Origin: a bacterium
GTDB taxonomy: Bacteria > Planctomycetota > Planctomycetia > Planctomycetales > Planctomycetaceae
Length of the DNA: 64,000 nt
NCBI GenBank assembly: GCA_016125225.1
Contig: WGME01000002.1
Coordinates: 124,001-188,000 of the forward strand
Reading direction: 5' to 3'
Part shown: positions 1-64,000 of the stretch, piece by piece
Position numbering within the stretch: the stretch's first letter is position 1
Layout: the number at the start of each line of letters is the position of its first letter
Translations under genes and position numbers: made by a program
Notes under the pieces: model-generated
The model's database searches: none
The model's input: the letters and a program-made list of their open reading frames with translations, nothing else
What the model was told of the DNA's origin: nothing

Positions 1-50
1 GATGCGAATCTGTTGCGATCCCGCCCCGCACGCGACTGGCGGGTGTAGTA

Positions 51-956
51 TCACTTGGCTGTGAGGTAGCCATGTTCGCGTAGCCATTCTCCTGCGCGAA
101 CGGGCCACCGGGTCACCGCCTCTTCTGTAGGCCGCAAGCCGTAGCCATGTCCGCCAGTGGTGTAGAGATGCAACTCACATGGGCGGCCAGCGGCTTTCAT
201 CGCGCTCGCCAGCAGCAACGGGTTCTGAACCGATACGCCATCATCGAACGCATGGACGAAGAACACGGGCGGCGTGGCCTCGGTGACTTTCACATAGTCC
301 TTGAGTCGGCCTTGCCCTTTCTCCTCGAACCCGGCCGCATAAATCAGAAAAGCAAAGTCGGGCCGCATCGTAACCTCATCGACGGCATCCATCGGTGTGT
401 ATTGCCGTTCGGTCAGCAGCGTCGCCAGACCGGCCGTTTCACCACCGGCGGAAAAACCGAGGATGCCAATCCGTTCCGGATCGAGTTCCCACTCTTTCGC
501 GTGGCTCCGTACCAGACTCATCGCTCGCTGCGCATCTTGCACGGCGGCTGACCAGCGGCGTTCAGGATCACGGAACGGCACGCGGTATTTGAGCACGATG
601 CCTGTGACACCGAGCGTATTCAACCACTCAGCGACTTCGGTTCCTTCCAGATCATAAGCGAGAATGTGATGCCCGCCACCGGGGCAGATCACCACGGCGG
701 CCCCATTAGCTGGCACCGATGTCGGACGATAGACCGCAATTTGTGGGGTCGACACATTGCCCAGCTTGATGATGCGGCGACCGGCGATCAGCTTGTCGGT
801 CGGTTTCGTCTGATCCGCTTCCGGCGGCAGTTCTTTCGTATCACCGGGCGGACGGCCGGGCCAGAGATTCAAGACCAGTGGTTCGGCCGCACCGATCGAT
901 CCGCCAGCCAGAGCCAGCGAAATGGCATACGCCACGAAGCCAAGATGTTTCGTCAT
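51..956 (-). CDS. Secreted alpha/beta hydrolase (acetylxylan-esterase-like)
   Basis: A 301-residue exported esterase or lipase of the alpha/beta-hydrolase fold, probably acting on acylated carbohydrates in the periplasm. The start at 956 gives a Sec-type signal peptide (MTKHLGF followed by a hydrophobic stretch ending near GAAEP) and has an AGGA-type ribosome site. A longer reading to 1031 would overlap the upstream kinase gene and lacks the signal. The oxyanion motif PGGGHH (about residues 92-97), the nucleophile elbow GFSAGG with Ser169, and a C-terminal GGHGYG carrying the likely catalytic His are visible. Family members hydrolyse acetyl or other ester groups on polysaccharides; the exact substrate is inferred. 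It lies downstream of the PfkB kinase gene in the same direction, with about 40 bp between. Confidence 0.85.
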   Translation of the reverse strand: MTKHLGFVAYAISLALAGGSIGAAEPLVLNLWPGRPPGDTKELPPEADQTKPTDKLIAGRRIIKLGNVSTPQIAVYRPTSVPANGAAVVICPGGGHHILAYDLEGTEVAEWLNTLGVTGIVLKYRVPFRDPERRWSAAVQDAQRAMSLVRSHAKEWELDPERIGILGFSAGGETAGLATLLTERQYTPMDAVDEVTMRPDFAFLIYAAGFEEKGQGRLKDYVKVTEATPPVFFVHAFDDGVSVQNPLLLASAMKAAGRPCELHLYTTGGHGYGLRPTEEAVTRWPVRAGEWLREHGYLTAK

Positions 957-994
957 GGAGAATTCCTGAGAAGTGATCAACGTGGACAGCGGAT

Positions 995-2044
995 CTAATG
1001 AATGGTCAGATTGGGGTGCTGTTCGCGCCACATCTGTAGAGCTTCGACAACTTCAGCCGGTGTAGCCGTTCCCGTGGTTCCCAACTTGCGAACGGTGATT
1101 GATGCGACCAGATTCCCCATCAAGGCGGCTTCTGCCTGACTACCGCCGCAAGCCAAGGTCAATGCGGCCCCGGCTGTGGCACTGTCCCCCGCTCCCGTGG
1201 GATCAAGAGGCCCTTTGACTTTGACGCCCGGAATGAGTTGAGGTTCCGGGTCGCTGATCACCATGCCATTCTCGCCCCAGGTGACAAACACTAAGGCCCC
1301 CGTTTCTGCACGCAGACGGGGAATCACGGCCCACAAGTCGGTCTTGCTGACCTCATCTCCCGGCAAGGGATTCGTCCGCCCGACGGCCTCAAACTGGTTG
1401 GGCTTCGTGATGATGTTCCGATACTGGCGAATGTTGCGGCGACTGTCGGCCCAGAATAATACATCCGGACGACGCGTCGCCTGCTCGGCCAGAATGTCGC
1501 GCATGGCCGAGGTAATCACACCGCAATCGGGCATCTCGACCTGATCCATGATGATCAGCAGATCGACGGTGGATAAGACATGATCGAGCCCGGCGGCCAG
1601 CTGACTGACGATGTTCTTCGGCGTCGCCACACGGTTCTTGATGTCGTAGCGGGAATGTTCCCCGACCAGCCCATCAATTCCCGCATCACGCGGCTTGAGA
1701 TAGGTGGGCGTCACCAGTTCAGGGCAACGCAACAGCCCCTCGGTGGAACATCCCAGCGCTTCTAAACCCTGGCAAAGATCGAACGCTTCGCCATCGTTGC
1801 CGATGGCTCCCAGAGCATGCAGTTCCACCGCCCCGAGCGCAGCCAGATTGTTGACCACGGTTCCCGCGGCGCCGGGACTGCGGCGTTTGGAGACCACCTG
1901 ATGCGCGATCCGCCCCGTTTCCAGGCTCGGCTCCGCCAAGGTGGGATCGACTTCGAGATATTTATCAAGAAAGAAGTCACCAATCACGGCGACTCTTCGT
2001 TCGGCAAAGCTGTCGAGTAGTTCCTGGAGACGCTCAGGAGTCAT
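995..2044 (-). CDS. PfkB-family carbohydrate kinase (heptose-7-phosphate-kinase-like)
   Basis: A ribokinase/PfkB-fold sugar kinase of about 349 residues, closest in pattern to the kinase half of HldE/RfaE, which phosphorylates D-glycero-heptose 7-phosphate for LPS heptose synthesis. Visible signatures are the N-terminal VIGDFFLDKYLE strand, a GAAGTVVNNLAALGA glycine-rich segment, and the C-terminal PfkB signature DPTGAGDS (about residues 281-288) with catalytic base Asp287. No nucleotidyltransferase half follows, so it is monofunctional. The start at 2044 has an AAGGA site about 10 nt upstream. A start six codons earlier (2062) would be created by the edge of the palindromic repeat next to it and lacks a ribosome site. 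The heptose substrate is inferred from family resemblance only. Confidence 0.82.
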   Translation of the reverse strand: MTPERLQELLDSFAERRVAVIGDFFLDKYLEVDPTLAEPSLETGRIAHQVVSKRRSPGAAGTVVNNLAALGAVELHALGAIGNDGEAFDLCQGLEALGCSTEGLLRCPELVTPTYLKPRDAGIDGLVGEHSRYDIKNRVATPKNIVSQLAAGLDHVLSTVDLLIIMDQVEMPDCGVITSAMRDILAEQATRRPDVLFWADSRRNIRQYRNIITKPNQFEAVGRTNPLPGDEVSKTDLWAVIPRLRAETGALVFVTWGENGMVISDPEPQLIPGVKVKGPLDPTGAGDSATAGAALTLACGGSQAEAALMGNLVASITVRKLGTTGTATPAEVVEALQMWREQHPNLTIH

Positions 2045-2061
2045 CGATGGTTCATCCTTCA

Positions 2062-2131
2062 TTAGCCGCGAGGCATCGCCAATGCACTGGTCGCAAATTG
2101 ACCACCGCGCACGGCGATGCCTCGCGGCTAA
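2062..2131. repeat. Palindromic TTAGCC element between pfkB-like gene and dapL
   Basis: A near-perfect inverted repeat with 19-bp arms (TTAGCCGCGAGGCATCGCC at 2062-2080, its complement at 2113-2131) flanks an inner TGGTC...GACCA stem. The arms begin and end with the same TTAGCC/GGCTAA termini as the elements at 38609 and in metG, so it probably belongs to the same kind of mobile or REP-like palindrome. It could also act as an RNA hairpin between the two co-directional genes. Confidence 0.8.
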
Positions 2132-2140
2132 ATTTTCCAG

Positions 2141-3373
2141 TTACTTCAACATCGTTTTGATGCGACGCACAGCTTCTTCCACATTCGCGCGGCTGTTGAA
2201 CGCGCTCAAGCGGAAATAGCCTTCGCCGCTGGCACCGAATCCGCTGCCGGGGGTGCCCACCACATGGGCGTTCGACAGCAATTGATCGAAGAACTCCCAA
2301 CTGGTCGCAGAGCCCGGCGTCTTCAGCCAGATGTACGGGGCATTCACGCCACCATAAACTTTGATGCCCAGGCCGGTTAGCTCATCCCGCAAAATCTTGG
2401 CGTTTTCCAGGTAGAAACTGACGAGTTCCTGTACCTGAGCCTTACCTTCTGCGGAATAAACGGCTTCCGCTCCGCGCTGGATGACATAGGGTACGCCGTT
2501 GAACTTCGTGGTATGCCGCCGCGTCCACAAGGCGTGAAGTTCGACCAGTTCACCACTGGCCGACTTGGCTTTGAGTCCCTTGGGCACCACGGTAAAGGCA
2601 CACCGCGTTCCCGTGAAACCGGCGGTCTTGGAGAAACTGCGGAACTCAATCGCACAGTTGCGAGCACCGGGAATCTCGTAGATCGAACGTGGCACCGAGG
2701 GATCGGTGATGAAGGCTTCATAGGCCGCATCATAGAAAATGATGGCATCGTTCTGCTTGGCGTAGTTGACCCACTGCGTGAGGGTCTCTTTCGAGGCCAC
2801 CGTTCCCGTCGGATTGTTCGGGTAACAGAGATAGATCAAATCGACCTTCTGTGTCGGCAAGGCCGGCACGAAATGGTTCTCGGCGGTCACCGGAATATAG
2901 ACCAGCCCTGCATAGCGACCGGCATCATCCGCGGCACCAGTCCGGCCGACCATGACATTGGTATCGACATAGACCGGGTAAACCGGATCGGTCACCGCGA
3001 TCATGTTGTTCGGGCCGAAGATGTCGAGGATGTTACCGGTGTCGCACTTGGAACCGTCGGAGACGAAGATCTCATCGGCGGCAATGTTCGCTCCACGACT
3101 CTGGAAGTCGTTCTTGGCAATGGCTTCCCGCAGAAAGTCGTAGCCCTGTTCCGGACCGTAACCACGGAAGGTGTCGCGCTGGCCCATCTCGTCGACGGCT
3201 TTGTGCATCGCCTCGCGGACCGCTGCCGGGAGCGGTTCGGTGACGTCGCCGATGCCCAACCGGATGATTTTCGCCTCGGGATGCTCCTCCGAGAACTTTT
3301 TCACCCGCCGTCCGATTTCCGGAAAGAGGTAGCCTGCCTTGAGTTTGAGGTAATTGTCGTTGACGTAAGCCAT
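2141..3373 (-). CDS. dapL: LL-diaminopimelate aminotransferase
   Basis: A PLP-dependent fold-type I aminotransferase of 410 residues. It converts tetrahydrodipicolinate directly to LL-2,6-diaminopimelate, using glutamate as amino donor, in lysine and peptidoglycan precursor synthesis. The N-terminus ([19 protein letters not shown]), the [10 protein letters not shown] segment, YPNNPTG (near 184-190), FYDAAYEAF, and the PLP-binding [12 protein letters not shown] with Lys249 match the DapL family over its whole usual length. DapL replaces the multi-step succinylase or acetylase route in planctomycetes, chlamydiae, plants and some other lineages. It is transcribed away from metG and is followed by a palindromic repeat and the PfkB gene. 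Confidence 0.95.
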
Positions 3374-3535
3374 GGTGAGTCAAGAGTCCAGTGTCGAGAG
3401 TCCAGAGCCGAAAATGCCAAATCGGCGCGATTCAAGTGCCGCGCTTTCGGGAAAGCTGCGAAACACGTAGAATCGTCCGCGAACCGGGTAGGCGTCAAGC
3501 GCATCGGTTCAATTTGCTGTTAGCCATGCAACTTT

Positions 3536-3572
3536 AGCCGCGAGACGCAGCCGAACACTGCGTGAGTCTCGG
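3536..3572. repeat. Imperfect TTTAGCCGCGAG hairpin (degenerate element)
   Basis: The dapL-metG divergent region carries TTTAGCCGCGAGACGCAG followed after a short loop by CTGCGTGAGTCTCGG, an imperfect stem. Its first 12 bases are the same as the arm of the element at 2062, which suggests a decayed half-copy. The same intergenic region contains two direct copies of GAGTCCAG near 3385-3405. Confidence 0.5.
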
Positions 3573-3636
3573 ACACCACGCACACAGATTGGCTCGCAGT
3601 TAGGCCGATTGATTTTTTGAGAACCATGGACCGGGC

Positions 3637-5736
3637 ATGACCGCACGACGCATTCTTGTCACTTCCGCACTCCCCTATGCCAACGGGCATATTCACCTGG
3701 GGCATCTGGTCGAGTACATTCAGACCGACATCTGGGTGCGCTTCCAGAAACTCCGCAGCCACCGCTGCGTTTACATCTGTGCCGATGACACCCACGGCAC
3801 GGCGATCATGATCCGTGCGCGACAGGAAGGCCGGCCGGAAACCGAACTGATCGCCGATATGCGGGAAGCCCATCTCCGCGACTTCACGGCATTCGATATT
3901 GCCTTCGACAACTACGGCAGCACGAACAGCGAATCAATGCGAAAGTTCTGCCACGAAATCTGGGCAGCTCTCCGCAATAAAGGCCTGATCGCTGAACGCG
4001 ATGTCACGCAATTGTACGATCCAGAAGCACAGACCTTTCTCGCCGATCGGTTTGTGAAGGGGACCTGTCCGAATCCCGATTGTCATGCTGCCGATCAATA
4101 TGGTGACAACTGCGAAGTCTGCGGCCGGACTTACTCACCGACGGAACTAATCAACCCCAAAAGCACACTGACGGGTGCCACCCCGGAAGTCCGCACGGCA
4201 CGACATCTGTTCGTGCAGATCGAGCAGCTGCACCAGTTTTTGAATGACTGGACGCAATGCGGCGAGCATCTGCAGGATGAAGTCGCCAACTATTTGAAGG
4301 GGCACTTCCTCAGCGAACCACTGCGAGATTGGGATGTCTCACGCCCGGCCCCCTACTTTGGCTTCGAGATTCCAGACAGCCCCGGCAACTACTGGTATGT
4401 GTGGTTTGATGCACCGATTGGGTATATCGGTTCCACGGCTGACTGGTGCGAAAAGCATGGCGAAGATGTGACGACATGGTGGAAACCCCATTTAGCCGCC
4501 GGTTGTTCACAACCGGCGGGGAATGCCCCCGGTTGCGAGCAACCAGGGGCTCAATGTGAGATCCACCACTTTATCGGCAAGGACATCACCTACTTCCATA
4601 CGCTGTTCTGGCCAGCCATGCTGCATGCAGCGGAGTTTAATCTGCCGCACAAGGTGCACATTCACGGTTTTCTGACGGTTGATGGCGAAAAGATGTCAAA
4701 ACGTCGTGGCACATTCGTGATGGCCTCGACTTACGCCAAGCATCTCGACGCGGCGTACCTGCGGTACTACTACGCTTCCAAGTTGGGATCACGGCTCGAT
4801 GACCTCGATCTTAATCTCGAAGAGTTCATCGCGAAGGTGAACTCCGACCTTGTGGGGAAGGTGGTCAATCTCGCCAGTCGTACGGCAAAGTTCGCCCAGG
4901 GTTCAGGTTTGTCCGCGAGCTATCCGGATGATGACGGTCTGTTCGCTCAGGCAGCTGCGGCTGCGGACGTCATCGCGACGCACTACGAAAACTGTGATTT
5001 CGCTGCCGCCATGCGGGAAATCATGGTGCTCGCGGATCGGGCCAACCGTTATGTCGAAGACCATGCCCCGTGGACGTTGAAGAAAGACCCAGCGAAAGCG
5101 GGCGAGTTGCAGGATGTCTGCACGGTCTCGCTCAATTTGTTCCGGCAGATTGTGGTTTACTTGTCCCCCGTGCTGCCTCGCTTGGCGGAACAGGTGGGGC
5201 AACTGCTGAACTGTCCGATCCAACACTGGAACGACGCCCAAACGCCGCTGATCGGTACCGCCGTCGCTCCGTTTACTCACCTTATGAAGCGAGTGGAACT
5301 CGCACAGGTTCAAGCCATGACTGAAGAGAGCAAGCAAGACGCCGCACCCGTAGCCGAAGTCGCCACCGACTCCGCGGCCTATCTCGAAAAAGAACCGCTG
5401 ACGGCCGAGAACTGCACGATCGATGATTTCGTGAAGGTCGACCTGCGTGTGGCCCGCGTGCTGGAATGCGAAGAAGTCCCCGAATCGAACAAGCTGCTGC
5501 GGATGACCTTGTCGCTCGGCGGCGATCAGAAGCGGAACGTCTTCGCGGGCATCAAGGGGGTCTACAAGCCGGAAGATCTGGTCGGCCGGTTGGTGATCAT
5601 GTGCGCCAATCTCGCCCCGCGCAAAATGAAGTTCGGCCTGAGCGAAGGCATGGTCCTCGCCGCAGGGGCCGGTGGTCAGGAGATCTTCGTGCTGTCTGCC
5701 GACAGCGGTGCTCAACCCGGCATGCGCGTGCATTGA
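3637..5736 (+). CDS. metG: Methionyl-tRNA synthetase, with in-frame repeat insertion
   Basis: A 699-residue class I synthetase that charges tRNA-Met with methionine in the cytoplasm. In order: HIGH-like motif in [10 protein letters not shown] (about 16-24), zinc-knuckle pairs CPNPDC and CEVCG, the [11 protein letters not shown] core, the KMSKR version of the KMSKS loop (352-356), the anticodon-binding helical domain, and a C-terminal Trbp111-type tRNA-binding domain from about residue 590 ([13 protein letters not shown] ... [11 protein letters not shown]). An anomaly lies at residues 285-307: between the usual WWK segment and the HHFIGKDI motif about 20 extra residues are encoded by a palindromic repeat (separate entry). 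The frame is intact, and the rest is normal, so the enzyme is expected to be active. It is convergent with the MBL gene. Confidence 0.95.
4489..4556. repeat. CATTTAGCC palindromic element inside metG
   Basis: Two adjacent hairpins (GCCGGTTGT/ACAACCGGC, then GCCCCCGGTTGCGAGCAACC with its complement) lie inside the metG reading frame, bounded by CATTTAGCC and GGGGCTCAATG. The same arrangement with the same second hairpin occurs in intergenic DNA at 38609-38696. It translates in frame as roughly [22 protein letters not shown], with no stop codon. Confidence 0.85.
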
Positions 5737-5784
5737 TGACTGGCTTGCGGATGCCAGTATAGCAATTGAGTCGATCGACACCTG

Positions 5785-5824
5785 AACCGTCCATCTGTGA
5801 TCCACGGATTGCAGATGGACGGTT
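5785..5824. terminator. Bidirectional hairpin between metG and MBL gene
   Basis: A perfect 13-bp inverted repeat (AACCGTCCATCTG at 5785-5797, complement at 5812-5824) lies in the gap between the convergent genes and touches the stop codon of the minus-strand gene. A short T-rich stretch follows on the plus strand. A shared terminator is the likely role. Confidence 0.65.
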
Positions 5825-7428
5825 TATTCCACTGTGTAATCGACATACAGGGGCTGATTGCTTCCCGCGACTGTATCTTGCGAGAATTCGACCTGCTTCC
5901 GAAAGCGTTTCCATAGCGATTTTAGATTGGCAGGGATGCTCTGCTCCGCCTTGTCGAGTTCCTGTTTGCCCGTGTCCGCCCGGAGAATTCTCCCGCCCGT
6001 GAGCGTTTGCAGTCGCTCGTACAAAGGCGAAAAGGGCATCTTCCAACCGGTTTTGGGTGGCCGTTTTTTCTGAGCCATCTTTTCATTGACAGGGATGAGA
6101 GCGACCAGATCGCCGCTGGTCATCTCCTCGAGGCCACCGGCTTTCAGTGTGGCGTTGTGGCTGCCGTGGTGGCCGACTTTGTACACGACAGCCCGATTCA
6201 GCAGGTCTTTCGAAGTGATGTCGCGTCCATTCACTTTCGGGAATGTCGCGGTACTCCATGACAGCCAGTTTCCGATTTGTGCGTCGCCAGGGAAAATGAG
6301 TGTCCGTCCGTCGGGCAGTTCAAAGGCCAGCACCAAGCTGGTGTTGTTGGTATCGCTATCCAGCTTGAGTGCCAGTTGCGATGCCCCCTCCAGCCAGACC
6401 TCGTCGATTCTCTGCCAGGCAGTCCCCTGCTCTCCCAAGGGGTCGTCACGGAAACCATAGTGCAGACGGAAGAAGGGGTCGTTCCGTGCAGCTTCATTGG
6501 AGACACGATAACGCTTAGGAAAGAGCAGGTCCCGTGGCGTGTCCTGGCTTTCATCATCGGCGAACGCAGCTAACGCAGCCGTGAGTTCGTAGGCTTCGTC
6601 TTTCCCTTTACCCGGGGCATCTTTCTTGAGGAGTTTCACATTCTGCGGCGGCCCCAGAACATAGGCCCGTGTGGCTGAACCGGGAACCTGTTTGACGTGA
6701 CCGGGCGACAGGAATTCGGCACCGAGAGAGGTGACAAATTGCATAGCTTCTTCGGTGGAATTACTAGCCGCTGCCGCCAGTGCAGGCCCTGCTGAGGGAG
6801 TTGGCCCGAAGAAGGCAAGAAGATTCTCCACCTCTCGCAACTGGTCAACGGTCTCATCGGACAGAGATGCCCTCTTGGCGCCGAGCAAACCAGTCAAAGC
6901 GGCACGGAGAGCTTTGAGTTTGGCTTTTCGTTCCTGGCGGAGTTGGTTGGCCAGTTGATTGCTGGGATCTTCGGTCCACGCCAGCCAAACGGTCTCGAAA
7001 TGAAGTTGTTTTTTGAACTTCTCTTTTACCTGCACGAAACCGGAAAGATGATCCCAGTGTTCGTGCGTTACAATCAGCAGATCGATTTTTCCGTTGGTCG
7101 TCTGGATGATGTCATCGACGACCTGTGCCATCTTTTCCGGCGCCTGCTCAGTACCGATGATCACGCCGCAATCAATCATCACATACGTTGATTGCGTGGC
7201 ATCATCCTGGCGAGGGAACCGCAGCAGAAAACAGTCGCCGAGTCCTTGGCAGTACATCCGGATCGTGACGTTACTGGAGGGCTTGGACGTAGACGTTTTT
7301 TTCGTTGATCGTTTTGTAGATCGTTTCCGGGTCGATGCTTTCTTGGCGGACTTTTTCACGGCTTTCGCCGTCTGTTTTTTGGCGGGCTGTGGGCGTTGCG
7401 TTGATCCCGCTGTTTTCTTTTTCGCCAT
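5824..7428 (-). CDS. MBL-fold metallo-hydrolase with Lys-rich N-terminus
   Basis: A 534-residue protein of the metallo-beta-lactamase fold, resembling the stand-alone ComEC/Rec2-type hydrolases. After a basic, low-complexity tail of about 52 residues (Lys/Ser/Thr-rich, probably disordered and possibly nucleic-acid-binding) comes the domain start RMYCQGLGDCFLLRF. The metal site THEHWDH gives His122, His124, Asp126 and His127, and a later VGHHGSHNATL is the second typical His motif of ComEC-like MBL proteins. An insert of roughly 130 residues after the metal motif includes a charged helical part. No signal peptide or membrane segment is seen, so it is probably cytoplasmic. It lies 73 bp downstream of the LCAT/gluzincin fusion gene and is probably co-transcribed with it. 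The substrate is unknown. Confidence 0.8.
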   Translation of the reverse strand: MAKKKTAGSTQRPQPAKKQTAKAVKKSAKKASTRKRSTKRSTKKTSTSKPSSNVTIRMYCQGLGDCFLLRFPRQDDATQSTYVMIDCGVIIGTEQAPEKMAQVVDDIIQTTNGKIDLLIVTHEHWDHLSGFVQVKEKFKKQLHFETVWLAWTEDPSNQLANQLRQERKAKLKALRAALTGLLGAKRASLSDETVDQLREVENLLAFFGPTPSAGPALAAAASNSTEEAMQFVTSLGAEFLSPGHVKQVPGSATRAYVLGPPQNVKLLKKDAPGKGKDEAYELTAALAAFADDESQDTPRDLLFPKRYRVSNEAARNDPFFRLHYGFRDDPLGEQGTAWQRIDEVWLEGASQLALKLDSDTNNTSLVLAFELPDGRTLIFPGDAQIGNWLSWSTATFPKVNGRDITSKDLLNRAVVYKVGHHGSHNATLKAGGLEEMTSGDLVALIPVNEKMAQKKRPPKTGWKMPFSPLYERLQTLTGGRILRADTGKQELDKAEQSIPANLKSLWKRFRKQVEFSQDTVAGSNQPLYVDYTVE

Positions 7429-7501
7429 GACAAACTCTCCAGGTGACCCTTACAAGGCTGATGATCGTCAGACCAGTCTTTACCTTCAGGACGATAGGCG
7501 A

Positions 7502-10500
7502 TTACTCGGTTTCCACTTCCGCATCATGCAACAAGGCAAAAGGACTGCGCTGGTCGGGGTCAAAGTACGTTGCTGCCGCGGGCACAAAGCGGCCGGTCTG
7601 TTCATAGTCTCGCTGTCTGCTCAACCGCTGGTCATTCATGATCCGCTTGCGGATCAGATAGCGGATCTCGCCCGATTCCGGGTCGATAATCAGCGTGGCC
7701 CCTCCTCGAAACCAGAAGTCCGGCGTGGGGGCCAGCGGACGTTTAAATTTTTTGGCATCGGCGGGTGTGAAGGCCCAATACGTCTTGTCAGGCTGGCCTT
7801 TCTTTTTCCCTTTAGCGGGTGGAGGACCAGCGTCGACTTCTTTCTGAACTTCCGGATCAAAATAGCCGGCCCGCTTCTGGACAACGACGGCGACCAGATC
7901 GATCCGTTGTTGTCCATCGGGACCGATGCGACTGCAGGGGCGGACAGAATGGACCTCGAATTTCAGGCGGTTGCTTTTGTTCCGCGGGAGGCTGTGATCA
8001 TCCCGGGTAAAAACCTTGATCCCGAGAGAGTCGCCACCGTCGCGCATCTGCTTGGCGTTGTCATAGAGCCATGCCCGGAAGCTGAACTGGTTTTCCTCGG
8101 TGTTCTCGAACACCTGCCTGCGGTCGACCCGAAGTTTCCAATCCGTATGGGGAATGCCTTCCAGAACTTGCTGGAGTCCCTCGCAGTCAAAACCTTCCGG
8201 TTGCTCCCACAGCAACGCATTCACATCCAGAGTCTGCAAATCCGAGGGATAGATGCCCCACTCACGGAAGGCATCGACCACCGCCACCCGGTAGCCACGG
8301 TCGTCATCAGGCACGAGATCATAGTCCGCGGTGATGAGCGCTCGCAGATACTCGCCGAACGTCAAATCGACAGGGGGAATGTAATCCAGAGCGCGAATGC
8401 ACATTCGCAGAACGTGCGACGCCGACCTGGTCGCTTCGCGGGCCAGGCGATTCACCAGATCGGGATGAATCTCTCCTTCGGGAAGAACACCGGTTCCATT
8501 GCTGACCAACCGGTACAGATCGCGTGTGCGATCACGGTAGATCTTCAGAAAGGCACCGAACACCGCAGCCACCAGAATCGCCCCGCGATCGTGCGGTTCT
8601 GTCACTTCGCTGTAAGCCGATGGATCGGGTTTCTTCGGCACGAATGTCCCATCGTCGAGTTGCTCTGCCAGATACTTCCGCAACCCGCCGCGATGTTCCC
8701 CCATGGCCTCACCGAACTGCACGGCCATCTGCCCCAACAGGCCCTGACTCTGCAAATCTCCCCGGGATTTGGCGATCTGGTCTCGTAGCACATCCATATG
8801 CGAAAAGTGCTGCAAGAGAGCCACGATGTCAGAAAACGCTTCATGAAACGCGAGCATGTCGGGATTGCTCGCTTCCAGCAGATATCGGTGCAACCCATGC
8901 AATAATGCGTGCGATGTCTCGTGGGCAATGATGTCATAAGACAGGCAGGTATGGATCACGCCCCCCGGTAATGTCATCCCGCCCACTTTGCCCCGCGACC
9001 GAAAGTAGCCGAACAATAAGGCATGGCGATCGGGGTCGTAATAGGCATTGGCCTGGGGTATCGCATGAGGATAAATTCGCAGCCGAGGCACGTATTCCGA
9101 TCCGATCACGCTCCCTTCCGTGTTTCTGATCAACCGCGGCGACCACAATGCGACACGGCCAAGAGCCTTTTCGAAGACGTCAATCGTGGCCATCGAAATC
9201 GCATAGACCATTTGCTGATGGAATTGCGGATTCGATTCGGCCGGGGCTAGCCCGTCCTGTGCCAGCAATTCGGGCGAGGAAAGATTGATTGGATGGTAAA
9301 AACAATCACCGGCTGGGTCATAGTCGATGACGGCCACATATTCCCCAATCGGCCCCTCGCTGAGACTCATCGCGTCTTCCCAGGGAACATCAATCGTCAG
9401 CACCGAGATCTTTAACGTATCGAGACTTTGTGCGAGCAAAGGGTCAAAGGAATAGACGCGCAGTCGGCGTGTGGGAGGCGGGGCATGGACCGGTCGTGAG
9501 CTGACTGGTTCCATCTCGGCTCTGGCAAGTCCCTGTTCCGGAGCTGCCGCGGAAACCAATCGAGTTTTGGTGGGCTGACTCGGCTTCGGCGTTTCCACTG
9601 GCTGCAACGTGGGCACATCGCTGGAATCGATACTCAGCACCCTCGCCAAATTGGGGGTGCGATCGGTCAGGATCGACAAAATCGCCGACCGCACGGTACC
9701 GCTCATCGACAAACCGGTATGCGTGGTCTTGGCAGCACGGTAGGTTCGAACGCCTTCCAGCCGAGCCCAGACATCGGGGACGGTTCCATCACCTTTCGCG
9801 GTGTGGGCCGCTTCAACCAGTTTCCCCCCCACCCATTGAACATCGGTAACCGTTTGGGCATCACCCAGAATGATCGTGGTGCGGTCGTTAAAGAAAGCCG
9901 TGTCTATGGTGTCTGCCCAGCGGAAGCCAAAGTCCAGCCGTTTCTGATCGACTCCCGTCTCCCAGAAGTCGGACTTTTTAAAGCGGTCGGTATCGGTGCT
10001 GGAGGTGGCATCCTTTTTCTTCCACGGGATGAGCTGATAGAGGCCTGTGAAACTCTGCAGAACCTGCTCGAATTGGTTGGGGAGTTTGACACCCCAGTCA
10101 CTCACGGTTTGAATCGTTTCATGACTACCTGCTATAGCAAACGCTGCCGAGAACGTGCCATACGATGCCGGCCCCAGGAGCACCAGATGCGACACCAGTT
10201 GCCGAGCGAGTTTTGGCCCTAACAACTGCAATGCTCTGCGGGCGACCAGTGAACCTTGCGAGTGGGCGATGAGATGTAAAGGATGGGTGGTTCTTCCCAC
10301 ACGTGCTTGAATGCTCGCGGCGAGTCTGGCGGCCGACTCTTCCAAATTCTTACGCCAGTCAAAACCAAAGATCGAAGTATCGTAACGACGGACCTCCAAG
10401 CTGAGCCGCATCAGATCGTAAATGGCAGGCAAAGCCCCCGGGGCTTCGACGCGCACTCCCGGTGTGAAATCCTGCTCAACCTGATGCTGATCGAAGGCAG

Positions 10501-10852
10501 GCTTCAGCTTCAAAGCAGCTAATTGACCGCCATTCACCACCAGCGTAGGGTCGATCCAGATCAGACCGTTCCCCCCATCGACATCCGTCAGTCGGCTGCC
10601 CATGAAGCCGGGCACGATGATGACATCGTCGGTACTGAAAAACGCTCCCAATCTTCTCCGAGACGCGTCGCGCTCGGCGAGTAACACGCGAAGTTGCTGC
10701 ACTTCCTCGGGACGAATCAGGCCCTCGGGATCAGCCGATTCGGCTTCCAGAATCTCCCATCCGCCGGGTTCAGCGACCAGTTCCTGTAGGGAGCGGGCCG
10801 CAAGAATTCGTCGCCGCCGCTCATCGCGGGAGAGTGGTCCGATAGCTGCCAT
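7502..10852 (-). CDS. LCAT-like alpha/beta hydrolase fused to gluzincin-type metalloprotease domain
   Basis: A protein of 1116 residues with two recognisable enzyme parts. The N-terminal third looks like a lecithin:cholesterol-acyltransferase-type lipase: VPGFMGSRL oxyanion loop, nucleophile elbow AHSQGS with Ser198, then GDGTVPD and KTTHTG, which carry the probable catalytic Asp and His. After a Pro-rich linker, the middle carries a thermolysin-like zinc site: HETSH (644-648), HEAFSD with Glu671 22 residues later, and EPHDRG (His754), as expected for a gluzincin. The C-terminal 250 residues are unassigned. There is no signal peptide, so cytoplasmic action is likely. The start at 10852 is preferred for its AAGGTGAG site; 10870 is possible. 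Function is unknown; a regulated lipase/protease effector is one inference. Confidence 0.72.
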   Translation of the reverse strand: MAAIGPLSRDERRRRILAARSLQELVAEPGGWEILEAESADPEGLIRPEEVQQLRVLLAERDASRRRLGAFFSTDDVIIVPGFMGSRLTDVDGGNGLIWIDPTLVVNGGQLAALKLKPAFDQHQVEQDFTPGVRVEAPGALPAIYDLMRLSLEVRRYDTSIFGFDWRKNLEESAARLAASIQARVGRTTHPLHLIAHSQGSLVARRALQLLGPKLARQLVSHLVLLGPASYGTFSAAFAIAGSHETIQTVSDWGVKLPNQFEQVLQSFTGLYQLIPWKKKDATSSTDTDRFKKSDFWETGVDQKRLDFGFRWADTIDTAFFNDRTTIILGDAQTVTDVQWVGGKLVEAAHTAKGDGTVPDVWARLEGVRTYRAAKTTHTGLSMSGTVRSAILSILTDRTPNLARVLSIDSSDVPTLQPVETPKPSQPTKTRLVSAAAPEQGLARAEMEPVSSRPVHAPPPTRRLRVYSFDPLLAQSLDTLKISVLTIDVPWEDAMSLSEGPIGEYVAVIDYDPAGDCFYHPINLSSPELLAQDGLAPAESNPQFHQQMVYAISMATIDVFEKALGRVALWSPRLIRNTEGSVIGSEYVPRLRIYPHAIPQANAYYDPDRHALLFGYFRSRGKVGGMTLPGGVIHTCLSYDIIAHETSHALLHGLHRYLLEASNPDMLAFHEAFSDIVALLQHFSHMDVLRDQIAKSRGDLQSQGLLGQMAVQFGEAMGEHRGGLRKYLAEQLDDGTFVPKKPDPSAYSEVTEPHDRGAILVAAVFGAFLKIYRDRTRDLYRLVSNGTGVLPEGEIHPDLVNRLAREATRSASHVLRMCIRALDYIPPVDLTFGEYLRALITADYDLVPDDDRGYRVAVVDAFREWGIYPSDLQTLDVNALLWEQPEGFDCEGLQQVLEGIPHTDWKLRVDRRQVFENTEENQFSFRAWLYDNAKQMRDGGDSLGIKVFTRDDHSLPRNKSNRLKFEVHSVRPCSRIGPDGQQRIDLVAVVVQKRAGYFDPEVQKEVDAGPPPAKGKKKGQPDKTYWAFTPADAKKFKRPLAPTPDFWFRGGATLIIDPESGEIRYLIRKRIMNDQRLSRQRDYEQTGRFVPAAATYFDPDQRSPFALLHDAEVETE

Positions 10853-11217
10853 TTCCCTGCTCACCTTCATCTCTGGAACGGAACTGACGCAAGGCAGACG
10901 GATGCAGATTTACAGTGTGCTTGCGCACAGAGGCTGCTGTCAACTGGCTGCCAGCAAAATTCATAGAGATAGAACAGAAGAGATGATCGCGTTTAGCAAA
11001 TCAATCGCCCCAATTAGATGTTCTAATGGGGAGACTTGCTGCAAAGCATTCCGGAAACTGGCATCATCCACTGTCAAATGCGGAGATAATCAGCGTTTTC
11101 GGCAAATCTGCAACTCATTTGTTCGAGCGCAGAAAATGCAGGCGGATGGAATCGCTCTCAAGTCTGCCGGTTACCGAAAAGGCTGACAGACTTTGTTGAG
11201 TTCACTCAAACGTCAAC
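10853..11217. other. Intergenic region, divergent promoters expected
   Basis: About 365 bp separate the minus-strand hydrolase-protease gene from the plus-strand exported protein. Promoters for both are expected here. I see no convincing paired -35/-10 boxes, no strong hairpin and no open frame with a ribosome site. Base composition is more AT-rich than in the flanking metG or MBL region. Confidence 0.4.
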
Positions 11218-11931
11218 ATGCGAAAAGGAACGATTATGTTGCTGGCACTAACCATAACATTGGCAACACTCAATGCAGAAATAACCAATGAGACTTTGCT
11301 GCAAAATCCCGACGATCACACATCCCCCCTGCAATCGGGATTGATGCCGGCTCCTCGGTACGTGAGCTATCAATTTCTCGATCCTTTTGACCATGTTGCT
11401 CATCCTGTGCTCTTGGCAGAAACAGCAACCCCCGAGGGCTCACCAGCGAAAGAGGAAGGGAAAAATCAATTTGTTGTCTTCCAAAGCCCCGCGACCTTTG
11501 AAGTTGTCCCGAACTTTCCCTGCGGGACGCGAACCACAACGGATACCGCTGTGATTTATGAAGGTATGGCGCTGAGACTGGAGAAGGATAACAACGCTTG
11601 TCAACGAAATGGTAAATATACCCTGCGTTGTGTCGTCGAAGCTCCTGTCACCAATGTCACCATACGATTGCAACTTCAGGTTTACGAAAAAAGTCTGGTA
11701 TGCCTTGTCCCCGGGTCTGAGCCGGTCGAAAAAGTGGTCCCAAAAGGGACGATCACTCTCCCGCCCATTTACTTGCAGGGGATTGCTACGACAGCAGCGA
11801 CGGAAGGTCAGACTCGCATCTGGCGAGTTCAGCAATCGGGCTATTCCCCGTTACTGGCTGAGCATTGCGACGGTACGTTGTGCTTCGCACGTATCGGAAC
11901 CGCCGAATTTGGATCGATTCCTCCACGATAG
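11218..11931 (+). CDS. Exported protein of unknown function
   Basis: A 237-residue protein I do not recognise. The N-terminus (MRKGTIMLLALTITLATLNAE) is a short Sec signal peptide, so it should be periplasmic or envelope-attached. The mature part contains several Cys (in PCGTRTTT, NACQR, LRCVVE, CLVPG, HCDGTLC) that may form disulphides, and a predicted beta-rich centre (RLQLQVYEKSLVCLV). A start at 11236 has the better ribosome site (AAAAGGAA, about 7 nt away) but would remove the positive n-region; 11218 is kept for the signal. It lies upstream of the giant secretin-like gene with 377 bp between, so it may be a separate transcript of the same cluster. Codon use is more AT-rich than in most of the window. 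Confidence 0.6.
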   Translation: MRKGTIMLLALTITLATLNAEITNETLLQNPDDHTSPLQSGLMPAPRYVSYQFLDPFDHVAHPVLLAETATPEGSPAKEEGKNQFVVFQSPATFEVVPNFPCGTRTTTDTAVIYEGMALRLEKDNNACQRNGKYTLRCVVEAPVTNVTIRLQLQVYEKSLVCLVPGSEPVEKVVPKGTITLPPIYLQGIATTAATEGQTRIWRVQQSGYSPLLAEHCDGTLCFARIGTAEFGSIPPR

Positions 11932-12308
11932 TCAGAGTATCGATCGCCGGCGGCCAATCGCAGTAACTCATAGTGACAAAACACGTTACACACCTGAATA
12001 CCAGCCAATAAAGCAAGCGTGGCGCTGATTATAGAGAGTTAGTACCGAGACACACCGCACAGTTCCCCTGTCTTTTTGAATGTGGTGAACTTTTTGCCAC
12101 AACCCCTGCAATTGTTTCAACCCCTACTCCTGTCAAAGTCGATATATTTTGCACTGTCGGTGTGATAGGGGGCATCCGATAGTGTGTACCCACGTTTGTC
12201 GCAGCGATGGCTAACCACCATCCCCGGCGAAGCCTGCTTATCTATTTCGTGGCCCCCATGTTAGCCGGTGCGTATGTGCACGGCAGCTAGAACATTAAGG
12301 GGTGGGCC
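11932..12308. other. Intergenic leader of the secretin-like gene
   Basis: The stretch of 377 bp before the giant gene holds AT-rich patches (near 12065-12160, including GATATATTTTG) that could carry its promoter. It ends with a good ribosome site, AAGGGGTG, just before the ATG at 12309. No open frame or stable hairpin stands out. Confidence 0.4.
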
Positions 12309-15300
12309 ATGCTGAAAGCACTGGGCGTTCTCTTCATCATATGTTGCTGCTTTTTTGCAGGCATTGTGGGTTTGGGTGTCGGTTACATCGTTCTGAAAAC
12401 GGACATGGTGGACCGATGGTTAACTGATAATGCAGCCTCTTTACAAGCCCCTCAGACTGCGACCACAAAACAACCCGAAATCCTTCCGACGACTGCACCA
12501 CAACCCTTGATGGTGAGTCCTGTAGCCTATGCCGCTCCAAACCAGGCTGTGGAAGCTTCTGCCGCGGATATTCAACTGGCTGCAAATGTAGTCACGACGA
12601 GTGTCATCGATGCTGGTGCTGCTGCTGCAATAATCCCGGTTGCGATTGGTGACGCAACTCCGATCCCAAGATTTCAGATTAAGACCATTTCTGATCCTGG
12701 TTTTTCGCAAAAAGTCGTCTGGAATCTTCAGGGACCACAAACTGCTCTGCCTGCAAAAGTGTTCTTAAGCTCAAACCGTGTCAGCATCAGGCTCACCACA
12801 ATTGATGGCAACTTTGCCGTAGGCAATCCAGATGCAATCGAACAATTGATTCTTGCTCAAGGCTTCAAAGCAGACCTGACAGAGCCGATGGCCCCAGCGA
12901 ATGAGATCACGATTGATGCAATCGTCGAAAATCAGGTTACCGCCACATTTCATCCATCTGGCACCGTGGACCCACCAGTACAATTCATCGTTCCCGGAAA
13001 TTTATCACCGTCTGCTCCTGTCATTCTGAGCGCTAGCTCAAACATTAAGTTGCCGCACGAGACAGCATCCCCTCTCAATATCTACGGCGGGTATCTCAAG
13101 CTGCAGTTTTCGTCCAGTCTCGCCAACTCGTCGCTACACGAGTTTCATGCGTTACTCAAGGATGCAAGCGGCAACGCGCTGGGTATGGTGCCTTTACAGC
13201 AAATTTCTCAGTCTCGCTCAATGGCAGGCTCAGGCGCAGGACAGCGTTACGAGATTGAACTCACATTCAATACGCAATTGCCGGCTGATTCGGCAGACCT
13301 CTATGCCTTAGCGAAAATCAATTCTGCTGGATCGCATGCGTATTCCACAACTCCCTATTCATTGAATCTCAAGGCATCAGATGCTTCTCCGAAGGAGTGG
13401 AATGTCCAAGTCAACGGGGCCAGCGGCACCAATCATGTCGGCGACACCCACTACCGTAATACAGCCAGTGTCAAACTGGATCTCACGGGCCTGGATGACC
13501 TGGTATCGAAGAGTGTTGCCATCGTTGTCAGGCGAGGAGCAGAGGAGCTAGCCGTCTCCAAACTGACAACCGCCGCCCAGTCGATTGACGTTCCTTTAGG
13601 TCGAGAAGGGATTAGCACACTGCAGATCGGCCTTTGGCAAGGTAATCGGGAAATCCCCAATTCCTCGCCGAAGAATCTGACGTTTTCGATCCTCAAAGAA
13701 GGCCCACGGGTTAGAGATATCGATGCCCGGCCATTCCTCTTCAGTCCTGATGGCAATACGGTGTTCGTCTTTTTTCACGATCCGGACTCTCTGGATAACA
13801 ATACCGTCAATTCGGGTTTTGAACTGCGGACTTCGGATGATAACTTCACAAAAGGGTCTGCCATTACGGGTCGTTGGGATACCGATTTGAAAGCTGCGGT
13901 GCTGACGATCAACGGAGCCACGGCTCCGGGACGTTATCAAATTGTCCTGAAAGCCAATGTGGTAAAGGACAAAGCTGGCAATAGTGCCCAGCAGTTTTCC
14001 GAGTATCTGGAGCGAGTCCCCGATGCTACCACCCCGACCATTCAGAAAGGCGTTCGTTCCACGGGTGCTGAATACATCCGTTACCCGGAATACACAGAGC
14101 CACGCCCGCAGATCGATGGCTTCAATCCGTCCGACAAAGTGATCACACGGGTGGCCCGCCTCTATTATTTCCGTGATGCCCATCGGGTCGCGCAAATCGT
14201 CAATCGCAAAGCGCGCAGCTACAACCGGGCTGCGGTCGAAATGACACAGCAATTGGCAGACAAGTCTCGCACCATCGCTGATGCGGATACTGATGCCAGG
14301 CAACAAGTCGAAGCCCGCGCTGTTCGCTCGGCTCAGCAAGCACGCGAAGCAGAGACCACACTGCGAAGTCAGCAAGAAGCGCTGATCAAGGCGAAAAGCC
14401 AGACCAGCCTGATTCAAGCCGAGCTAGATCGGGTGAATCAAGATATTTTCGATAAAAATGTCATTCTGCAAGACCTGCAAACATCTTTGAACGGCTTGAA
14501 AGGCCAACTCGATTCCGTCGCTGGCCAGATTGTCACCAACGACTCAGCTATCACTGTGAAAAGTAGTGAACTGGAAACATTACGAGCAGCGGTGCAGCCA
14601 GATCAAGCCGCCATTCAGGCCGCCGAAACCCAGTTGGCGGAATTGATGACCAAGAAGACAAATCTGAACCAACAACAGGCCAACATCACACAGCAGATTG
14701 CGACGACAGAAACAACCTACAAAGGCAATCAGAACGAGCTGAATCGGCAACAGATTGTCGCCGCGACGGTTCAATCCCAGGTTTCCAAGGCCGATGCACA
14801 AGTGGTCGGGCTGGAAGGCAATGTCAACTCCCTGCTATCGCAAGTGGCCACCTACCGCCGTGCCGAAATGGAAGCGACGGAGCAGTGGGAAGACGCGGAA
14901 CGCAAGGAGCAGCGCAGCCGCGAAGAACAGTTCCGTCGGGAAGTCGCCGCCGCTCACGAAGACCCGGACACTTTTGCCCCGGGGAAACCGAAATCCGAAG
15001 ATCCCGTCGAGCAGGTCTCCATCTCTGTAGTCGGCGAAGGCCTGATCCAACTCCGCGGACCTCGCAAAGGAGTGAATATCGTCCACACCATGATCAACGA
15101 GCTCGACGCACCCGTCGGCCAGGTGCGTGTCGCTGTACACACTGTGCAGATCAACGGCGAGCATGGCGACCGCATGGAGAAGGTTGCGGAACGCATTCAA
15201 CGGTATATCGACCATTCACGCTTCCTGACCACGCAATCGGCTCAATATCTCCGTAATGCCGTGGTGATTGTCGCCAGTCGCAAGGCGGAAGAATCCCAGG

Positions 15301-18300
15301 TGATGTACGGCGACTGCCCGCCGGATGTCCGCGACGTAAAATACCGCGAAGCCTTCTTCGGAAAGGACTTCCTCGATGAGCTCCGCGAAATCGATTCCGA
15401 GTTCCTCCGCAGTGACAACAAGGTCTTGTCACTGCATTCTATGGATACGACCAGCCTGGCTTCGGCCCTGTTCCTGTTGGCACTGGCCAAGAACGACACG
15501 CGGCAGGAGATTCTGCTGAAGTTTGATGAACTGGTGCAGGGGCAGCTTCCCTACGACGAGAAGCAATACTTCAAAGCCTCTGCCGCAAAGAAATGGGTCA
15601 ACTTCAAACCGTTTCACTTCTCGGGTGACAACGCCAAGTTCGTCTCACTCCACGGCTGCTTTGAAAACGAAGTGGGGCAGCCGGACACGCTCAATCCGTG
15701 CCAACGTGAATTCATCCGTCTCGCTCAGATCTTCAAAGCCCGCTTGGTCACCGAAATCGAATTGCGACAACGAGTAATGGAACGGGCACTAATCGAGGAA
15801 CGCATTGGAAATGTGGACGATGAACTGAAAGCCTCACGAGACCGTGAAAAGGCCGCGGAGGAATTGCTGAATTCCGTAACAACTACACGTCAACAAGCAT
15901 TACGAGCAGTGATGCAGAGTTTCGTGCAGACTGCCGCAGAAACCGATGCGACCATTCCCGTTGTTCTAAGTGATAATTTATCAATCGGACTTGCAAACAA
16001 CTATAACTCAGAGAAAAAAGAAGACTTCATCAACAAACTCATGAAGGACAGCAAGTTAGAGTTCAATCAAAGAAAGGCTTCTGTAATTTTTGAAACAATT
16101 GGACCAAACGACGCCATGCAGAGATACACAACACCGCCAAGCTGCGCGAATCAGAACAGAAATACTAACAGCAATGACATGAAGACTAACAACAATATCA
16201 GCTTGCATTCTTACAAGCTCACCTTCCCAGACAAGCGTGACGAATCTGCCTGGAATGAGCATTTTGATTCGGCGCTTGACAAGGTATTTGAACTTGAGAA
16301 GCATATCTCTAAGTTTAATCTAAGCAGTGAAGCAGAAAGAAAGTATCGTGCTGAGGAATGCTACTTGAACTATGCGCACACATTCCAGGACGATGAATTA
16401 TCACACCGCAGCCTCGGCAGAGTGTTTACCGTTGCAATCCTTCAGAAAGTGCTTTCTGAGATTAACGACGAGATTTTGAGTGGAATTGCACAATACAAAA
16501 TCCAATCAGCCACGATTGTTGACAGGCTTTCCAAGCCGAATGCTGATATTCCGTCTTTATATCGAGAATGGCTCATTCTGCGTCGGGATATTCTTGCTAG
16601 CATCAAGGATGAAAGCACGAATCAAAATCTTGAACAGCTATTTCAACGAGTTGATAAGGCATTCCAATCTATCCTCAATGCTGACGTTGATGTTCGTGTC
16701 GCACAAGATGCCGCCAGACAGTCCAGACGCCGCCTCGACCATAAGAAATTCCTCGACATGCTCGTTGATGACGTCGAGGAAAAGTTGATCGAGCTGATTG
16801 AAGGGACGCGGGCACATACTGCTAATGTGGACAACTATGTCAAACGCATTGCGACCGCATTGGAGGACGATTTCAACACTCAATTCTATTACCCCACGTT
16901 CAAGTATGTCCGTGAGACGAGTCAGTACTGGGACGTGCAGGTGGGACAGGTCGAGACGACCAGCATTCTGTCCAACAACCGTTCTTTCGCGAAGGTGTCT
17001 CCGCAGGCGACGATGGAGTTCGACCTGCCGAAACGGGACATTCTGATCAACGAGGCCTTTGAATCCGCCTTGGCAGCCTACAACGACTACGGGGCACTGC
17101 TTGCTGATCCGCAGTTCCTGGCCCTCGCGAAGATGTACGGTGGCCAACCGGCGAGTCAAACTTATGGGGGCGGATTGCCAGCTCCCATGGTTCGTGATGT
17201 GCTGCCGGGACTGCCCTCGCAGACCGATGCGGACTTCATCAGCCAATCGGAAAACAACGTGCCCCAGATTGGGGCGAACCTGGAGGCTCTCATTCCCGAT
17301 CCCGCGGTTTACAAGTTTGAAACGGGAACTGGTTACGAGATCCGCCCGGTCATTCAACCGGATGGACAGGCCGTAGTCTTCCATCTGAATTACATGTATT
17401 CCACGAATATCCGGGAACCGGTGCGAGCCGACGAGAAGCATCTGGGGCGGATCAAGCGCCACTTCATCGATACCGACGTGCAGCTGGGGAATTACGAGTT
17501 GCGGGAAGTGTCCAGGTACACCGTGGCCCTGAAGGCCTCGCGAACGGCCCGCGGTGTGCCTCTGCTGGAAGACGTGCCGGTCGCAGGGCTGTTGTTCCGA
17601 CCGTTGCCGCAACAGGAATCTTCGCTGCAGCAGAATCTGATTCTCGCGCAATCGGTGATCTATCCCACGCTATTCGATCTGATGGGGTTACGCTGGGCAC
17701 CAGCCGTTGCCGATCTTGGCAGCCCGTCGCTGCAAGAGCGTGAATTTGTCACGCGGAACCGTGAGAAGTTCCTGCGGAACGAAGTCTTCGACTACAGCAG
17801 CCTGCAGGTCGATGACTTCATGCGTGTCCCCGAAGGTGAACGTCGAGGCGATCTCTATCGGACGCAGGAAGCGATTCCGGTCGAACACCCGAATGGATAC
17901 CTCGGCAAAGGCTTGAACATCAATCGCGGTGAACTTCAGGAAGGCTACGATCCTCGCTACCGATACTTGGGGACACCAGCGACATCCGCACCGGTGGAAA
18001 TGACGCCGAATAGGCCGTCAGTGTTCGAAGGAAGCTGGAATAATGGCTCGACACTTCTCCAACCAACATCGCCAACACATTCCAATCTCACGACGCCGGA
18101 GCGTAGTGCCCAAGAACAAGCAACCCCGCAAGCTCCCGATACGGCATTGCCTGCTCGAATATCAACTCCAGCGGCGCCCCTGCCTCAACCCCCGAACGAT
18201 CCCATACCACCGTCCCCCGCAGAAGCCGCGAATCGGCTTCGTAATTTCCAACCGCCGCGGTTGGATGAGCCAGAAATCGGTTCACGGTCGGTCATCATTC

Positions 18301-18542
18301 CGATGAAGGGGGAACTGCCGGCGCCGAATAAGGGTGCACCGCCACCGCCGAGTCGACCACGGCTGCTGACACCTTCGGCCAGTCCCAGTGCACCATCCGC
18401 TGCTCCGATGCCTTTGAGTCACCATCGCGATGACGATTCCGCAACCGTGCAACCGGTGAAGCAATCGAAACCCATCGCAGTCGAACCGGCGGCGCGTTTG
18501 AAAGCGTTGTTCCATTTGGGCCGCAAGTCGGGTGATCAGTAA
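12309..18542 (+). CDS. Giant secretin-like envelope protein (2077 residues)
   Basis: A multi-domain envelope protein. Order seen: N-terminal membrane anchor or uncleaved signal (residues 4-28); Ala/Pro linker; beta-rich repeats; a Big-type Ig-like domain (about 475-575, SPDGNTVFVFF ... DKAGN); a long coiled coil (about 625-885); a secretin-N-like module (about 900-985, GEGLIQLRGPRKG ... LDAPVGQVRV); a long helical section with a low-GC insert (about 1190-1470); a module with secretin-type end motifs (about 1670-1796, GYEIRPVIQPDGQAVVFHL ... GVPLLEDVPVAGLLFR); and a Pro-rich tail. Secretins form outer-membrane rings of type II/III secretion and type IV pili and are usually 400-800 residues. 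The size and the coiled coil are unusual. It leads an apparent three-gene operon. Secretin homology is inferred from motifs only. Confidence 0.65.
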   Translation: MLKALGVLFIICCCFFAGIVGLGVGYIVLKTDMVDRWLTDNAASLQAPQTATTKQPEILPTTAPQPLMVSPVAYAAPNQAVEASAADIQLAANVVTTSVIDAGAAAAIIPVAIGDATPIPRFQIKTISDPGFSQKVVWNLQGPQTALPAKVFLSSNRVSIRLTTIDGNFAVGNPDAIEQLILAQGFKADLTEPMAPANEITIDAIVENQVTATFHPSGTVDPPVQFIVPGNLSPSAPVILSASSNIKLPHETASPLNIYGGYLKLQFSSSLANSSLHEFHALLKDASGNALGMVPLQQISQSRSMAGSGAGQRYEIELTFNTQLPADSADLYALAKINSAGSHAYSTTPYSLNLKASDASPKEWNVQVNGASGTNHVGDTHYRNTASVKLDLTGLDDLVSKSVAIVVRRGAEELAVSKLTTAAQSIDVPLGREGISTLQIGLWQGNREIPNSSPKNLTFSILKEGPRVRDIDARPFLFSPDGNTVFVFFHDPDSLDNNTVNSGFELRTSDDNFTKGSAITGRWDTDLKAAVLTINGATAPGRYQIVLKANVVKDKAGNSAQQFSEYLERVPDATTPTIQKGVRSTGAEYIRYPEYTEPRPQIDGFNPSDKVITRVARLYYFRDAHRVAQIVNRKARSYNRAAVEMTQQLADKSRTIADADTDARQQVEARAVRSAQQAREAETTLRSQQEALIKAKSQTSLIQAELDRVNQDIFDKNVILQDLQTSLNGLKGQLDSVAGQIVTNDSAITVKSSELETLRAAVQPDQAAIQAAETQLAELMTKKTNLNQQQANITQQIATTETTYKGNQNELNRQQIVAATVQSQVSKADAQVVGLEGNVNSLLSQVATYRRAEMEATEQWEDAERKEQRSREEQFRREVAAAHEDPDTFAPGKPKSEDPVEQVSISVVGEGLIQLRGPRKGVNIVHTMINELDAPVGQVRVAVHTVQINGEHGDRMEKVAERIQRYIDHSRFLTTQSAQYLRNAVVIVASRKAEESQVMYGDCPPDVRDVKYREAFFGKDFLDELREIDSEFLRSDNKVLSLHSMDTTSLASALFLLALAKNDTRQEILLKFDELVQGQLPYDEKQYFKASAAKKWVNFKPFHFSGDNAKFVSLHGCFENEVGQPDTLNPCQREFIRLAQIFKARLVTEIELRQRVMERALIEERIGNVDDELKASRDREKAAEELLNSVTTTRQQALRAVMQSFVQTAAETDATIPVVLSDNLSIGLANNYNSEKKEDFINKLMKDSKLEFNQRKASVIFETIGPNDAMQRYTTPPSCANQNRNTNSNDMKTNNNISLHSYKLTFPDKRDESAWNEHFDSALDKVFELEKHISKFNLSSEAERKYRAEECYLNYAHTFQDDELSHRSLGRVFTVAILQKVLSEINDEILSGIAQYKIQSATIVDRLSKPNADIPSLYREWLILRRDILASIKDESTNQNLEQLFQRVDKAFQSILNADVDVRVAQDAARQSRRRLDHKKFLDMLVDDVEEKLIELIEGTRAHTANVDNYVKRIATALEDDFNTQFYYPTFKYVRETSQYWDVQVGQVETTSILSNNRSFAKVSPQATMEFDLPKRDILINEAFESALAAYNDYGALLADPQFLALAKMYGGQPASQTYGGGLPAPMVRDVLPGLPSQTDADFISQSENNVPQIGANLEALIPDPAVYKFETGTGYEIRPVIQPDGQAVVFHLNYMYSTNIREPVRADEKHLGRIKRHFIDTDVQLGNYELREVSRYTVALKASRTARGVPLLEDVPVAGLLFRPLPQQESSLQQNLILAQSVIYPTLFDLMGLRWAPAVADLGSPSLQEREFVTRNREKFLRNEVFDYSSLQVDDFMRVPEGERRGDLYRTQEAIPVEHPNGYLGKGLNINRGELQEGYDPRYRYLGTPATSAPVEMTPNRPSVFEGSWNNGSTLLQPTSPTHSNLTTPERSAQEQATPQAPDTALPARISTPAAPLPQPPNDPIPPSPAEAANRLRNFQPPRLDEPEIGSRSVIIPMKGELPAPNKGAPPPPSRPRLLTPSASPSAPSAAPMPLSHHRDDDSATVQPVKQSKPIAVEPAARLKALFHLGRKSGDQ

Positions 18543-18569
18543 CGGTCATACTTGAGAGGAGGCAAGATC

Positions 18570-19202
18570 ATGTGGAAGCATCTCAAGGTGATCGGCGTAG
18601 TGTTCGGAGCCGCTGGGTTGGCCTGGGGGGGCGATATTTTCAAAGCGAGAAAGCTGCGAGAGTTCTGCCACCTGCCGTCGTACAACTATCAGCAGGACCG
18701 AACCAAAAACCCGGTTTCGACAGTCTCACTGACGGCCATCGCAGGCGCGAATGTCTCGGCTGAGATTCTCAAGGTGGGAGCGCCCAAGCCCGAGTCCAAG
18801 ATCTTGCGGGTCAAACAATTTCAGATGTCACAGACGGAACTGCGACTCGATCATTGCTCGCTGACGAAGATCGCGATTGTGCTGGTGGAAGATGGAACGT
18901 GGACAGTGACCGCCGTCGCTGAGCAGAATCCGTACTCCGTCGACTCCACACAGCAGCCGAAGTTTGTCGAGCTTAAACGCAATGGATTCCATATCCGCTT
19001 GCGAGGTGTGGGACTGGCAACGCCGCTGGATCAACCGGACACGGCCGTGCTGGGTAAACCCGAGTACTGCAATATCGCCATCCCCTGCTTCTGGGTCGAA
19101 CGTGGCCAAAAGAAGCCGCTGCGTGATGGCAATCGGAACGACGAAATCCAGCGGTACTTCGATTTGATTGATCGCGTGGAAGTCGATTTGAGTTATGAGT
19201 AA
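18570..19202 (+). CDS. Exported protein of unknown function, secretin-like operon
   Basis: A protein of 210 residues with an N-terminal hydrophobic signal (MWKHLKVIGVVFGAAGLAWGGD), so exported. The start at 18570 has an excellent AGGAGG site 8 nt upstream. No family is recognised. The mature part is mixed beta/loop, with KVGAPKPESKILRVKQFQMSQTE-type charged strands (shortened here) and a C-terminal acidic helix ending EVDLSYE. It begins 27 bp after the 2077-residue secretin-like gene and its stop lies about 20 bp before the start of the next exported protein, so the three are almost certainly one transcript. A role as an accessory or pilotin-like partner of the large protein is an inference from position alone. 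Confidence 0.65.
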   Translation: MWKHLKVIGVVFGAAGLAWGGDIFKARKLREFCHLPSYNYQQDRTKNPVSTVSLTAIAGANVSAEILKVGAPKPESKILRVKQFQMSQTELRLDHCSLTKIAIVLVEDGTWTVTAVAEQNPYSVDSTQQPKFVELKRNGFHIRLRGVGLATPLDQPDTAVLGKPEYCNIAIPCFWVERGQKKPLRDGNRNDEIQRYFDLIDRVEVDLSYE

Positions 19203-19224
19203 TTCACGATTAAGGACGAATCCT

Positions 19225-19968
19225 ATGTCGCTGGCATCCGGCTGGAAAATCGCGATCATCGGCTGCAGTCTCACTTTGGGAGGGATGGCTGTCAGCCTGG
19301 CTGGCGACCCGCGCGTTGCCGTCCCGGCGACAGAGGAAATCACATTGCTCGATCCGCATGTGAGTGCGGACGGCAAGCCCACGCCAATCGTCGTCACAGG
19401 GACCGATGGCAAACCACACATCGACATCCCCCCAACCGTGATTGTGCATAATTTCTACTACACGGGGGATCGTGATTTTCGCGGGCCGCGCTTGGAAGGG
19501 GGACCCAGCATCGTGGTGGTCAGTCACCCCGAAACCGGCGAGCGGCTGTACCTCGATGTCATCATGCTGCCGGGTTCTCCCCGGGTGATTTACCACAAAG
19601 ACAAAATCGAATATGAATTCGGGCACGATCGCATCTGCATTCACTTTTTCTATTCGAAGCTTACGGGCAACAGCAAGGCGACCGTAAAGTACGTCGATGG
19701 CAAAGACAAACCGTTGCGCGGTTCGAATCCAGGCAAGAACAAACCCTCTTCACCCCTTTCAAATGCCTTGGCCAACACGAATTTGGCGATTCATAAGACC
19801 AGCCAGGTGATCGTGGCTCCGGTGATCAATGTGGTCCAGGCCACGCCGCTGGGTTCGCTCTTTCAAGATCCTTCGGCCGACATTGCGACGCAAACGCGCG
19901 ACTTTGCCAATCAACAGGCCGCGATCGCCAACGAGCAGGCCCAGCAAACCATTCCCACGAATCGCTGA
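19225..19968 (+). CDS. Exported protein of unknown function, secretin-like operon
   Basis: A protein of 247 residues, third in the secretin-like operon. The chosen start, 19225, has a TAAGGA site about 8 nt upstream and gives a signal peptide (MSLASGWKIAIIGCSLTLGG ending near SLA-GDP). An in-frame ATG at 19195 overlaps the previous stop but has no ribosome site. The middle (PPTVIVHNFYYTGDRDF, then SIVVVSHPETGERLYLDV and RICIHFFYSK) looks beta-rich. The C-terminal 80 residues are Ala/Gln/Asn-rich with a probable helix (QTRDFANQQAAIANEQAQQ). I do not recognise a family. A hairpin downstream at 20036-20062 may end the operon. Confidence 0.62.
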   Translation: MSLASGWKIAIIGCSLTLGGMAVSLAGDPRVAVPATEEITLLDPHVSADGKPTPIVVTGTDGKPHIDIPPTVIVHNFYYTGDRDFRGPRLEGGPSIVVVSHPETGERLYLDVIMLPGSPRVIYHKDKIEYEFGHDRICIHFFYSKLTGNSKATVKYVDGKDKPLRGSNPGKNKPSSPLSNALANTNLAIHKTSQVIVAPVINVVQATPLGSLFQDPSADIATQTRDFANQQAAIANEQAQQTIPTNR

Positions 19969-20035
19969 GATTCGATTTCTCACAAGCCATTCCACGAGAT
20001 GCCACTCTCGCCACTTGAGTGATCGCATGGGGAAA

Positions 20036-20062
20036 GCCCCCTCACTGTTCTGAGTGAGGGGC
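20036..20062 (+). terminator. Hairpin after the secretin-like operon
   Basis: GCCCCCTCACT pairs with AGTGAGGGGC across a short loop with one bulged base. It lies about 70 bp after the last gene of the operon. There is no T tract, so this is a terminator-like hairpin rather than a certain intrinsic terminator. Confidence 0.45.
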
Positions 20063-20207
20063 GACGGGTTTGAAACGCGGGCTATGCGCCGGCGCGAGTG
20101 CCGTCACAGTGGGCATTGGCCGGAAGCGGGCGGTCCATCACCTGACACCTGCCCGGTCCGCCGCTACAGTGGTGGTGATCCGCGATCACCCCTTGGAGCT
20201 ATGGAAC

Positions 20208-21176
20208 ATGCCCGTCGAATTGTCCCGCCGTGAATTCTGTGCGCTCTCTGCCGCGGCGGCTGCTACCACTCTTGCTGTGAGTTCCCCCATGAGCACGCTC
20301 GCTGCCTCGCCCGCCAAACCCAGCCAACATGGTGGCCCCTTCCGTTACTGCCTCAACACCAGCACGATCCGTGAGCAGAAACTCAGCATCGTGGAAGAAA
20401 TTGAACTGGCTGGCAAAGTGGGGTACGACGGCATCGAACCCTGGATTCGCGAACTTGATGACTACGTCAAAGCGGGTGGTTCCCTGAGCGATCTGAAGAA
20501 GCGGACTGCCGATGCGGGATTGACCGTGGAAAGCGCCATCGGCTTTGCCGCATTCCTGCATGAAGAAGAAGCCGAACGACAAAAGGGGTTGGACGAAGCC
20601 AAGCGGTGTATGGATCTGGTGCTGCAGATCGGCGGCGAACGGATTGCGGCTCCGCCGGTCGGTGTGACAAATTCCACGGGCCATGATCCGGTAGCCCTCG
20701 CTCACCGTTATCGCAAGTTGTGCGAACTGGGACAGCAGATGGGAGTCTACCCGCAACTGGAGTTGTGGGGCTTCTCCAAAACCCTGCACCTGCTGGGTGA
20801 GGTGGCTTTCACCGGTACCGAGGCGGCTCACCCGTTCGCCTGTTACCTGCTGGATGTCTACCACATTTACAAAGGGGGCTCGAACTTCGAAGGGCTGGCG
20901 ATGTTCCGGGGCGAGCGGATGTTCAACTTCCACATCAACGATTACCCGGCGAACCCGCCGTGGGAAACGATCACTGATAAGGACCGCGTCTACCCCGGCG
21001 ATGGCGTGGCTCCCCTCAATGATATCCTAAAAACCTTGTACAACGTGGGCTATCGCGGGGCGTTGTCGCTGGAACTCTTCAACGTCGACTATTGGAAGCA
21101 GGATGCAGAACTGGTGGCTCGTACCGGCCTGGAGAAAACACGAGCAGCGGTCGCGAAAGCCCTGGGTAACGGCTGA
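20208..21176 (+). CDS. Tat-exported sugar phosphate isomerase/epimerase-like TIM-barrel protein
   Basis: A protein of 322 residues from the xylose-isomerase-like TIM-barrel superfamily. The start at 20208 (GGAG site upstream) places a twin-arginine signal, LSRREFCALSAAAAA, at the N-terminus, so the folded protein is exported through Tat. The barrel is visible as FRYCLNTSTIRE, VGYDGIEPW, a conserved QLELWGF strand, CYLLDVYHIYKGG, FNFHINDYP, and YRGALSLELFN, where acidic and His residues at strand ends would bind a divalent metal. Planctomycetes hold many paralogues in sugar catabolism with unknown substrates. It is probably transcribed alone. Isomerase or epimerase action is inferred from the fold. 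Confidence 0.85.
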   Translation: MPVELSRREFCALSAAAAATTLAVSSPMSTLAASPAKPSQHGGPFRYCLNTSTIREQKLSIVEEIELAGKVGYDGIEPWIRELDDYVKAGGSLSDLKKRTADAGLTVESAIGFAAFLHEEEAERQKGLDEAKRCMDLVLQIGGERIAAPPVGVTNSTGHDPVALAHRYRKLCELGQQMGVYPQLELWGFSKTLHLLGEVAFTGTEAAHPFACYLLDVYHIYKGGSNFEGLAMFRGERMFNFHINDYPANPPWETITDKDRVYPGDGVAPLNDILKTLYNVGYRGALSLELFNVDYWKQDAELVARTGLEKTRAAVAKALGNG

Positions 21177-21186
21177 GGCAACGAAG

Positions 21187-21220
21187 CATTTAGTCCCCGA
21201 TCTTTCATGACCGGGGGGAT
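21187..21220. repeat. CATTTAG hairpin between TIM-barrel and DUF4870 genes
   Basis: CATTTAGTCCCCGATC, a short loop, then GACCGGGGGGATT form an imperfect hairpin. It begins with the same CATTTAG and a C run as the element at 38609, so it looks like a degenerate single-hairpin member of that family. It could also serve as a weak terminator. Confidence 0.5.
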
Positions 21221-21232
21221 TGGAACAAGACC

Positions 21233-21607
21233 ATGTCCAACGACATCGAAGTGTCCACCGGCTATACCCAGGAAGACCGCATCTGGGCGATGCTGTGTCA
21301 CCTGGCCTCTTTTGTCACCTTTATTCCGTTCGGGAATATCGTGGCCCCGCTGGTCATCTGGATGATGAAGCGCGACTCTTCGCCATTGGTTGCCGATCAG
21401 GGAAAAGAAGCCTTGAACTTCCAGATCACGATGGTGATCGGTTATGCCGTGGCGATTGTCTTATTCTTCACTGTGGTGCTGATTCCAGTGTCGATTCTGA
21501 TGCTGGTCGTTTTGCCGATCTGGCATCTCGTGCTGACCATCATCGCTGCAATCAAATGTTACGACGGTCAATTGTACCGCTACCCGCTCACACTGCGATT
21601 GGTCTGA
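21233..21607 (+). CDS. DUF4870 domain membrane protein
   Basis: A 124-residue inner-membrane protein of the DUF4870 (Tic20-like) family. Signature positions are EDRIWAMLCHLASFV at the start of the first helix, an amphipathic DQGKEALNFQITM loop, and two further hydrophobic helices (about 64-85 and 86-108). It probably has three to four membrane segments, and the family has no established biochemical role. A single gene 57 bp after the TIM-barrel gene; its 3' end overlaps by 28 nt with the convergent small membrane protein. Confidence 0.88.
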   Translation: MSNDIEVSTGYTQEDRIWAMLCHLASFVTFIPFGNIVAPLVIWMMKRDSSPLVADQGKEALNFQITMVIGYAVAIVLFFTVVLIPVSILMLVVLPIWHLVLTIIAAIKCYDGQLYRYPLTLRLV

Positions 21608-21903
21608 GGGAGTGGAACTCGCGAACATGCCTGTGATTTCCCATGCAGTTTGCGGCGGAGAGCTGCGACTGTCACCAGCAGGATAGTCATTCCGCAAATT
21701 GCAAACAGCAGGCGGTGCAGGTGTGTCGCGGCGGCAAAGGAAAGACCCAGACCGGTCGCCGCAGCCAGGTAGGCCGCCAGACAAGCCGGGCATTTTGGCA
21801 GCAGAATCAGCGTCACCGTTGCCAGACACCCCGCCAGTCGTTGAAACAGGGTGCCCGAACGGTGGGAAGCCATCGGTCGCACACAGCAGCAGCCGTGCTT
21901 CAT
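21580..21903 (-). CDS. Small membrane protein with PKCPAC motif
   Basis: A 107-residue protein with two or three hydrophobic segments (about 24-47, 49-62 and 66-84). The first contains LPKCPACLAAYLAAATGLGLS, a Cys-x-x-Cys motif next to a membrane helix; the N-terminus also has CCC. This resembles small MerC-like or thiol-containing membrane proteins of planctomycetes, but a metal or redox role is inference. Its ATG overlaps the stop of the DUF899 gene (ATGA), which points to translational coupling, so it is a real gene although the 3' end runs 28 nt into the opposite DUF4870 gene. Confidence 0.7.
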   Translation of the reverse strand: MKHGCCCVRPMASHRSGTLFQRLAGCLATVTLILLPKCPACLAAYLAAATGLGLSFAAATHLHRLLFAICGMTILLVTVAALRRKLHGKSQACSRVPLPQTNRSVSG

Positions 21904-22667
21904 GATGCCTGTGCTCCCGCTGTTTGAGCGTGTTCCATCCAGGGAACCACGAAATTCGCATCGTCATAGCGGTCGTGATGACGCAGCCAGGACATGCCCT
22001 CTCCCGGGTTCTCGTTGCGGCCTTTCGGGGCCACATCGAGCAGGTGATACATGCCCAGGAAAATGTCGAGTCCGCGGGCATAGGTGGAATAAGTGTGATA
22101 GATATTGCCCGCACCGTCGCGATAGAACGCACTTAAACCCGGCAGTTCGGGCAACGGTTTCGGATGGGCTTCATAGTTGTAGATGGCCAGCCCCGATTGC
22201 TGCTCTTCCTGCGTGAACGACACCTGGAAATCACGGCTGAAATCGTTCCCCGCAGCCGACACCCATGGCAATGTCCATCCCATGCGCTCCCGAAATGCCG
22301 AGATCTTCTCAATCGGGGCTTGCGAGACCATCACCAGCGAGACATCGCGGTGCGGCAAATGAGCCGTGAGCGGGTTGAAATGATCGGCAAGAAACGAGCA
22401 ACCCTGGCAGCCCTGCGACCACTCCGGAGCAAACATGAAGTGGTACACCAGCAGTTGGCTCTGCTTGCCGAACAACGCATCCAGGTTGACCGGACCATCG
22501 GCACTCTCAAAGACGTAGTCCTGATCCAGTCGGACCCAGGGCAAGGTCTGCCGTTCACGGCTGAGTTCGTCACGCTGGCGGGTAAAGTCCTTCTCTTTCG
22601 CCAGAAAGGACCGGCGGGCTTCCAACCAAACCTCCCGGGAAACCACCGGGTGATTCGCAGTCGACAT
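21900..22667 (-). CDS. DUF899 thioredoxin-like family protein
   Basis: A 255-residue DUF899 protein, a thioredoxin-fold family often found beside ArsR regulators and SRPBCC (AHSA1) proteins. It shows the typical start VVSREVWLEARRSFLAKEK, the FMFAPEWSQGCQGCSFLADH segment with a Cys-x-x-Cys pair, VMVSQAPIEKISAFRERMGW, a NDFSRDFQVSF stretch, and the YHTYSTYARGLDIFLG end motif. The molecular function of DUF899 is not established; the CxxC suggests redox or thiol chemistry. Transcribed divergently from the SRPBCC-ArsR pair across a region with two tandem palindromes, so it is probably controlled by that ArsR protein. The small PKCPAC membrane protein is coupled downstream. Confidence 0.88.
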   Translation of the reverse strand: MSTANHPVVSREVWLEARRSFLAKEKDFTRQRDELSRERQTLPWVRLDQDYVFESADGPVNLDALFGKQSQLLVYHFMFAPEWSQGCQGCSFLADHFNPLTAHLPHRDVSLVMVSQAPIEKISAFRERMGWTLPWVSAAGNDFSRDFQVSFTQEEQQSGLAIYNYEAHPKPLPELPGLSAFYRDGAGNIYHTYSTYARGLDIFLGMYHLLDVAPKGRNENPGEGMSWLRHHDRYDDANFVVPWMEHAQTAGAQAS

Positions 22668-22700
22668 CGCAGCACTCCAAAATATTGTCCTGAAATGTTA

Positions 22701-22732
22701 GTGACTTATTAGTCACGTTACTGTATAGTAAC
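22701..22732. promoter_or_regulatory. Two abutting 16-bp palindromes, probable ArsR operator
   Basis: GTGACTTATTAGTCAC (22701-22716) is followed directly by GTTACTGTATAGTAAC (22717-22732). Each has perfect 6-bp arms around a 4-bp centre, and the two arms differ at one position (GTGACT versus GTTACT). They lie in the divergent gap between the DUF899 gene and the SRPBCC-ArsR operon. Their size suits dimeric winged-helix repressors such as the ArsR protein encoded at 23269. Binding itself is inferred. Confidence 0.6.
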
Positions 22733-22828
22733 ATATCGACCGCGATCGACATCGTCAAGATGCCGTTTTGAGAGACCAGTCGATTTTTCCGGAGCGCTTG
22801 CTACCCTTGAACCGCAGGAGACGATTGC

Positions 22829-23272
22829 ATGTCCAACTCACAAGACCATCTGCTCGATCTGGAACAGGCCGTCGAGATCAAAGCCGCGATCGGCGACACC
22901 TATCGATCTCTCATTCGCCGGTTGTCGGTCGACAACTCCACGCCCGATAACAAACCGCTACCGATGGTGCTGGAGGAATGGCCAGGGGGCCGCTGGTTCC
23001 GCGATCTCGGAGGCAGCCAGGGACATCTGTGGGGCTTCGTCCAGGTGATCAAGCCGCCCACCTTGCTGGAAATCTGCGGGCCGCTGTTTATGTCGTACGC
23101 CGTTTCCGGCCACGTTCAATTCCGACTGACTCAGATTCCCGGCGGCGTGGAACTGGTGATGCGGCATCGGGCTTTTGGCTTGATTGAAGATTCGCATCGC
23201 CAGGGGGTAGTACCGGGTTGGCAGCATATTCTCGATCAAACCCGGCAAGACGCAGAAGCAGGCCGCCGATGA
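22829..23272 (+). CDS. SRPBCC (AHSA1/START-like) domain protein
   Basis: A 147-residue protein of the AHSA1-like SRPBCC helix-grip superfamily. Typical features are the N-terminal AVEIKAAIGDTYRSLI strand, EEWPGGRWFRDLGGSQGHLWGFVQVIKPPTLLEI (abridged here as EEWPGGRWF and WGFVQVIKPP), a VQFRLTQIPGGVELVMRHR beta pair, and a C-terminal helix. Such proteins bind small hydrophobic ligands. It overlaps the downstream ArsR gene by four bases (ATGA), the usual AHSA1-ArsR arrangement, and is divergent from DUF899. Start at 22829 follows a CAGGAG site. Confidence 0.85.
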   Translation: MSNSQDHLLDLEQAVEIKAAIGDTYRSLIRRLSVDNSTPDNKPLPMVLEEWPGGRWFRDLGGSQGHLWGFVQVIKPPTLLEICGPLFMSYAVSGHVQFRLTQIPGGVELVMRHRAFGLIEDSHRQGVVPGWQHILDQTRQDAEAGRR

Positions 23273-23649
23273 CCGTGCGTGATCAGGATCTGGTCTGGAA
23301 GGCCCTGGCCGACTCGACCCGCCGCGAGATACTGGATCTGTTGCGGGACGGACCGCGTCAGACCACGGAGATTGTCGCCCAGTTTCCTGAGCTGAGTCGC
23401 TTTGGAGTGATGAAACATCTTGATGTGCTGCGCGCTGCGGACTTGATCCGCACGCGCAGTGAAGGGCGGTTGCGTGTGAATTCGCTGAATGTCGCCCCCT
23501 TGCGTGATGGCATCGAACGCTGGATCAGCAAGTATGAAGCGTATTGGGCCAATACCCTGCTGCGTGTGAAGGAAGCTGCGGAGTCTGCCGTCGAAGAAAC
23601 CGAAGCGACTGCCACTTCGGAACGGAAATCGAAACGGAAAGGAGCCTGA
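23269..23649 (+). CDS. ArsR-family winged-helix transcriptional regulator
   Basis: A repressor-type HTH protein of 126 residues. The sequence VWKALADSTRREILDLLRDG is the standard ArsR opening, followed by the recognition helix region SRFGVMKHLDVLRAADLI and a wing (RTRSEGRLRVNSLN). No Cys metal site of the SmtB/ArsR type is seen, which fits the AHSA1-linked subgroup, whose inducer is unknown. The start at 23269 overlaps the stop of the SRPBCC gene. The C-terminal 25 residues are Lys/Glu/Ser-rich and probably flexible. It likely binds the tandem palindromes at 22701-22732 and controls both directions. Confidence 0.88.
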   Translation: MTVRDQDLVWKALADSTRREILDLLRDGPRQTTEIVAQFPELSRFGVMKHLDVLRAADLIRTRSEGRLRVNSLNVAPLRDGIERWISKYEAYWANTLLRVKEAAESAVEETEATATSERKSKRKGA

Positions 23650-23666
23650 GCTCAGACTCGGCAACC

Positions 23667-23696
23667 AACAGTCCGGCAGCCTCCGTCGGGACTGTT
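23667..23696 (+). terminator. Hairpin after arsR-like gene
   Basis: AACAGTCCG and CGGGACTGTT can pair across an 11-nt loop with one bulge, starting 18 bp after the ArsR stop codon. No T run follows. Likely the end of the SRPBCC-ArsR transcript. Confidence 0.4.
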
Positions 23697-23774
23697 GCAG
23701 TGGCCTATCTCGATGTGATCAAATGGTGACGTCAGATCTCACTCGTTCCCTGATGATCTTCTGCGGAGTCTCTC

Positions 23775-25439
23775 ATGGTTTCACTCTTTCGATGGTGTCT
23801 CGGCGTTGCCGCCGTGCTCCTCGCGACAGCCAGTCTGCCGGCCGAGGATGGTTTTGTTTCGCTGTTCGATGGGGAATCGCTGAAGAACTGGGATGGCAAC
23901 CCCGACTTCTGGCGGGTCGAAGACGGTTGCATCACCGGCCAGACCACGCCCGAAAACCCCACCAAGGGCAACACGTTCATCATCTACCGCGGTGGTGAAG
24001 TCGGCGATTTTGAGTTGACGCTCGATTACAAAATCATCGGCGGCAACTCGGGCATTCAATACCGCAGCTTTGAAGTCCCCGATCAGAAGTGGGTCATTGG
24101 CGGCTATCAGGCCGACTTTGAATCCGGCGACACTTATTCTGGCATCAACTACGGCGAGCGCTTCCGCGGCATTCTCGCCAATCGCGGGCAGAAGACCGTC
24201 GTCAAGAAGGGCGACGATGGCAAAGTGAAAGTCGATGTGGTCGAGCAGATTGGTGATACCAAAGAGATTCAGACGCACATCAAGAAAGAAGACTGGAACA
24301 CCTACCGCATTATCGCCAAGGGTTACACCTTCGAACATCAGATCAATGGCGTGACCACATCCATCTGTACCGACGAGCATCCTGATCGCCGGGCGACAGG
24401 TCTGCTGGCCCTGCAACTTCACGCGGGTCCGCCAATGAAGGTGCAGTTCAAGAATATCAAACTGAAGAATCTCGGGGCGAACACGGCATCAACAGAGAAG
24501 AAGCATGTGCTGTTGCTCGCGGGCCGTCGCAGCCATGGTTTTGGAGCGCATGATCACACCGCCGGTTGCGGGTTGCTCGCCAAGTTGCTGAATGAGAGCG
24601 GCCTCCCCATCACCGCTGAAATGCATTCGCTGGAAAAAGATGGCTGGCCGACGTCCGACAAGCTGGCCAAGGCCGATTCGATTGTGATCTATGCCGATGG
24701 GGGCGGCGGTCATCCGTTCAATAGCCATCTTGATGAACTGCAGGCCCTCTTTGATAAAGGCGTCGGCGTGGTCTGCATTCATTATGGTGTGGAAACCGTG
24801 ACCGGCCCGCCGGGAGAGGCGTTTCTGAATTGGACCGGTGGTTACTTTGAGCCAAACTACTCGGTGAATCCGCACTGGACCGCAAACTATACCAGCTTCC
24901 CCAGCCATGCCATTACGCAAGGCGTCGAACCCTTCAAGATCAACGACGAATGGTACTATCACATGCGGTTTCGCGACGGAATGGCAGGCGTCACTCCGTT
25001 ACTGACCGACTTGCCGCCACTCACCACGCTGGTGGAAGTCGATGCGGCGGGCAAGCCGGTGATGATCGAACAGGATGGCAAACAGACCTACAAGTTGAGC
25101 CGTCCAGAAAATGCCCATAACAACAACCCGTTTGCTCGCAAAGCCGTGATTGAAGACAAAGAACCGCAACACATGGCCTGGGCGACGGAGAACCCGAATG
25201 GTCATCGCGGATTCGGCTGTTCCGGTGGGCATGTCCATTGGAACTGGGGCAACGACCAGTTCCGCAAGCTGTTCCTGAATGCGATCGTCTGGACAGCCGG
25301 CTTGGATGTTCCCTCCGAAGGGGTGCCGGTTGGCGATGTGACGGTCGATGACCTGTTGACCAATCACGACGAAGAGATTCCCGCTGACTTCAACAAGGCC
25401 CGCATTGCCGCCATGCTCGCCGAGTGGAACGGCAAATGA
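23775..25439 (+). CDS. Secreted DUF1080 (3-keto-disaccharide hydrolase) plus ThuA-like protein
   Basis: A 554-residue exported two-domain protein. A signal peptide (MVSLFRWCLGVAAVLLATASLPAE) is followed by a DUF1080 domain (about 25-235): VSLFDGESLKNWDG opening, GNSGIQYRSF, GYQADFESG, and a VQFKNIKLKNL end strand. This jelly-roll family includes 3-keto-glycoside hydrolases. A ThuA-like, glutamine-amidotransferase-type domain (about 245-510) begins at KHVLLLAGRRSHGFGAHDH and includes VVCIHYGVE and HMAWATENPNG. Planctomycetes use such proteins in breakdown of glycans and glycosides in the periplasm; the substrate here is inferred. Single gene, ended by a strong terminator at 25475. Confidence 0.9.
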   Translation: MVSLFRWCLGVAAVLLATASLPAEDGFVSLFDGESLKNWDGNPDFWRVEDGCITGQTTPENPTKGNTFIIYRGGEVGDFELTLDYKIIGGNSGIQYRSFEVPDQKWVIGGYQADFESGDTYSGINYGERFRGILANRGQKTVVKKGDDGKVKVDVVEQIGDTKEIQTHIKKEDWNTYRIIAKGYTFEHQINGVTTSICTDEHPDRRATGLLALQLHAGPPMKVQFKNIKLKNLGANTASTEKKHVLLLAGRRSHGFGAHDHTAGCGLLAKLLNESGLPITAEMHSLEKDGWPTSDKLAKADSIVIYADGGGGHPFNSHLDELQALFDKGVGVVCIHYGVETVTGPPGEAFLNWTGGYFEPNYSVNPHWTANYTSFPSHAITQGVEPFKINDEWYYHMRFRDGMAGVTPLLTDLPPLTTLVEVDAAGKPVMIEQDGKQTYKLSRPENAHNNNPFARKAVIEDKEPQHMAWATENPNGHRGFGCSGGHVHWNWGNDQFRKLFLNAIVWTAGLDVPSEGVPVGDVTVDDLLTNHDEEIPADFNKARIAAMLAEWNGK

Positions 25440-25474
25440 GCGATGTTGGTGCTAAGCCTATCCCCTAAAAACGA

Positions 25475-25506
25475 AGCCCTCGGCTGTCATCGGCCGAGGG
25501 CTTTTT
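25475..25506. terminator. Strong intrinsic terminator between convergent genes
   Basis: A GC-rich stem AGCCCTCGGC / GCCGAGGGCT is followed by a T run on the plus strand and preceded by an A run, giving T's on the minus strand too. It lies between the DUF1080-ThuA gene and the lipoprotein gene and should stop transcription from both. Confidence 0.85.
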
Positions 25507-25532
25507 CATGGTTCAATACCAAAGCTCTGTGA

Positions 25533-26717
25533 TCAGAACGGTTCGAGCGTCAGGGTCGCGCGGCCAGCCTTATCGTCCTCTTCCGTCGTGCTGGTCGTGG
25601 TCACATCGGCATCCCAACCCGGTTCCACCATCGGTTCTTCCCAACGGACCTTGGCCGTGTTAGCAGGCGGAGGACTGGGGGTCGCTTCCCGTCGTGGCAT
25701 CAGAAAGAGGTCTTCCAGATCGTCGCTGCCGGATGCCACCTGAGTCTGCGGTGTCGTGCGCGAGACACCTGCCGGGCTACTGGGAGCCGCAGGACGTGAC
25801 ACGTACTGTGGACCATTCGCGAACCGGGGATCGCCCAGATTCACCATCGCACAGCCAGGGACATGCGGCATCTGCCAGACTGCCGGGGGAACCGACGACG
25901 GGTTCACATCGATGTGACTCATATCCAATGCCAGCGACATCTCCGCCTGCGGCCAGATAATGCGCACGTGGTGCGGCAGATTCGCACCACTTTCGACATC
26001 GGGCCGATAGTCTTGCAGGACAACGCGGACGATGGGTTGATCGTGCATGTCGTAAGTGCTGTGCTCCATGACCGAGCCATTACAACCATGCACCACAATG
26101 ACTTTTTTGATCTGCTGGCCATCAGGCAGCGTGTGGTGAGACACGAGCCGTAGTGTAGCGACGCTCGGCTGTGTCTCCAGTTCCATGTTCTCCCCCGCAA
26201 TGGGAACAACCCCCAGGGCCTCCATCAACCACTCTGGTTCAAACGGCAGTGGCAATTGTTGGCGGGCCAGGTCCATGTTCTCATGAGAGGCGTAGTAAAC
26301 CGCAGGAGGCATCTCACCGCGGGGTTTCATCCACAGCCAGAATACTTCGTCGTTGGAGCCGAGGTCGACTTCCTTTCCCAAGGCCGACGTCACTTCCAGA
26401 CGCAACCGCCGATTGCCTTCGACAACCAGATTGCCAGAGAGCGGGACCGGAACCGATTGAGCACGGATTTTCACGCCACTAGCCCGCCAGCCATCAATCT
26501 TGCCGACATTCTGGTTCACATGCTCGACCACTTGAGTCACGGTCGGATGCTCGGGCATCACACACGGGGCTTTGGGGCCAAAGGAATGACGGGCCGTGAG
26601 AGATCGCATGCTCGCGCAGCCGGGAGCCATCACACCCAGAATCATCAGACTGCTCAGCACGCCGACCATTCGGGAACCGGGCGGCTGCATTCGGTCGCGG
26701 ATCGTGACCTCGTTCAT
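25533..26717 (-). CDS. Lipoprotein, LolA/LolB-like outer-membrane carrier candidate
   Basis: A lipoprotein of 394 residues. The N-terminus ends in a lipobox (GVMAPGCAS), so it is anchored to a membrane in the periplasm. After this a beta-rich half barrel resembles LolA/LolB or DUF4292-like carriers (VNQNVGKIDGWRASGVKIRA, GNLVVEGNRRLRLEV, DEVFWLWMKP). The C-terminal 90 residues are Pro/Ala-rich and probably disordered. The start at 26717 is chosen because the ATG overlaps the stop of the previous gene (ATGA) with a GGAG site 8 nt upstream. It is coupled to the 164-residue protein before it. A role in outer-membrane lipid or lipoprotein transport is inferred. Confidence 0.7.
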   Translation of the reverse strand: MNEVTIRDRMQPPGSRMVGVLSSLMILGVMAPGCASMRSLTARHSFGPKAPCVMPEHPTVTQVVEHVNQNVGKIDGWRASGVKIRAQSVPVPLSGNLVVEGNRRLRLEVTSALGKEVDLGSNDEVFWLWMKPRGEMPPAVYYASHENMDLARQQLPLPFEPEWLMEALGVVPIAGENMELETQPSVATLRLVSHHTLPDGQQIKKVIVVHGCNGSVMEHSTYDMHDQPIVRVVLQDYRPDVESGANLPHHVRIIWPQAEMSLALDMSHIDVNPSSVPPAVWQMPHVPGCAMVNLGDPRFANGPQYVSRPAAPSSPAGVSRTTPQTQVASGSDDLEDLFLMPRREATPSPPPANTAKVRWEEPMVEPGWDADVTTTSTTEEDDKAGRATLTLEPF

Positions 26718-27208
26718 GCCGTCCACTCCGTCGTCAGATGCTGTTTGAGTTCGTTCTGCCAGCGAGCGGCATCTTCGTCATTGAGTTGCAGGTCGGTGAC
26801 CTGAAACAGGCCTTCGCCATGAGTTCCTTCCAGAATCAATTGGGTGGGCCCCTCGGCATCGGTTTGAACATTGTCGAGCCGCAGCCGACGTTGCTTCAGT
26901 AACACGAGGGCAGCGACATAGCGTTGCGATTCCTGACTCGGGCTGGCTTCTTCACTCAATTGTTCGAAGTACCGCATGAGGGCATCGGGATCGATCCGGA
27001 TGGCCTGAGAGGATTTCAAGGCGGGCACCTGTGATCGCCAATGACCAATCGCATCGTCGGGTGGTCCCTTCCAGCCGGCTTCCGAATAATCGAGTCGCTG
27101 CTGTTGACCGTTGCGTTCCACCACCACGCTGTGACACCAACTCCCCGGTTGCAAAGGCGCACCGGTCGCTGCACAGCTCTTGCTCAGTGGTTTGAAGTGG
27201 TACTCCAC
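26714..27208 (-). CDS. Conserved hypothetical protein
   Basis: A protein of 164 residues, with GTG as probable start at 27208 because a near-perfect AAAGGAG site lies 6 nt upstream; a longer frame to 27277 has no ribosome site. It opens VEYHFKPLSKSCAATGAPLQPG, which includes a Cys, and then has SVVVERNGQQQRLDYSEAGWKGPP (two segments here) and a helical C-terminal half. The pattern of a short beta start followed by W-x-GPP and helices recurs in planctomycete hypothetical proteins, as far as I recall. No function is known. It is translationally coupled to the lipoprotein gene after it, suggesting a shared envelope role, which is inference. Confidence 0.65.
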   Translation of the reverse strand: MEYHFKPLSKSCAATGAPLQPGSWCHSVVVERNGQQQRLDYSEAGWKGPPDDAIGHWRSQVPALKSSQAIRIDPDALMRYFEQLSEEASPSQESQRYVAALVLLKQRRLRLDNVQTDAEGPTQLILEGTHGEGLFQVTDLQLNDEDAARWQNELKQHLTTEWTA

Positions 27209-27480
27209 CCCCGCTCCTTTCAACACACGGCGGGGTTGTAGTCGTGAATAGGGACAGGCGGCAAGACGAATCCCCAAATGATGTTCGGATGATCACAGTC
27301 CAATCTCGACATCAGCGGCGGTAAGCTGGCACGGACATGGCAGACTGTACCGATTTACGATTTTCACCAAGGAATCTGGACGCCCAGGGATGTCTGCACG
27401 CGGCTACAATCACAGCAGTTGTTGCTATGCTGGTGATTCACTGGACAGTTCGCTGACTCTGCAATTTCTGAAGCTCGGAC

Positions 27481-29415
27481 ATGGCCGGAACGAGTTCACC
27501 ACCAACGGGCTTTCCCGCGGGTTTGCTGGAACGCAAGCTCGATGAACTGGCTCAGTGTCTGGGCAGCGAGACCGAAACCGGACCGTTTCTCAAACAATCG
27601 CTGACGATCACCGTCCACTCCGCGCGTGCCGATGCCGCCGGCTTCTGGCTCCGTACCACGGGTGATCGGTGGACCCAGCTGACGCTGCAGATCGATCAGG
27701 AAACGGGGCAGCCCACCAGCGAGGTTGTCGCGCAGCCACCCGAGTTCGTCTCCACAACCTGCCAACAAGCGGAACCACTCATCACCCGGCAACGCGCGGC
27801 GACGGGAAATGCCGTCCGCGTGGCCTGTCGCATCCGTCAAGGAGGGCAGGCAGTCGGTGTTCTGTTTGCCAGTTGGCCTGAGGAAATTTTTCAGCCAGAT
27901 CAGCCAACGCTGCTGCCTTACATAGCAGCCTCAGCCGAGTTAGTGGGCGATTTCCTGGTTCAGGAGGAGTTGCGACAACTGCGACGCGGGCATGCTCAAT
28001 CGCTTCAATGGGACCGATTTCTGGCGACCGCGAATGCCTGTCTCACCACGCAACAACTCGCCGACCACATCAGTCACGACGGACGGGTCTTGCTCCGATG
28101 TGATCGCGTCGCCGTGCTTCACATTACCAGTGGAAACAGTCGAATTCTGTCGGTTAGTGGCGTCGATGTCATCGACCGACGCTCCGAAACGGTGCGTCAT
28201 TGGGAACAACTCGCTCGAAATTTTCTCGGGAGCGATGTTCTACAGTGGCATGCAGGCACGCCTGTTCCGACCCAACTCACGGAATTCGCGAACGAAACGG
28301 TTCTACCCCAGGTGATCGCTGTTATCCCGTTAAGATTTCCTAACGGTGAGTTGGCGGGGATCGTGATTGCGGAAGCGTTGCAACCGCTCAGCGATATCAC
28401 GGGTTGGGAGCAACGTATCCATTGGATGCAGCATGTCGCCACAGCCCCCTGGCTGGCGATCTCTGAACGGGAGTTGAGTTCCTGGTCGCGCTGGGTGCGT
28501 TACTGTCGACGAAGTGGTTGGCAACAGCGCTGGAGCGTCAGTCTCGCGGCAGCCGCCGGACTGGGAATCCTTCTAGCTGCCGCAGTCATTCCAGCAGATC
28601 TGGAAGTGACCGCCAGCGGGGAACTTCTGCCCGAGGAACGCCGCGACATCTTTGCTCCGTCCACCGGCGTGATCACCGAAGTGCATGTGAACCATGGAGA
28701 TCAAGTCGACAAGGACCAGTTGCTCCTGGTGGTACGAGACTCCGTCGCCGAACTGGAAGCCACACGGGTCACCGGGGAACTTGCGACTGTTCAGGCAAGA
28801 CTGGGCGTGTTGCAATCGGCTCGTATCACCGCGCTGACGCAAGGGGGCGACGCCAGCCTTCAAGCCCAGCAACTGGCGGCTGAAGAAGCGGAACTGCAAC
28901 AACGTTTGCAGTCACTGACCTTGCAACAATCGCTTCTGGATGCCCAGCGAGCCACCAGCCAGGTCACCAGTCCCCTCCCCGGGCAAGTGCTGACGTGGGA
29001 CCCCGTGACCAACCTGCAGGGCCGCCCTATTGAACGGGGGCAAGTTCTTTTGTCGATTGGGAATATGACAGGCCGCTGGGTCATTGAAGCGCGTGTGCGG
29101 GAGCGGGATCTGCCCGAACTTCGGCAAGCACTGGCCCAGAATCCGAAGGGCCTTGCTGTCGACGTGGCCTCGCTATCGGAAACCAGCCAGAGGTGTCACG
29201 GATTGTTAACGGATATTGCGCGTGTCACCGATGTGGATGAGCGGGGGGACAAAACGGTCCGCGTGACGATTGCCTTAACAGAACCCCCGCCCGACGAGTT
29301 TCGCCCCGGTGCCAGCGTGGTTCCCAAAATTCATTGTGGCCAACGGTCTTTGGGATACGTCTGGCTGCGTGATCTCTGGCAGACACTGCGGCGCCAATGG
29401 TGGCTGTGGTCGTAG
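27481..29415 (+). CDS. GAF-like domain plus HlyD-type membrane fusion protein
   Basis: A 644-residue protein with an unusual layout. Residues 1-330 are a cytoplasmic region with one or two GAF-like folds (FLKQSLTITVHSARADAAGFWL and AVGVLFASW; later LLRCDRVAVLHI and AGIVIAEAL). One membrane helix follows (about 352-370, SVSLAAAAGLGILLAAAVI). Then comes a HlyD/RND adaptor part: the biotinyl-lipoyl strand pair (STGVITEVHVNHGDQVDKDQ), a helical hairpin (about 410-490), PLPGQVLTWD as the second half-motif, and a beta-barrel to the C-terminus. Adaptors of this type connect inner-membrane transporters to outer-membrane channels. No ABC, RND or M50 partner is next to it. The GAF regions might sense a ligand; this is inference. 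Confidence 0.75.
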   Translation: MAGTSSPPTGFPAGLLERKLDELAQCLGSETETGPFLKQSLTITVHSARADAAGFWLRTTGDRWTQLTLQIDQETGQPTSEVVAQPPEFVSTTCQQAEPLITRQRAATGNAVRVACRIRQGGQAVGVLFASWPEEIFQPDQPTLLPYIAASAELVGDFLVQEELRQLRRGHAQSLQWDRFLATANACLTTQQLADHISHDGRVLLRCDRVAVLHITSGNSRILSVSGVDVIDRRSETVRHWEQLARNFLGSDVLQWHAGTPVPTQLTEFANETVLPQVIAVIPLRFPNGELAGIVIAEALQPLSDITGWEQRIHWMQHVATAPWLAISERELSSWSRWVRYCRRSGWQQRWSVSLAAAAGLGILLAAAVIPADLEVTASGELLPEERRDIFAPSTGVITEVHVNHGDQVDKDQLLLVVRDSVAELEATRVTGELATVQARLGVLQSARITALTQGGDASLQAQQLAAEEAELQQRLQSLTLQQSLLDAQRATSQVTSPLPGQVLTWDPVTNLQGRPIERGQVLLSIGNMTGRWVIEARVRERDLPELRQALAQNPKGLAVDVASLSETSQRCHGLLTDIARVTDVDERGDKTVRVTIALTEPPPDEFRPGASVVPKIHCGQRSLGYVWLRDLWQTLRRQWWLWS

Positions 29416-29444
29416 GTAACGATCTAACGGCTTCATGGATCGTT

Positions 29445-29480
29445 AACAAAAAACGGGAGACTTCGTTAAGAAGTCTCCCG
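29445..29480 (-). terminator. Intrinsic terminator of the DUF1559 gene
   Basis: A perfect 11-bp stem (CGGGAGACTTC / GAAGTCTCCCG) with a GTTAA loop, followed on the minus strand by six T's. A second inverted repeat, AACGATC...GATCGTT (29418-29444), sits beside it and may end the convergent adaptor gene. Confidence 0.85.
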
Positions 29481-29526
29481 CAGTCGTGCATCGAGATTAA
29501 CCAGTCAGAGACTGGCCAGAATCTGG

Positions 29527-30528
29527 TTAGTAATCGCCAATGGTGTTGCCATCGTTGACTGTACCCAAGTTCCGGTAAATCGTGTAGTCGATGTTTTCGC
29601 TGATGAACTTCACCGTGCCATCGCCCACCAGGAAGTGCGAGCCACCGGTGTGGAAGCTGGCAAAGCCGGGGGTGTTATCTTGCTTGGTGCTGGTATTGCC
29701 ATCAGTATCAGCGTTCATGCGGATGTAGACATCGCCCAGCGTGGCAGCGGTGCCTTCATCGGTATTACGGTTCAAGCAACCAGCCCACGTGGCATGACCG
29801 ACGTCGGTTGCGGTCGTGTTCCGAATAGTCCAGCGTTCGCCGACCATGATGGCATTGCTGGAACCGTCGGTCATGTCGCGAATCCCGGCACGGCTGTTCT
29901 CACCGAAGCAGCCACGGAATTGCTGGGTGGTCACTACCACACCGTCTCGAATGCCAAGGCCGTTAGCGACATCCCAACCGGCCACACCGACATAGTTCGT
30001 GCGGGCAAACTGGCTGGTGGGAGCGACTGTGGTCGTACCGGTAGTGAGCACGTTCGTGTTCGTCACGAGATTCTGACCGGTGTCTGACGGGCACTTGAAC
30101 GCCGAAATCGTCGTGTTCAGACCAACAGTTTCAGCGCTTGTCGGCGTGGGAGTTGCCACGACACTATTTCCGTTTGTGCTTCCGTACGGGAAAGTGTTCA
30201 CAAAACGGGTGCTGAGAATGTTGTAGAGAGGCGCCTGGTCAATCTGAGGCAACAGCATCGTGTTCCAGCCCCAGCCACTGAACGGGAGGGCGGTGTTACC
30301 TTGGCTGTGGCCAACCCATCCCGGTGGGAAGACCAGAAAGTTGTCGTGATAGTTGTGCAGCGCCAGCCCCAATTGCTTGAGGTTGTTGCGGCATTGGGTA
30401 CGGCGAGCGGCTTCGCGGGCCTGCTGGACAGCAGGCAAGAGCAACGCAATCAGGATTGCAATAATCGCAATCACCACCAGCAGCTCGATCAGAGTGAAGG
30501 CGGCACGGTTTCGCAAGCTTCGATTCAC
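29527..30528 (-). CDS. DUF1559 protein with type IV prepilin-like N-terminus
   Basis: A protein of 333 residues from the large planctomycete DUF1559 (SBP_bac_10-like) family. It opens with a prepilin cleavage and methylation motif and hydrophobic helix, [26 protein letters not shown], seen as [13 protein letters not shown] then [13 protein letters not shown], and [15 protein letters not shown] is the typical next element. The C-terminus has the H-X9-DG motif in [17 protein letters not shown]. Such proteins are pseudopilin-like and exported through a type II/IV pilus machinery; their job is not known. A GTG start at 30528 is preferred because an AAGGAGAG site lies just upstream and it gives the usual short N-terminus. 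A strong terminator follows at 29445. Confidence 0.9.
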
Positions 30529-30965
30529 AGACTCTCCTTGGGTTGGTTGTGGAACAGACAATCGTTCGGCCCGAAGCAACGAATGCTGTTGCTTGACCAT
30601 ATCTCATGCACTACATGGGCGTCGTAAATGTGCGTCCCGTTTTTGCGAATCTTTGGTGAGGACATTAGCGGAAAACAGGCAGGTGGATCTCAAACGCTGA
30701 ATGAGGCAGGCATTCAACAGCAGGACGCGGATTTTCCAAAAATCACGCAAAATCGGTGGAAGTTGGCGGGGATACAGTTTGGCGTGTTGCGGTAAATGCA
30801 AGATTCCGTGAAGAAACTCTTCAAAAATTCATCATTCACGCCCACTAGGGCATTTGCAACTGATCACTCTCAGGAATTCGTAAGTTCGAAGGTTTTCCTT
30901 TTCTGCAGAACACCTTCAAAAGCCGCAAGCTGAACATCAAGGCGTTTGCTCAGCTTTGTTCATTC
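30529..30965. other. Intergenic region upstream of DUF1559 gene
   Basis: This 437-bp gap separates two minus-strand genes. It should carry the DUF1559 promoter on its left side and the end of the propeller transcript on its right. A weak stem, AAGCTGA...TCAGCTT, lies near 30927-30957. A 65-codon open frame on the minus strand near 30604-30801 has no supporting features. Confidence 0.4.
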
Positions 30966-32255
30966 TCACTTCTGACCAATGGCGTACAAGGTTTCACGTC
31001 GTGCGGGACCGTTCCCACTCGCCACGCGGAGAAACATTTCGCCACCAAGGATTGCCGGACTGGCGAACGACTCACTCTCCAATTGATTTTCCGCAATCAA
31101 ATCCCACTTTTCCGGGTTGGCGTGGAAGACATACATTGTGCCCAATTCATTGGCCCAATAAATGACGTCACCCACCCCCACCGGTGACGCGCTGACTGGC
31201 CCTTTCAGTCGGGTCTTCCACATCTCCTGGCCATCAGTCCCACGCCAGCAGTACATCACACCATTGTCTGTTAGACCGTACACAAACCCTTTGTGCACCA
31301 GCATCGATTGTTCATAGCATTTCTGGTTGTTCTTCCAGAGAACCTGTCCGCTGCCATCCGCTCGAATCGCGATCGTTTCCGGTTTCGGGTATCCACCGCT
31401 CGCATACACGACGTCCCCCTCCCAAACCATGGTTCCACATGTAGCAAACGTCGTACCAGGTGTTTCCCAGAGGAGCTTCCCATTGCTGGGATTGTACGAC
31501 GCCACCTTCTCGGCACCGCTGATTAGCAACTGGTCCTTCCCAGCGACATGGGCGACAACCGGGGTTGAGAACGAAATGTTGTTCGGCCGTGGCGTCCGCC
31601 AGACCGGTTGACCAGTGGCCCGATCAAAGGCTGCGAGAAAACTGTTGCCATCGTACTCTCCAATCACGATGACCGTCTTGCCGTACAGGACCGGTGAGGC
31701 GGCATAACCGTACTCATACTTGGTGGGTCGGTAATGGCCAGCCGACCGTTTCCAGATCTCCTTGCCTTCCAGACTCAAAGCAATCAGACCGATTTCATCA
31801 TGCTCATAAAAGGCCGCGAAGAGCCGTTCGCCATCGGAAGCGATCGTGGATGACGCTTCTGTATTCTTCGGGTGATTCCGCTGAGGAAACCCGCCGCGAT
31901 TGACATCCTCTTTCCACAACTGTCTGCCGGTTGTTCGATCATAGGCCAGGATTGATTGCACCTGCTTCTGTTCATCGGCCGTGGCCAGAAACACACGATC
32001 TCCCACTACGATCGGTGAACTATGGCCGCGTCCCGGAACGGGAGATTTCCAAAGCACGTTCTTCGTGGCACTGAAGGTTGTGGGGGCGGCGGGGGAAACC
32101 GCAGTTCCATTGCGGAAAGGGCCCCGCCACCACGGCCAGTCTCGGTCGGCATTTAAAGCCGGGAAATCAGCAATGGCACGATCCTGCGCGACGCTCTCAT
32201 TCATCAGTGTCGACAGACCGCAGCAGATCAAGCACCAACCCAGTAGACGGAACAT
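30966..32255 (-). CDS. Exported PQQ-like beta-propeller protein
   Basis: A protein of 429 residues from the PQQ-binding-like (BamB/YxaL-type) propeller family. The start at 32255 has an AAGGG site about 8 nt upstream and gives a signal peptide, MFRLLGWCLICCGLSTLMNESVAQ. The mature part begins WPWWRGPFRNG, then carries repeated blades with the AxDxxTGxxLWxxP theme (AYDRTTGRQLWKED, AAFDRATGQPVWRTP, SYNPSNGKLLWETP). Such propellers in planctomycetes are periplasmic and probably scaffold or bind carbohydrate or protein partners; catalytic PQQ use is not shown. It is divergent from the ceramidase-like gene, with about 160 bp between. Confidence 0.88.
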   Translation of the reverse strand: MFRLLGWCLICCGLSTLMNESVAQDRAIADFPALNADRDWPWWRGPFRNGTAVSPAAPTTFSATKNVLWKSPVPGRGHSSPIVVGDRVFLATADEQKQVQSILAYDRTTGRQLWKEDVNRGGFPQRNHPKNTEASSTIASDGERLFAAFYEHDEIGLIALSLEGKEIWKRSAGHYRPTKYEYGYAASPVLYGKTVIVIGEYDGNSFLAAFDRATGQPVWRTPRPNNISFSTPVVAHVAGKDQLLISGAEKVASYNPSNGKLLWETPGTTFATCGTMVWEGDVVYASGGYPKPETIAIRADGSGQVLWKNNQKCYEQSMLVHKGFVYGLTDNGVMYCWRGTDGQEMWKTRLKGPVSASPVGVGDVIYWANELGTMYVFHANPEKWDLIAENQLESESFASPAILGGEMFLRVASGNGPARRETLYAIGQK

Positions 32256-32413
32256 AACAGACCCTTGCATGACAGCGAACAGATTCCTCCAAGTCCTCAA
32301 CGTTACAGATCGGTAAGGCTTGATGGAAGCGTGTCGTGTGGTCACGATAAGCAGACATTCGGTTGGCGGCCTCGGCCGATCGTTCTTGGCGACGTGATTG
32401 CAGGAGAGTCGAC

Positions 32414-33868
32414 ATGCTGAAGATTCGCAACTTGATCTGGATGGGCTGTCTAGCCGTGATCTTCAGTTGTGCAGGCCCCTGTCTTGCCGAAGAGGCTGTC
32501 TTTCGCGCCGGTGCGGCGACAAGCAATATCACGCCGCGATTGGGTGGCGCCATTGTCGGTGGCTTCGCACCGATTCCCTCGAAGCACATTCACGACGAAC
32601 TGCATGCCCGCTGCATTGTCGTTGATGATGGACAGACGAAACTCGCACTCGTGACCTGCGATCTGCTCGGCATCCATCGGCATCTCAGCGACACAGCCCG
32701 CGAGTTGATCACCGAAGCCACGGGCATCCCCCGCGAGAATGTGCTTATCTCGGCGACGCATACACACTCTGCGGTGAGCGCCCTCGGCACCAGTGCTGGT
32801 GATCCGCAGGAACCGCTCAATGAGTATCAGCAGTTCGTGGCAGAACGCATTGCCGATGGCGTGACGCGGGCGATGAACACGCTGCGTCCTGCAGAAACGG
32901 CTTTCGGTACGGTCGATGTGCCCGAGCATGTCAACAATCGCCGCTGGTCGATGCGGCCGGGTACCATGCCGGCCAATCCGTTTGGGGGTTATGACCTCGC
33001 CAAGATGAATCCCCCCAGCGGAAGTCCCAACCTGATTGAACCCGTGGGGCCGATCGATCCGATCGTTTCGATCCTGTCCTTCCGGGAACCCGATGGCCAG
33101 CCGATCGCGGTCTTTGCGGCCTACTCACTGCACTATGTCGGGGGCGTCGGACCGGGACACATCTCGGCCGACTACTTTGCGATGTTTTGTCAGAAGTTAA
33201 CCCAACTGCTGGGAGTGACCGACCGCGATCCCGAGTTTGTGGCGATCATGGCGAATGGCACCAGTGGGGATATCAACAACATCGACTTCCGCAATCCCCG
33301 CAAGAGCAAGCCGGCCTATGAACAAATGCGGTACGTCGCCGACGATGTCGCTGCCAAAGTTCATGCGACGTTGGGGACGCTGACCTATCAATCGAAGATT
33401 CGGCTCGATGCCCGGTATCGGGAACCGGTCCTGCAATGGCGGCGGCCGACGGCTGAGCAGATGGCCTGGGCCAACAAGACGCTGGCGGAACCCGATGATT
33501 CGGGCAAGGTCAGCCTGCCACGCGTCTATGCCGACCGGACTTTAAAGCTCGCAGAGTATCCCGAAAGCACGACGGTCCCCGTGCAGGTACTGGCACTCGG
33601 CGATGTGACCATCGGGACCATGCCCTGCGAAGTCTTCTGCGAGATCGGCATGGAATTCCGTGACCGCAGCGCTCTTAAGCCCGCGTTCATGGTGGAACTC
33701 AATCATGGCTATTTCGGTTACCTGCCGACACCGCGGCATCACGACCTGGGGGGCTATGAGACCTGGCTCGGAACCAGCAAGTTGGAGCGTGAGGCGTCCG
33801 TGAAATTGCTGGATCAATTGGTCGAAATGACAGAGGAGATTGCTGCGACTCGGAAGTCGAGCAAGTAA
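32414..33868 (+). CDS. Exported neutral/alkaline ceramidase-like hydrolase
   Basis: An exported hydrolase of 484 residues, in the neutral/alkaline non-lysosomal ceramidase N-domain family. The start at 32414 has an AGGAG site 7 nt upstream and provides a signal peptide (MLKIRNLIWMGCLAVIFSC, then LAEE). Key segments are RAGAATSNITPRLG, the zinc-type motif ISATHTHSA, NGTSGDINNID and an ELNHGYFGYLPT near the C-terminus. True ceramidases cleave the amide of ceramide; many planctomycete members are of unknown substrate and lack the C-terminal domain, as here. A terminator-like hairpin at 33887 separates it from pfaD. Confidence 0.87.
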   Translation: MLKIRNLIWMGCLAVIFSCAGPCLAEEAVFRAGAATSNITPRLGGAIVGGFAPIPSKHIHDELHARCIVVDDGQTKLALVTCDLLGIHRHLSDTARELITEATGIPRENVLISATHTHSAVSALGTSAGDPQEPLNEYQQFVAERIADGVTRAMNTLRPAETAFGTVDVPEHVNNRRWSMRPGTMPANPFGGYDLAKMNPPSGSPNLIEPVGPIDPIVSILSFREPDGQPIAVFAAYSLHYVGGVGPGHISADYFAMFCQKLTQLLGVTDRDPEFVAIMANGTSGDINNIDFRNPRKSKPAYEQMRYVADDVAAKVHATLGTLTYQSKIRLDARYREPVLQWRRPTAEQMAWANKTLAEPDDSGKVSLPRVYADRTLKLAEYPESTTVPVQVLALGDVTIGTMPCEVFCEIGMEFRDRSALKPAFMVELNHGYFGYLPTPRHHDLGGYETWLGTSKLEREASVKLLDQLVEMTEEIAATRKSSK

Positions 33869-33886
33869 TCGATAGAGAACAAAGAA

Positions 33887-33910
33887 GCCCAGGGAAGGCT
33901 TTCCCTGGGC
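33887..33910. terminator. Hairpin between ceramidase-like and pfaD-like genes
   Basis: A perfect 10-bp stem, GCCCAGGGAA / TTCCCTGGGC, with a 4-base loop lies between two convergent genes. A T-rich stretch follows it on the minus strand, less so on the plus strand, so it may act in both directions. Confidence 0.7.
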
Positions 33911-33938
33911 GTCACATGATTAATGTCTTCGATTCCAA

Positions 33939-35588
33939 CTAACCGATGCCGAGCCGTTGCATCACATCGGCCTGTTCACGGGGCGGGACATGCAGGGCTT
34001 CTTCAGGGACATGGAAGCCCTGGCTGCGCAGCGCCTGAATGCGGGACATCACGGCCCCGCCGTAGAGCATGTTGAAACCGACCACGCCGACGCGGCGGTT
34101 TTCCGGTTGCTCCAGGAACGACCCCTTGGCCCAGTAATTGAAGGCCCCCATCGCCGGACCGCACCAGATCTGGTAATCGAGACGACGATCGGGAATGCCC
34201 TGATTCGCCCAGCGCGAGGCCTGGCCGAGATACCAGCGGAAGATCAGGGCCATCTTGTGCTTGGGATCTTTTTCGCCTTTCGCAACCTGCACCGGATCAC
34301 GCTGCTGGAAGAACTGCACCGTCTGGTTCCACACATCATCGAGCGAAGTTTTGAACATCGTTTTTTCGATGCTCGCCCGATCGGCTGCGGGGATGTCTTC
34401 GATGCTTTTGCAATCGCGATAGAGTTCGTACAGCTTGGTGGCCCGCATCGCAAACATGGTGCCCCGCTTGAGCACCTGCACCTTCACACCCATTTCGAAC
34501 ATGTCGGCGGCGGGGCACATGGTGGTGTCGGCTTCTTCGGCCGCGGCGAGCAGCTTGCGGACTTCATCGCAGGTGCCAGATTCGACACAAGCCTGATTGA
34601 TCGAACCGACCAACGCGTACCCAGCCCCCATTCCAAACGCCGCTGCGACGGACGCCGGAGTCGAAATGCCACCCGCTGCACCAACACGCAACGGTTGAGC
34701 AAAACGGTATTGGGCCATCGCCTTATCACGCAGGGCGATCATGGTGGGCACCAGGGTCACCATCGGGCGGTTATCGGTATGGCCCCCCGAGTCGGCTTCG
34801 GCGGTCAAATCCTGAGCGATCGGAATCTGTTCCGCCAGTTGGGCCTGTTCCTGGGTCAACAGGCCCGTCCGCACCAGTTCCGACAGCATTTTGGCCGGGG
34901 GCGGAGCGAAGAATTTCGTCGCCACTTCGGTCCGCGACACCTTCGCCATCACGCGGTTCGGTGTGACGATTTCGCCATTCGGTCCGCGATGAATCCCGTG
35001 CGTGCGGAACCGGACCACATTGATGGTCATGTCCAGAAACGCCGAGGCTTCCGCTAATGTAACTCCGCGTTGGATGTAGAGTTCGACGACACCTTTTTCG
35101 AGGCTGGCATCGTGCGGGCTGTGAATCAAATTGAAGCCGTATGGCAGACCCGGAATGTTCTGCTGAATGCGATCAATCGCCTGTTCGACCCGTTGCAGGC
35201 TGAGACCGGCCGAACCAAAGATGCCCAGCATTCCCGCGCGGGCCATCTCCTCAACAATGTCAGCCGAACCGATCCCGGCCGCCATGCCCCCGGAGGCATA
35301 CGGAAAACGAATGCCATGATCGAGGCAGAAGGTCACATCGCCCAGGTGTTCCGCGGGCATCGGCGGAACATAACCGATCATCGGATAAGCCTGATCCGAG
35401 GGCGGATTCGGGCCGATGGTGCCGTTGCCACCCACACCCAGGGCATAACCTTGAGTGGTGTTGATGATATACAGTGGGTCATGGATCGAATGAATCGCGG
35501 CAGCGACCGACTGCGGATCCAAGGCCAGCGGTGCTCCATCAGCGGACCACCAACCCAACAGAGACGGGGGAACGATATACTGCGTCAT
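33939..35588 (-). CDS. PfaD-family flavin-dependent enoyl reductase-like protein
   Basis: A 549-residue protein of the PfaD family, the 2-nitropropane-dioxygenase-like TIM-barrel enoyl reductases that act with polyunsaturated fatty acid or polyketide synthases. Visible parts are an opening PPSLLGWWSADG, HGIRFPYASGGMAAGIGS, a SGGHTDNRPM loop, the flavin-site glycine stretch RVGAAGGISTPASVAAAFGMGAGY (abridged here as RVGAAGGISTP and FGMGAGY), and the long helical end with FRWYLGQASRWANQG. Length and motif order match the family. No PfaABC-type synthase lies in the window, so its partner is elsewhere or it acts alone. It is probably a single gene; product class is inferred. Confidence 0.9.
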   Translation of the reverse strand: MTQYIVPPSLLGWWSADGAPLALDPQSVAAAIHSIHDPLYIINTTQGYALGVGGNGTIGPNPPSDQAYPMIGYVPPMPAEHLGDVTFCLDHGIRFPYASGGMAAGIGSADIVEEMARAGMLGIFGSAGLSLQRVEQAIDRIQQNIPGLPYGFNLIHSPHDASLEKGVVELYIQRGVTLAEASAFLDMTINVVRFRTHGIHRGPNGEIVTPNRVMAKVSRTEVATKFFAPPPAKMLSELVRTGLLTQEQAQLAEQIPIAQDLTAEADSGGHTDNRPMVTLVPTMIALRDKAMAQYRFAQPLRVGAAGGISTPASVAAAFGMGAGYALVGSINQACVESGTCDEVRKLLAAAEEADTTMCPAADMFEMGVKVQVLKRGTMFAMRATKLYELYRDCKSIEDIPAADRASIEKTMFKTSLDDVWNQTVQFFQQRDPVQVAKGEKDPKHKMALIFRWYLGQASRWANQGIPDRRLDYQIWCGPAMGAFNYWAKGSFLEQPENRRVGVVGFNMLYGGAVMSRIQALRSQGFHVPEEALHVPPREQADVMQRLGIG

Positions 35589-35728
35589 CGCATCCTCAGC
35601 GAGAGATTTGCAGCACGCGCCATCAGGCAGTCATCGCCCAATGTCCAGGTACTTCAGCCGGGGCCTGAGCGCACCCGGAGACACATTGTGACACGCTGCG
35701 GATTATAACGTCGGTTGATCGGTGAGAA

Positions 35729-35941
35729 GTGTCCACCAACACCGTAGAAATTCAGAATCCGTATAAGTCCCCCAGGCCTCCGAGCCGCACAAACCCCGCA
35801 GCCTCTCCAAACATCCAGCTGTCGTCCACTGATGATAAAACACAAGCCGGCCGGATGAAGTCATCCGGCCGGCTCGCGGGAACAGACGCTGCCTACGAGG
35901 CAGTTGGGGAGTCGTCTTTTCAGTGTGGGCAAATCCTCTAG
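35729..35941 (+). pseudogene. Possible remnant of a small NPYxSP-type protein gene
   Basis: A plus-strand frame opens MSTNTVEIQNPYKSPRPPS, which is like the N-terminal NPYxSP tag of many short planctomycete membrane proteins, but what follows is not membrane-like. It runs through the terminator hairpin at 35845-35874. I read it as a possible truncated relic, or chance. Very uncertain. Confidence 0.2.
35845..35874 (-). terminator. Terminator of the Cys-containing lipoprotein gene
   Basis: A perfect long inverted repeat, AGCCGGCCGGATGA / TCATCCGGCCGGCT, with a 2-base centre. On the minus strand it is followed by TGTGTTTTATC, a T-rich tail. It is about 120 bp past the lipoprotein stop. Confidence 0.75.
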
Positions 35942-35994
35942 TTCAATCCGTTCCCGTAGTACTCATCAGAGGGGCCGTGAGTCCCCCCCGACAT

Positions 35995-36369
35995 CTATCG
36001 TGAAAACATCGCGCGGATGTTGTTGTTCATCGAGTCATACATGTTGCGGGTCGAGGCACTGATGCGTTGCAGCGGCTGAGCATGAATGCGGGCTTCGGCC
36101 GGAGCGGGAGGGGGCGGAGGAGCGATCGTGCTATCGACTCCCGGAGGAGCCGGAATCGGAGCTAACGTCGGCAACGGGGCCGGTTGCATTTGCGGGCTGC
36201 TCATGGGAGCTGAAGTTCCCCCCTGCATGCATTCATAGCAGGGTTCCGCCGGATAGACGGACGACACGCCGCAATCTTTGCACTTCCCAAATTTCGTTGC
36301 CGAGCAGCCAGAGACCACCAGCAAGGCGGCCGGCAGCACAACCCAAGTCCAGGCCTGCTTGTGAGTCAT
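35995..36369 (-). CDS. Small lipoprotein with Cys pairs and Pro-rich tail
   Basis: A lipoprotein of 124 residues. The start at 36369 gives a signal peptide with lipobox LVVSGCSA (lipid Cys22). Right after the anchor come two Cys pairs, KCKDCG (30 and 33) and CYEC (44 and 47), which could bind a metal ion or form disulphides. Then a Pro/Ala-rich linker (PAPLPTLAPIPAPPG) and a short helical end with SRNMYDSMNNN-like residues (seen as STRNMYDSMNNNIRAMF). No known family. The Cys arrangement recalls the larger Cys-rich lipoprotein encoded at 57199. Terminated by the hairpin at 35845. Confidence 0.65.
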   Translation of the reverse strand: MTHKQAWTWVVLPAALLVVSGCSATKFGKCKDCGVSSVYPAEPCYECMQGGTSAPMSSPQMQPAPLPTLAPIPAPPGVDSTIAPPPPPAPAEARIHAQPLQRISASTRNMYDSMNNNIRAMFSR

Positions 36370-36741
36370 GATGTTGTTCCCTTCCCCGAATCGCCAAGTC
36401 CCCATCGGCCTGTCGTAGCGGATGCCCCTGATGCAGGGGTCTCACTTGCGACAGCGATCACATCGTTCGTGCATGACTTACAATCGGTTCTCGCTGTGCG
36501 GGACATACATGCAATTCCTGCCGATTCTGATCTGCCGATCATCCGTGGTCGCCCTGTAACGATTACGCGCAAGTCCCCAATTGCAGGTAACCTGTGGCGA
36601 TTTCAGGCTGGACGGTCTGATCGGATTACACCGGCAGGTTCTGCCGCTCTTCACGGGCCATTTGCCTCATGAACGGCAGGACTGTTACAACAGGGTCATT
36701 CCCACCTGGGAAGAGGTCTCGCTCGGTTCATTGCATTGAGG
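36370..36741. other. Divergent intergenic region, 372 bp
   Basis: This gap between the lipoprotein gene and the PhoD-like gene must contain both promoters. A hairpin of note lies at 36411-36453 (separate entry). A gene with a ribosome site is not seen. Confidence 0.4.
36411..36453. promoter_or_regulatory. Nested hairpin in the lipoprotein gene leader
   Basis: CCCCTG-ATG-CAGGGG forms a tight inner stem, bounded by TGTCG at 36411 and CGACA at 36449-36453. It sits about 40 bp upstream of the lipoprotein start, in its probable 5' leader, so it might affect translation or mRNA stability. Function is not known. Confidence 0.3.
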
Positions 36742-38607
36742 ATGGTTGCCGTGTTTCGCTGCCTGCTGGTTGCCGCGACGTTGTTGTCGCTCTCATCCGT
36801 AACATTCGCGCAAGCCTTACGGCACGATCTGGTCCCCCAGGGCCTGCTCGACCCCAATGGGCAGTACAAACCTCTGCGCACCAAGTTGATCATCCCCGAT
36901 GTCCCGCGTGACGAGGTGATCTGCTTCTGCCTTTACACCACGCACAACCGCATTCTGAAGCTGAGTGCGCAGCTTTACCCCTTGCTGGAAACGGAATCAC
37001 GAACCGTGACTCTGGAAGTCGAACAGAACGGTGCCTGGCAGAAACTGCAATCGGCCGACGTCGATACCCTCGGTTGGCAAGCGATCTTCCGGATTGAGAA
37101 CTGGGATGATGCGCAGCGGGTCAACTATCGCGTTTCGCATTCCGGGGGCTGCCAATACACCGGCATCATTCGCGCGAATCCGAAGGACAAAGACGAAGTC
37201 GTCGTCGGCAATTTCTCCTGCAACTCCAACACCGACCGCAATCTCAAGCCGGATATCATTCAGAACATCAAAGCCCTTGATCCCGATCTCCTCTTCTTCG
37301 CGGGAGATCAAAGTTACGACCACAAGGAACACCTGGCCGCCTGGCTGCAGTTCGGTCGACAGTTCGGCGACATCATCAAGGATCGCCCGACGGTCACCAT
37401 TCCCGATGACCATGATGTCGGCCATCCCAACATCTGGGGCGCCGCCGGCAAGCTCTCGAAGATCCCCGGCAATGCTGATGGTGGTTATGCGATGCCGGTC
37501 GAATACGTCAACATGGTGCAGCGGCAACAGACCGGCCATCTGCCCGATCCGTATGATCCGACGCCGATCCAACGCGGCATCACCGTGTACTACACTGCGC
37601 TCAATGTGGGCGGCATCGACTTCGCGATTATTGAAGACCGCAAGTGGAAAACGGGCCCCGCCGGATTGATCCCCAAGATGGGACCACGCCCGGACCACAT
37701 TAACGATCCGAACTATGATCGACAGGCGGTCGATGTCCCCGAAGCGGAATTGCTCGGTCAACGGCAACTGACGTTCCTCAAGAACTGGGGACTCGAATGG
37801 AATGGCACGGTGATGAAATGCGTGCTGTCACAGACGCCCTTTGCCGGTGCGGCTCACCTGCATGGCGGCAACCGCGATCGACTGCTCGCCGACCTCGATT
37901 CCAACGGCTGGCCGCAAACGGGACGCAACAATGCTTTGAAAGAGATTCGCAAGTCGTACGCGTTCATGATGTCGGGAGATCAGCACCTGTCGACGGTGAT
38001 TCATCATGGCGTGAATAGCTGGGGCGATTCGGGTTGGCAGTTCACTTCGCCATCGATCTGGAATCTCTATGGCCGCGCGTGGGTGCCATTGGAGTTGGCC
38101 GGCGAACGTTATCCCGGCAGTCCGCTGGAATACTCGGGCCGCTATTACGACGGTTTTGGCAACAAACTCACCATGGCCGCCTATGCCAACCCCACGGTTG
38201 AGAATTACCAGGGAACAGGATTCGGCATTGTCCGATTCCGCAAACCAACCCGTGAGATTGTCATGGAATGCTGGCCGCGCTTCGTCGATGTCGCGAAGCC
38301 CGACGCGACGCAATATCCCGGTTGGCCGCTGAAGGTCACTCAGTTCGATAACTACGGCCGCGAAGCGATCGCCTGGTTACCGACATTGAAGCTCACCGGC
38401 ATCAACGATCCGGTGGTGCAGTTGATCGATGAATACAACGGCGATGTCGTTTACACCGTGCGCATCCTCGGCCACGAGTTCACACCGAAGGTCTTCCGCG
38501 AGGGGAATTACACGGTGCGTGTCAGTGATGGCAAGACGACCAAAGAGATCACCGGCATCGAGTCCATCGGCGAAGCGGGCAGTTCGTCGTTGACGGTGGA
38601 ATGGTAA
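36742..38607 (+). CDS. Exported PhoD-like metallophosphatase
   Basis: An exported protein of 621 residues, with a signal peptide (MVAVFRCLLVAATLLSLSSVTFAQA, given as MVAVFRCLLVAA and LSSVTFAQA). It belongs to the PhoD-like calcineurin-fold phosphatase group: VGNFSCNSN near the first metal site, the DLLFFAGDQSYDH metal motif, VTIPDDHDVGHPN (the DDHD-x-x-x-N version), and MSGDQHLSTVIHHG near the end of the catalytic part. A beta C-terminal extension follows. PhoD enzymes cleave phosphodiesters and monoesters in the periplasm using Ca/Fe. Single gene; it is followed directly by the palindromic element at 38609. ATG at 36742 is preferred over an in-frame TTG two codons upstream. Confidence 0.85.
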   Translation: MVAVFRCLLVAATLLSLSSVTFAQALRHDLVPQGLLDPNGQYKPLRTKLIIPDVPRDEVICFCLYTTHNRILKLSAQLYPLLETESRTVTLEVEQNGAWQKLQSADVDTLGWQAIFRIENWDDAQRVNYRVSHSGGCQYTGIIRANPKDKDEVVVGNFSCNSNTDRNLKPDIIQNIKALDPDLLFFAGDQSYDHKEHLAAWLQFGRQFGDIIKDRPTVTIPDDHDVGHPNIWGAAGKLSKIPGNADGGYAMPVEYVNMVQRQQTGHLPDPYDPTPIQRGITVYYTALNVGGIDFAIIEDRKWKTGPAGLIPKMGPRPDHINDPNYDRQAVDVPEAELLGQRQLTFLKNWGLEWNGTVMKCVLSQTPFAGAAHLHGGNRDRLLADLDSNGWPQTGRNNALKEIRKSYAFMMSGDQHLSTVIHHGVNSWGDSGWQFTSPSIWNLYGRAWVPLELAGERYPGSPLEYSGRYYDGFGNKLTMAAYANPTVENYQGTGFGIVRFRKPTREIVMECWPRFVDVAKPDATQYPGWPLKVTQFDNYGREAIAWLPTLKLTGINDPVVQLIDEYNGDVVYTVRILGHEFTPKVFREGNYTVRVSDGKTTKEITGIESIGEAGSSSLTVEW

Positions 38608-38608
38608 T

Positions 38609-38696
38609 CATTTAGCCCCCCGTTGCTCGCAACGGGGGGTGTACTCCTCGTTCATCAACCACATGCCCCCGGTTGCGAGCAACCGGGGGCTAAATG
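38609..38696. repeat. Intact CATTTAGCC palindromic element (two hairpins)
   Basis: The element has perfect 12-bp terminal inverted repeats, CATTTAGCCCCC (38609-38620) and GGGGGCTAAATG (38685-38696). Inside are two perfect hairpins: CCCCCCGTTG/CAACGGGGGG and GCCCCCGGTTG/CAACCGGGGGC, each with a 4-base loop, spaced by about 25 bp. It lies between two convergent genes and may also work as their terminator. The second hairpin matches that within metG (4523-4550) almost base for base. Confidence 0.85.
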
Positions 38697-38699
38697 GTT

Positions 38700-39524
38700 T
38701 CACGACGGAATCCACAACGCCGGGGCTGCGGCAGTGTTGCCTGCGGAACCAATGCGCCGGGCCTTCAATCGCACATAGGGCGGGATGAAGCGACCTCGGT
38801 GACCGAAATGACCCGGTGCCGATTCGGGATTTGCGCGGTAGGGTTCCCGCAGATCCTCAATCACAAATCCGGAACGACACAGTTCCCCGACAAGTTGGTC
38901 CCAGCGATGCAGATACTCCGTGGTCCCGGCTTCGCGATACGAGCGGTCCCGCACTTCAGGTAAGGCTTCGTTCCGGTAGTATTCCAGGCCGATGACATAG
39001 CGGTCACGAATGTCACGATGCGTCACCTGCAGGCAGGTGGGTTGCTTGTGCTGGCTGATGTACAACCCGCCCGGCCGAGTGACACGGGCAATCTCGCGGT
39101 ACACGGCGGCAATGTCCGGGATATAACACGTACTCACCGGTTGATGAACAATGTCAAATGTCGCGTCGGCAAGCATCGCCATGTTGTCCATCGAACCTTC
39201 GATGGTGCGAACCGTCAGGCCCCGCTTCTCGGCTTCCCGCGTGTCAAGTTGCAACATGCCGGGGCTGAGATCTATCACGGTGACGCGTGCCCCTGCGACG
39301 GCATACAGAATCGATTGCCACCCCCCGGCGGCGGCAAGGCACAAGACATCCTGCCCGACAACCGACTTGGGCAACCAGCCGCGACCATCCAATGTACTGA
39401 GTGGGTCGCGGCACTCTTCATCGGTGGCGACATGCGAAAACGGGCTGCCTTCCGACAGCCGATTCCACGCGGCTTTGTTCGTACGCTGATACGTGTCTTC
39501 CGTGGTCATCGAGGTATGACTCAC
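38700..39524 (-). CDS. Class I SAM-dependent methyltransferase
   Basis: A 274-residue cytoplasmic methyltransferase with Rossmann fold. The SAM-binding part shows VLCLAAAGGWQSILYA (a variant of the glycine-rich motif I), VTVIDLSPGML (acidic end of strand 2), EGSMDNMAMLADATFDIVHQP (motif of strand 4, in parts) and IARVTRPGGLYISQ (motif III). The target is unknown; general resemblance is to UbiE/methyltransf_11 proteins. Its ATG overlaps the stop of the 384-residue gene upstream (ATGA), so the two are translationally coupled. A substrate linked with that partner is inferred. Its 3' end is next to the palindromic element at 38609. Confidence 0.85.
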   Translation of the reverse strand: MSHTSMTTEDTYQRTNKAAWNRLSEGSPFSHVATDEECRDPLSTLDGRGWLPKSVVGQDVLCLAAAGGWQSILYAVAGARVTVIDLSPGMLQLDTREAEKRGLTVRTIEGSMDNMAMLADATFDIVHQPVSTCYIPDIAAVYREIARVTRPGGLYISQHKQPTCLQVTHRDIRDRYVIGLEYYRNEALPEVRDRSYREAGTTEYLHRWDQLVGELCRSGFVIEDLREPYRANPESAPGHFGHRGRFIPPYVRLKARRIGSAGNTAAAPALWIPS

Positions 39525-40675
39525 TTCGCCTGCAGCAGCGCGGCGGTGAAGGTCACCAGGTCGCCCCGGGCTTCGGCGGTCCGTTCCAGCACATCGAACC
39601 GGCCCGCCTTTTCGCAGAGTTCCGCGAAGGCCGCCGAGAATTCATCATCGCCTGAAAGCAGGTGTTCCTCCGCGATCGGCAGGGCATCGGCAAACCGGTC
39701 GACTCGCACCAGCAGGTCAACTAGCACGTAGGCAATCATCGCTTTGTCTTGTGCGTCGGGTTCCTGCTGCAACTGACGCTGAAAGTATTCAAAAGCAGCA
39801 TCAGTATGTTCATTGAGCAGGAAATTGAAGAACTGGATATGGGCCGGGTAATAATCCTGAAACGGTGGTTCCCCGGCATACTGGAACTGGCTCGACAGAT
39901 GCGAACCGTATTCGGCCAGATCGCGTGCCAACGCCAACTCGGGCACGCCGGGCGATAACGAACGGGCAAACCGCGTGGTGGCATTCAAGTGAGAGACATC
40001 GATGTGATAGTTGTTATCGTCAAAGAGCCAGTCGCGACCGGTGATCAGTTCCCGCAGCGACTTCATCGGCGGAGCAAAGGGCATCCGCTGCTGCACTTCG
40101 CGTTGCACATTCGACATCAGGTCGGCGTGCAGGGTGCGCACCATCGCGGCGGCACACTTGGCACGGTCTTCGGGACTCAAGCGGGCAAAGCTCTGATCCA
40201 ACGCCGTGATCGTGCTGCAGGTGCCATGCGTGGCCAGCATGATTTCAACACCCTTCACGGGATGAACCCCCTTGAACAACGCGAGTTCCAGGAGTTCTTC
40301 CGATTCCGGTGTCGATTCCCGTGGCAAGGGATACTTGTCGAGCGCGTCGCGAACAGGTTCGGGTTCTCGAATGGCATGGAAATAGAGATGAGCCTGGCTC
40401 AGCTTGCCTGCGGTAATCAGCAGTTGGCCCACTTCACGGGCGGCTTCCATGTAAGACCGCTCGAATTCGTCGCGGCGTTCCTGCGGCACATCTTCCAGCG
40501 ACGTCGGCTTGTTGAGCGGCAGCCCCATTTCGCTCTTTTTACGCAGGCAGAGGGCATCGAACAGCTTGTGATAGTCTTGCCGTTCCCGCAATTCGCTCAG
40601 CAAGCTGTCAACCAGTTGAGTCCGTCCGCCGGAGCTGAGTTGGGTTCGCAGATTTTCGCAGGTCGAAATCGACAT
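39521..40675 (-). CDS. Conserved helical (TPR-like) protein of unknown function
   Basis: A 384-residue protein predicted to be almost wholly alpha-helical, without signal peptide. The C-terminal 130 residues look like degenerate TPR or HEAT-type helices (FFNFLLNEHTDAAFEYFQRQL, RVDRFADALPIAEEHLLSG, in part). The N-terminal part includes VDSLLSELRERQDYHKLFDAL, typical of small helical bundles, and ATHGTCSTITALDQS with one Cys. I do not recognise a named family. It lies between the PSP1 gene (27 bp upstream) and a coupled methyltransferase gene, so the three are probably one transcription unit. Confidence 0.7.
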   Translation of the reverse strand: MSISTCENLRTQLSSGGRTQLVDSLLSELRERQDYHKLFDALCLRKKSEMGLPLNKPTSLEDVPQERRDEFERSYMEAAREVGQLLITAGKLSQAHLYFHAIREPEPVRDALDKYPLPRESTPESEELLELALFKGVHPVKGVEIMLATHGTCSTITALDQSFARLSPEDRAKCAAAMVRTLHADLMSNVQREVQQRMPFAPPMKSLRELITGRDWLFDDNNYHIDVSHLNATTRFARSLSPGVPELALARDLAEYGSHLSSQFQYAGEPPFQDYYPAHIQFFNFLLNEHTDAAFEYFQRQLQQEPDAQDKAMIAYVLVDLLVRVDRFADALPIAEEHLLSGDDEFSAAFAELCEKAGRFDVLERTAEARGDLVTFTAALLQAK

Positions 40676-40702
40676 TGTCGAACTATTCCTGTCTCTGAAA
40701 CG

Positions 40703-41224
40703 TTATTCGTTATGACAGCCGCAGCCGCCGGAACCACAACCGCCACTGGACGGCAAAGTGACCAAGCCCTCGGCGGCCACGGGTTGCACCTCGATCAGGC
40801 CGAGTCCCGCCGCCGCCGCTTGCAAGGCGAGATTGGTGGTCGCGGGACCGCGCTCGGTTAGCACGTAGAGAATCTGTTTCTCGCCGTCGAGTGTCCATTC
40901 GATGTCGATCAGGTCGAGGTCGAGTTGCCACTCAGCGATGCGGGCCAGCCATTGCGGGAATTCGGCCTCAGCCCGTTCCCGTCCGCGGTTCGCTGAGGCG
41001 AAGTCCTCCGCGTGAGCTGCACGAATTATGGTAAACTCGGTAGTGTCATCGGGACTGGTTGTCAGTGGCCGGGCTCGTTCCAGCACGCTGCCGATCTGCA
41101 GACCACGGTGCGTTTGCACCACGACCGACTGTTGCCGTTCCAGCACCATGTCGGCCGGTGCCGCACAGCGGGCGACTTCGGGAACCTGACCATATCGAAC
41201 CAACCAGCGAGATATCATTGCCAT
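40703..41224 (-). CDS. PSP1-domain protein (RicT-like) with Cys-rich tail
   Basis: A protein of 173 residues with a PSP1 C-terminal domain, the family that includes RicT/YaaT, a subunit of the iron-sulfur Ric complex affecting RNase Y and phosphorelay in Bacillus. The domain is visible as LVRYGQVPEVARCAAP, VVVQTHRGLQIGSVLE and QLDLDLIDIEWTLDGEKQILYVL (last two segments partly shown). The C-terminus ends GGCGSGGCGCHNE, a Cys-rich tail that could bind metal, as in other planctomycete PSP1 proteins. The start at 41224 has an AGGA site 7 nt away. A role in RNA processing in planctomycetes is inference. Confidence 0.8.
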   Translation of the reverse strand: MAMISRWLVRYGQVPEVARCAAPADMVLERQQSVVVQTHRGLQIGSVLERARPLTTSPDDTTEFTIIRAAHAEDFASANRGRERAEAEFPQWLARIAEWQLDLDLIDIEWTLDGEKQILYVLTERGPATTNLALQAAAAGLGLIEVQPVAAEGLVTLPSSGGCGSGGCGCHNE

Positions 41225-41381
41225 TCGCGATCCTGCAGGGGAGAGCCCTCCAGTATCAAATGTCGGAGTCTTGAGGGCAAGTGAGTCGTCTCTCACGCAA
41301 AACACAGGAAAGTTACGACCGGGCAACCTTACGGACCGTTAGAATTCGGCGATCATAGCCAATCGTCGTTGGGGAGCTGAA

Positions 41382-42065
41382 ATGCCGATGCAAATTCTGG
41401 TCATCGAGGATGACCCCGTGATCGGGAAGACATTAGTCAAAGGCTTTACCGAAGCCGGGCACCGGTGCGACTGGGTCCAGGATGGCATCGCCGGAACCGC
41501 CGAGGCACTCCGGCAACAGGCGGATGTCATTATTCTCGACCAGATGCTGCCCCAGCGGACCGGTCAGGAAATCCTCAAGGAAATCCGTTCCCGCGGGGTC
41601 ATGTGCCCGGTCATCATGCTGACGGCATTAGGTGGGCTCAACGATCGCGTGCAGGGGCTCAACCACGGTGCCGACGATTATATTGTCAAACCGTTCGACT
41701 TTGCCGAGCTGATGGCCCGCATGCACGCCGTGGTCCGCCGGACTCAGACCCGTCCCACGCCCTTGTTAAAGGTGGGGGATATTGCCCTCGATCTGACCTC
41801 ACGGCGGGTGACACGGCAGGGTGTCGATATCGATCTCACGCCGATTGAATTCAGCCTGCTGGAACTTCTGCTGCGCTATGCGGGGCAGGTGGTGACTCGT
41901 AAGATGTTGTGCGAGCACGTCTGGGGATTCAACTGGGATGGTACCACCAACGTGATTGAGGTGCATATGAATCGGCTGCGTGGCAAACTGGATCGCGGTC
42001 GCGATAATTCAGCGATCCAGACCGTGCGAGGCCGAGGCTATGCGATTCCTGCAGTACCTGAGTAG
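41382..42065 (+). CDS. OmpR/PhoB-family response regulator
   Basis: A 227-residue two-component response regulator. The receiver domain (1-118) shows the acidic pair in VIEDDP (Asp10, Asp11), phospho-acceptor Asp53 in VIILDQMLPQ, and Lys103 in YIVKPFDF. The winged-helix DNA-binding domain (about 130-225) has TPIEFSLLELLLRYAGQVVTR and the C-terminal IEVHMNRLRGKLDRG. It therefore activates or represses promoters when phosphorylated. The start at 41382 follows GGGAG at 6 nt. The histidine kinase gene starts inside its last 26 bases, so the two are a coupled pair. The signal and targets cannot be read from the sequence. Confidence 0.93.
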   Translation: MPMQILVIEDDPVIGKTLVKGFTEAGHRCDWVQDGIAGTAEALRQQADVIILDQMLPQRTGQEILKEIRSRGVMCPVIMLTALGGLNDRVQGLNHGADDYIVKPFDFAELMARMHAVVRRTQTRPTPLLKVGDIALDLTSRRVTRQGVDIDLTPIEFSLLELLLRYAGQVVTRKMLCEHVWGFNWDGTTNVIEVHMNRLRGKLDRGRDNSAIQTVRGRGYAIPAVPE

Positions 42066-43467
42066 AAATTTCCGCACGCTGCGCTTGCGGCTGATGCTCT
42101 GGAACACACTGGTCGTCTTGATTGCCGTGCTCGGTGCCCTGCTCTTTGTGCGCGAAGGTTTGCGGTTCTACCTGCTGTCAGAAGCCGATGTCGTGCTGAA
42201 CGACGAAGCCAAAGAACTGCTGCTCGCCATCGAGCGTTGGCATCCCGATCAGGCACAAATTATCGCTGAAATGCAGCAGAAGGCGTCCGGGCATGCCGAC
42301 CGGAAGTGGTTTATCCGCTGGCTCTCGCCCAACCGCGACGAAACGATCTGGTCCAGCGACAATGCTCCCGAGATGCCGCTGAACACACTGGCCTTCTCAT
42401 TGGGTGACCACCGGGTCTGGGTGTCAGACACGCATCGGTGTGTCGAGCGCAAACTGAACCATCCGCGTCGGCCGAGCTACTATGTGCGGGTCGGCATGCC
42501 CACCCATTTCGTGCAGGATGACGTGGCCAAGTTCACACGGATCGCCGTCCCCGTGGCCCTGGCGATTTTCCTGTTGGCTCCACTGGGCGGCTACTTCCTG
42601 TCAGAGCAAGCCGTCCATCCGCTGCAACGACTCATTCGCACCACAGAACGCTTGCGTCCCAGCAAATTGAATGAACGTCTGGAAGTCCGTGGCGTGGGTG
42701 ATGAACTCGATCAACTCGCCGCCAAAATCAATAACTTTCTCGATCAGATTGCCGCCCACTTGCGAGAACACCGCGACTTTGTGGCCAATGCCGCCCATGA
42801 ACTCCGCTCGCCATTGGCGGCCATTCTGAGTTCCGTCGAGGTGGCACTCGACAAATCCCGGTCGCCCGAAGAGTACCAGGAACTGCTCTACTCGATCGAT
42901 GATGAGTGTCGTCATCTCAGCCAGTTGGTGAACCAGTTACTGCAACTGGCCGAAAGTGAATCGGAGAACCAGAAGCCGAACCATGTGATCGTGGACCTCT
43001 CGGAACTCGTCCATAAGGCCGAGGAAATGTTCGGCCCGGTGGCTGAAGAACGTCAGGTCAAACTGGTCTGCGAAACCCAAGGAACGACCAAGGTTCTCGG
43101 TGATCGTCAGCAACTCCGGCAGGTGATCACGAACCTCATCGACAATGCGATCAAGTTCACTCTGCCAAACGGCGAAGTGCGAATCATCGCCCGGGATATC
43201 CCCGAAGAACACATGGTGGAAGTGACCGTCAGCGATACCGGTGTCGGAATTCCTGCCGTTGATTTGCCTCGGATTTTCGAACGTTTCTATCAGGTCGACC
43301 GTTCCCGTTCACGGATGGGGGCTCCTCGGGGGAATGGCCTGGGCTTGAGCATCTGTGAAGCGATTGTGCAGAAGCATCACGGCACTTTGACCGTGGAAAG
43401 TCAGATCAATATCGGCACCACGTTCAAACTGCGTATACCCGCGCAGTTCGCCGCACGTTTGATGTAG
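42040..43467 (+). CDS. Sensor histidine kinase
   Basis: A 475-residue membrane histidine kinase. Two membrane helices (about 21-37 and 168-187) bracket a 130-residue periplasmic sensor region. A HAMP-like linker follows (188-240), then HisKA with RDFVANAAHELRSPLAAI (phospho-acceptor His253), and HATPase_c with the N box NLIDNAIKF, G1 box VSDTGVGIP and G2 box GNGLGLSICEAI. It phosphorylates the response regulator encoded just before it; the genes overlap by 26 nt. The start at 42040 is the first Met giving a normal N-terminus. The periplasmic ligand is unknown. Confidence 0.93.
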   Translation: MRFLQYLSRNFRTLRLRLMLWNTLVVLIAVLGALLFVREGLRFYLLSEADVVLNDEAKELLLAIERWHPDQAQIIAEMQQKASGHADRKWFIRWLSPNRDETIWSSDNAPEMPLNTLAFSLGDHRVWVSDTHRCVERKLNHPRRPSYYVRVGMPTHFVQDDVAKFTRIAVPVALAIFLLAPLGGYFLSEQAVHPLQRLIRTTERLRPSKLNERLEVRGVGDELDQLAAKINNFLDQIAAHLREHRDFVANAAHELRSPLAAILSSVEVALDKSRSPEEYQELLYSIDDECRHLSQLVNQLLQLAESESENQKPNHVIVDLSELVHKAEEMFGPVAEERQVKLVCETQGTTKVLGDRQQLRQVITNLIDNAIKFTLPNGEVRIIARDIPEEHMVEVTVSDTGVGIPAVDLPRIFERFYQVDRSRSRMGAPRGNGLGLSICEAIVQKHHGTLTVESQINIGTTFKLRIPAQFAARLM

Positions 43468-43692
43468 TCTCCCCCGGTATGCTCCCTGCTGACCTGGATA
43501 ACCACTCCGTTCGCAACAACTCCCTATCCTTAGTGAACAAGTCTGCAAAGACGAACTACGACGGCAAAAACGGCGGCCTGGCCTCTCGCTTTGACTGGCA
43601 GGCTGAACTATGTTGACGGTGGCGGTTCGTCACATCAGGGCCAATTGTGCGGATCGTAACGATGGCCCTTGATTTTCGGATAAAGGCAGATC

Positions 43693-44967
43693 ATGCGACG
43701 TCAGCACACTTATGCATTAGTTTTCATGGCTGCCCTGGCCGCCCCCATCACCTTGCCCAGTTGTATCACCACCACGCGCGTGGCGACGGGGTTCAGCCAA
43801 CCGGTCTATGCCTCCGCTCCGAAAGCTGACTTCGGCCGCTTGTTCGTCGTGGAAAAAGCGGGTCGCATCTGGCTGCTTAATCTCAGCAGTGGTGCCAAGA
43901 GTTCGTTTCTGGATATCCGACCGCTGGTCAGTACGGTCAGCGAACAGGGTTTGCTGGGACTTGCGTTTCATCCCAACTTTTCCAGCAATCGGATTTTCTA
44001 TGTGAATTACACGGCGACCGACGGTGCCACGAATGTGGTCGAGTATCATGCTCAAGCGAGTAATCTTGATGTGGCCGACCCGGCTTCCGCCCGGCTGCTG
44101 CTCCGGATTCCGCAACCACAAACGAATCACAATGGCGGCTGGCTCGGCTTCAGTCCCCGCGATGACGCCCAACTTTACATCGCCGTCGGTGATGGCGGCG
44201 GGGGCAACGATGACGACACCGGCCACACGCTCGGCACCGGCAATGCCCAGGACATCGACGCCAACCTGCTCGGCAAGATCCTGAAGATTTACCCCGTGGG
44301 CGACGACTTCCCGGCTGACCCGGACAAGAACTACGTCATCCCGGCGAACAACCCGTTCGTGGGCATTCCCGGTGATGATGAAATCTGGGCCTATGGCCTG
44401 CGGAATCCCTGGCGGAACAGCTTTGACCGTCAGACCGGCGACTTGTGGATCGGGGACGTAGGTCAAGACACGCGGGAAGAAATCAACTTCCAGATCACGA
44501 GCAGCATGGGGGGCGAAAACTACGGGTGGCGATTACGCGAAGGAGCCATCGCCAACCCCACGCCGGGCATTGGTGGTCCGCAGCCTCCGGGCAATGTCGA
44601 ACCATTGTACGACTATGCTCATGGAGTCGGTCAGTTCCAGGGCAAGTCGGTCATCGGAGGGTATGTTTACCGTGGCCCCATGCCCGAACTGCAAGGCAAG
44701 TATTTCTTCGCCGACTATGTGAATCAGAAAGTCTGGTCGCTCACGCGCACCGGCAGTACCTTCACCGACCTGACCGATTGGACCAAAGACTTCCAACCCG
44801 ATCAGGGCAGCATCGGCGGAGTCAGTTCCTTTGCAGAGGATGCGTCCGGCAACCTTTTCATTCTCGATATCGACGGCGAGATTTTTCAGATCGTCAAATC
44901 GAATCCCTTGGCCAAGACCGTTAGCACGGTGCAACGGAGCGTGTCGCGTGTGCTGGGCCGAAAATGA
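43693..44967 (+). CDS. Exported PQQ-dependent sugar dehydrogenase-like protein
   Basis: An exported six-bladed propeller of 424 residues, in the soluble glucose/sorbosone dehydrogenase (Gdh/Yli-type) family. A signal peptide (ending near ITLPSC, which could be a lipobox, Cys at about 22) is followed by TRVATGFSQPVYA, RLFVVEKAGRIWL, EQGLLGLAFHP (a strong family motif), NHNGGWLGFSP with the catalytic-type His, YGLRNPWRNSFD, WIGDVGQDTREE, and GGYVYRG. Members oxidise sugars with PQQ and Ca in the periplasm; substrate is not readable. The gene is preceded by AAAGGCAG and convergent, 18 bp apart, with a small lipoprotein gene. Confidence 0.88.
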   Translation: MRRQHTYALVFMAALAAPITLPSCITTTRVATGFSQPVYASAPKADFGRLFVVEKAGRIWLLNLSSGAKSSFLDIRPLVSTVSEQGLLGLAFHPNFSSNRIFYVNYTATDGATNVVEYHAQASNLDVADPASARLLLRIPQPQTNHNGGWLGFSPRDDAQLYIAVGDGGGGNDDDTGHTLGTGNAQDIDANLLGKILKIYPVGDDFPADPDKNYVIPANNPFVGIPGDDEIWAYGLRNPWRNSFDRQTGDLWIGDVGQDTREEINFQITSSMGGENYGWRLREGAIANPTPGIGGPQPPGNVEPLYDYAHGVGQFQGKSVIGGYVYRGPMPELQGKYFFADYVNQKVWSLTRTGSTFTDLTDWTKDFQPDQGSIGGVSSFAEDASGNLFILDIDGEIFQIVKSNPLAKTVSTVQRSVSRVLGRK

Positions 44968-44985
44968 CCCGAGGCACATCGCCGA

Positions 44986-45531
44986 TCAACGTTGATGTTC
45001 GGAGCAGTTGAGCACAATCTGATAGTTGCCTTCGGCATCCTGGAAGGTATGGGCATCGATCAGGCCGTAGTTGCTTTTCCAGGCGTATTCCAGCGCGAAT
45101 CCCGACAGTGGCTGGCTGGAGTCCTCGTTGCTATTGCCTGACTGGGATGTTCCAAAGCGGCCCCGGTAGCTGTGATTCGAACCCCGACGTTCACTCCGTC
45201 CTGTAACGACGCCCCCTCGCTGATCGATGATGGTCAGCGTCTGCGTATGAATCTTTTCGAGCAGGCTGTCCGTTGTCTCGGAGCGTCCATGAATTTCGCC
45301 ATAGAACGACTGTTTCACAAACCCGTCGCCTCCGTGACCATGTCCGCCCGCCGTGTGGCCACTGTTCTTCCCGCGCCATTCCTCGTCTGAGACCGTGTGC
45401 ATGGCCTGATCGGTGATCAGTTTGGGAAGCCCCGAGTCAGCCCAGCGGGGACGTTGGCAACCAGTCACTACGATTGCCAGCGCAATCCAAGCCATCCAAC
45501 AACGAGCACCACGGACATCGCAAAAAACCAT
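44986..45531 (-). CDS. Small lipoprotein of unknown function
   Basis: A 181-residue lipoprotein. The N-terminus has a hydrophobic stretch and lipobox, ALAIVVTGCQ, with lipid Cys at about residue 25. The middle is Gly/His-rich (SGHTAGGHGHGGDGF), possibly metal-binding or just flexible, followed by Ser/Gly/Arg-rich sequence and a beta-type C-terminal part (ALEYAWKSNYGLIDAHTF, YQIVLNCSE). I do not recognise a family. It is 11 bp downstream of the DUF6941 gene and probably in one operon with it. Confidence 0.65.
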   Translation of the reverse strand: MVFCDVRGARCWMAWIALAIVVTGCQRPRWADSGLPKLITDQAMHTVSDEEWRGKNSGHTAGGHGHGGDGFVKQSFYGEIHGRSETTDSLLEKIHTQTLTIIDQRGGVVTGRSERRGSNHSYRGRFGTSQSGNSNEDSSQPLSGFALEYAWKSNYGLIDAHTFQDAEGNYQIVLNCSEHQR

Positions 45532-45542
45532 GGCAACCTCGT

Positions 45543-46067
45543 TCAGTTGGCTTCCGGAGGTGGTTCGGAATCCGCAGCGGGGGCGGCCGGTGTCTGCGGC
45601 GACGGTTTGACGTGAATCCGATACGTCCCCAGAGACTCATCCCGCCAAAGCAACTCCAGGGCAAATGAGCCGGGCTTATCCACCGGCAACGGCAACAACG
45701 GCATTACCACTTCGACGGGAGAAAGCGGGTCCTGACAATCGACCCGGAAGTCGGTCTGAAACCGCACCACATCGGTCCCCAGGTCGACATACCGCAGCAC
45801 AAACGGCTGCGCCCCTCGCACATTAATCAGACTGATGTAAGCGAACGGCGACCCCATGCTGAAACCCGCCGGTGGCACCTGCAACTGCATGGGTGTCCCT
45901 TTGGGACGATCCTGCGGCAAGGCCTGCGTCTTCGAGTAGATCGTGTGAAAAATCCCCGCGATGATCTTTTTCCCCGTGGTGGCATCGGAATAGGCATGGT
46001 CGGCCACCAGCAACGCTTGCAGCGTCGGTTTGACAGCCGGACTGGTCGATATCGGGGCCTCAGACAT
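45543..46067 (-). CDS. DUF6941 family protein
   Basis: A 174-residue protein that resembles the DUF6941 family: LQALLVADHAYSDATTGKKIIAGIF, here as LQALLVADHAY and GKKIIAGIFHTIYS, then FAYISLINVRG and PGSFALELLWRDESLGTYRI. This is a small cytoplasmic beta-sandwich with no assigned chemistry; in planctomycetes it is common. The C-terminal 20 residues are Pro/Ala-rich. It is the first gene of a likely pair with the lipoprotein at 44986. No ligand can be named. Confidence 0.78.
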   Translation of the reverse strand: MSEAPISTSPAVKPTLQALLVADHAYSDATTGKKIIAGIFHTIYSKTQALPQDRPKGTPMQLQVPPAGFSMGSPFAYISLINVRGAQPFVLRYVDLGTDVVRFQTDFRVDCQDPLSPVEVVMPLLPLPVDKPGSFALELLWRDESLGTYRIHVKPSPQTPAAPAADSEPPPEAN

Positions 46068-46178
46068 TTGGAACCGGATCTCACTGGAAACGCGTAGCTA
46101 AAAAGACCGCAAACACCCCGTCAGCCTGACACGCCCACCGCCGGTTTGCAATTGTACCGCGTACCGATAGCGCACCGC

Positions 46179-47477
46179 TCATACGAACCGTTTCAGTCCT
46201 CGCAGGTGGTTCATCAGTTCCTGGTGGAAGTCGGGGTGAGCGATGGAGACCAGCGCCGTTCCTCGTTCACTCACGGTGAGTCCGTGCAGATTGACGGCAC
46301 CGTATTCTGTGACCACCCAGTGCACATGGCCGCGGGTGGTGACCACGCCCGCCCCCGGATAGAGTTCCGGCACAATGCGCGAGAAGGTGCCTTTCGCCGC
46401 CGTGGAAGGTAAGGCAATGATCGGCTTCCCCCCGGCTGAGAGGGCGGCTCCACGCACAAAATCCATCTGTCCACCGATGCCCGAGTAGATGCGGTGGCCC
46501 ATCGAATCGGCACAAACCTGGCCGCTCAGATCGATCTGCAAAGCCGAGTTGATTGCCACCATTCGGTCTTGCTTGCGAATGCACGCGGTGTCATTCGTGC
46601 GGTCACACGGATGAAATTCGACCAGCGGATTGTCATCAACAAACTCATAAAGTTCGCGGCTGCCGGAGATGAAACTGGTCACAATGCGACCCGGATGGAC
46701 CGCCTTGAAGCGATTGGTAATCACGCCGGCTTTCGCCAGATTCATCACGCCGTTCGAGAACATTTCGGTATGTACGCCCAGATCGCTTTTGTGGGTCAAG
46801 CGGCGAGCGACGGCGTCGGGGATACTGCCAATGCCGAGTTGCAGGCAACTGCGATCTTCCACAAGATCTGCCACGATCTCGCCAATGCGGGCATCGATAG
46901 CCGTTTCCGCTTCAGGACGATGATCGGGCAAAGCCCGGTTGGTTTGGACAAAGGCCGTCACCCGCTCCAAAGGAACCGTGCTATGGCCATGGGTTCTCGG
47001 CATCTGTTCATTGATCTCTGCCAGAACCAGCGACGCAGAATCGACCGCTGCTCGGGCCGCATCGACCGAGGTTCCGAGCGAACAGTTGCCATGTCGGTCG
47101 GGGGGCGACAACTGCACCAAAGCCACATCCAAGGGAATCTGACGGCTCGACAGCAGTCCGGGAATATCGGAAAGGAAGACCGGAATAAAATCAGCATGTC
47201 CCTGGGCAATCGGTTCCCGCAGGGCCTGCCCCGTGAAGAACGAGACGGAACGTAACCGCTCGCAATGGGGCGGTGTCACAAACGGAACAGGCCCATCTAG
47301 ATGGAGATGGTAGAGATGCACACCGCTCAGTTCCGTGCGTTGCACCAACGCTTGCAGCAACGGCGTGGGTGTGGCGGCGGCACCATGCACAAAGATGCGA
47401 GACCCCTGCGGTATTCGCTCAACCACCTCCGCTGCCGAGACCGCACGCGTCTGCCAATCCATCATGTCGGAATCCAT
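46179..47477 (-). CDS. Acetyl-CoA hydrolase/transferase family CoA-transferase
   Basis: A 432-residue cytoplasmic enzyme of the acetyl-CoA hydrolase / 4-hydroxybutyrate CoA-transferase family. Seen: GSRIFVHGAAATPTPLL, FIPVFLSDIPGLL, DVALVQLSPPDRHGNCSLGTSVD (in parts), LQLGIGSIPDAVARRL, LGVHTEMFSNGVM (with the likely catalytic Glu), and GIGGQMDFVRGA with HWVVTEYGAVNLHG near the end. It transfers CoA between acetyl-CoA and short organic acids. It starts 18 bp after the gene at 47496 and is probably in the same operon. The acid substrate is not readable. Confidence 0.9.
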   Translation of the reverse strand: MDSDMMDWQTRAVSAAEVVERIPQGSRIFVHGAAATPTPLLQALVQRTELSGVHLYHLHLDGPVPFVTPPHCERLRSVSFFTGQALREPIAQGHADFIPVFLSDIPGLLSSRQIPLDVALVQLSPPDRHGNCSLGTSVDAARAAVDSASLVLAEINEQMPRTHGHSTVPLERVTAFVQTNRALPDHRPEAETAIDARIGEIVADLVEDRSCLQLGIGSIPDAVARRLTHKSDLGVHTEMFSNGVMNLAKAGVITNRFKAVHPGRIVTSFISGSRELYEFVDDNPLVEFHPCDRTNDTACIRKQDRMVAINSALQIDLSGQVCADSMGHRIYSGIGGQMDFVRGAALSAGGKPIIALPSTAAKGTFSRIVPELYPGAGVVTTRGHVHWVVTEYGAVNLHGLTVSERGTALVSIAHPDFHQELMNHLRGLKRFV

Positions 47478-47495
47478 TCGCTGAGATGACGATCG

Positions 47496-48290
47496 TTATT
47501 TCGAGAGTGATACCTGCCGCATCACCCAATTCAAAAGGGCATGACGCTGCAGATGCGCGCTATCGGGGAAGGCATAATGCGGTCGCAACTCATGCTGCAG
47601 GTATGCCCGTGTACTCGGCGTTAACCAGGTTCCCGTGGCGAGACGGACGAAATCGGCCAGATAGGCACGAAAGTTCGCTGTCGCCGAGTCAGTACGTCGA
47701 TCTCCCAGACATTCGTAGTTCATGGCCCGATGTTCGATGCGATACACGGACAATGGGTTCTGCCGAATCACCCACAGTTCTGGCCCCGTCGTATCTGCCG
47801 TGGTCATCCGGCCCATGGGTGGTTGTGGTGCCGTAGTCACGATCGCTTGCCGAACTTCGGGGTAGCGGGTGACTTCGGGTAACGGAACCTCGCCGACCGC
47901 GATGACACTCAGTTCCGACCAGGGAATGACTTCAGCGACATCGCCCCGGTAATCAACGATCTCCCAACCGGTTGCAGGCAGACGGGCATGATGAATGGTG
48001 GTGGACTGTTCGAAATCGGGCAGATCAGCCGATCGCACCACTGCCGCCTGAATGCCTAGGCCACGAATTTTTTCGACGACCGCTTCCGCCTGCGACCATG
48101 TCAATTCCAACGGCAAAACCGCTGGGGCATAGTGGGCCTGAATGACCGCATCCGTTCGATGCAGGTGCACCAGATCACACAAAATCTCGGCGATCAGGTG
48201 CGGATCGCCGGGTGCACCGAATACGGCAATGCGGGCCTCTGGAATGGCAGACGGCTCCGCCGCAGTGCCCGTGATATCTGTCGTCATCAT
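47496..48290 (-). CDS. Hypothetical protein, CoA-transferase operon
   Basis: A 264-residue cytoplasmic protein I do not recognise. It opens with disordered residues, then ARIAVFGAPGDPHLIAEILCD, which may be a Rossmann-like first strand, and LELTWSQAEAVVEKIRGLG with IQAAVVRSADLPD, reminiscent of a small alpha/beta ligand-binding half. A second half has DFVRLATGTWLTPSTRAYLQ, helical. Planctomycete genomes carry paralogues of this type with the phrase on adjacent residues counting as unassigned. It is the first gene of a pair with the CoA-transferase. No function is proposed. Confidence 0.6.
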   Translation of the reverse strand: MMTTDITGTAAEPSAIPEARIAVFGAPGDPHLIAEILCDLVHLHRTDAVIQAHYAPAVLPLELTWSQAEAVVEKIRGLGIQAAVVRSADLPDFEQSTTIHHARLPATGWEIVDYRGDVAEVIPWSELSVIAVGEVPLPEVTRYPEVRQAIVTTAPQPPMGRMTTADTTGPELWVIRQNPLSVYRIEHRAMNYECLGDRRTDSATANFRAYLADFVRLATGTWLTPSTRAYLQHELRPHYAFPDSAHLQRHALLNWVMRQVSLSK

Positions 48291-48612
48291 GTTGGCCTCC
48301 CCATCTTCTTACGGTGGCCGAAAACCTCTGATCTAAGATTGTCACACTTGTACGACCCCGATTTTACCACGTTTCACCTGCCCCGCAGAGTGCTCCGCAG
48401 TCGCAACGGAACTCTTTGCCAGCCTCAATGAAGAACGAAAATTCATCAGGGAAGCCTTGGGAGGCACATGGGGATCAGAACTTCGACCGAAAAATGGGAG
48501 AAATCCTGGAAACAACCGCGATTGCAGAAGCGCAGCCAACTCGCCATAGTATGGTGTTCCGCCCGGCGACCGGTGCGTTCTGACCTCGAACTCTCTGTGA
48601 TAACACGATCCT
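48291..48612. other. Divergent intergenic region, 322 bp
   Basis: Between the hypothetical/CoA-transferase operon and the charged disordered protein gene. Both promoters should be here. A 51-codon frame (48428-48583) is listed separately as uncertain. No strong hairpin was seen. Confidence 0.4.
48428..48583 (+). CDS. Possible small protein of 51 residues
   Basis: A short plus-strand frame starting MKNENSSGKPWEAHGDQNF and ending PATGAF. Its composition looks protein-like (acidic and polar helix in the middle, GEILETTAIAEAQ). No clear ribosome site precedes it, and it is just upstream of the charged protein gene. Could be chance. Confidence 0.25.
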   Translation: MKNENSSGKPWEAHGDQNFDRKMGEILETTAIAEAQPTRHSMVFRPATGAF

Positions 48613-49929
48613 ATGGCGCGACCTTCGCTCACTCCACCCGGCAAAGACGACGACGATTCGTGGGGCAAACTGGCCTCCGATCTGCTGGGTATTGAACTCG
48701 ATATGGATGCCGATCTCGATTTTTCCGAGCCGGAACCCGTGGCTCCCGCCGCCCCAGCGCCAGCCGTTGCGGAAGCAGCCGTCGAGCCGGAACCGGTTTC
48801 AGCACCAGAAGATACGGCTCCCAGCGACACCCCACCCACCCCCTTGGAGAGCGACGACGAGTTCTGGAAAGCCCTGGAAGAGTGGGACTGGGACGAGTCG
48901 GGTACAAAACCGAAACCCCCGCCACGACGAACCGAGACAGTTGCCGCTGAGAGCTCGAGCGACGAACAACCCTCGCGCCGACCGAGTCGGGGAGAGCGTG
49001 GTGATCGTCGAGGCGGGCGTGGACGCGGAGGCCGTGACCGTGATGCGGATTCCCGCCGCCGTCCCGATCGTGACGCCCGCCCTGCAGAAGCAGTCGCCGA
49101 AGTGGGTTCAGCCGAACCGGATGTGGCACCAGAACCGGAGCGTCCCCGTCGCCGACCAGAATCGCGTCGCCGGAGTGAAGAAGGAACGGGCGAACCCCGC
49201 AGCCGTTCCGCTACCGACTCACGTCGCCGGGAACCACCCCGTCGTTCGCCGGTTAAACCTCGTCCTGCTGGTGATGGATTCGGTTCCGGACTCGAAGACG
49301 AGGATTTGCTCGAAGACCCCTGGGCGGTCTCGGAAGACGAACTGGTCACCGAATCCGCCGCGCCGGTCGCAGAATTCGATGACTTCGATGATGAGCTCGA
49401 CTTGGCACCGCCATCCGGTGAGGAAACGAGCGAAGAGGAAGAAGACCGTCGGCCGCGTCGCCGCCGTCGTCGCCGAGGTGGTCGCGGAAATCGACGCCCT
49501 GCCGATGATGCCGTCGTTGCGGAAACGGACAGCGAATCCGATGACGATTTGGTAGAACCTCCTGCTGATGAAGATTTTGCTGAATCTCTGGATGATTCCG
49601 AAGAAGAAGCCGAAGGTGAATCAGAGGAACGCCGACCTCGTTCCCGTCGTCGCCGTCGTGGCAGCCGCGGTGGTAGTCGACGGCCCGGAGCTGGGGAATC
49701 TGCTGGTGATGAGACCCGTCCCCGACCGGCACGGAGTCGTCCCGCAGAGGTCGCCCCCGAAGCGACTGCCCATGATGATGACGATGAAGAAGAAGCCCCG
49801 GTTGTTCGCGTGAAGTACGACAACATTCCCACTTGGGAAGAGGCGATTTCCGTGATGCTGGTCCGCCGTGAACAAGGTGGGCGGTCTCGAGGGCCGCAAC
49901 GGCCCCAGCAACGCCGGGGTGATTGGTAA
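48613..49929 (+). CDS. Highly charged, intrinsically disordered protein
   Basis: A 438-residue protein made almost wholly of Arg, Glu, Asp, Pro and Ser, so largely disordered. The first 45 residues (PGKDDDDSWGKLASDLLGIEL) and the last 45 (VRVKYDNIPTWEEAISVMLVRREQGG, partly shown) are less repetitive and look like conserved functional ends. In between are RGD/RRR-type basic blocks (GRGGRDRDADSRRRPDRD; RRRRRRGGRG) alternating with acidic blocks, like the RNA-binding tails of RNase E/G. RNA or protein scaffolding is plausible inference. The opposite strand is also open through its length, caused by codon bias, not a second gene. Lies 68 bp before mtaB. Confidence 0.75.
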   Translation: MARPSLTPPGKDDDDSWGKLASDLLGIELDMDADLDFSEPEPVAPAAPAPAVAEAAVEPEPVSAPEDTAPSDTPPTPLESDDEFWKALEEWDWDESGTKPKPPPRRTETVAAESSSDEQPSRRPSRGERGDRRGGRGRGGRDRDADSRRRPDRDARPAEAVAEVGSAEPDVAPEPERPRRRPESRRRSEEGTGEPRSRSATDSRRREPPRRSPVKPRPAGDGFGSGLEDEDLLEDPWAVSEDELVTESAAPVAEFDDFDDELDLAPPSGEETSEEEEDRRPRRRRRRRGGRGNRRPADDAVVAETDSESDDDLVEPPADEDFAESLDDSEEEAEGESEERRPRSRRRRRGSRGGSRRPGAGESAGDETRPRPARSRPAEVAPEATAHDDDDEEEAPVVRVKYDNIPTWEEAISVMLVRREQGGRSRGPQRPQQRRGDW

Positions 49930-49997
49930 GACGCTTGGATCAATTCGCGAATTGAACCGCGGATCTTCTGTTTGGCATTCCGACGCGGATCGGGCTC

Positions 49998-51341
49998 ATG
50001 AAGACCTGTCGTCTGGTGACCTTGGGTTGCAAGGTCAATCAGTATGAAACGCAACTGGTACGCGAAGCCCTGGAGCGCCAGGGATACCGCGAAGCACAGG
50101 ACGAGGAAGTCGCCGAACTCTGCGTCGTCAATACCTGCACCGTGACGTCCAATGGCGATTCCCGGTCGCGGCAGGTCATTCGTCAACTGGCAAAGCAGAA
50201 CCCAGGGACCCGCACACTGGTCATGGGCTGTTATGCCACACGCGATCCGGACGCTGTCGCCAAACTCCCGTCCGTCGCCGAGGTCATCACGGATAAACGC
50301 GAGTTGCCGGACATACTTGCCCGGCACGGAATCTACGATGATTTACCCGGAATCTCACGCTTTCCCGGCCGCAAACGGGCCTATGTAAAGCTGCAGGACG
50401 GCTGCATCCTGCGGTGCAGTTACTGCATTATTCCGCAGGTCCGGCCCGGTTTGCACAGCCGATCTCCCGAGGAAATCGAGGCCGAAGTGCGGCGGCTGCT
50501 CGATTCCGGCCATCAGGAATTGATCCTGACCGGCATTCATATCGGGCATTACGGCGTCGATACCTCGCGTGGACGTTCGGGGAAACCGCCGTTTCGGTTA
50601 TGGCATCTGATCCAGCGGCTGGACCGGATTCCTGGCCCTTGGCGGATGCGGCTATCGAGCATCGAGGCAGCGGAAATCGATAATGATTTCGTTGCGGCGG
50701 CGGCTGACACCGAACATCTTTGCCCGCATTTTCACCCGGCCTTACAGAGTGGATCTACGACCGTGCTGCGTCGCATGCGGAGGCGATACACCGCTGAAAA
50801 GTTTCTCTCATCCGTAGAAACGCTGAAGGCACGGCTTAATGAACCGGGGCTGACTACCGACATCATCGTGGGTTTTCCTGGCGAGACCGATGTGGAATTT
50901 CGGCAAACGGTAGCAACCTGTCAACAGGCCGGGTTTCACAAACTCCACATCTTCCCGTTCAGCCCGCGCAAAGGGACTCCGGCTGCGGATTATGCAGAGC
51001 AAGTCCCGGGCGAAGTAGTGAATTCCCGCGTGAATGAGCTACAAAGAGTGGAAGCGGAATTGGCCGGGCGATACCATGAACGACTGATCGGTCGCACACT
51101 GCAAGTGCTGGTGGAGGGTGTGGCTCCCGATCAACCGGGAATGGTTCTGGGGACCGATGAGCGGTACGCCACGGTGCTGTTTCCGGGAAGTGATTTGGAT
51201 GCCAATCGACTGATTTCCGTTCGGGCCATTTCGGCGACGTCGCAATGTGTCTATGCCGAGCGGATCGACGAAACCCCCGCTGTCCGGGAAGGCGGTGAGC
51301 AATGTCGTCTCATGAATTCCAGCCAGCCTTTGTCACCATAG
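49998..51341 (+). CDS. mtaB: tRNA t6A37 methylthiotransferase
   Basis: A 447-residue radical SAM enzyme of the MTTase family, subtype MtaB, that converts N6-threonylcarbamoyladenosine at tRNA position 37 into the 2-methylthio form. The N-terminal UPF0004 domain has Cys11 (TLGCKVNQYE, the MtaB-type signature), Cys47 and Cys78 for the auxiliary 4Fe-4S cluster. Radical SAM Cys136, Cys140 and Cys143 lie in GCILRCSYCIIP, with LTGIHIGHYG and TTDIIVGFPGETD further on. A TRAM domain of about 60 residues closes the protein. The end of the gene overlaps the STAS gene by 40 nt. Confidence 0.93.
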   Translation: MKTCRLVTLGCKVNQYETQLVREALERQGYREAQDEEVAELCVVNTCTVTSNGDSRSRQVIRQLAKQNPGTRTLVMGCYATRDPDAVAKLPSVAEVITDKRELPDILARHGIYDDLPGISRFPGRKRAYVKLQDGCILRCSYCIIPQVRPGLHSRSPEEIEAEVRRLLDSGHQELILTGIHIGHYGVDTSRGRSGKPPFRLWHLIQRLDRIPGPWRMRLSSIEAAEIDNDFVAAAADTEHLCPHFHPALQSGSTTVLRRMRRRYTAEKFLSSVETLKARLNEPGLTTDIIVGFPGETDVEFRQTVATCQQAGFHKLHIFPFSPRKGTPAADYAEQVPGEVVNSRVNELQRVEAELAGRYHERLIGRTLQVLVEGVAPDQPGMVLGTDERYATVLFPGSDLDANRLISVRAISATSQCVYAERIDETPAVREGGEQCRLMNSSQPLSP

Positions 51342-51676
51342 AGCATCACGAGAATGCTGTGGTCGCGCGCTTCACTCGGCCACAGCTTTCCGAGGAAGAT
51401 AATATCGAGCAGATGGCCCACGAACTGGTCACGCTGATCGAACTCTTCCAGTGTCATCGACTCGTCCTCAGCATGGACATTGTCGATTTCATCACCAGTG
51501 CCGCTTTGGGCAAGTTGATCATGATCCATCGCAAACTGCACCGCAAAGAAGGGCGGCTGGTGGTGTGCGATGTGAAAGGGCCGGTTGCAGAAGTCCTCAA
51601 AACCAGCCGCTTGAACGAATACTTTACGATTGCGTCGGACACGCAAGGGGCTTTGCTGCTCGCAGCCGCCAGTTAA
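51302..51676 (+). CDS. STAS-domain (anti-sigma factor antagonist-like) protein
   Basis: A 124-residue single STAS domain, resembling SpoIIAA-type antagonists. Visible elements are VTIEHHENAVVARF, LVLSMDIVDFITSAALGKLIMIHR (the normal site of the phosphorylated Ser/Thr; here ITSAALGKL has Ser as candidate), RLVVCDVKGPVAEVLKTSRLNEYF at the end. It probably binds a partner switch kinase or anti-sigma factor, not encoded in the window. It starts 40 nt inside the 3' end of mtaB and is followed after 11 bp by tmk, so the three genes form an overlapping unit. Regulation by phosphorylation is inferred. Confidence 0.82.
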   Translation: MSSHEFQPAFVTIEHHENAVVARFTRPQLSEEDNIEQMAHELVTLIELFQCHRLVLSMDIVDFITSAALGKLIMIHRKLHRKEGRLVVCDVKGPVAEVLKTSRLNEYFTIASDTQGALLLAAAS

Positions 51677-51687
51677 GGATTGTACGA

Positions 51688-52362
51688 GTGGCTTGTCTCA
51701 TCGCCGTGGAAGGCATTGACGGTTCAGGCAAAGGAACACAGTCAGCACGCTTGGTTGAAGAATTACGCCGGCAAGGGTATTCCGCCGCGTTATTGAGCTT
51801 TCCCCGCTATCAGGCCACCCGCTTCGGACAGCAGATCGGCCACTTCCTCAATGGCAAGTTCGGCGATCTGGAAACCGTGCACCCTTTGCTGGTCTCCCTG
51901 CTCTTCGCCGGAGATCGCTTTGAAAGTCGCGCGTTGCTGCTGGACGAAATCACCCGGCACGACGTCGTGGTGTGTGACCGCTATGTCTCTTCGAACATGG
52001 CCCATCAAGGGGCCAAAGTTTCTCCGGAAGAACTGCCGGAACTTCTCGAATGGATCGCGTTTGTGGAGTACCAGCAGCACCAGTTGCCGCAACCAGATGT
52101 GGTGCTATGGTTCGACTTGCCGGTGTCTGTTGCACAGGACCTGATCGCCCGGAAAAGCCAGCGCAGCTATACCGAGAAAGCCGCGGATCTGCAGGAAGCC
52201 GATGCGGCGTATCTCGGACGAGTTCGTGATGTCTATGCGAGATTGGCCGAACAGACTGCAAACTGGCGCCGCATACCGGTCACTCAGGAAAATCTCTTGC
52301 GTGATCTGGACGATGTCGCCGCCGAAACCTGGCGAACCGTTCAACCCTTTCTGCCTAGGTAG
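51688..52362 (+). CDS. tmk: Thymidylate kinase
   Basis: A 224-residue P-loop kinase that phosphorylates dTMP to dTDP in DNA precursor synthesis. The Walker A motif is in VEGIDGSGKGTQ (residues 7-18), the DR motif in CDRYVSSNMAHQG, and a dTMP-binding FPRYQATRFGQQI near residue 40. A LID-like segment RKSQRSYTEKAADLQEAD (trimmed) is present. The start is a GTG at 51688 with an AAGGA site about 9 nt upstream; upstream codons belong to the overlapping frame of the STAS gene. Length fits the family. It is the third gene of the mtaB-STAS-tmk unit. Confidence 0.9.
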   Translation: MACLIAVEGIDGSGKGTQSARLVEELRRQGYSAALLSFPRYQATRFGQQIGHFLNGKFGDLETVHPLLVSLLFAGDRFESRALLLDEITRHDVVVCDRYVSSNMAHQGAKVSPEELPELLEWIAFVEYQQHQLPQPDVVLWFDLPVSVAQDLIARKSQRSYTEKAADLQEADAAYLGRVRDVYARLAEQTANWRRIPVTQENLLRDLDDVAAETWRTVQPFLPR

Positions 52363-52454
52363 CGCTTTTCCCGCCGTTTCATTTCCCGCCCGACGCATTG
52401 CAGGCTACACTTCGGGAAACAGCGAACACAACGACATGACTGGAGTAAGGTCCG

Positions 52455-52997
52455 ATGACGCATGCGTGGCACGATGTGGTTCCCGGCGATGGTCTGCCCG
52501 GCGAGTTCACCACCGTGATTGAAATTCCCCGCGGTTCGAGCGTGAAGTACGAACTCGACAAACTGACGGGCTTACTGCGGCTCGACCGCATGCTGCACTC
52601 CGCAGTCTATTACCCTGCCAACTATGGGTTCATTCCGCAAACGCTCGCCGAAGATGACGATCCGCTCGATGTGCTGGTGCTCTGCCAGGAACCAGTCGAT
52701 CCGCTCACCCTGGTGGAAGCCCGTGCCATCGGTCTGATGACGATGATCGACTGCGGGAAGCGCGATCACAAGATTCTCGCGGTCGCCACCCACGATCCGG
52801 AATACAACTCGTTCCGTGAAGCCAGTGAGTTGCCCACGCACAAGCTCGCCATGATTCGCCGCTTCTTCCAGGACTACAAAACCCTGGAAGGGAAGGCCGT
52901 GGAAGTAGACGAACTGACCGAAGCCGCCACTTCGTTCCCGATCATTAAAGACGCCCTGGAACGCTACAGCCAACACCGCCGCCGTGGATTCTACTAA
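52455..52997 (+). CDS. ppa: Inorganic pyrophosphatase
   Basis: A 180-residue family I soluble pyrophosphatase that hydrolyses PPi to two phosphates with Mg, driving biosynthetic reactions. Signatures: [14 protein letters not shown] (active-site Arg, Lys), [13 protein letters not shown], and the metal motif [11 protein letters not shown] with Asp67, Asp69 and Asp72. [15 protein letters not shown] and a C-terminal [11 protein letters not shown] with helix complete the fold. Length and motifs are normal. Start at 52455 with an AAGG-type site upstream. It is about 90 bp after tmk and convergent with glgE. Confidence 0.93.
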
Positions 52998-53075
52998 GAG
53001 AGCGTTACCCAGCTTCTATTGGTCTCCTGAAATACTTCGGCGTCACCACTTTCCGGTGATAATCTTGCGAACCTT

Positions 53076-53104
53076 GAGATGGATTACTGAAAGTATTCCA
53101 TCTC
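53076..53104. terminator. Hairpin at convergent ppa/glgE ends
   Basis: GAGATGGA and TCCATCTC pair with three further inner pairs around a TGAAA loop. The hairpin includes the glgE stop codon and lies about 80 bp after ppa. A shared terminator is likely, although there is no long T run. Confidence 0.55.
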
Positions 53105-55075
53105 ATTCCCCTGCCGCACGCGTCGGCGGATTTGGAAGAGGTGGGCGGGCATGTGACGTGGATCAAGCTCCACGTAATTCCGTGAGCCGTACCACATGTA
53201 CCGGGCATCGGCGAGCAGGTCGTGAACTTGGAACGGTTCGTTGGCTTCGATTCCCCAACCGGTGAGATCGAGGTCGACAAAGCCGCACTGTTTGTACTGG
53301 TTGTCGAGGTTGACCACGATCAGCATCAGGTCCTGACCATCGGGCGATTGCTTGCTGTAACAGAACAGCCGTTCGTTATCGACGGGATGAAATTTGATGC
53401 CGATGGTGTACTGCAATGCGGGATGAGCTTTACGGATTTGATTCACTCGCCGAATCACTCCGGACAGGCTGTCGGGCCGGGCGATGTCGTGACAGTGAAC
53501 TTCGAACTTTTCACTGTTGATGTACTCTTCGCTTTTGGCCTTGGCGGGCAGGCACCAGCCGTGTTCATACGGCGGGCCATAGATGCCATAGTTGGATGAC
53601 AGAGTCGCTGCCATGATCAAGCGGCGGAGAAACGTCGGTCGCCCCCCCTGTTGCAGCTCTTCCGTGAGAATGTCGGGTGTGTTGGGCCAGAAGTTTGGAC
53701 GAAAGTACTCTTTGACTTCGGTGGTCGTCAGCTCCGTGACATACTCGGTCAGTTCCTGGGCTGAATGCCGCCAGGCATAGTAAGTGTAGGACTGCGAATA
53801 GCCGAGTTTCGCCAGACGGTACATCACCTTGGGCCGCGTGAAGGCTTCTGCCAGGAAGATTACGTCGGGCCATTGCTGCTTCAGCTCGGTGATGCACCAC
53901 TCCCAGAAGGGGAAAGTTTTGGTGTGCGGATTATCGACTCGAAAGACGCGAATGCCGCGTTTGATCCAGAACTCGAAGACACTCTTCAGTTCCTGCCACA
54001 GGTTCTGCCAGTCGGCCGATTCAAAGTTGAACGGATAAATGTCCTGATACTTCTTCGGCGGATTCTCGGCATATTGAATGGTGCCATCGGGGCGGATGCG
54101 GAACCAGTCGGGATGCTCAGCGACATAGGGATGATCGGGTGATGCCTGAAACGCGATGTCGAGGGCCACATCGATCTGAAACGTTTTGGCCGCGGCGACC
54201 AAGGCATCAAAGTCGTCGAGTGTGCCCAGCGACGGATGGATCGACTTGTGGCCGCCGGTCCTGTCGCCAATCGCCCAGGGGCTGCCGACGTCTTCGGGTT
54301 GCACTTCGGTGCTGCCGTTTCGCCCTTTACGGAACTTCTGACCGATCGGATGAATCGGCGGCAGATAGAGGACATCGAACCCCATGTCGGCAACATAGGG
54401 CAACCGAGCGATCACATCGCGCAGGGTTCCATGCTGGCCGGGTTGAGTCGCCGCTGAACGGGGAAACATTTCGTACCAGGCGCTGAACCGTGCCCGCTCC
54501 CGATCGACGGTGACGCGCAGGTCGCGCTCAAATCGGGTGACATGTTCACGCGGAGACCACAAATCCATGGCCTGCAACAACGTGGCATCTTCCGCGATCT
54601 TAGCAATCACTTGCGGATCTTTGGCGGCGATGCGGTCCAGCCAGTCTTGAATGACGGCTTGATCGTGATCAGGTGCCACCTCCAGGGCCGCTTTCAGAAA
54701 GTTCGCCCCGACCTGGAGATCGACCGTCACATCCTGTCCGGCGGCCACGCGTTTGGCAAAATCACGTCGCCAGGAACGGAAATGGTCGATCCAGGCCACC
54801 ACGGTGTAGGACGCGGTCCCGATCTCAGTAACGGGAAATTTCCCTTCCCAGTGATCGTTGTAACCCGGCTTCAGGCGGGTCTTCTGCCACTCGGTTTGGG
54901 TGGCCTGCCGATACCATAATTCGACAACCAGTTCGTCATGCCCGTCGGTAAAGGCATCAACGGCCACTATGACCGACTCTCCCACCGTCCGTTTGATGGG
55001 AAAACGACCACCATCGATCTCTGGCCGTACGCGATCGATGACTACGCGATGACGGCCTTCGGTCGGTAATGGCAT
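53084..55075 (-). CDS. glgE: Alpha-1,4-glucan:maltose-1-phosphate maltosyltransferase
   Basis: A GH13 enzyme of 663 residues that extends alpha-1,4-glucan with maltose 1-phosphate. The start at 55075 is chosen for its AGGAG site 8 nt away; it gives the usual N-terminus (VVIDRVRPEIDGGRFPIKR). The N domain (VGESVIVAVDAFTDGHD) precedes the barrel: SAWYEMFPRS, YLPPIHPIGQ, catalytic nucleophile Asp381 in RVDNPHTK and acid Glu410 in LAEAFTRP, 29 residues apart as in Streptomyces GlgE, then the short beta C-terminal domain. The four-gene trehalose route (treS, mak, glgB) is not in the window. Convergent with ppa. Confidence 0.93.
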   Translation of the reverse strand: MPLPTEGRHRVVIDRVRPEIDGGRFPIKRTVGESVIVAVDAFTDGHDELVVELWYRQATQTEWQKTRLKPGYNDHWEGKFPVTEIGTASYTVVAWIDHFRSWRRDFAKRVAAGQDVTVDLQVGANFLKAALEVAPDHDQAVIQDWLDRIAAKDPQVIAKIAEDATLLQAMDLWSPREHVTRFERDLRVTVDRERARFSAWYEMFPRSAATQPGQHGTLRDVIARLPYVADMGFDVLYLPPIHPIGQKFRKGRNGSTEVQPEDVGSPWAIGDRTGGHKSIHPSLGTLDDFDALVAAAKTFQIDVALDIAFQASPDHPYVAEHPDWFRIRPDGTIQYAENPPKKYQDIYPFNFESADWQNLWQELKSVFEFWIKRGIRVFRVDNPHTKTFPFWEWCITELKQQWPDVIFLAEAFTRPKVMYRLAKLGYSQSYTYYAWRHSAQELTEYVTELTTTEVKEYFRPNFWPNTPDILTEELQQGGRPTFLRRLIMAATLSSNYGIYGPPYEHGWCLPAKAKSEEYINSEKFEVHCHDIARPDSLSGVIRRVNQIRKAHPALQYTIGIKFHPVDNERLFCYSKQSPDGQDLMLIVVNLDNQYKQCGFVDLDLTGWGIEANEPFQVHDLLADARYMWYGSRNYVELDPRHMPAHLFQIRRRVRQGNEMEYFQ

Positions 55076-55311
55076 CCGTAAACTCCTGTCTGGTATATTC
55101 TTGGGTTTGAACATGCGCCAGCTTAGCCGGTTCCATGATCCAGCAAACTTTACGCTCATTCGGGCAATTTTGGCGCCCGAAACCCTGTTTTTTTCAGAAA
55201 CGAGAGACATTTCCACGACGTGCTGCCGAACTCGCATATTTCTTTCTGAATCCGTATCATCTTGGTCGCTAACGATTTCCTCTGGTTCGCGTTTCAAGGG
55301 ACAGAGCCACC

Positions 55312-55824
55312 ATGCTCACGAAGAAGCCACAAGCCGTGGCCGGTGTCAGCGCGACATACGAAAACGTCATCGAAGAACTGTACCCGTCGATCGCCAGTAT
55401 CTGGCTGGGGCAACTCCTGAATTCGCTGTACGAGTCGCTGCCGGGCTATGGTCAGGTGCGGTTGTCGTACCTGATTTTCGTTCCGCTCACCTGGCCCTTG
55501 GGACTACTGGGCTACTTCGCCATGAAGGTGTTCGGTTCAAAGTATGTGGTCACGAACCGGGCGGTCAAACGGTATCCGGTGCTTGGTTTTCAACTCCTTG
55601 AAGAGGCAACGCTGGCGAATATCGACCGCGTGACAGTTGACCCCGATTCGAAGCTGGCCTTCTTCCGCACGGGCGATGTCCGCCTCTCCTCCGCCGATGG
55701 TGGCACCCTGATGCTGATGCGGGGCATTCCCTATCCGGAGCGGTTCTGCCAAGTCATTCTCGAAGCCCGCGATGCCCGGAAAGAAGTCGAAGCCTCGATG
55801 AATACCATCCGCAATCGAAAGTAA
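55312..55824 (+). CDS. PH-domain (bPH2-like) membrane protein
   Basis: A 170-residue membrane protein with a hydrophobic pair (LIFVPLTWPLGLLGYFAMKVF, about residues 63-82) leading into a bacterial PH-like fold (SKYVVTNRAVKRYPVLG, LANIDRVTVDP, DVRLSSADGGTLMLMRGIPYPERF, shown in parts). The YVVTNRAV / DI-x-x-V pattern is that of YdbS/YdbT-like proteins. These have no settled function; they may help in membrane integrity or peptide export. Single gene followed by a strong terminator. Confidence 0.8.
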   Translation: MLTKKPQAVAGVSATYENVIEELYPSIASIWLGQLLNSLYESLPGYGQVRLSYLIFVPLTWPLGLLGYFAMKVFGSKYVVTNRAVKRYPVLGFQLLEEATLANIDRVTVDPDSKLAFFRTGDVRLSSADGGTLMLMRGIPYPERFCQVILEARDARKEVEASMNTIRNRK

Positions 55825-56245
55825 TGCGTGGTCGCCATCCACTCATTCTGCACAGCCCGGGCCTCTCGCTCGGGCTGTTTTGCTTAGAAGGCACTTCATT
55901 AAGACCTCAGGCGTTTAAATAACCGTCGGATACGGCCGAGTTGGGTGAAGCCTTAGTCAAGGTGGTCGTAGTGTTCAGCGATTTACCCAGCCTGGCAAGA
56001 TTTGGCCTGTGACCATCGATGTGAGGCATCGGCGATGTGATGTAGTCAACAAGTAGAATTACCCCGTGCAAGCAGTAATGCTGCACAATCGATACGATTG
56101 ATACGCTATGCCTCGTCGGGCGGTGCGGGCTACGTCGCGGGGGCGGATTGTTGCCGAATGACATCATTTTTGAGCTAGGTTTCCAGGTTGAGACAGTGCG
56201 GAGTTGGAGTCACCGACCCCGGTACTGAGGAAGCCTGGTGTCTTG
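55825..56245. other. Intergenic region with terminator and small palindromes
   Basis: 421 bp between the PH-domain gene and the degenerate GGDEF gene. A terminator lies at 55852-55882. Further on GTGCAAGCAGTAATGCTGCAC (56066-56086, one base bulged; broken here as GTGCAAGCA and TGCTGCAC) and CAATCGATACGATTG (56086-56100) are adjacent inverted repeats that might be operators. No convincing gene. Confidence 0.4.
55852..55882 (+). terminator. Intrinsic terminator of the PH-domain gene
   Basis: Stem ACAGCCCGGGC / GCTCGGGCTGT with a CTCTC loop (one G-U pair) and TTTT at the end, about 28 bp after the stop. A classic Rho-independent terminator. Confidence 0.85.
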
Positions 56246-57169
56246 ATGGTGATTTCGATGCAAGCAGTAGCGGTCTCAGATGCCGTGCTCTGGGTCGGGT
56301 TGGCCGGACTAATTCTCGTCTCGACCGTGGCTGGCTTTGTTGCCGGGGTGCAGTGTGCACCGTGGCTGCAAGAACGGGCCTTGAAGCGAGCGGCCCGGCA
56401 TGTGCAGCGGCTGTTCGAGTTCACCGCACAACATATGGAACGGACATCGCAGCTCTGTCAGATGCTGAGTGATGCAGCCACGTCGCCTTTAGCATCCGCT
56501 CAATGGGATCGGCTCGATACGGCTCGAAAGAAGCTGGCTGACAGTTGGAAAGGCATGGCAGAACGGCAGGTGAATTCCAGCTCAGAAGTGGCTGGTGAGA
56601 CCTGTCCAACCGGATCGTCACAGTTCCATATTGACTGGGCTAAAGGGCCAGTCGATGCGACCACACAGTTGCCCAATCGAGAGACGTTTGAAACCAATCT
56701 CCAGCAACTCATTCAGCAGTCGAGTGAGCATTGCCATCCGAGCGGTGTCTTGCTGTTCCGCGTCGACAAGAGTGATCAGCTTGCCCGGAGGTATGGAGCC
56801 GACGCGCTGAACGTTTTGCAAAGCAAACTCGCAACGGTGGTGATCAAGGCTGCCCGTAATGAAGATCTGGTCTGCCGACTGGATGGCGATCTGTTTGCGG
56901 TGCTGATTCCATCAGTCTCGCCGCTGGCAGGGGCCCGTGTTGCCGAAACCATTCGTGCCGCTGTGCGTGACCACGCCTATCGAGTTGAGGCCAACGGACC
57001 GGAGGTCTTACTCACGGCGAGTTTCGGATATGCCGTATGCCTGCCTGCCGAACCGGCGATGCTGGTGATCGACCGCGCGAGTGAAGCCTTGCAGAAGTCG
57101 CAGTCAGCAGGCCGCAATCAACTGCACGTGCATGACGCGACAAATCGTCTGGTGGCACGAATCGGCTAG
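56246..57169 (+). CDS. Membrane GGDEF-domain protein with degenerate catalytic motif
   Basis: A protein of 307 residues with one N-terminal membrane helix (about 12-35, VLWVGLAGLILVSTVAGFV), a helical linker and a C-terminal GGDEF domain (about 145-290). The domain is seen from LPNRETFETNL through LLFRVDKSDQLARRYG, but the GG(D/E)EF signature reads DGDLF at residues 213-217. With the first Gly replaced by Asp and Glu replaced by Leu, diguanylate cyclase activity is doubtful, so it may bind GTP or c-di-GMP as a regulator. Its start is uncertain among three close Met codons. Convergent, 29 bp away, with the Cys-rich lipoprotein gene. Confidence 0.78.
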   Translation: MVISMQAVAVSDAVLWVGLAGLILVSTVAGFVAGVQCAPWLQERALKRAARHVQRLFEFTAQHMERTSQLCQMLSDAATSPLASAQWDRLDTARKKLADSWKGMAERQVNSSSEVAGETCPTGSSQFHIDWAKGPVDATTQLPNRETFETNLQQLIQQSSEHCHPSGVLLFRVDKSDQLARRYGADALNVLQSKLATVVIKAARNEDLVCRLDGDLFAVLIPSVSPLAGARVAETIRAAVRDHAYRVEANGPEVLLTASFGYAVCLPAEPAMLVIDRASEALQKSQSAGRNQLHVHDATNRLVARIG

Positions 57170-57198
57170 GGAGAAGGCTGGGGCACCGGCGTTGATGA

Positions 57199-58107
57199 CT
57201 ACAGGCCAAAGCCGCCGCCGAATCCACCACCGCCACCACCCCCGAAGCCACCGCCGCCACCAAATCCACCACCACCGCCGCCGCCGCCACCCCCACCAAA
57301 GCCACCGTTGCCGTTGTTGAAGTTGTTGCCAGCGCCCATGTAGATGAACTGGTAGAATTCCGGAGCGGCTTCCAGCGAGCTCTTACCGAAGCCATAAGCT
57401 GGTGAGACGAAGGTGCGGTTATTCGCGTCGGGATTGCCATGATCGGTTAAGATCTGAGCGATGATGGCTCGGCGATGCGCATCGAGTTCCGGGTCAGCAT
57501 TATTCCAGGTCCGCTCCACCAGCACGGGGAACGGTGCACTGCGCATACGGGCCGCAATTTCCAGAATCTTGTCTTTGCCATCGGGCGTCAGTTCGGCTGA
57601 CTCCAGCACAAAGTCTTTCTGGTAGAGAATGAAGTCCGCCGCTTCGGCGTTGGTCTGCATCTGATGGAAGTGGGCACGCTGCACAGCTCCCACGGGATAC
57701 TCGTCCTGAATGGCGAGTGATCGTCGGGCCAGACAACTCCCGCAGCAACCGCCGCTGAGCTTACAGCCACCGTGACCGCAATCATTGCATTTGCCGAAGC
57801 CCTTTTTGCCACAGTCATCGCAACCCTCGTTGCAGCCGGTATCGCAGGTCTGGCAATCGTCCTTCTTCCAGAACTTCCAGGACTTTTTGGAGCTGCCGGT
57901 GTCGCAGCTATCGCAGGCGGAGCACTCGTGCTTTTCCCAGAATTTCCACGATGACTTACCGCAGGTTTTACAGCCGACGTAATCCGCAGGGACATGGCCA
58001 TCGACATAGACCTGGTTGTTCTGTCCAAGGGTGGAACAACCAGCGATCAGCCAGGCCGTGAGCGCCAGACTTCCCCAAGTTTGAAGTGTTCTCGTCGTCC
58101 GGAACAT
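57199..58107 (-). CDS. Cys-rich lipoprotein with OmpA-like part and Gly-rich tail
   Basis: A 302-residue lipoprotein (lipobox LIAGCS, Cys24). Residues 45-130 are Cys-rich with at least six CxxC pairs and two internal copies of SWKFWxK followed by Cys pairs (residues 53 and 76). Residues about 160-260 look OmpA-like or CpaD-like (DFVLESAELTPDGKDKILEIA, trimmed; DAHRRAIIAQILTDHG). The last 35 residues are nearly all Gly and Phe/Asn. It lies 102 bp downstream of a Tad-type secretin gene, where the pilotin-like CpaD lipoprotein often sits, so a role with the secretin is inferred. Metal binding by the CxxC block is plausible. Confidence 0.7.
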   Translation of the reverse strand: MFRTTRTLQTWGSLALTAWLIAGCSTLGQNNQVYVDGHVPADYVGCKTCGKSSWKFWEKHECSACDSCDTGSSKKSWKFWKKDDCQTCDTGCNEGCDDCGKKGFGKCNDCGHGGCKLSGGCCGSCLARRSLAIQDEYPVGAVQRAHFHQMQTNAEAADFILYQKDFVLESAELTPDGKDKILEIAARMRSAPFPVLVERTWNNADPELDAHRRAIIAQILTDHGNPDANNRTFVSPAYGFGKSSLEAAPEFYQFIYMGAGNNFNNGNGGFGGGGGGGGGGGFGGGGGFGGGGGGGFGGGFGL

Positions 58108-58209
58108 CCTGCTCCCCTTGTCAGCTCCACATCCCCGGTGGACATGCTGGTCTTACGGCAAAAGTGCTGGCTCGTCTCTTGTCAGTTTTCCGTGTCTTCC
58201 GTCTGGCAA

Positions 58210-60339
58210 TCAGTAACGCACGCCTTTGCTGGCATCACGCTGGACCCGGTTTTGCATCCCCGAGGGGATTGTGCCGTTGCCAGAGTAAGCCGTCGGTTGA
58301 ATCGTTTGCGATGGCATCGTCGGAGTGCTCCAACCACCGTTCATACGTTGGGCACTACTGCCTGGCACCTGCTGCAGGTTCGGTCCGTTCCCATTGGTTG
58401 GTGCGGGAGGTACCACGGGCACCGAGTAAGGCGGAACCGCAGAGGCCGGGCCGCTCGGCATCCCATTGGGATGCGGTGTCGGTGATGAGAACCCGGTACC
58501 GTTCGGATTTGTGGGGACGGGCGAGTACATCGAACCGGCTGGACCCGGATTAAAGTGCTGGTATCCCACGTTGGTCCCGACGGCACCGCTGCCATACGGC
58601 GGAAGCTGGTAGTATCCGGTGTCCGGAGCCCCTTCCACCATGTTGTACTTGTAGAATTCGAAGTCGGTGGGATGAGTCACCTCGAAACCAGGAACCGGCG
58701 GCACTTCGTGAGCATCCATCGGCCGTACGATTTCTGGCGTGATCAGAATAAGCAGCTCATTCTCTTCCTGTGTCGAAGTTTTGTTGCTGAACAGCAGCGT
58801 TCCAACTTTCGGAATATCGCCGAGCAAGGGAATCCGCGTGACTTGTGTGACAGTGCGATGCGACAGCAACCCCGCGAGGGCTAATGTTTGCCCTTCCCGC
58901 ATTTCAACCGTGGTTTGCACGCGGCGAGAATCGGTGCCGGGAACGCCCCCCACCGCATTGCCCTGATTCAGGTCGCTGTATTCAGCAATCGCAGAGATGC
59001 GAATCAGGTCGCGATCGATGACTTCGGGCGTCACCAGCAATGATGTTCCAAAGCCACGGAATGAAGTCGTCTGACCTTGAGCACCACCGATTCCCACGAC
59101 GGTCGGCACGGCGAATTCCCCCCCAGCGAGGAAGCGTGCCTGTCGTCCGCTCAAGACCACGACGTTGGGTTCCGTCAGGATTTTGGCGGTTCCATTCGCT
59201 GCGAGGGCAGAAATCAGCACGCTGACGTTACCGTCATCGAAGATACCACCGATGGTTGCCGCTCCAGCGGCCCCCAAGTTGGTAAAGATCTGCTGACTTC
59301 CCTGGTTAATGAGAGCGTTGATATCAACGCCAAGATTCCGCGCTTGAGACCGGTTCAGCTCCGCAATGCGGACCCGCAACGAAATCTGAAACTCTCCTGG
59401 AACCTGCAATTCATTGATGATGAAGCTCGACAGCAGGCCGTTAAAACCACCGTACAAGCCGTTCAACCCGCTGCCATATCCCCCCAGGTCGACCCCCGCA
59501 CCAGCGCCACCGACATACCCACCAGCGTTGCCAAGACCGCCGAACAGGCTGCCGTCCTGTGCGATCACTTCACCACGGATGATGGCGAGAATGTGAGCGG
59601 CCTCCATCTGATCGCGTGCCTGTCCCCGCACGATGATTTTGTAGGACATCGGGATCAGATAGACCTTGCTGTTCGGGAAGAGTGTGTTGATCTTCTTCTC
59701 GAGCTTGCCGTAGTCAACCCGGCGCTGGTTATCGAGATTCGGATCGCGAATGGTCTTCACGAGATAAACGATCGGTTCATCCTGGCCTTCGAACCACATG
59801 GTCATGGTCGTGGTGCCACGCGCCATACCAATAAACGACAATTCGCGCGGGCTGTATTGAATGACGTCGATGATGGACGGATCGGCGATATGGATCCGAG
59901 TGACGTTGGCCTTGGTATACATTAACTGGCTGCGTCGCTCGATAATTTCAAAATCTTCCTGCTCATCGGGCATGGACTCGATGAGGCGATGCAATGCCCG
60001 GGCGGAATCGGCAGAGTTACGTGCCGGTTGGGCCTGCAGTGTTGTGGCCTGAACCAGGGTCGTCGCTGAGGCCTCTGGTGGAAGTTCAAGACCGGAAGCC
60101 GGCAGCATCATTCCTGGATGTGGCTGCTGCGGCTCAGGAACCATCCAAGGCCCGGACTGTGCCGACGTTTGCACAATGGGTGCTGAATATTGTGGATAAG
60201 CCGGATAGCCCGCTGGGGCTTGCGCATGGATGGCAACAGGCTGCCCTCCATAGGCTGCAGTCATGGCCATCAACCCGAAAGCAGATGCCCAACGTCGACA
60301 ACAGCTTCCATACTGCGTGACGCATGCGGAAATTGCCAT
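58210..60339 (-). CDS. Type II/III secretion system secretin (CpaC/RcpA-like)
   Basis: A 709-residue outer-membrane secretin of the Tad/Flp pilus or type II group. A signal region (MAISACVTQYGSCCRRWASA, then hydrophobic) and a Pro/Ala linker lead to a pilus-assembly N-domain (about 130-200, YTKANVTRIHIADPSIIDVI and ELSFIGMARGTTTMTMW, partly shown), a BON-like part (INTLFPNSKVYLI), and the secretin core (about 300-560): SLRVRIAELNRSQARNLGVD, KILTEPNVVVLSGRQARFLAGGEF (parts), and the terminal motif GLLSHRTV ... IPLLGDIPKVGTLLFSNK. The C-terminal 130 residues are Pro-rich. It forms a ring channel; other tad genes are not in view. Followed by the Cys-rich lipoprotein. Confidence 0.9.
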   Translation of the reverse strand: MAISACVTQYGSCCRRWASAFGLMAMTAAYGGQPVAIHAQAPAGYPAYPQYSAPIVQTSAQSGPWMVPEPQQPHPGMMLPASGLELPPEASATTLVQATTLQAQPARNSADSARALHRLIESMPDEQEDFEIIERRSQLMYTKANVTRIHIADPSIIDVIQYSPRELSFIGMARGTTTMTMWFEGQDEPIVYLVKTIRDPNLDNQRRVDYGKLEKKINTLFPNSKVYLIPMSYKIIVRGQARDQMEAAHILAIIRGEVIAQDGSLFGGLGNAGGYVGGAGAGVDLGGYGSGLNGLYGGFNGLLSSFIINELQVPGEFQISLRVRIAELNRSQARNLGVDINALINQGSQQIFTNLGAAGAATIGGIFDDGNVSVLISALAANGTAKILTEPNVVVLSGRQARFLAGGEFAVPTVVGIGGAQGQTTSFRGFGTSLLVTPEVIDRDLIRISAIAEYSDLNQGNAVGGVPGTDSRRVQTTVEMREGQTLALAGLLSHRTVTQVTRIPLLGDIPKVGTLLFSNKTSTQEENELLILITPEIVRPMDAHEVPPVPGFEVTHPTDFEFYKYNMVEGAPDTGYYQLPPYGSGAVGTNVGYQHFNPGPAGSMYSPVPTNPNGTGFSSPTPHPNGMPSGPASAVPPYSVPVVPPAPTNGNGPNLQQVPGSSAQRMNGGWSTPTMPSQTIQPTAYSGNGTIPSGMQNRVQRDASKGVRY

Positions 60340-60757
60340 GCCCTGTCGCTCCTCGCCGTCCCTGGCATCCGTTCAACGGACGAGCTTACTGCTCCACCGT
60401 CCTGGCAATCGACTCGCAGTCAGTGCCTGTGAACCGACATCGCTGTCGATGCGGGTACACGCACTCACTCCGTGGAGGCAGCCCTCCATGTCGGGTCTAT
60501 CGACTTTCCGGGTTGCATGCGTTCAACGGATTCCCGACTGAGTGGGCCGTCCGTCCGATAACGTCGGCAAAGTCTTCCTGGACTGCCAGAAGTCACAGTG
60601 AACACGAGGTTGATTCGGCAGAAGTCGCCGAAAAAAAGTCACCATTCGAGTGCGAAAAAATCGCAACTCAAATGGTGACAAGAGGTTTACAGGCATGGCC
60701 CTGTAACATAACTCACCGAACCAACATCTCAAACTTGATTCGGCCAACTCGGACTTA
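60340..60757. other. Intergenic region upstream of the secretin gene
   Basis: 418 bp between two minus-strand genes. It holds the terminator at 60631-60679 and two copies of GTTCAACGGA exactly 150 bp apart (60371 and 60521), each within GCATCC/GCATGC context. The repeat spacing may be chance. The secretin promoter should be just right of 60339. Confidence 0.4.
60631..60679 (-). terminator. Strong intrinsic terminator after the Pro-rich gene
   Basis: On the minus strand, GTCACCATTTGAGT and ACTCGAATGGTGAC form a long stem (inner GCGA/TCGC too) followed by seven T's. It ends the transcript of the Pro-rich exported protein at 60758. Confidence 0.85.
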
Positions 60758-61303
60758 CTACCAGGGATAATTCGTATCGCGGTTGTAGACCGCCCGACCG
60801 GGGTAATACCACGGAGCCCGGTAGTTGTAATACGGGAAGCGGTAATGACCATGCAGGTCGCTGCGATGGAAGCCGGGGCCGTAGTGATCGTAGTAGGGGT
60901 TCCCTGTCACAACATATTGCCCGCCGTTGGGATCGTGATACAGATAAGGTGAACCAATGCGGGCATCGTAACCCCCGGGCGCCCAGAACGGCCCTTGTCC
61001 GGCGGCCGGCCCGGCTCCACGGGTACCGATGCCCGTTCCTTGACTCGGGGGCATCACCGTGGTGACTCCCGGCTGCGGAGGCATCGTGGGGGCATTCATC
61101 ATGGGCTGACCGAGGTTGCCATTCCAGGGAATCGGGGCGACGGGCACCGTGTTCGGTATTCCCGGAGCAGGGGGCAACGGGTCGACATCCATCGGCATGG
61201 GTGGCACCACCGTGGCGGCGGGCTCCGGCGCATCGGCCCATGCCATCCCTGCTCCCAGGGTCAATCCCATCACACAACTGACACACAACCAGGATGAGCT
61301 CAT
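60758..61303 (-). CDS. Exported Pro/Gly/Tyr-rich protein
   Basis: A protein of 181 residues. A signal peptide (MSSSWLCVSCVMGLTLGAGM, then AWAD) is followed by a Pro/Met-rich linker (VVPPMPMDVDPLPPAPG) and a Tyr/His/Gly-rich C-terminal third (GPFWAPGGYDARIG; YYDHYGPGFHRSDLHGHY). It looks unstructured and perhaps exposed at the cell surface or part of an extracellular matrix; no family is recognised. The start at 61303 has an AGGAAC site about 7 nt upstream; 61318 is weaker. A long hairpin with a T run ends the gene. Confidence 0.65.
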   Translation of the reverse strand: MSSSWLCVSCVMGLTLGAGMAWADAPEPAATVVPPMPMDVDPLPPAPGIPNTVPVAPIPWNGNLGQPMMNAPTMPPQPGVTTVMPPSQGTGIGTRGAGPAAGQGPFWAPGGYDARIGSPYLYHDPNGGQYVVTGNPYYDHYGPGFHRSDLHGHYRFPYYNYRAPWYYPGRAVYNRDTNYPW

Positions 61304-61625
61304 CGGAAGTTCCTGCACATCATCATTATCAGAAGAATTGCGGCGGCTCGAGCTGTCCGCCGTGGTTGTCCGTGGCCTCGTAATTGTTGGACGAACAACT
61401 CGACGGCAGACAGTGTAAGCCTACCCGCTGATTCTGCCGCTTGCCGAGCCGTCTGGTTGATAAGGCATGGAATTGCCCATCGAGTTTGACGGCGATCCGC
61501 AAAAAAACACCTGCGGTTACCCGGACAGTTATAGAAGAACTGTCGGACAAGACCGCCCGATCGACCGATACAGACGATGGACAATGGTGAGCAGGTACGA
61601 GCATTGAGTCGGAGGGATACGCAGG
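61304..61625. other. Divergent intergenic region, 322 bp
   Basis: The gap separates the Pro-rich (minus) and Met-rich (plus) exported protein genes. It contains a palindrome GACAGTT-N7-AACTGTC (61524-61544), a possible operator, and an A run at 61501-61507. A GGAGG-type ribosome site is visible at the end, before 61626. Confidence 0.4.
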
Positions 61626-62336
61626 ATGTCCACAGCAATCACCACGGTGGCCTTGGGTTTGGCGATGCAAGTCGGACAACCGGCCCCTCAGGAAACGCCG
61701 AACTATCCCGCGTTACCGAACGCCTACAATCAATATGGTTTTGAAGGGCAGTTCGAACAGCGTCACCCGTTCGATACGCAGCAGAACTGGGTGCATGGCT
61801 ATTTTCAGGAAATCCCCGCGTATGGGGGCCATACTTTCTACCGCCCGTACAACTATAAAGATGTGATGTCGCAATCGCAGACGGCTGCCGGTTGGGGTGC
61901 ATCGCCGACGCTACCGTACTCGCAACAGTTCTGGCACCGCTACCATGATCAGGCGACCATGCTGAAGCTGTCACAGCAAGGCCAGCCGTCGCATGATCAG
62001 GCCAACATGGTCCAGACGCCGACGATGCACCCGACTCACGGAATGCAGCCGGGGATGCAACCGATGTATCATCCCTCGCCAGTGATGACACCGCAGCCGT
62101 CGCAAGGTCCTGCGATGACGCCGCCGATGGCACCGAATGCCATGTGGTCGATGCAGCCCAATCATCCTGCCGCGACGAACTCAAACATCGTGGTACCCGC
62201 TTCGGGATTGATGCTGCCGCAACAGCCGCTCTACATGCCCGCCCCGGCCTTTGCACCGGCTCCGCAACAGCAACCCATGCTCTATCCGGCTCAGCCCACA
62301 GCTCCGGTGACCGGCCCGAATTTGCCCGCGTTCTGA
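61626..62336 (+). CDS. Exported Met/Gln/Pro-rich protein
   Basis: A 236-residue protein with a short hydrophobic N-terminus (MSTAITTVALGLAMQVGQPA) that may be a signal peptide. Residues 30-110 are aromatic-rich (NWVHGYFQEIPAYGGHTFYR), and residues 120-236 are dominated by Met, Pro, Gln and His (MQPGMQPMYHPSPVMTPQP). The Met/His content could bind copper, but such bias also occurs in unstructured surface proteins. No family recognised. Its TGA stop is directly followed by the TCA stop complement of the minus-strand gene (zero gap). Confidence 0.6.
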   Translation: MSTAITTVALGLAMQVGQPAPQETPNYPALPNAYNQYGFEGQFEQRHPFDTQQNWVHGYFQEIPAYGGHTFYRPYNYKDVMSQSQTAAGWGASPTLPYSQQFWHRYHDQATMLKLSQQGQPSHDQANMVQTPTMHPTHGMQPGMQPMYHPSPVMTPQPSQGPAMTPPMAPNAMWSMQPNHPAATNSNIVVPASGLMLPQQPLYMPAPAFAPAPQQQPMLYPAQPTAPVTGPNLPAF

Positions 62337-63473
62337 TCATTTCGTCGGGTTTACCTTCTGCGCCGGTCGTGTGAGTGGCAGCAGCAGTTGCGCCGCCAAG
62401 AACAAGAATAGTGGCGCGAAGACCAGCAACCGCAGGCCTTTTAAGGCCCAGGTCGGCAATGGTATGGTCTCGCCAACGGCCAGGTAGACCAAGGCCAGCG
62501 CGAATGTTGCCGTCAAGACGCCACACCCCCCGGCAACCATCTGTGATTTGAAGATGGCCCGCTCTGAAAGGGGTTCGTTGTGGAGTTCAATGGTTCGGCG
62601 GCGTTTGAGCGAACGCTCGACGGCATCGATCCATTCGAAGACTTCCACCGCCTGATTCCACGAGCTCTCGGGATCAAGCCAGACCGGGCCTTGTGGCGTG
62701 ATGCCGGTTGTCGCTGCGGATGTATGCTGCCAGAGGCCCGCAGCATCCTGCGATAGCTGATAATTCCCAATTGTTGATTGCACATTCAGAACCAACTTGG
62801 GAACTAGCCCGGCGGACAATTCACAGGCCCAGAGGCCATTCCCGTCTGCGACTCCATCAAGCGTGATGGTCAGCCGTCGATGCCCTTGTTGCGGTCGCGA
62901 GGAATCCAAAGCCGTGATCCGCCGCGCACGGACTCCCATCCATTGCAGCAAGGCCAGATCGGTCTGTCGTAGATCGGCGACAAGTTGATCCAGCTGGGGA
63001 TCATCAGTGGTTGCCGTCGGTCCCGTCCGTTGCAATTCCACATGGGTCACGCGGCAATTGGGCCTACCAAGATCTGCCCGTAAACCAGCCAGAAGCTGGT
63101 CCCCTTGAAACGGCCAGAACGGAATAATGGGGGCGGTCCGTTCGTCCGCCATCAGGCTGAGTTCATAGGCCATCGACAGCCCATGTTCGGCCGCCGGCCA
63201 GACATACAAGGGGCAATCGCGCTGACTGAGTTGCCGCACAATCGACCCGGTTTCAGCGGTTACCCCCTGCACCATGATCGCGGTCAGATCTTTGGCGACC
63301 AGCAACTGCTCCCAGGACTCACAGAATTCGGTCCGTGACAGGCCGTGAGCCAGTTCATCAACGACAGCACCATGTCGCACGATCAGGAACGTGGTTTGAG
63401 CATCGGCTTGTTGCAGGTCTTTCAGGCAACGGTGAACCGCCGCATCTTCCGCATAAACTCCCCAGCGTATCAC
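62337..63473 (-). CDS. Conserved membrane-anchored hypothetical protein
   Basis: A 378-residue protein. The first 280 residues are cytoplasmic-like: an opening WGVYAEDAAVHRCLKDLQQ with alternating strands and helices (TTFLIVRHGAVVDELAHGL, LYVWPAAEHGLSMAYELSL) resembling an alpha/beta sensor or NTP-binding half, though no P-loop is seen. Two membrane helices close the protein (about 315-340 and 348-368). It overlaps by 4 nt with the TPR gene upstream (ATGA), so the two are translationally coupled. No function is assigned. Confidence 0.65.
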   Translation of the reverse strand: MIRWGVYAEDAAVHRCLKDLQQADAQTTFLIVRHGAVVDELAHGLSRTEFCESWEQLLVAKDLTAIMVQGVTAETGSIVRQLSQRDCPLYVWPAAEHGLSMAYELSLMADERTAPIIPFWPFQGDQLLAGLRADLGRPNCRVTHVELQRTGPTATTDDPQLDQLVADLRQTDLALLQWMGVRARRITALDSSRPQQGHRRLTITLDGVADGNGLWACELSAGLVPKLVLNVQSTIGNYQLSQDAAGLWQHTSAATTGITPQGPVWLDPESSWNQAVEVFEWIDAVERSLKRRRTIELHNEPLSERAIFKSQMVAGGCGVLTATFALALVYLAVGETIPLPTWALKGLRLLVFAPLFLFLAAQLLLPLTRPAQKVNPTK

Positions 63474-64000
63474 CGCTTCTCTCCAATGCGCTTCTGCGCT
63501 TCGGCCAGCTTTTTTCGAGCCTCTTCGACATGCGAGGAATTCGGGAATTCGGTCAGCAGTCGCTGATAGGTCATCACGGCGTCTTTCCAGTTGCCCAGGT
63601 GTTCATCGCAGGCACCGGATTGTAGCAGAGCTGCGGCCTGCCATTCAGGATACGCATATGACGCATAGACTTTTTGATAGGCCAGAAAGGCTTCCTTCCA
63701 TTTCTCCTGCAGCAACCAGGTTTCGGCAATCAGAAATTGGCTCTTCGCCGCCGTTTCCGTGCGAAACGCCGCCGGAGCAGCGATCACCCGTTCCAGTGCT
63801 TCACGGGCTTCCGGGAATTTCGCCTGCTGTTTGAGTGTGCGGCCCAGAATTTCATCGGCCTGATAGTTCAAGGTCGCGGCAGGCAACTTCTGCTTCAAAT
63901 CGGCCACCGTCGTCTCGACGTCTTCATACTGCTTCAATCGGAATTGGGCTTCCGCGGCGAGAATCCACACGCGTGGCAACCACGGCTCGTCCGTCACCGG
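63470..64000 (-). CDS. TPR-repeat protein (5' end beyond window)
   Basis: The 3' part (about 176 residues) of a protein with tetratricopeptide-like helical repeats: WILAAEAQFRLKQYEDVE, ADEILGRTLKQQAKFPEAREALE (parts), SQFLIAETWLLQEKWKEAFLAYQKV and GACDEHLGNWKDAVMTYQRLLTEFP. The pattern of about 34-37 residues with A-x-x-x-L and small residues, and the end FPNSSHVEEARKKL, is like YbgF/BamD-type outer-membrane TPR proteins. The reading frame continues past base 64000, so the start, any signal peptide and the total length are unknown. Its stop overlaps the next gene by 4 nt. Confidence 0.8.
   Translation of the reverse strand, partial: PVTDEPWLPRVWILAAEAQFRLKQYEDVETTVADLKQKLPAATLNYQADEILGRTLKQQAKFPEAREALERVIAAPAAFRTETAAKSQFLIAETWLLQEKWKEAFLAYQKVYASYAYPEWQAAALLQSGACDEHLGNWKDAVMTYQRLLTEFPNSSHVEEARKKLAEAQKRIGEKR

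Follow-up and report, generated by a model that had tools for sequence, protein, structure and literature searches.

The gene for methionyl-tRNA synthetase (metG) in the planctomycete DNA analyzed here, a stretch of 64,000 nt referred to below as the window, carries in frame a complete pair of inverted, REPIN-like hairpins. The best explanation of this insert, to which we assign a probability of about 0.85, is that a mobile, non-autonomous palindrome inserted into a surface loop of the enzyme that tolerates additions and that selection kept a frame-preserving, probably neutral version. The gene (positions 3637..5736, plus strand) encodes a class I MetRS of 699 amino acids (Pfam tRNA-synt_1g, E 4.6e-135), in which the motifs HLGH and KMSKR are both intact. 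It gave the only full-length match in a protein search of this genome (G000) for MetRS, the second row of that search being the palindrome read on the opposite strand.

A palindromic repeat within metG

The element spans 68 nt (4489..4556, plus strand) and encodes residues 285-307, as the first-pass annotation had proposed for a two-hairpin element; the codon of residue 307 is part element and part host. A left tag, CATTTAG (4489..4495, plus), is followed by hairpin 1 (4496..4519, plus), a perfect 10-bp stem (CCGCCGGTTG/CAACCGGCGG) with the loop TTCA, in which a paired C:G to G:C change relative to the family consensus is seen. After a spacer of 5 nt between the stems comes the inverted hairpin 2 (4525..4550, minus), with one mismatch in its stem, then TCAATG, the right tag (4550..4556, minus) having the reverse complement CATTGAG where the consensus is CATTTAG. 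On the plus strand of the window, GCCCCCGGTTGCGAGCAACC is found only at 4525-4544 and at 38665-38684, the latter within an 88-nt intergenic dimer of the same architecture (38609..38696), so that the recurrence of the second hairpin, also claimed previously, holds. Relative to the usual 4-residue turn of related enzymes, the net gain is 20 residues, close to the earlier estimate of about 20; the insert contains three cysteines (290, 300 and 307), not the two counted before. Because 68 is not divisible by 3, a bare insertion would shift the frame; starting from a turn of the usual length, 8 nt of the ancestral sequence would have been lost, replaced or adjusted.

The sequence CATTTAGCCNCC, with at most one mismatch, matches the window at 5 places (3 of them exact) against 0.70 expected, and none of 100 shuffles reached 5, so the match between metG and the intergenic element is not due to chance. 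Searching the genome with an exact-end pattern gave 25 matches, compared to 4 for the reversed control, and the metG copy is the only one of the 25 that reads CATTTAGCCGCC. We built a covariance model (R1) on 21 aligned hairpins, with both metG hairpins left out; these were chosen from 31 non-metG hairpin strings, the others having been set aside by eye because they were odd or duplicated another string once trimmed. In the genome search, in which 150 of 3672 first-look candidates were scored, R1 gave at least 140 matches at E <=1, with the two halves of the metG element at 41.2 and 41.1 bits (E ~1e-12). Altogether, G000 has at least 40 CATTTAG-type loci, counting metG; the rows were grouped by hand, and inclusion of the weakest loci (two of them with 20.6 and 16.9 bits) is a matter of judgement. 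Six further loci among those read have a related hairpin of another type, TTAGCCCCCGGTGAGTCACCGGGGGC and its variants. In the 21 aligned hairpins, TTAG beside the stem (within the tag CATTTAG) is invariant or nearly so. The closest link to metG is the copy at C27:6737, which is identical over 35 nt to metG hairpin 2 with its tag and 3 more bases, the two having two departures from the consensus in common.

Apart from metG, the loci of the family look intergenic (39 in G000), most of them having next to them the end of a long, coding-like frame. Among 16 ORFs of at least 100 aa that span CATTTAG copies in G000 with at least 25 residues on either side, metG excluded, there is no case of a Pfam domain extending over the element; one shows a below-cut-off SdpI hit downstream of the element, so its true start probably lies later. 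At C3:95456, a long ORF that looks M20-peptidase-like by eye extends only 9 residues to the left of the element, and we judge that it starts after it. Within the window, a diverged single copy (21187..21216, plus, 28.4 bits) is spanned by a sole ORF of at least 100 aa, in which no Pfam domain was found. The 17 recognizably tagged dimers of at least 60 nt are 67-92 nt long; in 16 of these, one or more of the six frames are open, the total being 42 open frames out of 102, so an open frame by itself is unremarkable. An Rfam search of the entire window at the gathering threshold returned no matches. A second REPIN-like family is also present in G000, in which hairpins of the TTAGCCCCCGGTCAATGACCGGGGGC type form dimers with an overall length of about 80 nt (for example, C37:10706-10789 and C37:467275-467355).

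Some R1 match at E <=0.01 is found in 37 of the 61 genomes of the bacterial family. Among the matches listed, full-length tagged ones above 34 bits come only from G000, from G001 (of the same genus) and from G026, the closest genome by MetG (81%), where the tag in many copies is CATTTCG or CACTTCG. Outside these three, the best match has an E of 4e-8 (G006, G004), a bare score.

A permissive turn in MetRS

Our ortholog set comprises 98 distinct MetG proteins, own sequence included, taken from the best 30 loci of one search and the best 80 of a second; one genome (G002, 64% complete) yielded no MetG. The residues of the insert are absent from all 97 other proteins, among which we looked for the same residues in relatives without the repeat family, an observation that would have spoken for an ancient protein loop, and found none. 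The earlier statement that the usual synthetase has no residues at this site needs qualification: most relatives have a 4-residue turn (for example, NPET) between WWK and EIHH, and nearly all of the best 30 loci, own included, read WWK or similar, then 4 residues, then EIHH. A longer stretch, between two conserved motifs, is 26 residues long in 75 of the 98 proteins, 27-32 in 18 and 33-47 in 5, such that 93 lack an insert of 7 or more residues at the loop. In a quick tree of the 98 proteins, in which the program stars SH-aLRT values of 95 or more, own MetG pairs with the nearest row, L180 (94, unstarred), which has no repeat insert at the loop, and L181 of G001 joins these two next (92, unstarred). 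The tree places G026 nearer to own MetG than G001, although G001 is labelled as the same genus.

In an AlphaFold2 model computed with 43 orthologs (mean pLDDT 87.2), the insert is preceded by a helix that ends at residue 282 and followed by a strand at 307-314. The pLDDT falls below 50 at residues 287-304 and likewise at 570-590 and 690-699, and 541 residues of the model can be superposed on E. coli MetRS (1pfw) at 1.7 A, with a Z of 48.8. Residues 287-304 are accordingly predicted to form a disordered loop in an otherwise confidently modelled MetRS fold. At the RNA level, one long hairpin is predicted for the insert region; the fold of 4480-4565 has -48 kcal/mol compared to -28.3 (sd 3.1) for shuffles (z -6.4; none of 200 reaches -48), which leaves room for an effect on translation.

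All five MetG proteins with 7 or more extra residues at this loop have them from DNA that is repeated in their own genome. Own loop is filled by the CATTTAG family. The loop of G001 (L028/L181) contains the hairpin CCAGGGACCGCAGTCCCTGG, present at 15 places with at most one mismatch (reversed control, 0), and that of L197, which belongs to a different clade of the tree, the hairpin TCTCCCCCTCCGCGGGAGAGGGG, with 92 matches (control, 0), the sole exact one being metG itself. The loops of L220 and L212, starred sisters in the tree with 93.8% identity, contain AAATCTCA-type repeats with 59 and 28 matches, respectively (control, 0); the TCTCCCCCTCCGCGGGAGAGGGG and AAATCTCA counts refer to both strands at up to 3 mismatches, overlapping places included. 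The peptides encoded in the loops of the other lineages (PGTAVPGL, SISPSAGEGS, DKSQ...) are unrelated to each other. As the four repeat families are unrelated, at least four separate insertion events are implied, the loop having taken at least four unrelated families in separate planctomycete lineages. Near residue 570, a linker of MetG has 16 inserts of 5 or more aa; these were tested for hairpin stems only, and we make no claim that the loop at 285-307 is the sole site to accept repeats. Repeats of the AAATCTCA type also occur in frame in long ORFs of G085/G086 (L276, L289 and L280), reading KSQISNLKSEI and similar; of the three hosts, one looks by eye like a PSD1-type protein and another like a TPR protein.

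Coding palindromes in other tRNA synthetases

A second family, CCAGGGA-N6-TCCCTGG, has one copy in the window (33889..33908) and 63 copies in G000 (control, 0), where the stem ends are mostly GGGAT/ATCCC or GGGAA/TTCCC. Of the 51 copies examined for spanning ORFs of at least 180 aa with 50 residues on either side (two antisense ORFs omitted), three are in frame in recognized proteins, namely, LeuRS (ORF residue 313), ValRS (ORF residue 891) and a ThuA/DUF7133 protein; another, at position 3285 of L407 (G000 C26:82250-87150), immediately precedes what appears to be the start of a GlyRS-like gene. The family has 15 copies in G001 (CCAGGGAC), of which 5 are in frame in recognized proteins: MetRS, LeuRS, ValRS, a UvrA-like protein (L310) and an oxoprolinase (L311), where the copy lies between the two hydantoinase domains. 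Four of these hosts were scanned, MetRS was already known, and the other ten copies were judged by ORF context. One copy was also seen, by eye and uncounted, in frame in an Hsp70-like ORF of G002 (L175).

The LeuRS gene of G000 (L375, C27:934800-938700) has three in-frame palindromes, at ORF residues of about 188, 313 and 463; those at 188, with one extra base in the stem (a bulge), and 463 are single TTAG-type hairpins that both read VLAPGESPG. Together with MetRS and ValRS, this makes five in-frame synthetase palindromes in G000. The CCAGGGA-type palindrome in ValRS occupies different sites in the two congeners, residue 891 in G000 (L376, C6:97900-101900) and about residue 803 in G001 (L313, C14). 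One LeuRS site is common to G000 (L348/L375) and G001 (L345), with the stem GGGAT/ATCCC in the former and GGGAC/GTCCC in the latter, each variant being typical of its own genome, as if the coding repeat had been re-inserted or had changed in concert with its family. Among relatives, both ValRS and LeuRS vary in length at or near the palindrome sites. ValRS of G001 has further repeat-like inserts, ESQESRVKSQ and ARSASDGSL, and upstream of metG (~3374-3410 of the window) there is a GAGTC-type short repeat, a type from which ESQESRVKSQ is encoded in LeuRS and ValRS of G001.

Counting two families in G000 and one in its congener G001, nine copies lie in frame in recognized proteins (one CATTTAG and eight CCAGGGA), and six of these are in genes of class I aminoacyl-tRNA synthetases (MetRS, LeuRS and ValRS). 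Synthetase genes amount to about 38 kb in all, a share that we take as 0.65 to 1%. At this share, six of nine gives a binomial probability below 1e-10, and the three of 15 G001 copies in synthetases give a Poisson probability of about 1e-4; both values are post hoc and use approximate gene lengths, and since two of the six synthetase copies perhaps share one old LeuRS insertion, both are weakened. That class I synthetases are long and rich in loops may be enough to explain the concentration there; preferential targeting, or conversion of one copy by another, may also play a part. We tentatively entertain, while leaning slightly against it, the idea that class I synthetase genes are a preferred and recurrent harbor for coding palindromes in planctomycetes, with the LeuRS copies re-invaded by, or converted with, the genomic family.

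Known systems and the origin of the insert

As short, genome-repeated and mostly intergenic palindromes, the CATTTAG elements are REPs in the generic sense. The GTAG and CGTC super-families of Di Nocera are ruled out by the tag CATTTAG, with TTAG beside the stem. The metG copy (68 nt) and the 17 dimers of 67-92 nt each consist of two inverted REPs close together, as REPINs do, and presumably act as a unit. Absent from the orthologs and with the frame kept, the metG copy also has, from its sequence, the appearance of an in-frame coding palindrome.

Rickettsia palindromic elements were reportedly described by Ogata in 2000 and 2002. They are reported for Rickettsia in the parts of PMC3733652 and PMC6649704 covered here, and the first-pass comparison with them, by description alone, is apt in the sense that the metG element works like them, as a palindrome in frame in a probably working protein; the closer precedent, however, is REPs in ORFs. 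The same parts of PMC3733652 describe GTAG and CGTC REPs as palindromes of 20-40 nt, mostly intergenic and near stop codons; of the intragenic inserts, more than half come as dimers or groups and code for 20 to 30 residues, the hosts across bacteria include tRNA-synthetase and uvrA genes, recB of two Xanthomonas species has different REPs at about one site, and Planctomycetes, with R. baltica named, have REPs. Thus intragenic REPs, dimers of 20 to 30 residues and synthetase or uvrA hosts are already known from that source, as far as covered, and the phenomenon is less novel than the earlier annotation held. The metG element resembles these inserts as an intragenic dimer that adds about 20 residues to a synthetase and differs from them in its tag; the recurrent MetRS loop found here is not described in the parts of PMC3733652 covered. 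REPINs are presented in the covered parts of PMC3116915 as REP doublets that form hairpins in extragenic space; the metG element likewise has two inverted REPs and a spacer, with a long hairpin predicted, but lies within coding sequence. In the mitochondria of Nematomorpha, according to the parts of PMC6649704 covered, both arms of coding palindromes encode conserved residues and are translated, whereas the metG arms encode an added, unconserved loop, the translation of which we infer. Neither a recurrent MetRS turn nor a cluster in three synthetases of one genus was found in the open-access literature, in which few subscription journals are covered.

In REPIN/RAYT systems, a RAYT (Y1 transposase) gene has copies of its own REP on its flanks; no cognate RAYT was found beside the CATTTAG family in the G000 loci read. 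None of the four matches to the Y1 transposase domain (PF01797) in G000 is flanked by the family in these loci, the nearest match of any kind being a TTAG-type hairpin about 2.5 kb from the Y1 gene on C36. In G001, two of nine PF01797 matches have an R1 match less than 1 kb away, at 959 nt with an ORF between in one case and at 222 nt in the other; the hairpin at 222 nt is untagged and continues into a T-stretch, and GTAG-tagged hairpins are closer to the gene. In G026, the closest of nine PF01797 matches is 1.8 kb from an R1 match. In L144 of G001 (C37, ~1940-2130), a Y1 gene adjoins GTAG-tagged inverted hairpins (GTAGCCCTGTCGCTCCGCGACAGG), an arrangement like the published one of GTAG REPs and RAYTs. 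In G000, a Y1 gene located, by eye, between gyrase- or topoisomerase-like genes (L056, C3:54979-55320) has hairpins of a different family, CCCCAGGCGTGAGCCTGGGG and CCCCACGCTCACGCGTGGGG, nearby.

In the scenario that we favor, a REPIN-like palindrome would have been copied into the metG turn between the helix (WWK) and the strand before HHFIGKD, perhaps transposed in trans by a Y1 transposase of the IS200/RAYT type. Most hits in metG would be lethal to the cell; this one would have survived because the turn tolerates unstructured extra residues and a small accompanying change preserved the frame, after which the insert would be translated as a disordered loop and drift. The mobile origin is favored because R1, built without metG, finds both halves at about 41 bits, because hairpin 2 and its tag are part of the 35 nt identical to C27:6737, and because the added residues are missing from 97 orthologs, including the nearest; the permissive nature of the loop is favored by the low pLDDT at 287-304 within a fold matching 1pfw and by the other repeats taken up at the same turn in at least three other lineages. 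The earlier proposal that a palindrome entered metG and stayed open is thus supported by every test run, with mobility read from the copies; transposition, translation and neutrality are what we infer from these observations, and the insert is probably neutral.

It counts against this scenario that the G000 loci read show no Y1 gene with the family on its flanks. The sequence comes from one assembly, which would suit an assembly or sequencing artefact, but we consider an artefact highly improbable given that the metG copy has variants of its own (the sole CATTTAGCCGCC), lies well inside contig C1 and keeps the frame across 699 codons. The absence of a flanking Y1 gene would be in line with a palindrome that formed on the spot, through template switching at a quasi-palindrome, or that recombination with another copy patched into metG, and the LeuRS palindrome that shows each species' typical stem at a common site could reflect conversion of this kind; however, neither tag and neither hairpin is missing from the metG copy, which is identical over 35 nt to one found on a different contig, and an origin in place would not yield a full dimer that belongs to a family of 40 or more loci, which makes this route unlikely. 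An ancient loop of MetRS, similar to the repeat but not derived from it, could draw on the mild variation between the conserved motifs (26 to 32 residues in 93 of 98 proteins) and is scarcely credible, being contradicted by the ortholog set, in which the sequence occurs in none of the 97 other proteins, and by a DNA-level match that covers both hairpins and both tags.

It is also quite unlikely that the loop or hairpin has been recruited, with the mRNA hairpin pacing the translation of MetRS or the cysteines sensing redox state or metal. The paired change preserved in hairpin 1 hints at a force that keeps the palindrome, against plain neutrality, and the very stable RNA fold, the three cysteines within 285-307 and the recurrence of palindromes in MetRS, LeuRS and ValRS of the genus point the same way. 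Against recruitment, other lineages fill the loop with unrelated peptides that have no feature in common, 93 of 98 orthologs do without an insert of 7 or more residues, and the insert is predicted to be disordered. The entry of a mobile palindrome into a tolerant loop remains the reading that we prefer.

It is a testable question why six of the nine in-frame copies in two related genomes reside in synthetase genes, which probably account for well under 1% of the sequence. The metG element itself is a clean case of a mobile repeat that would have donated residues to an essential enzyme, the ortholog set confining the insert to one lineage, and the MetRS turn appears to be a natural permissive site that has been used at least four times.
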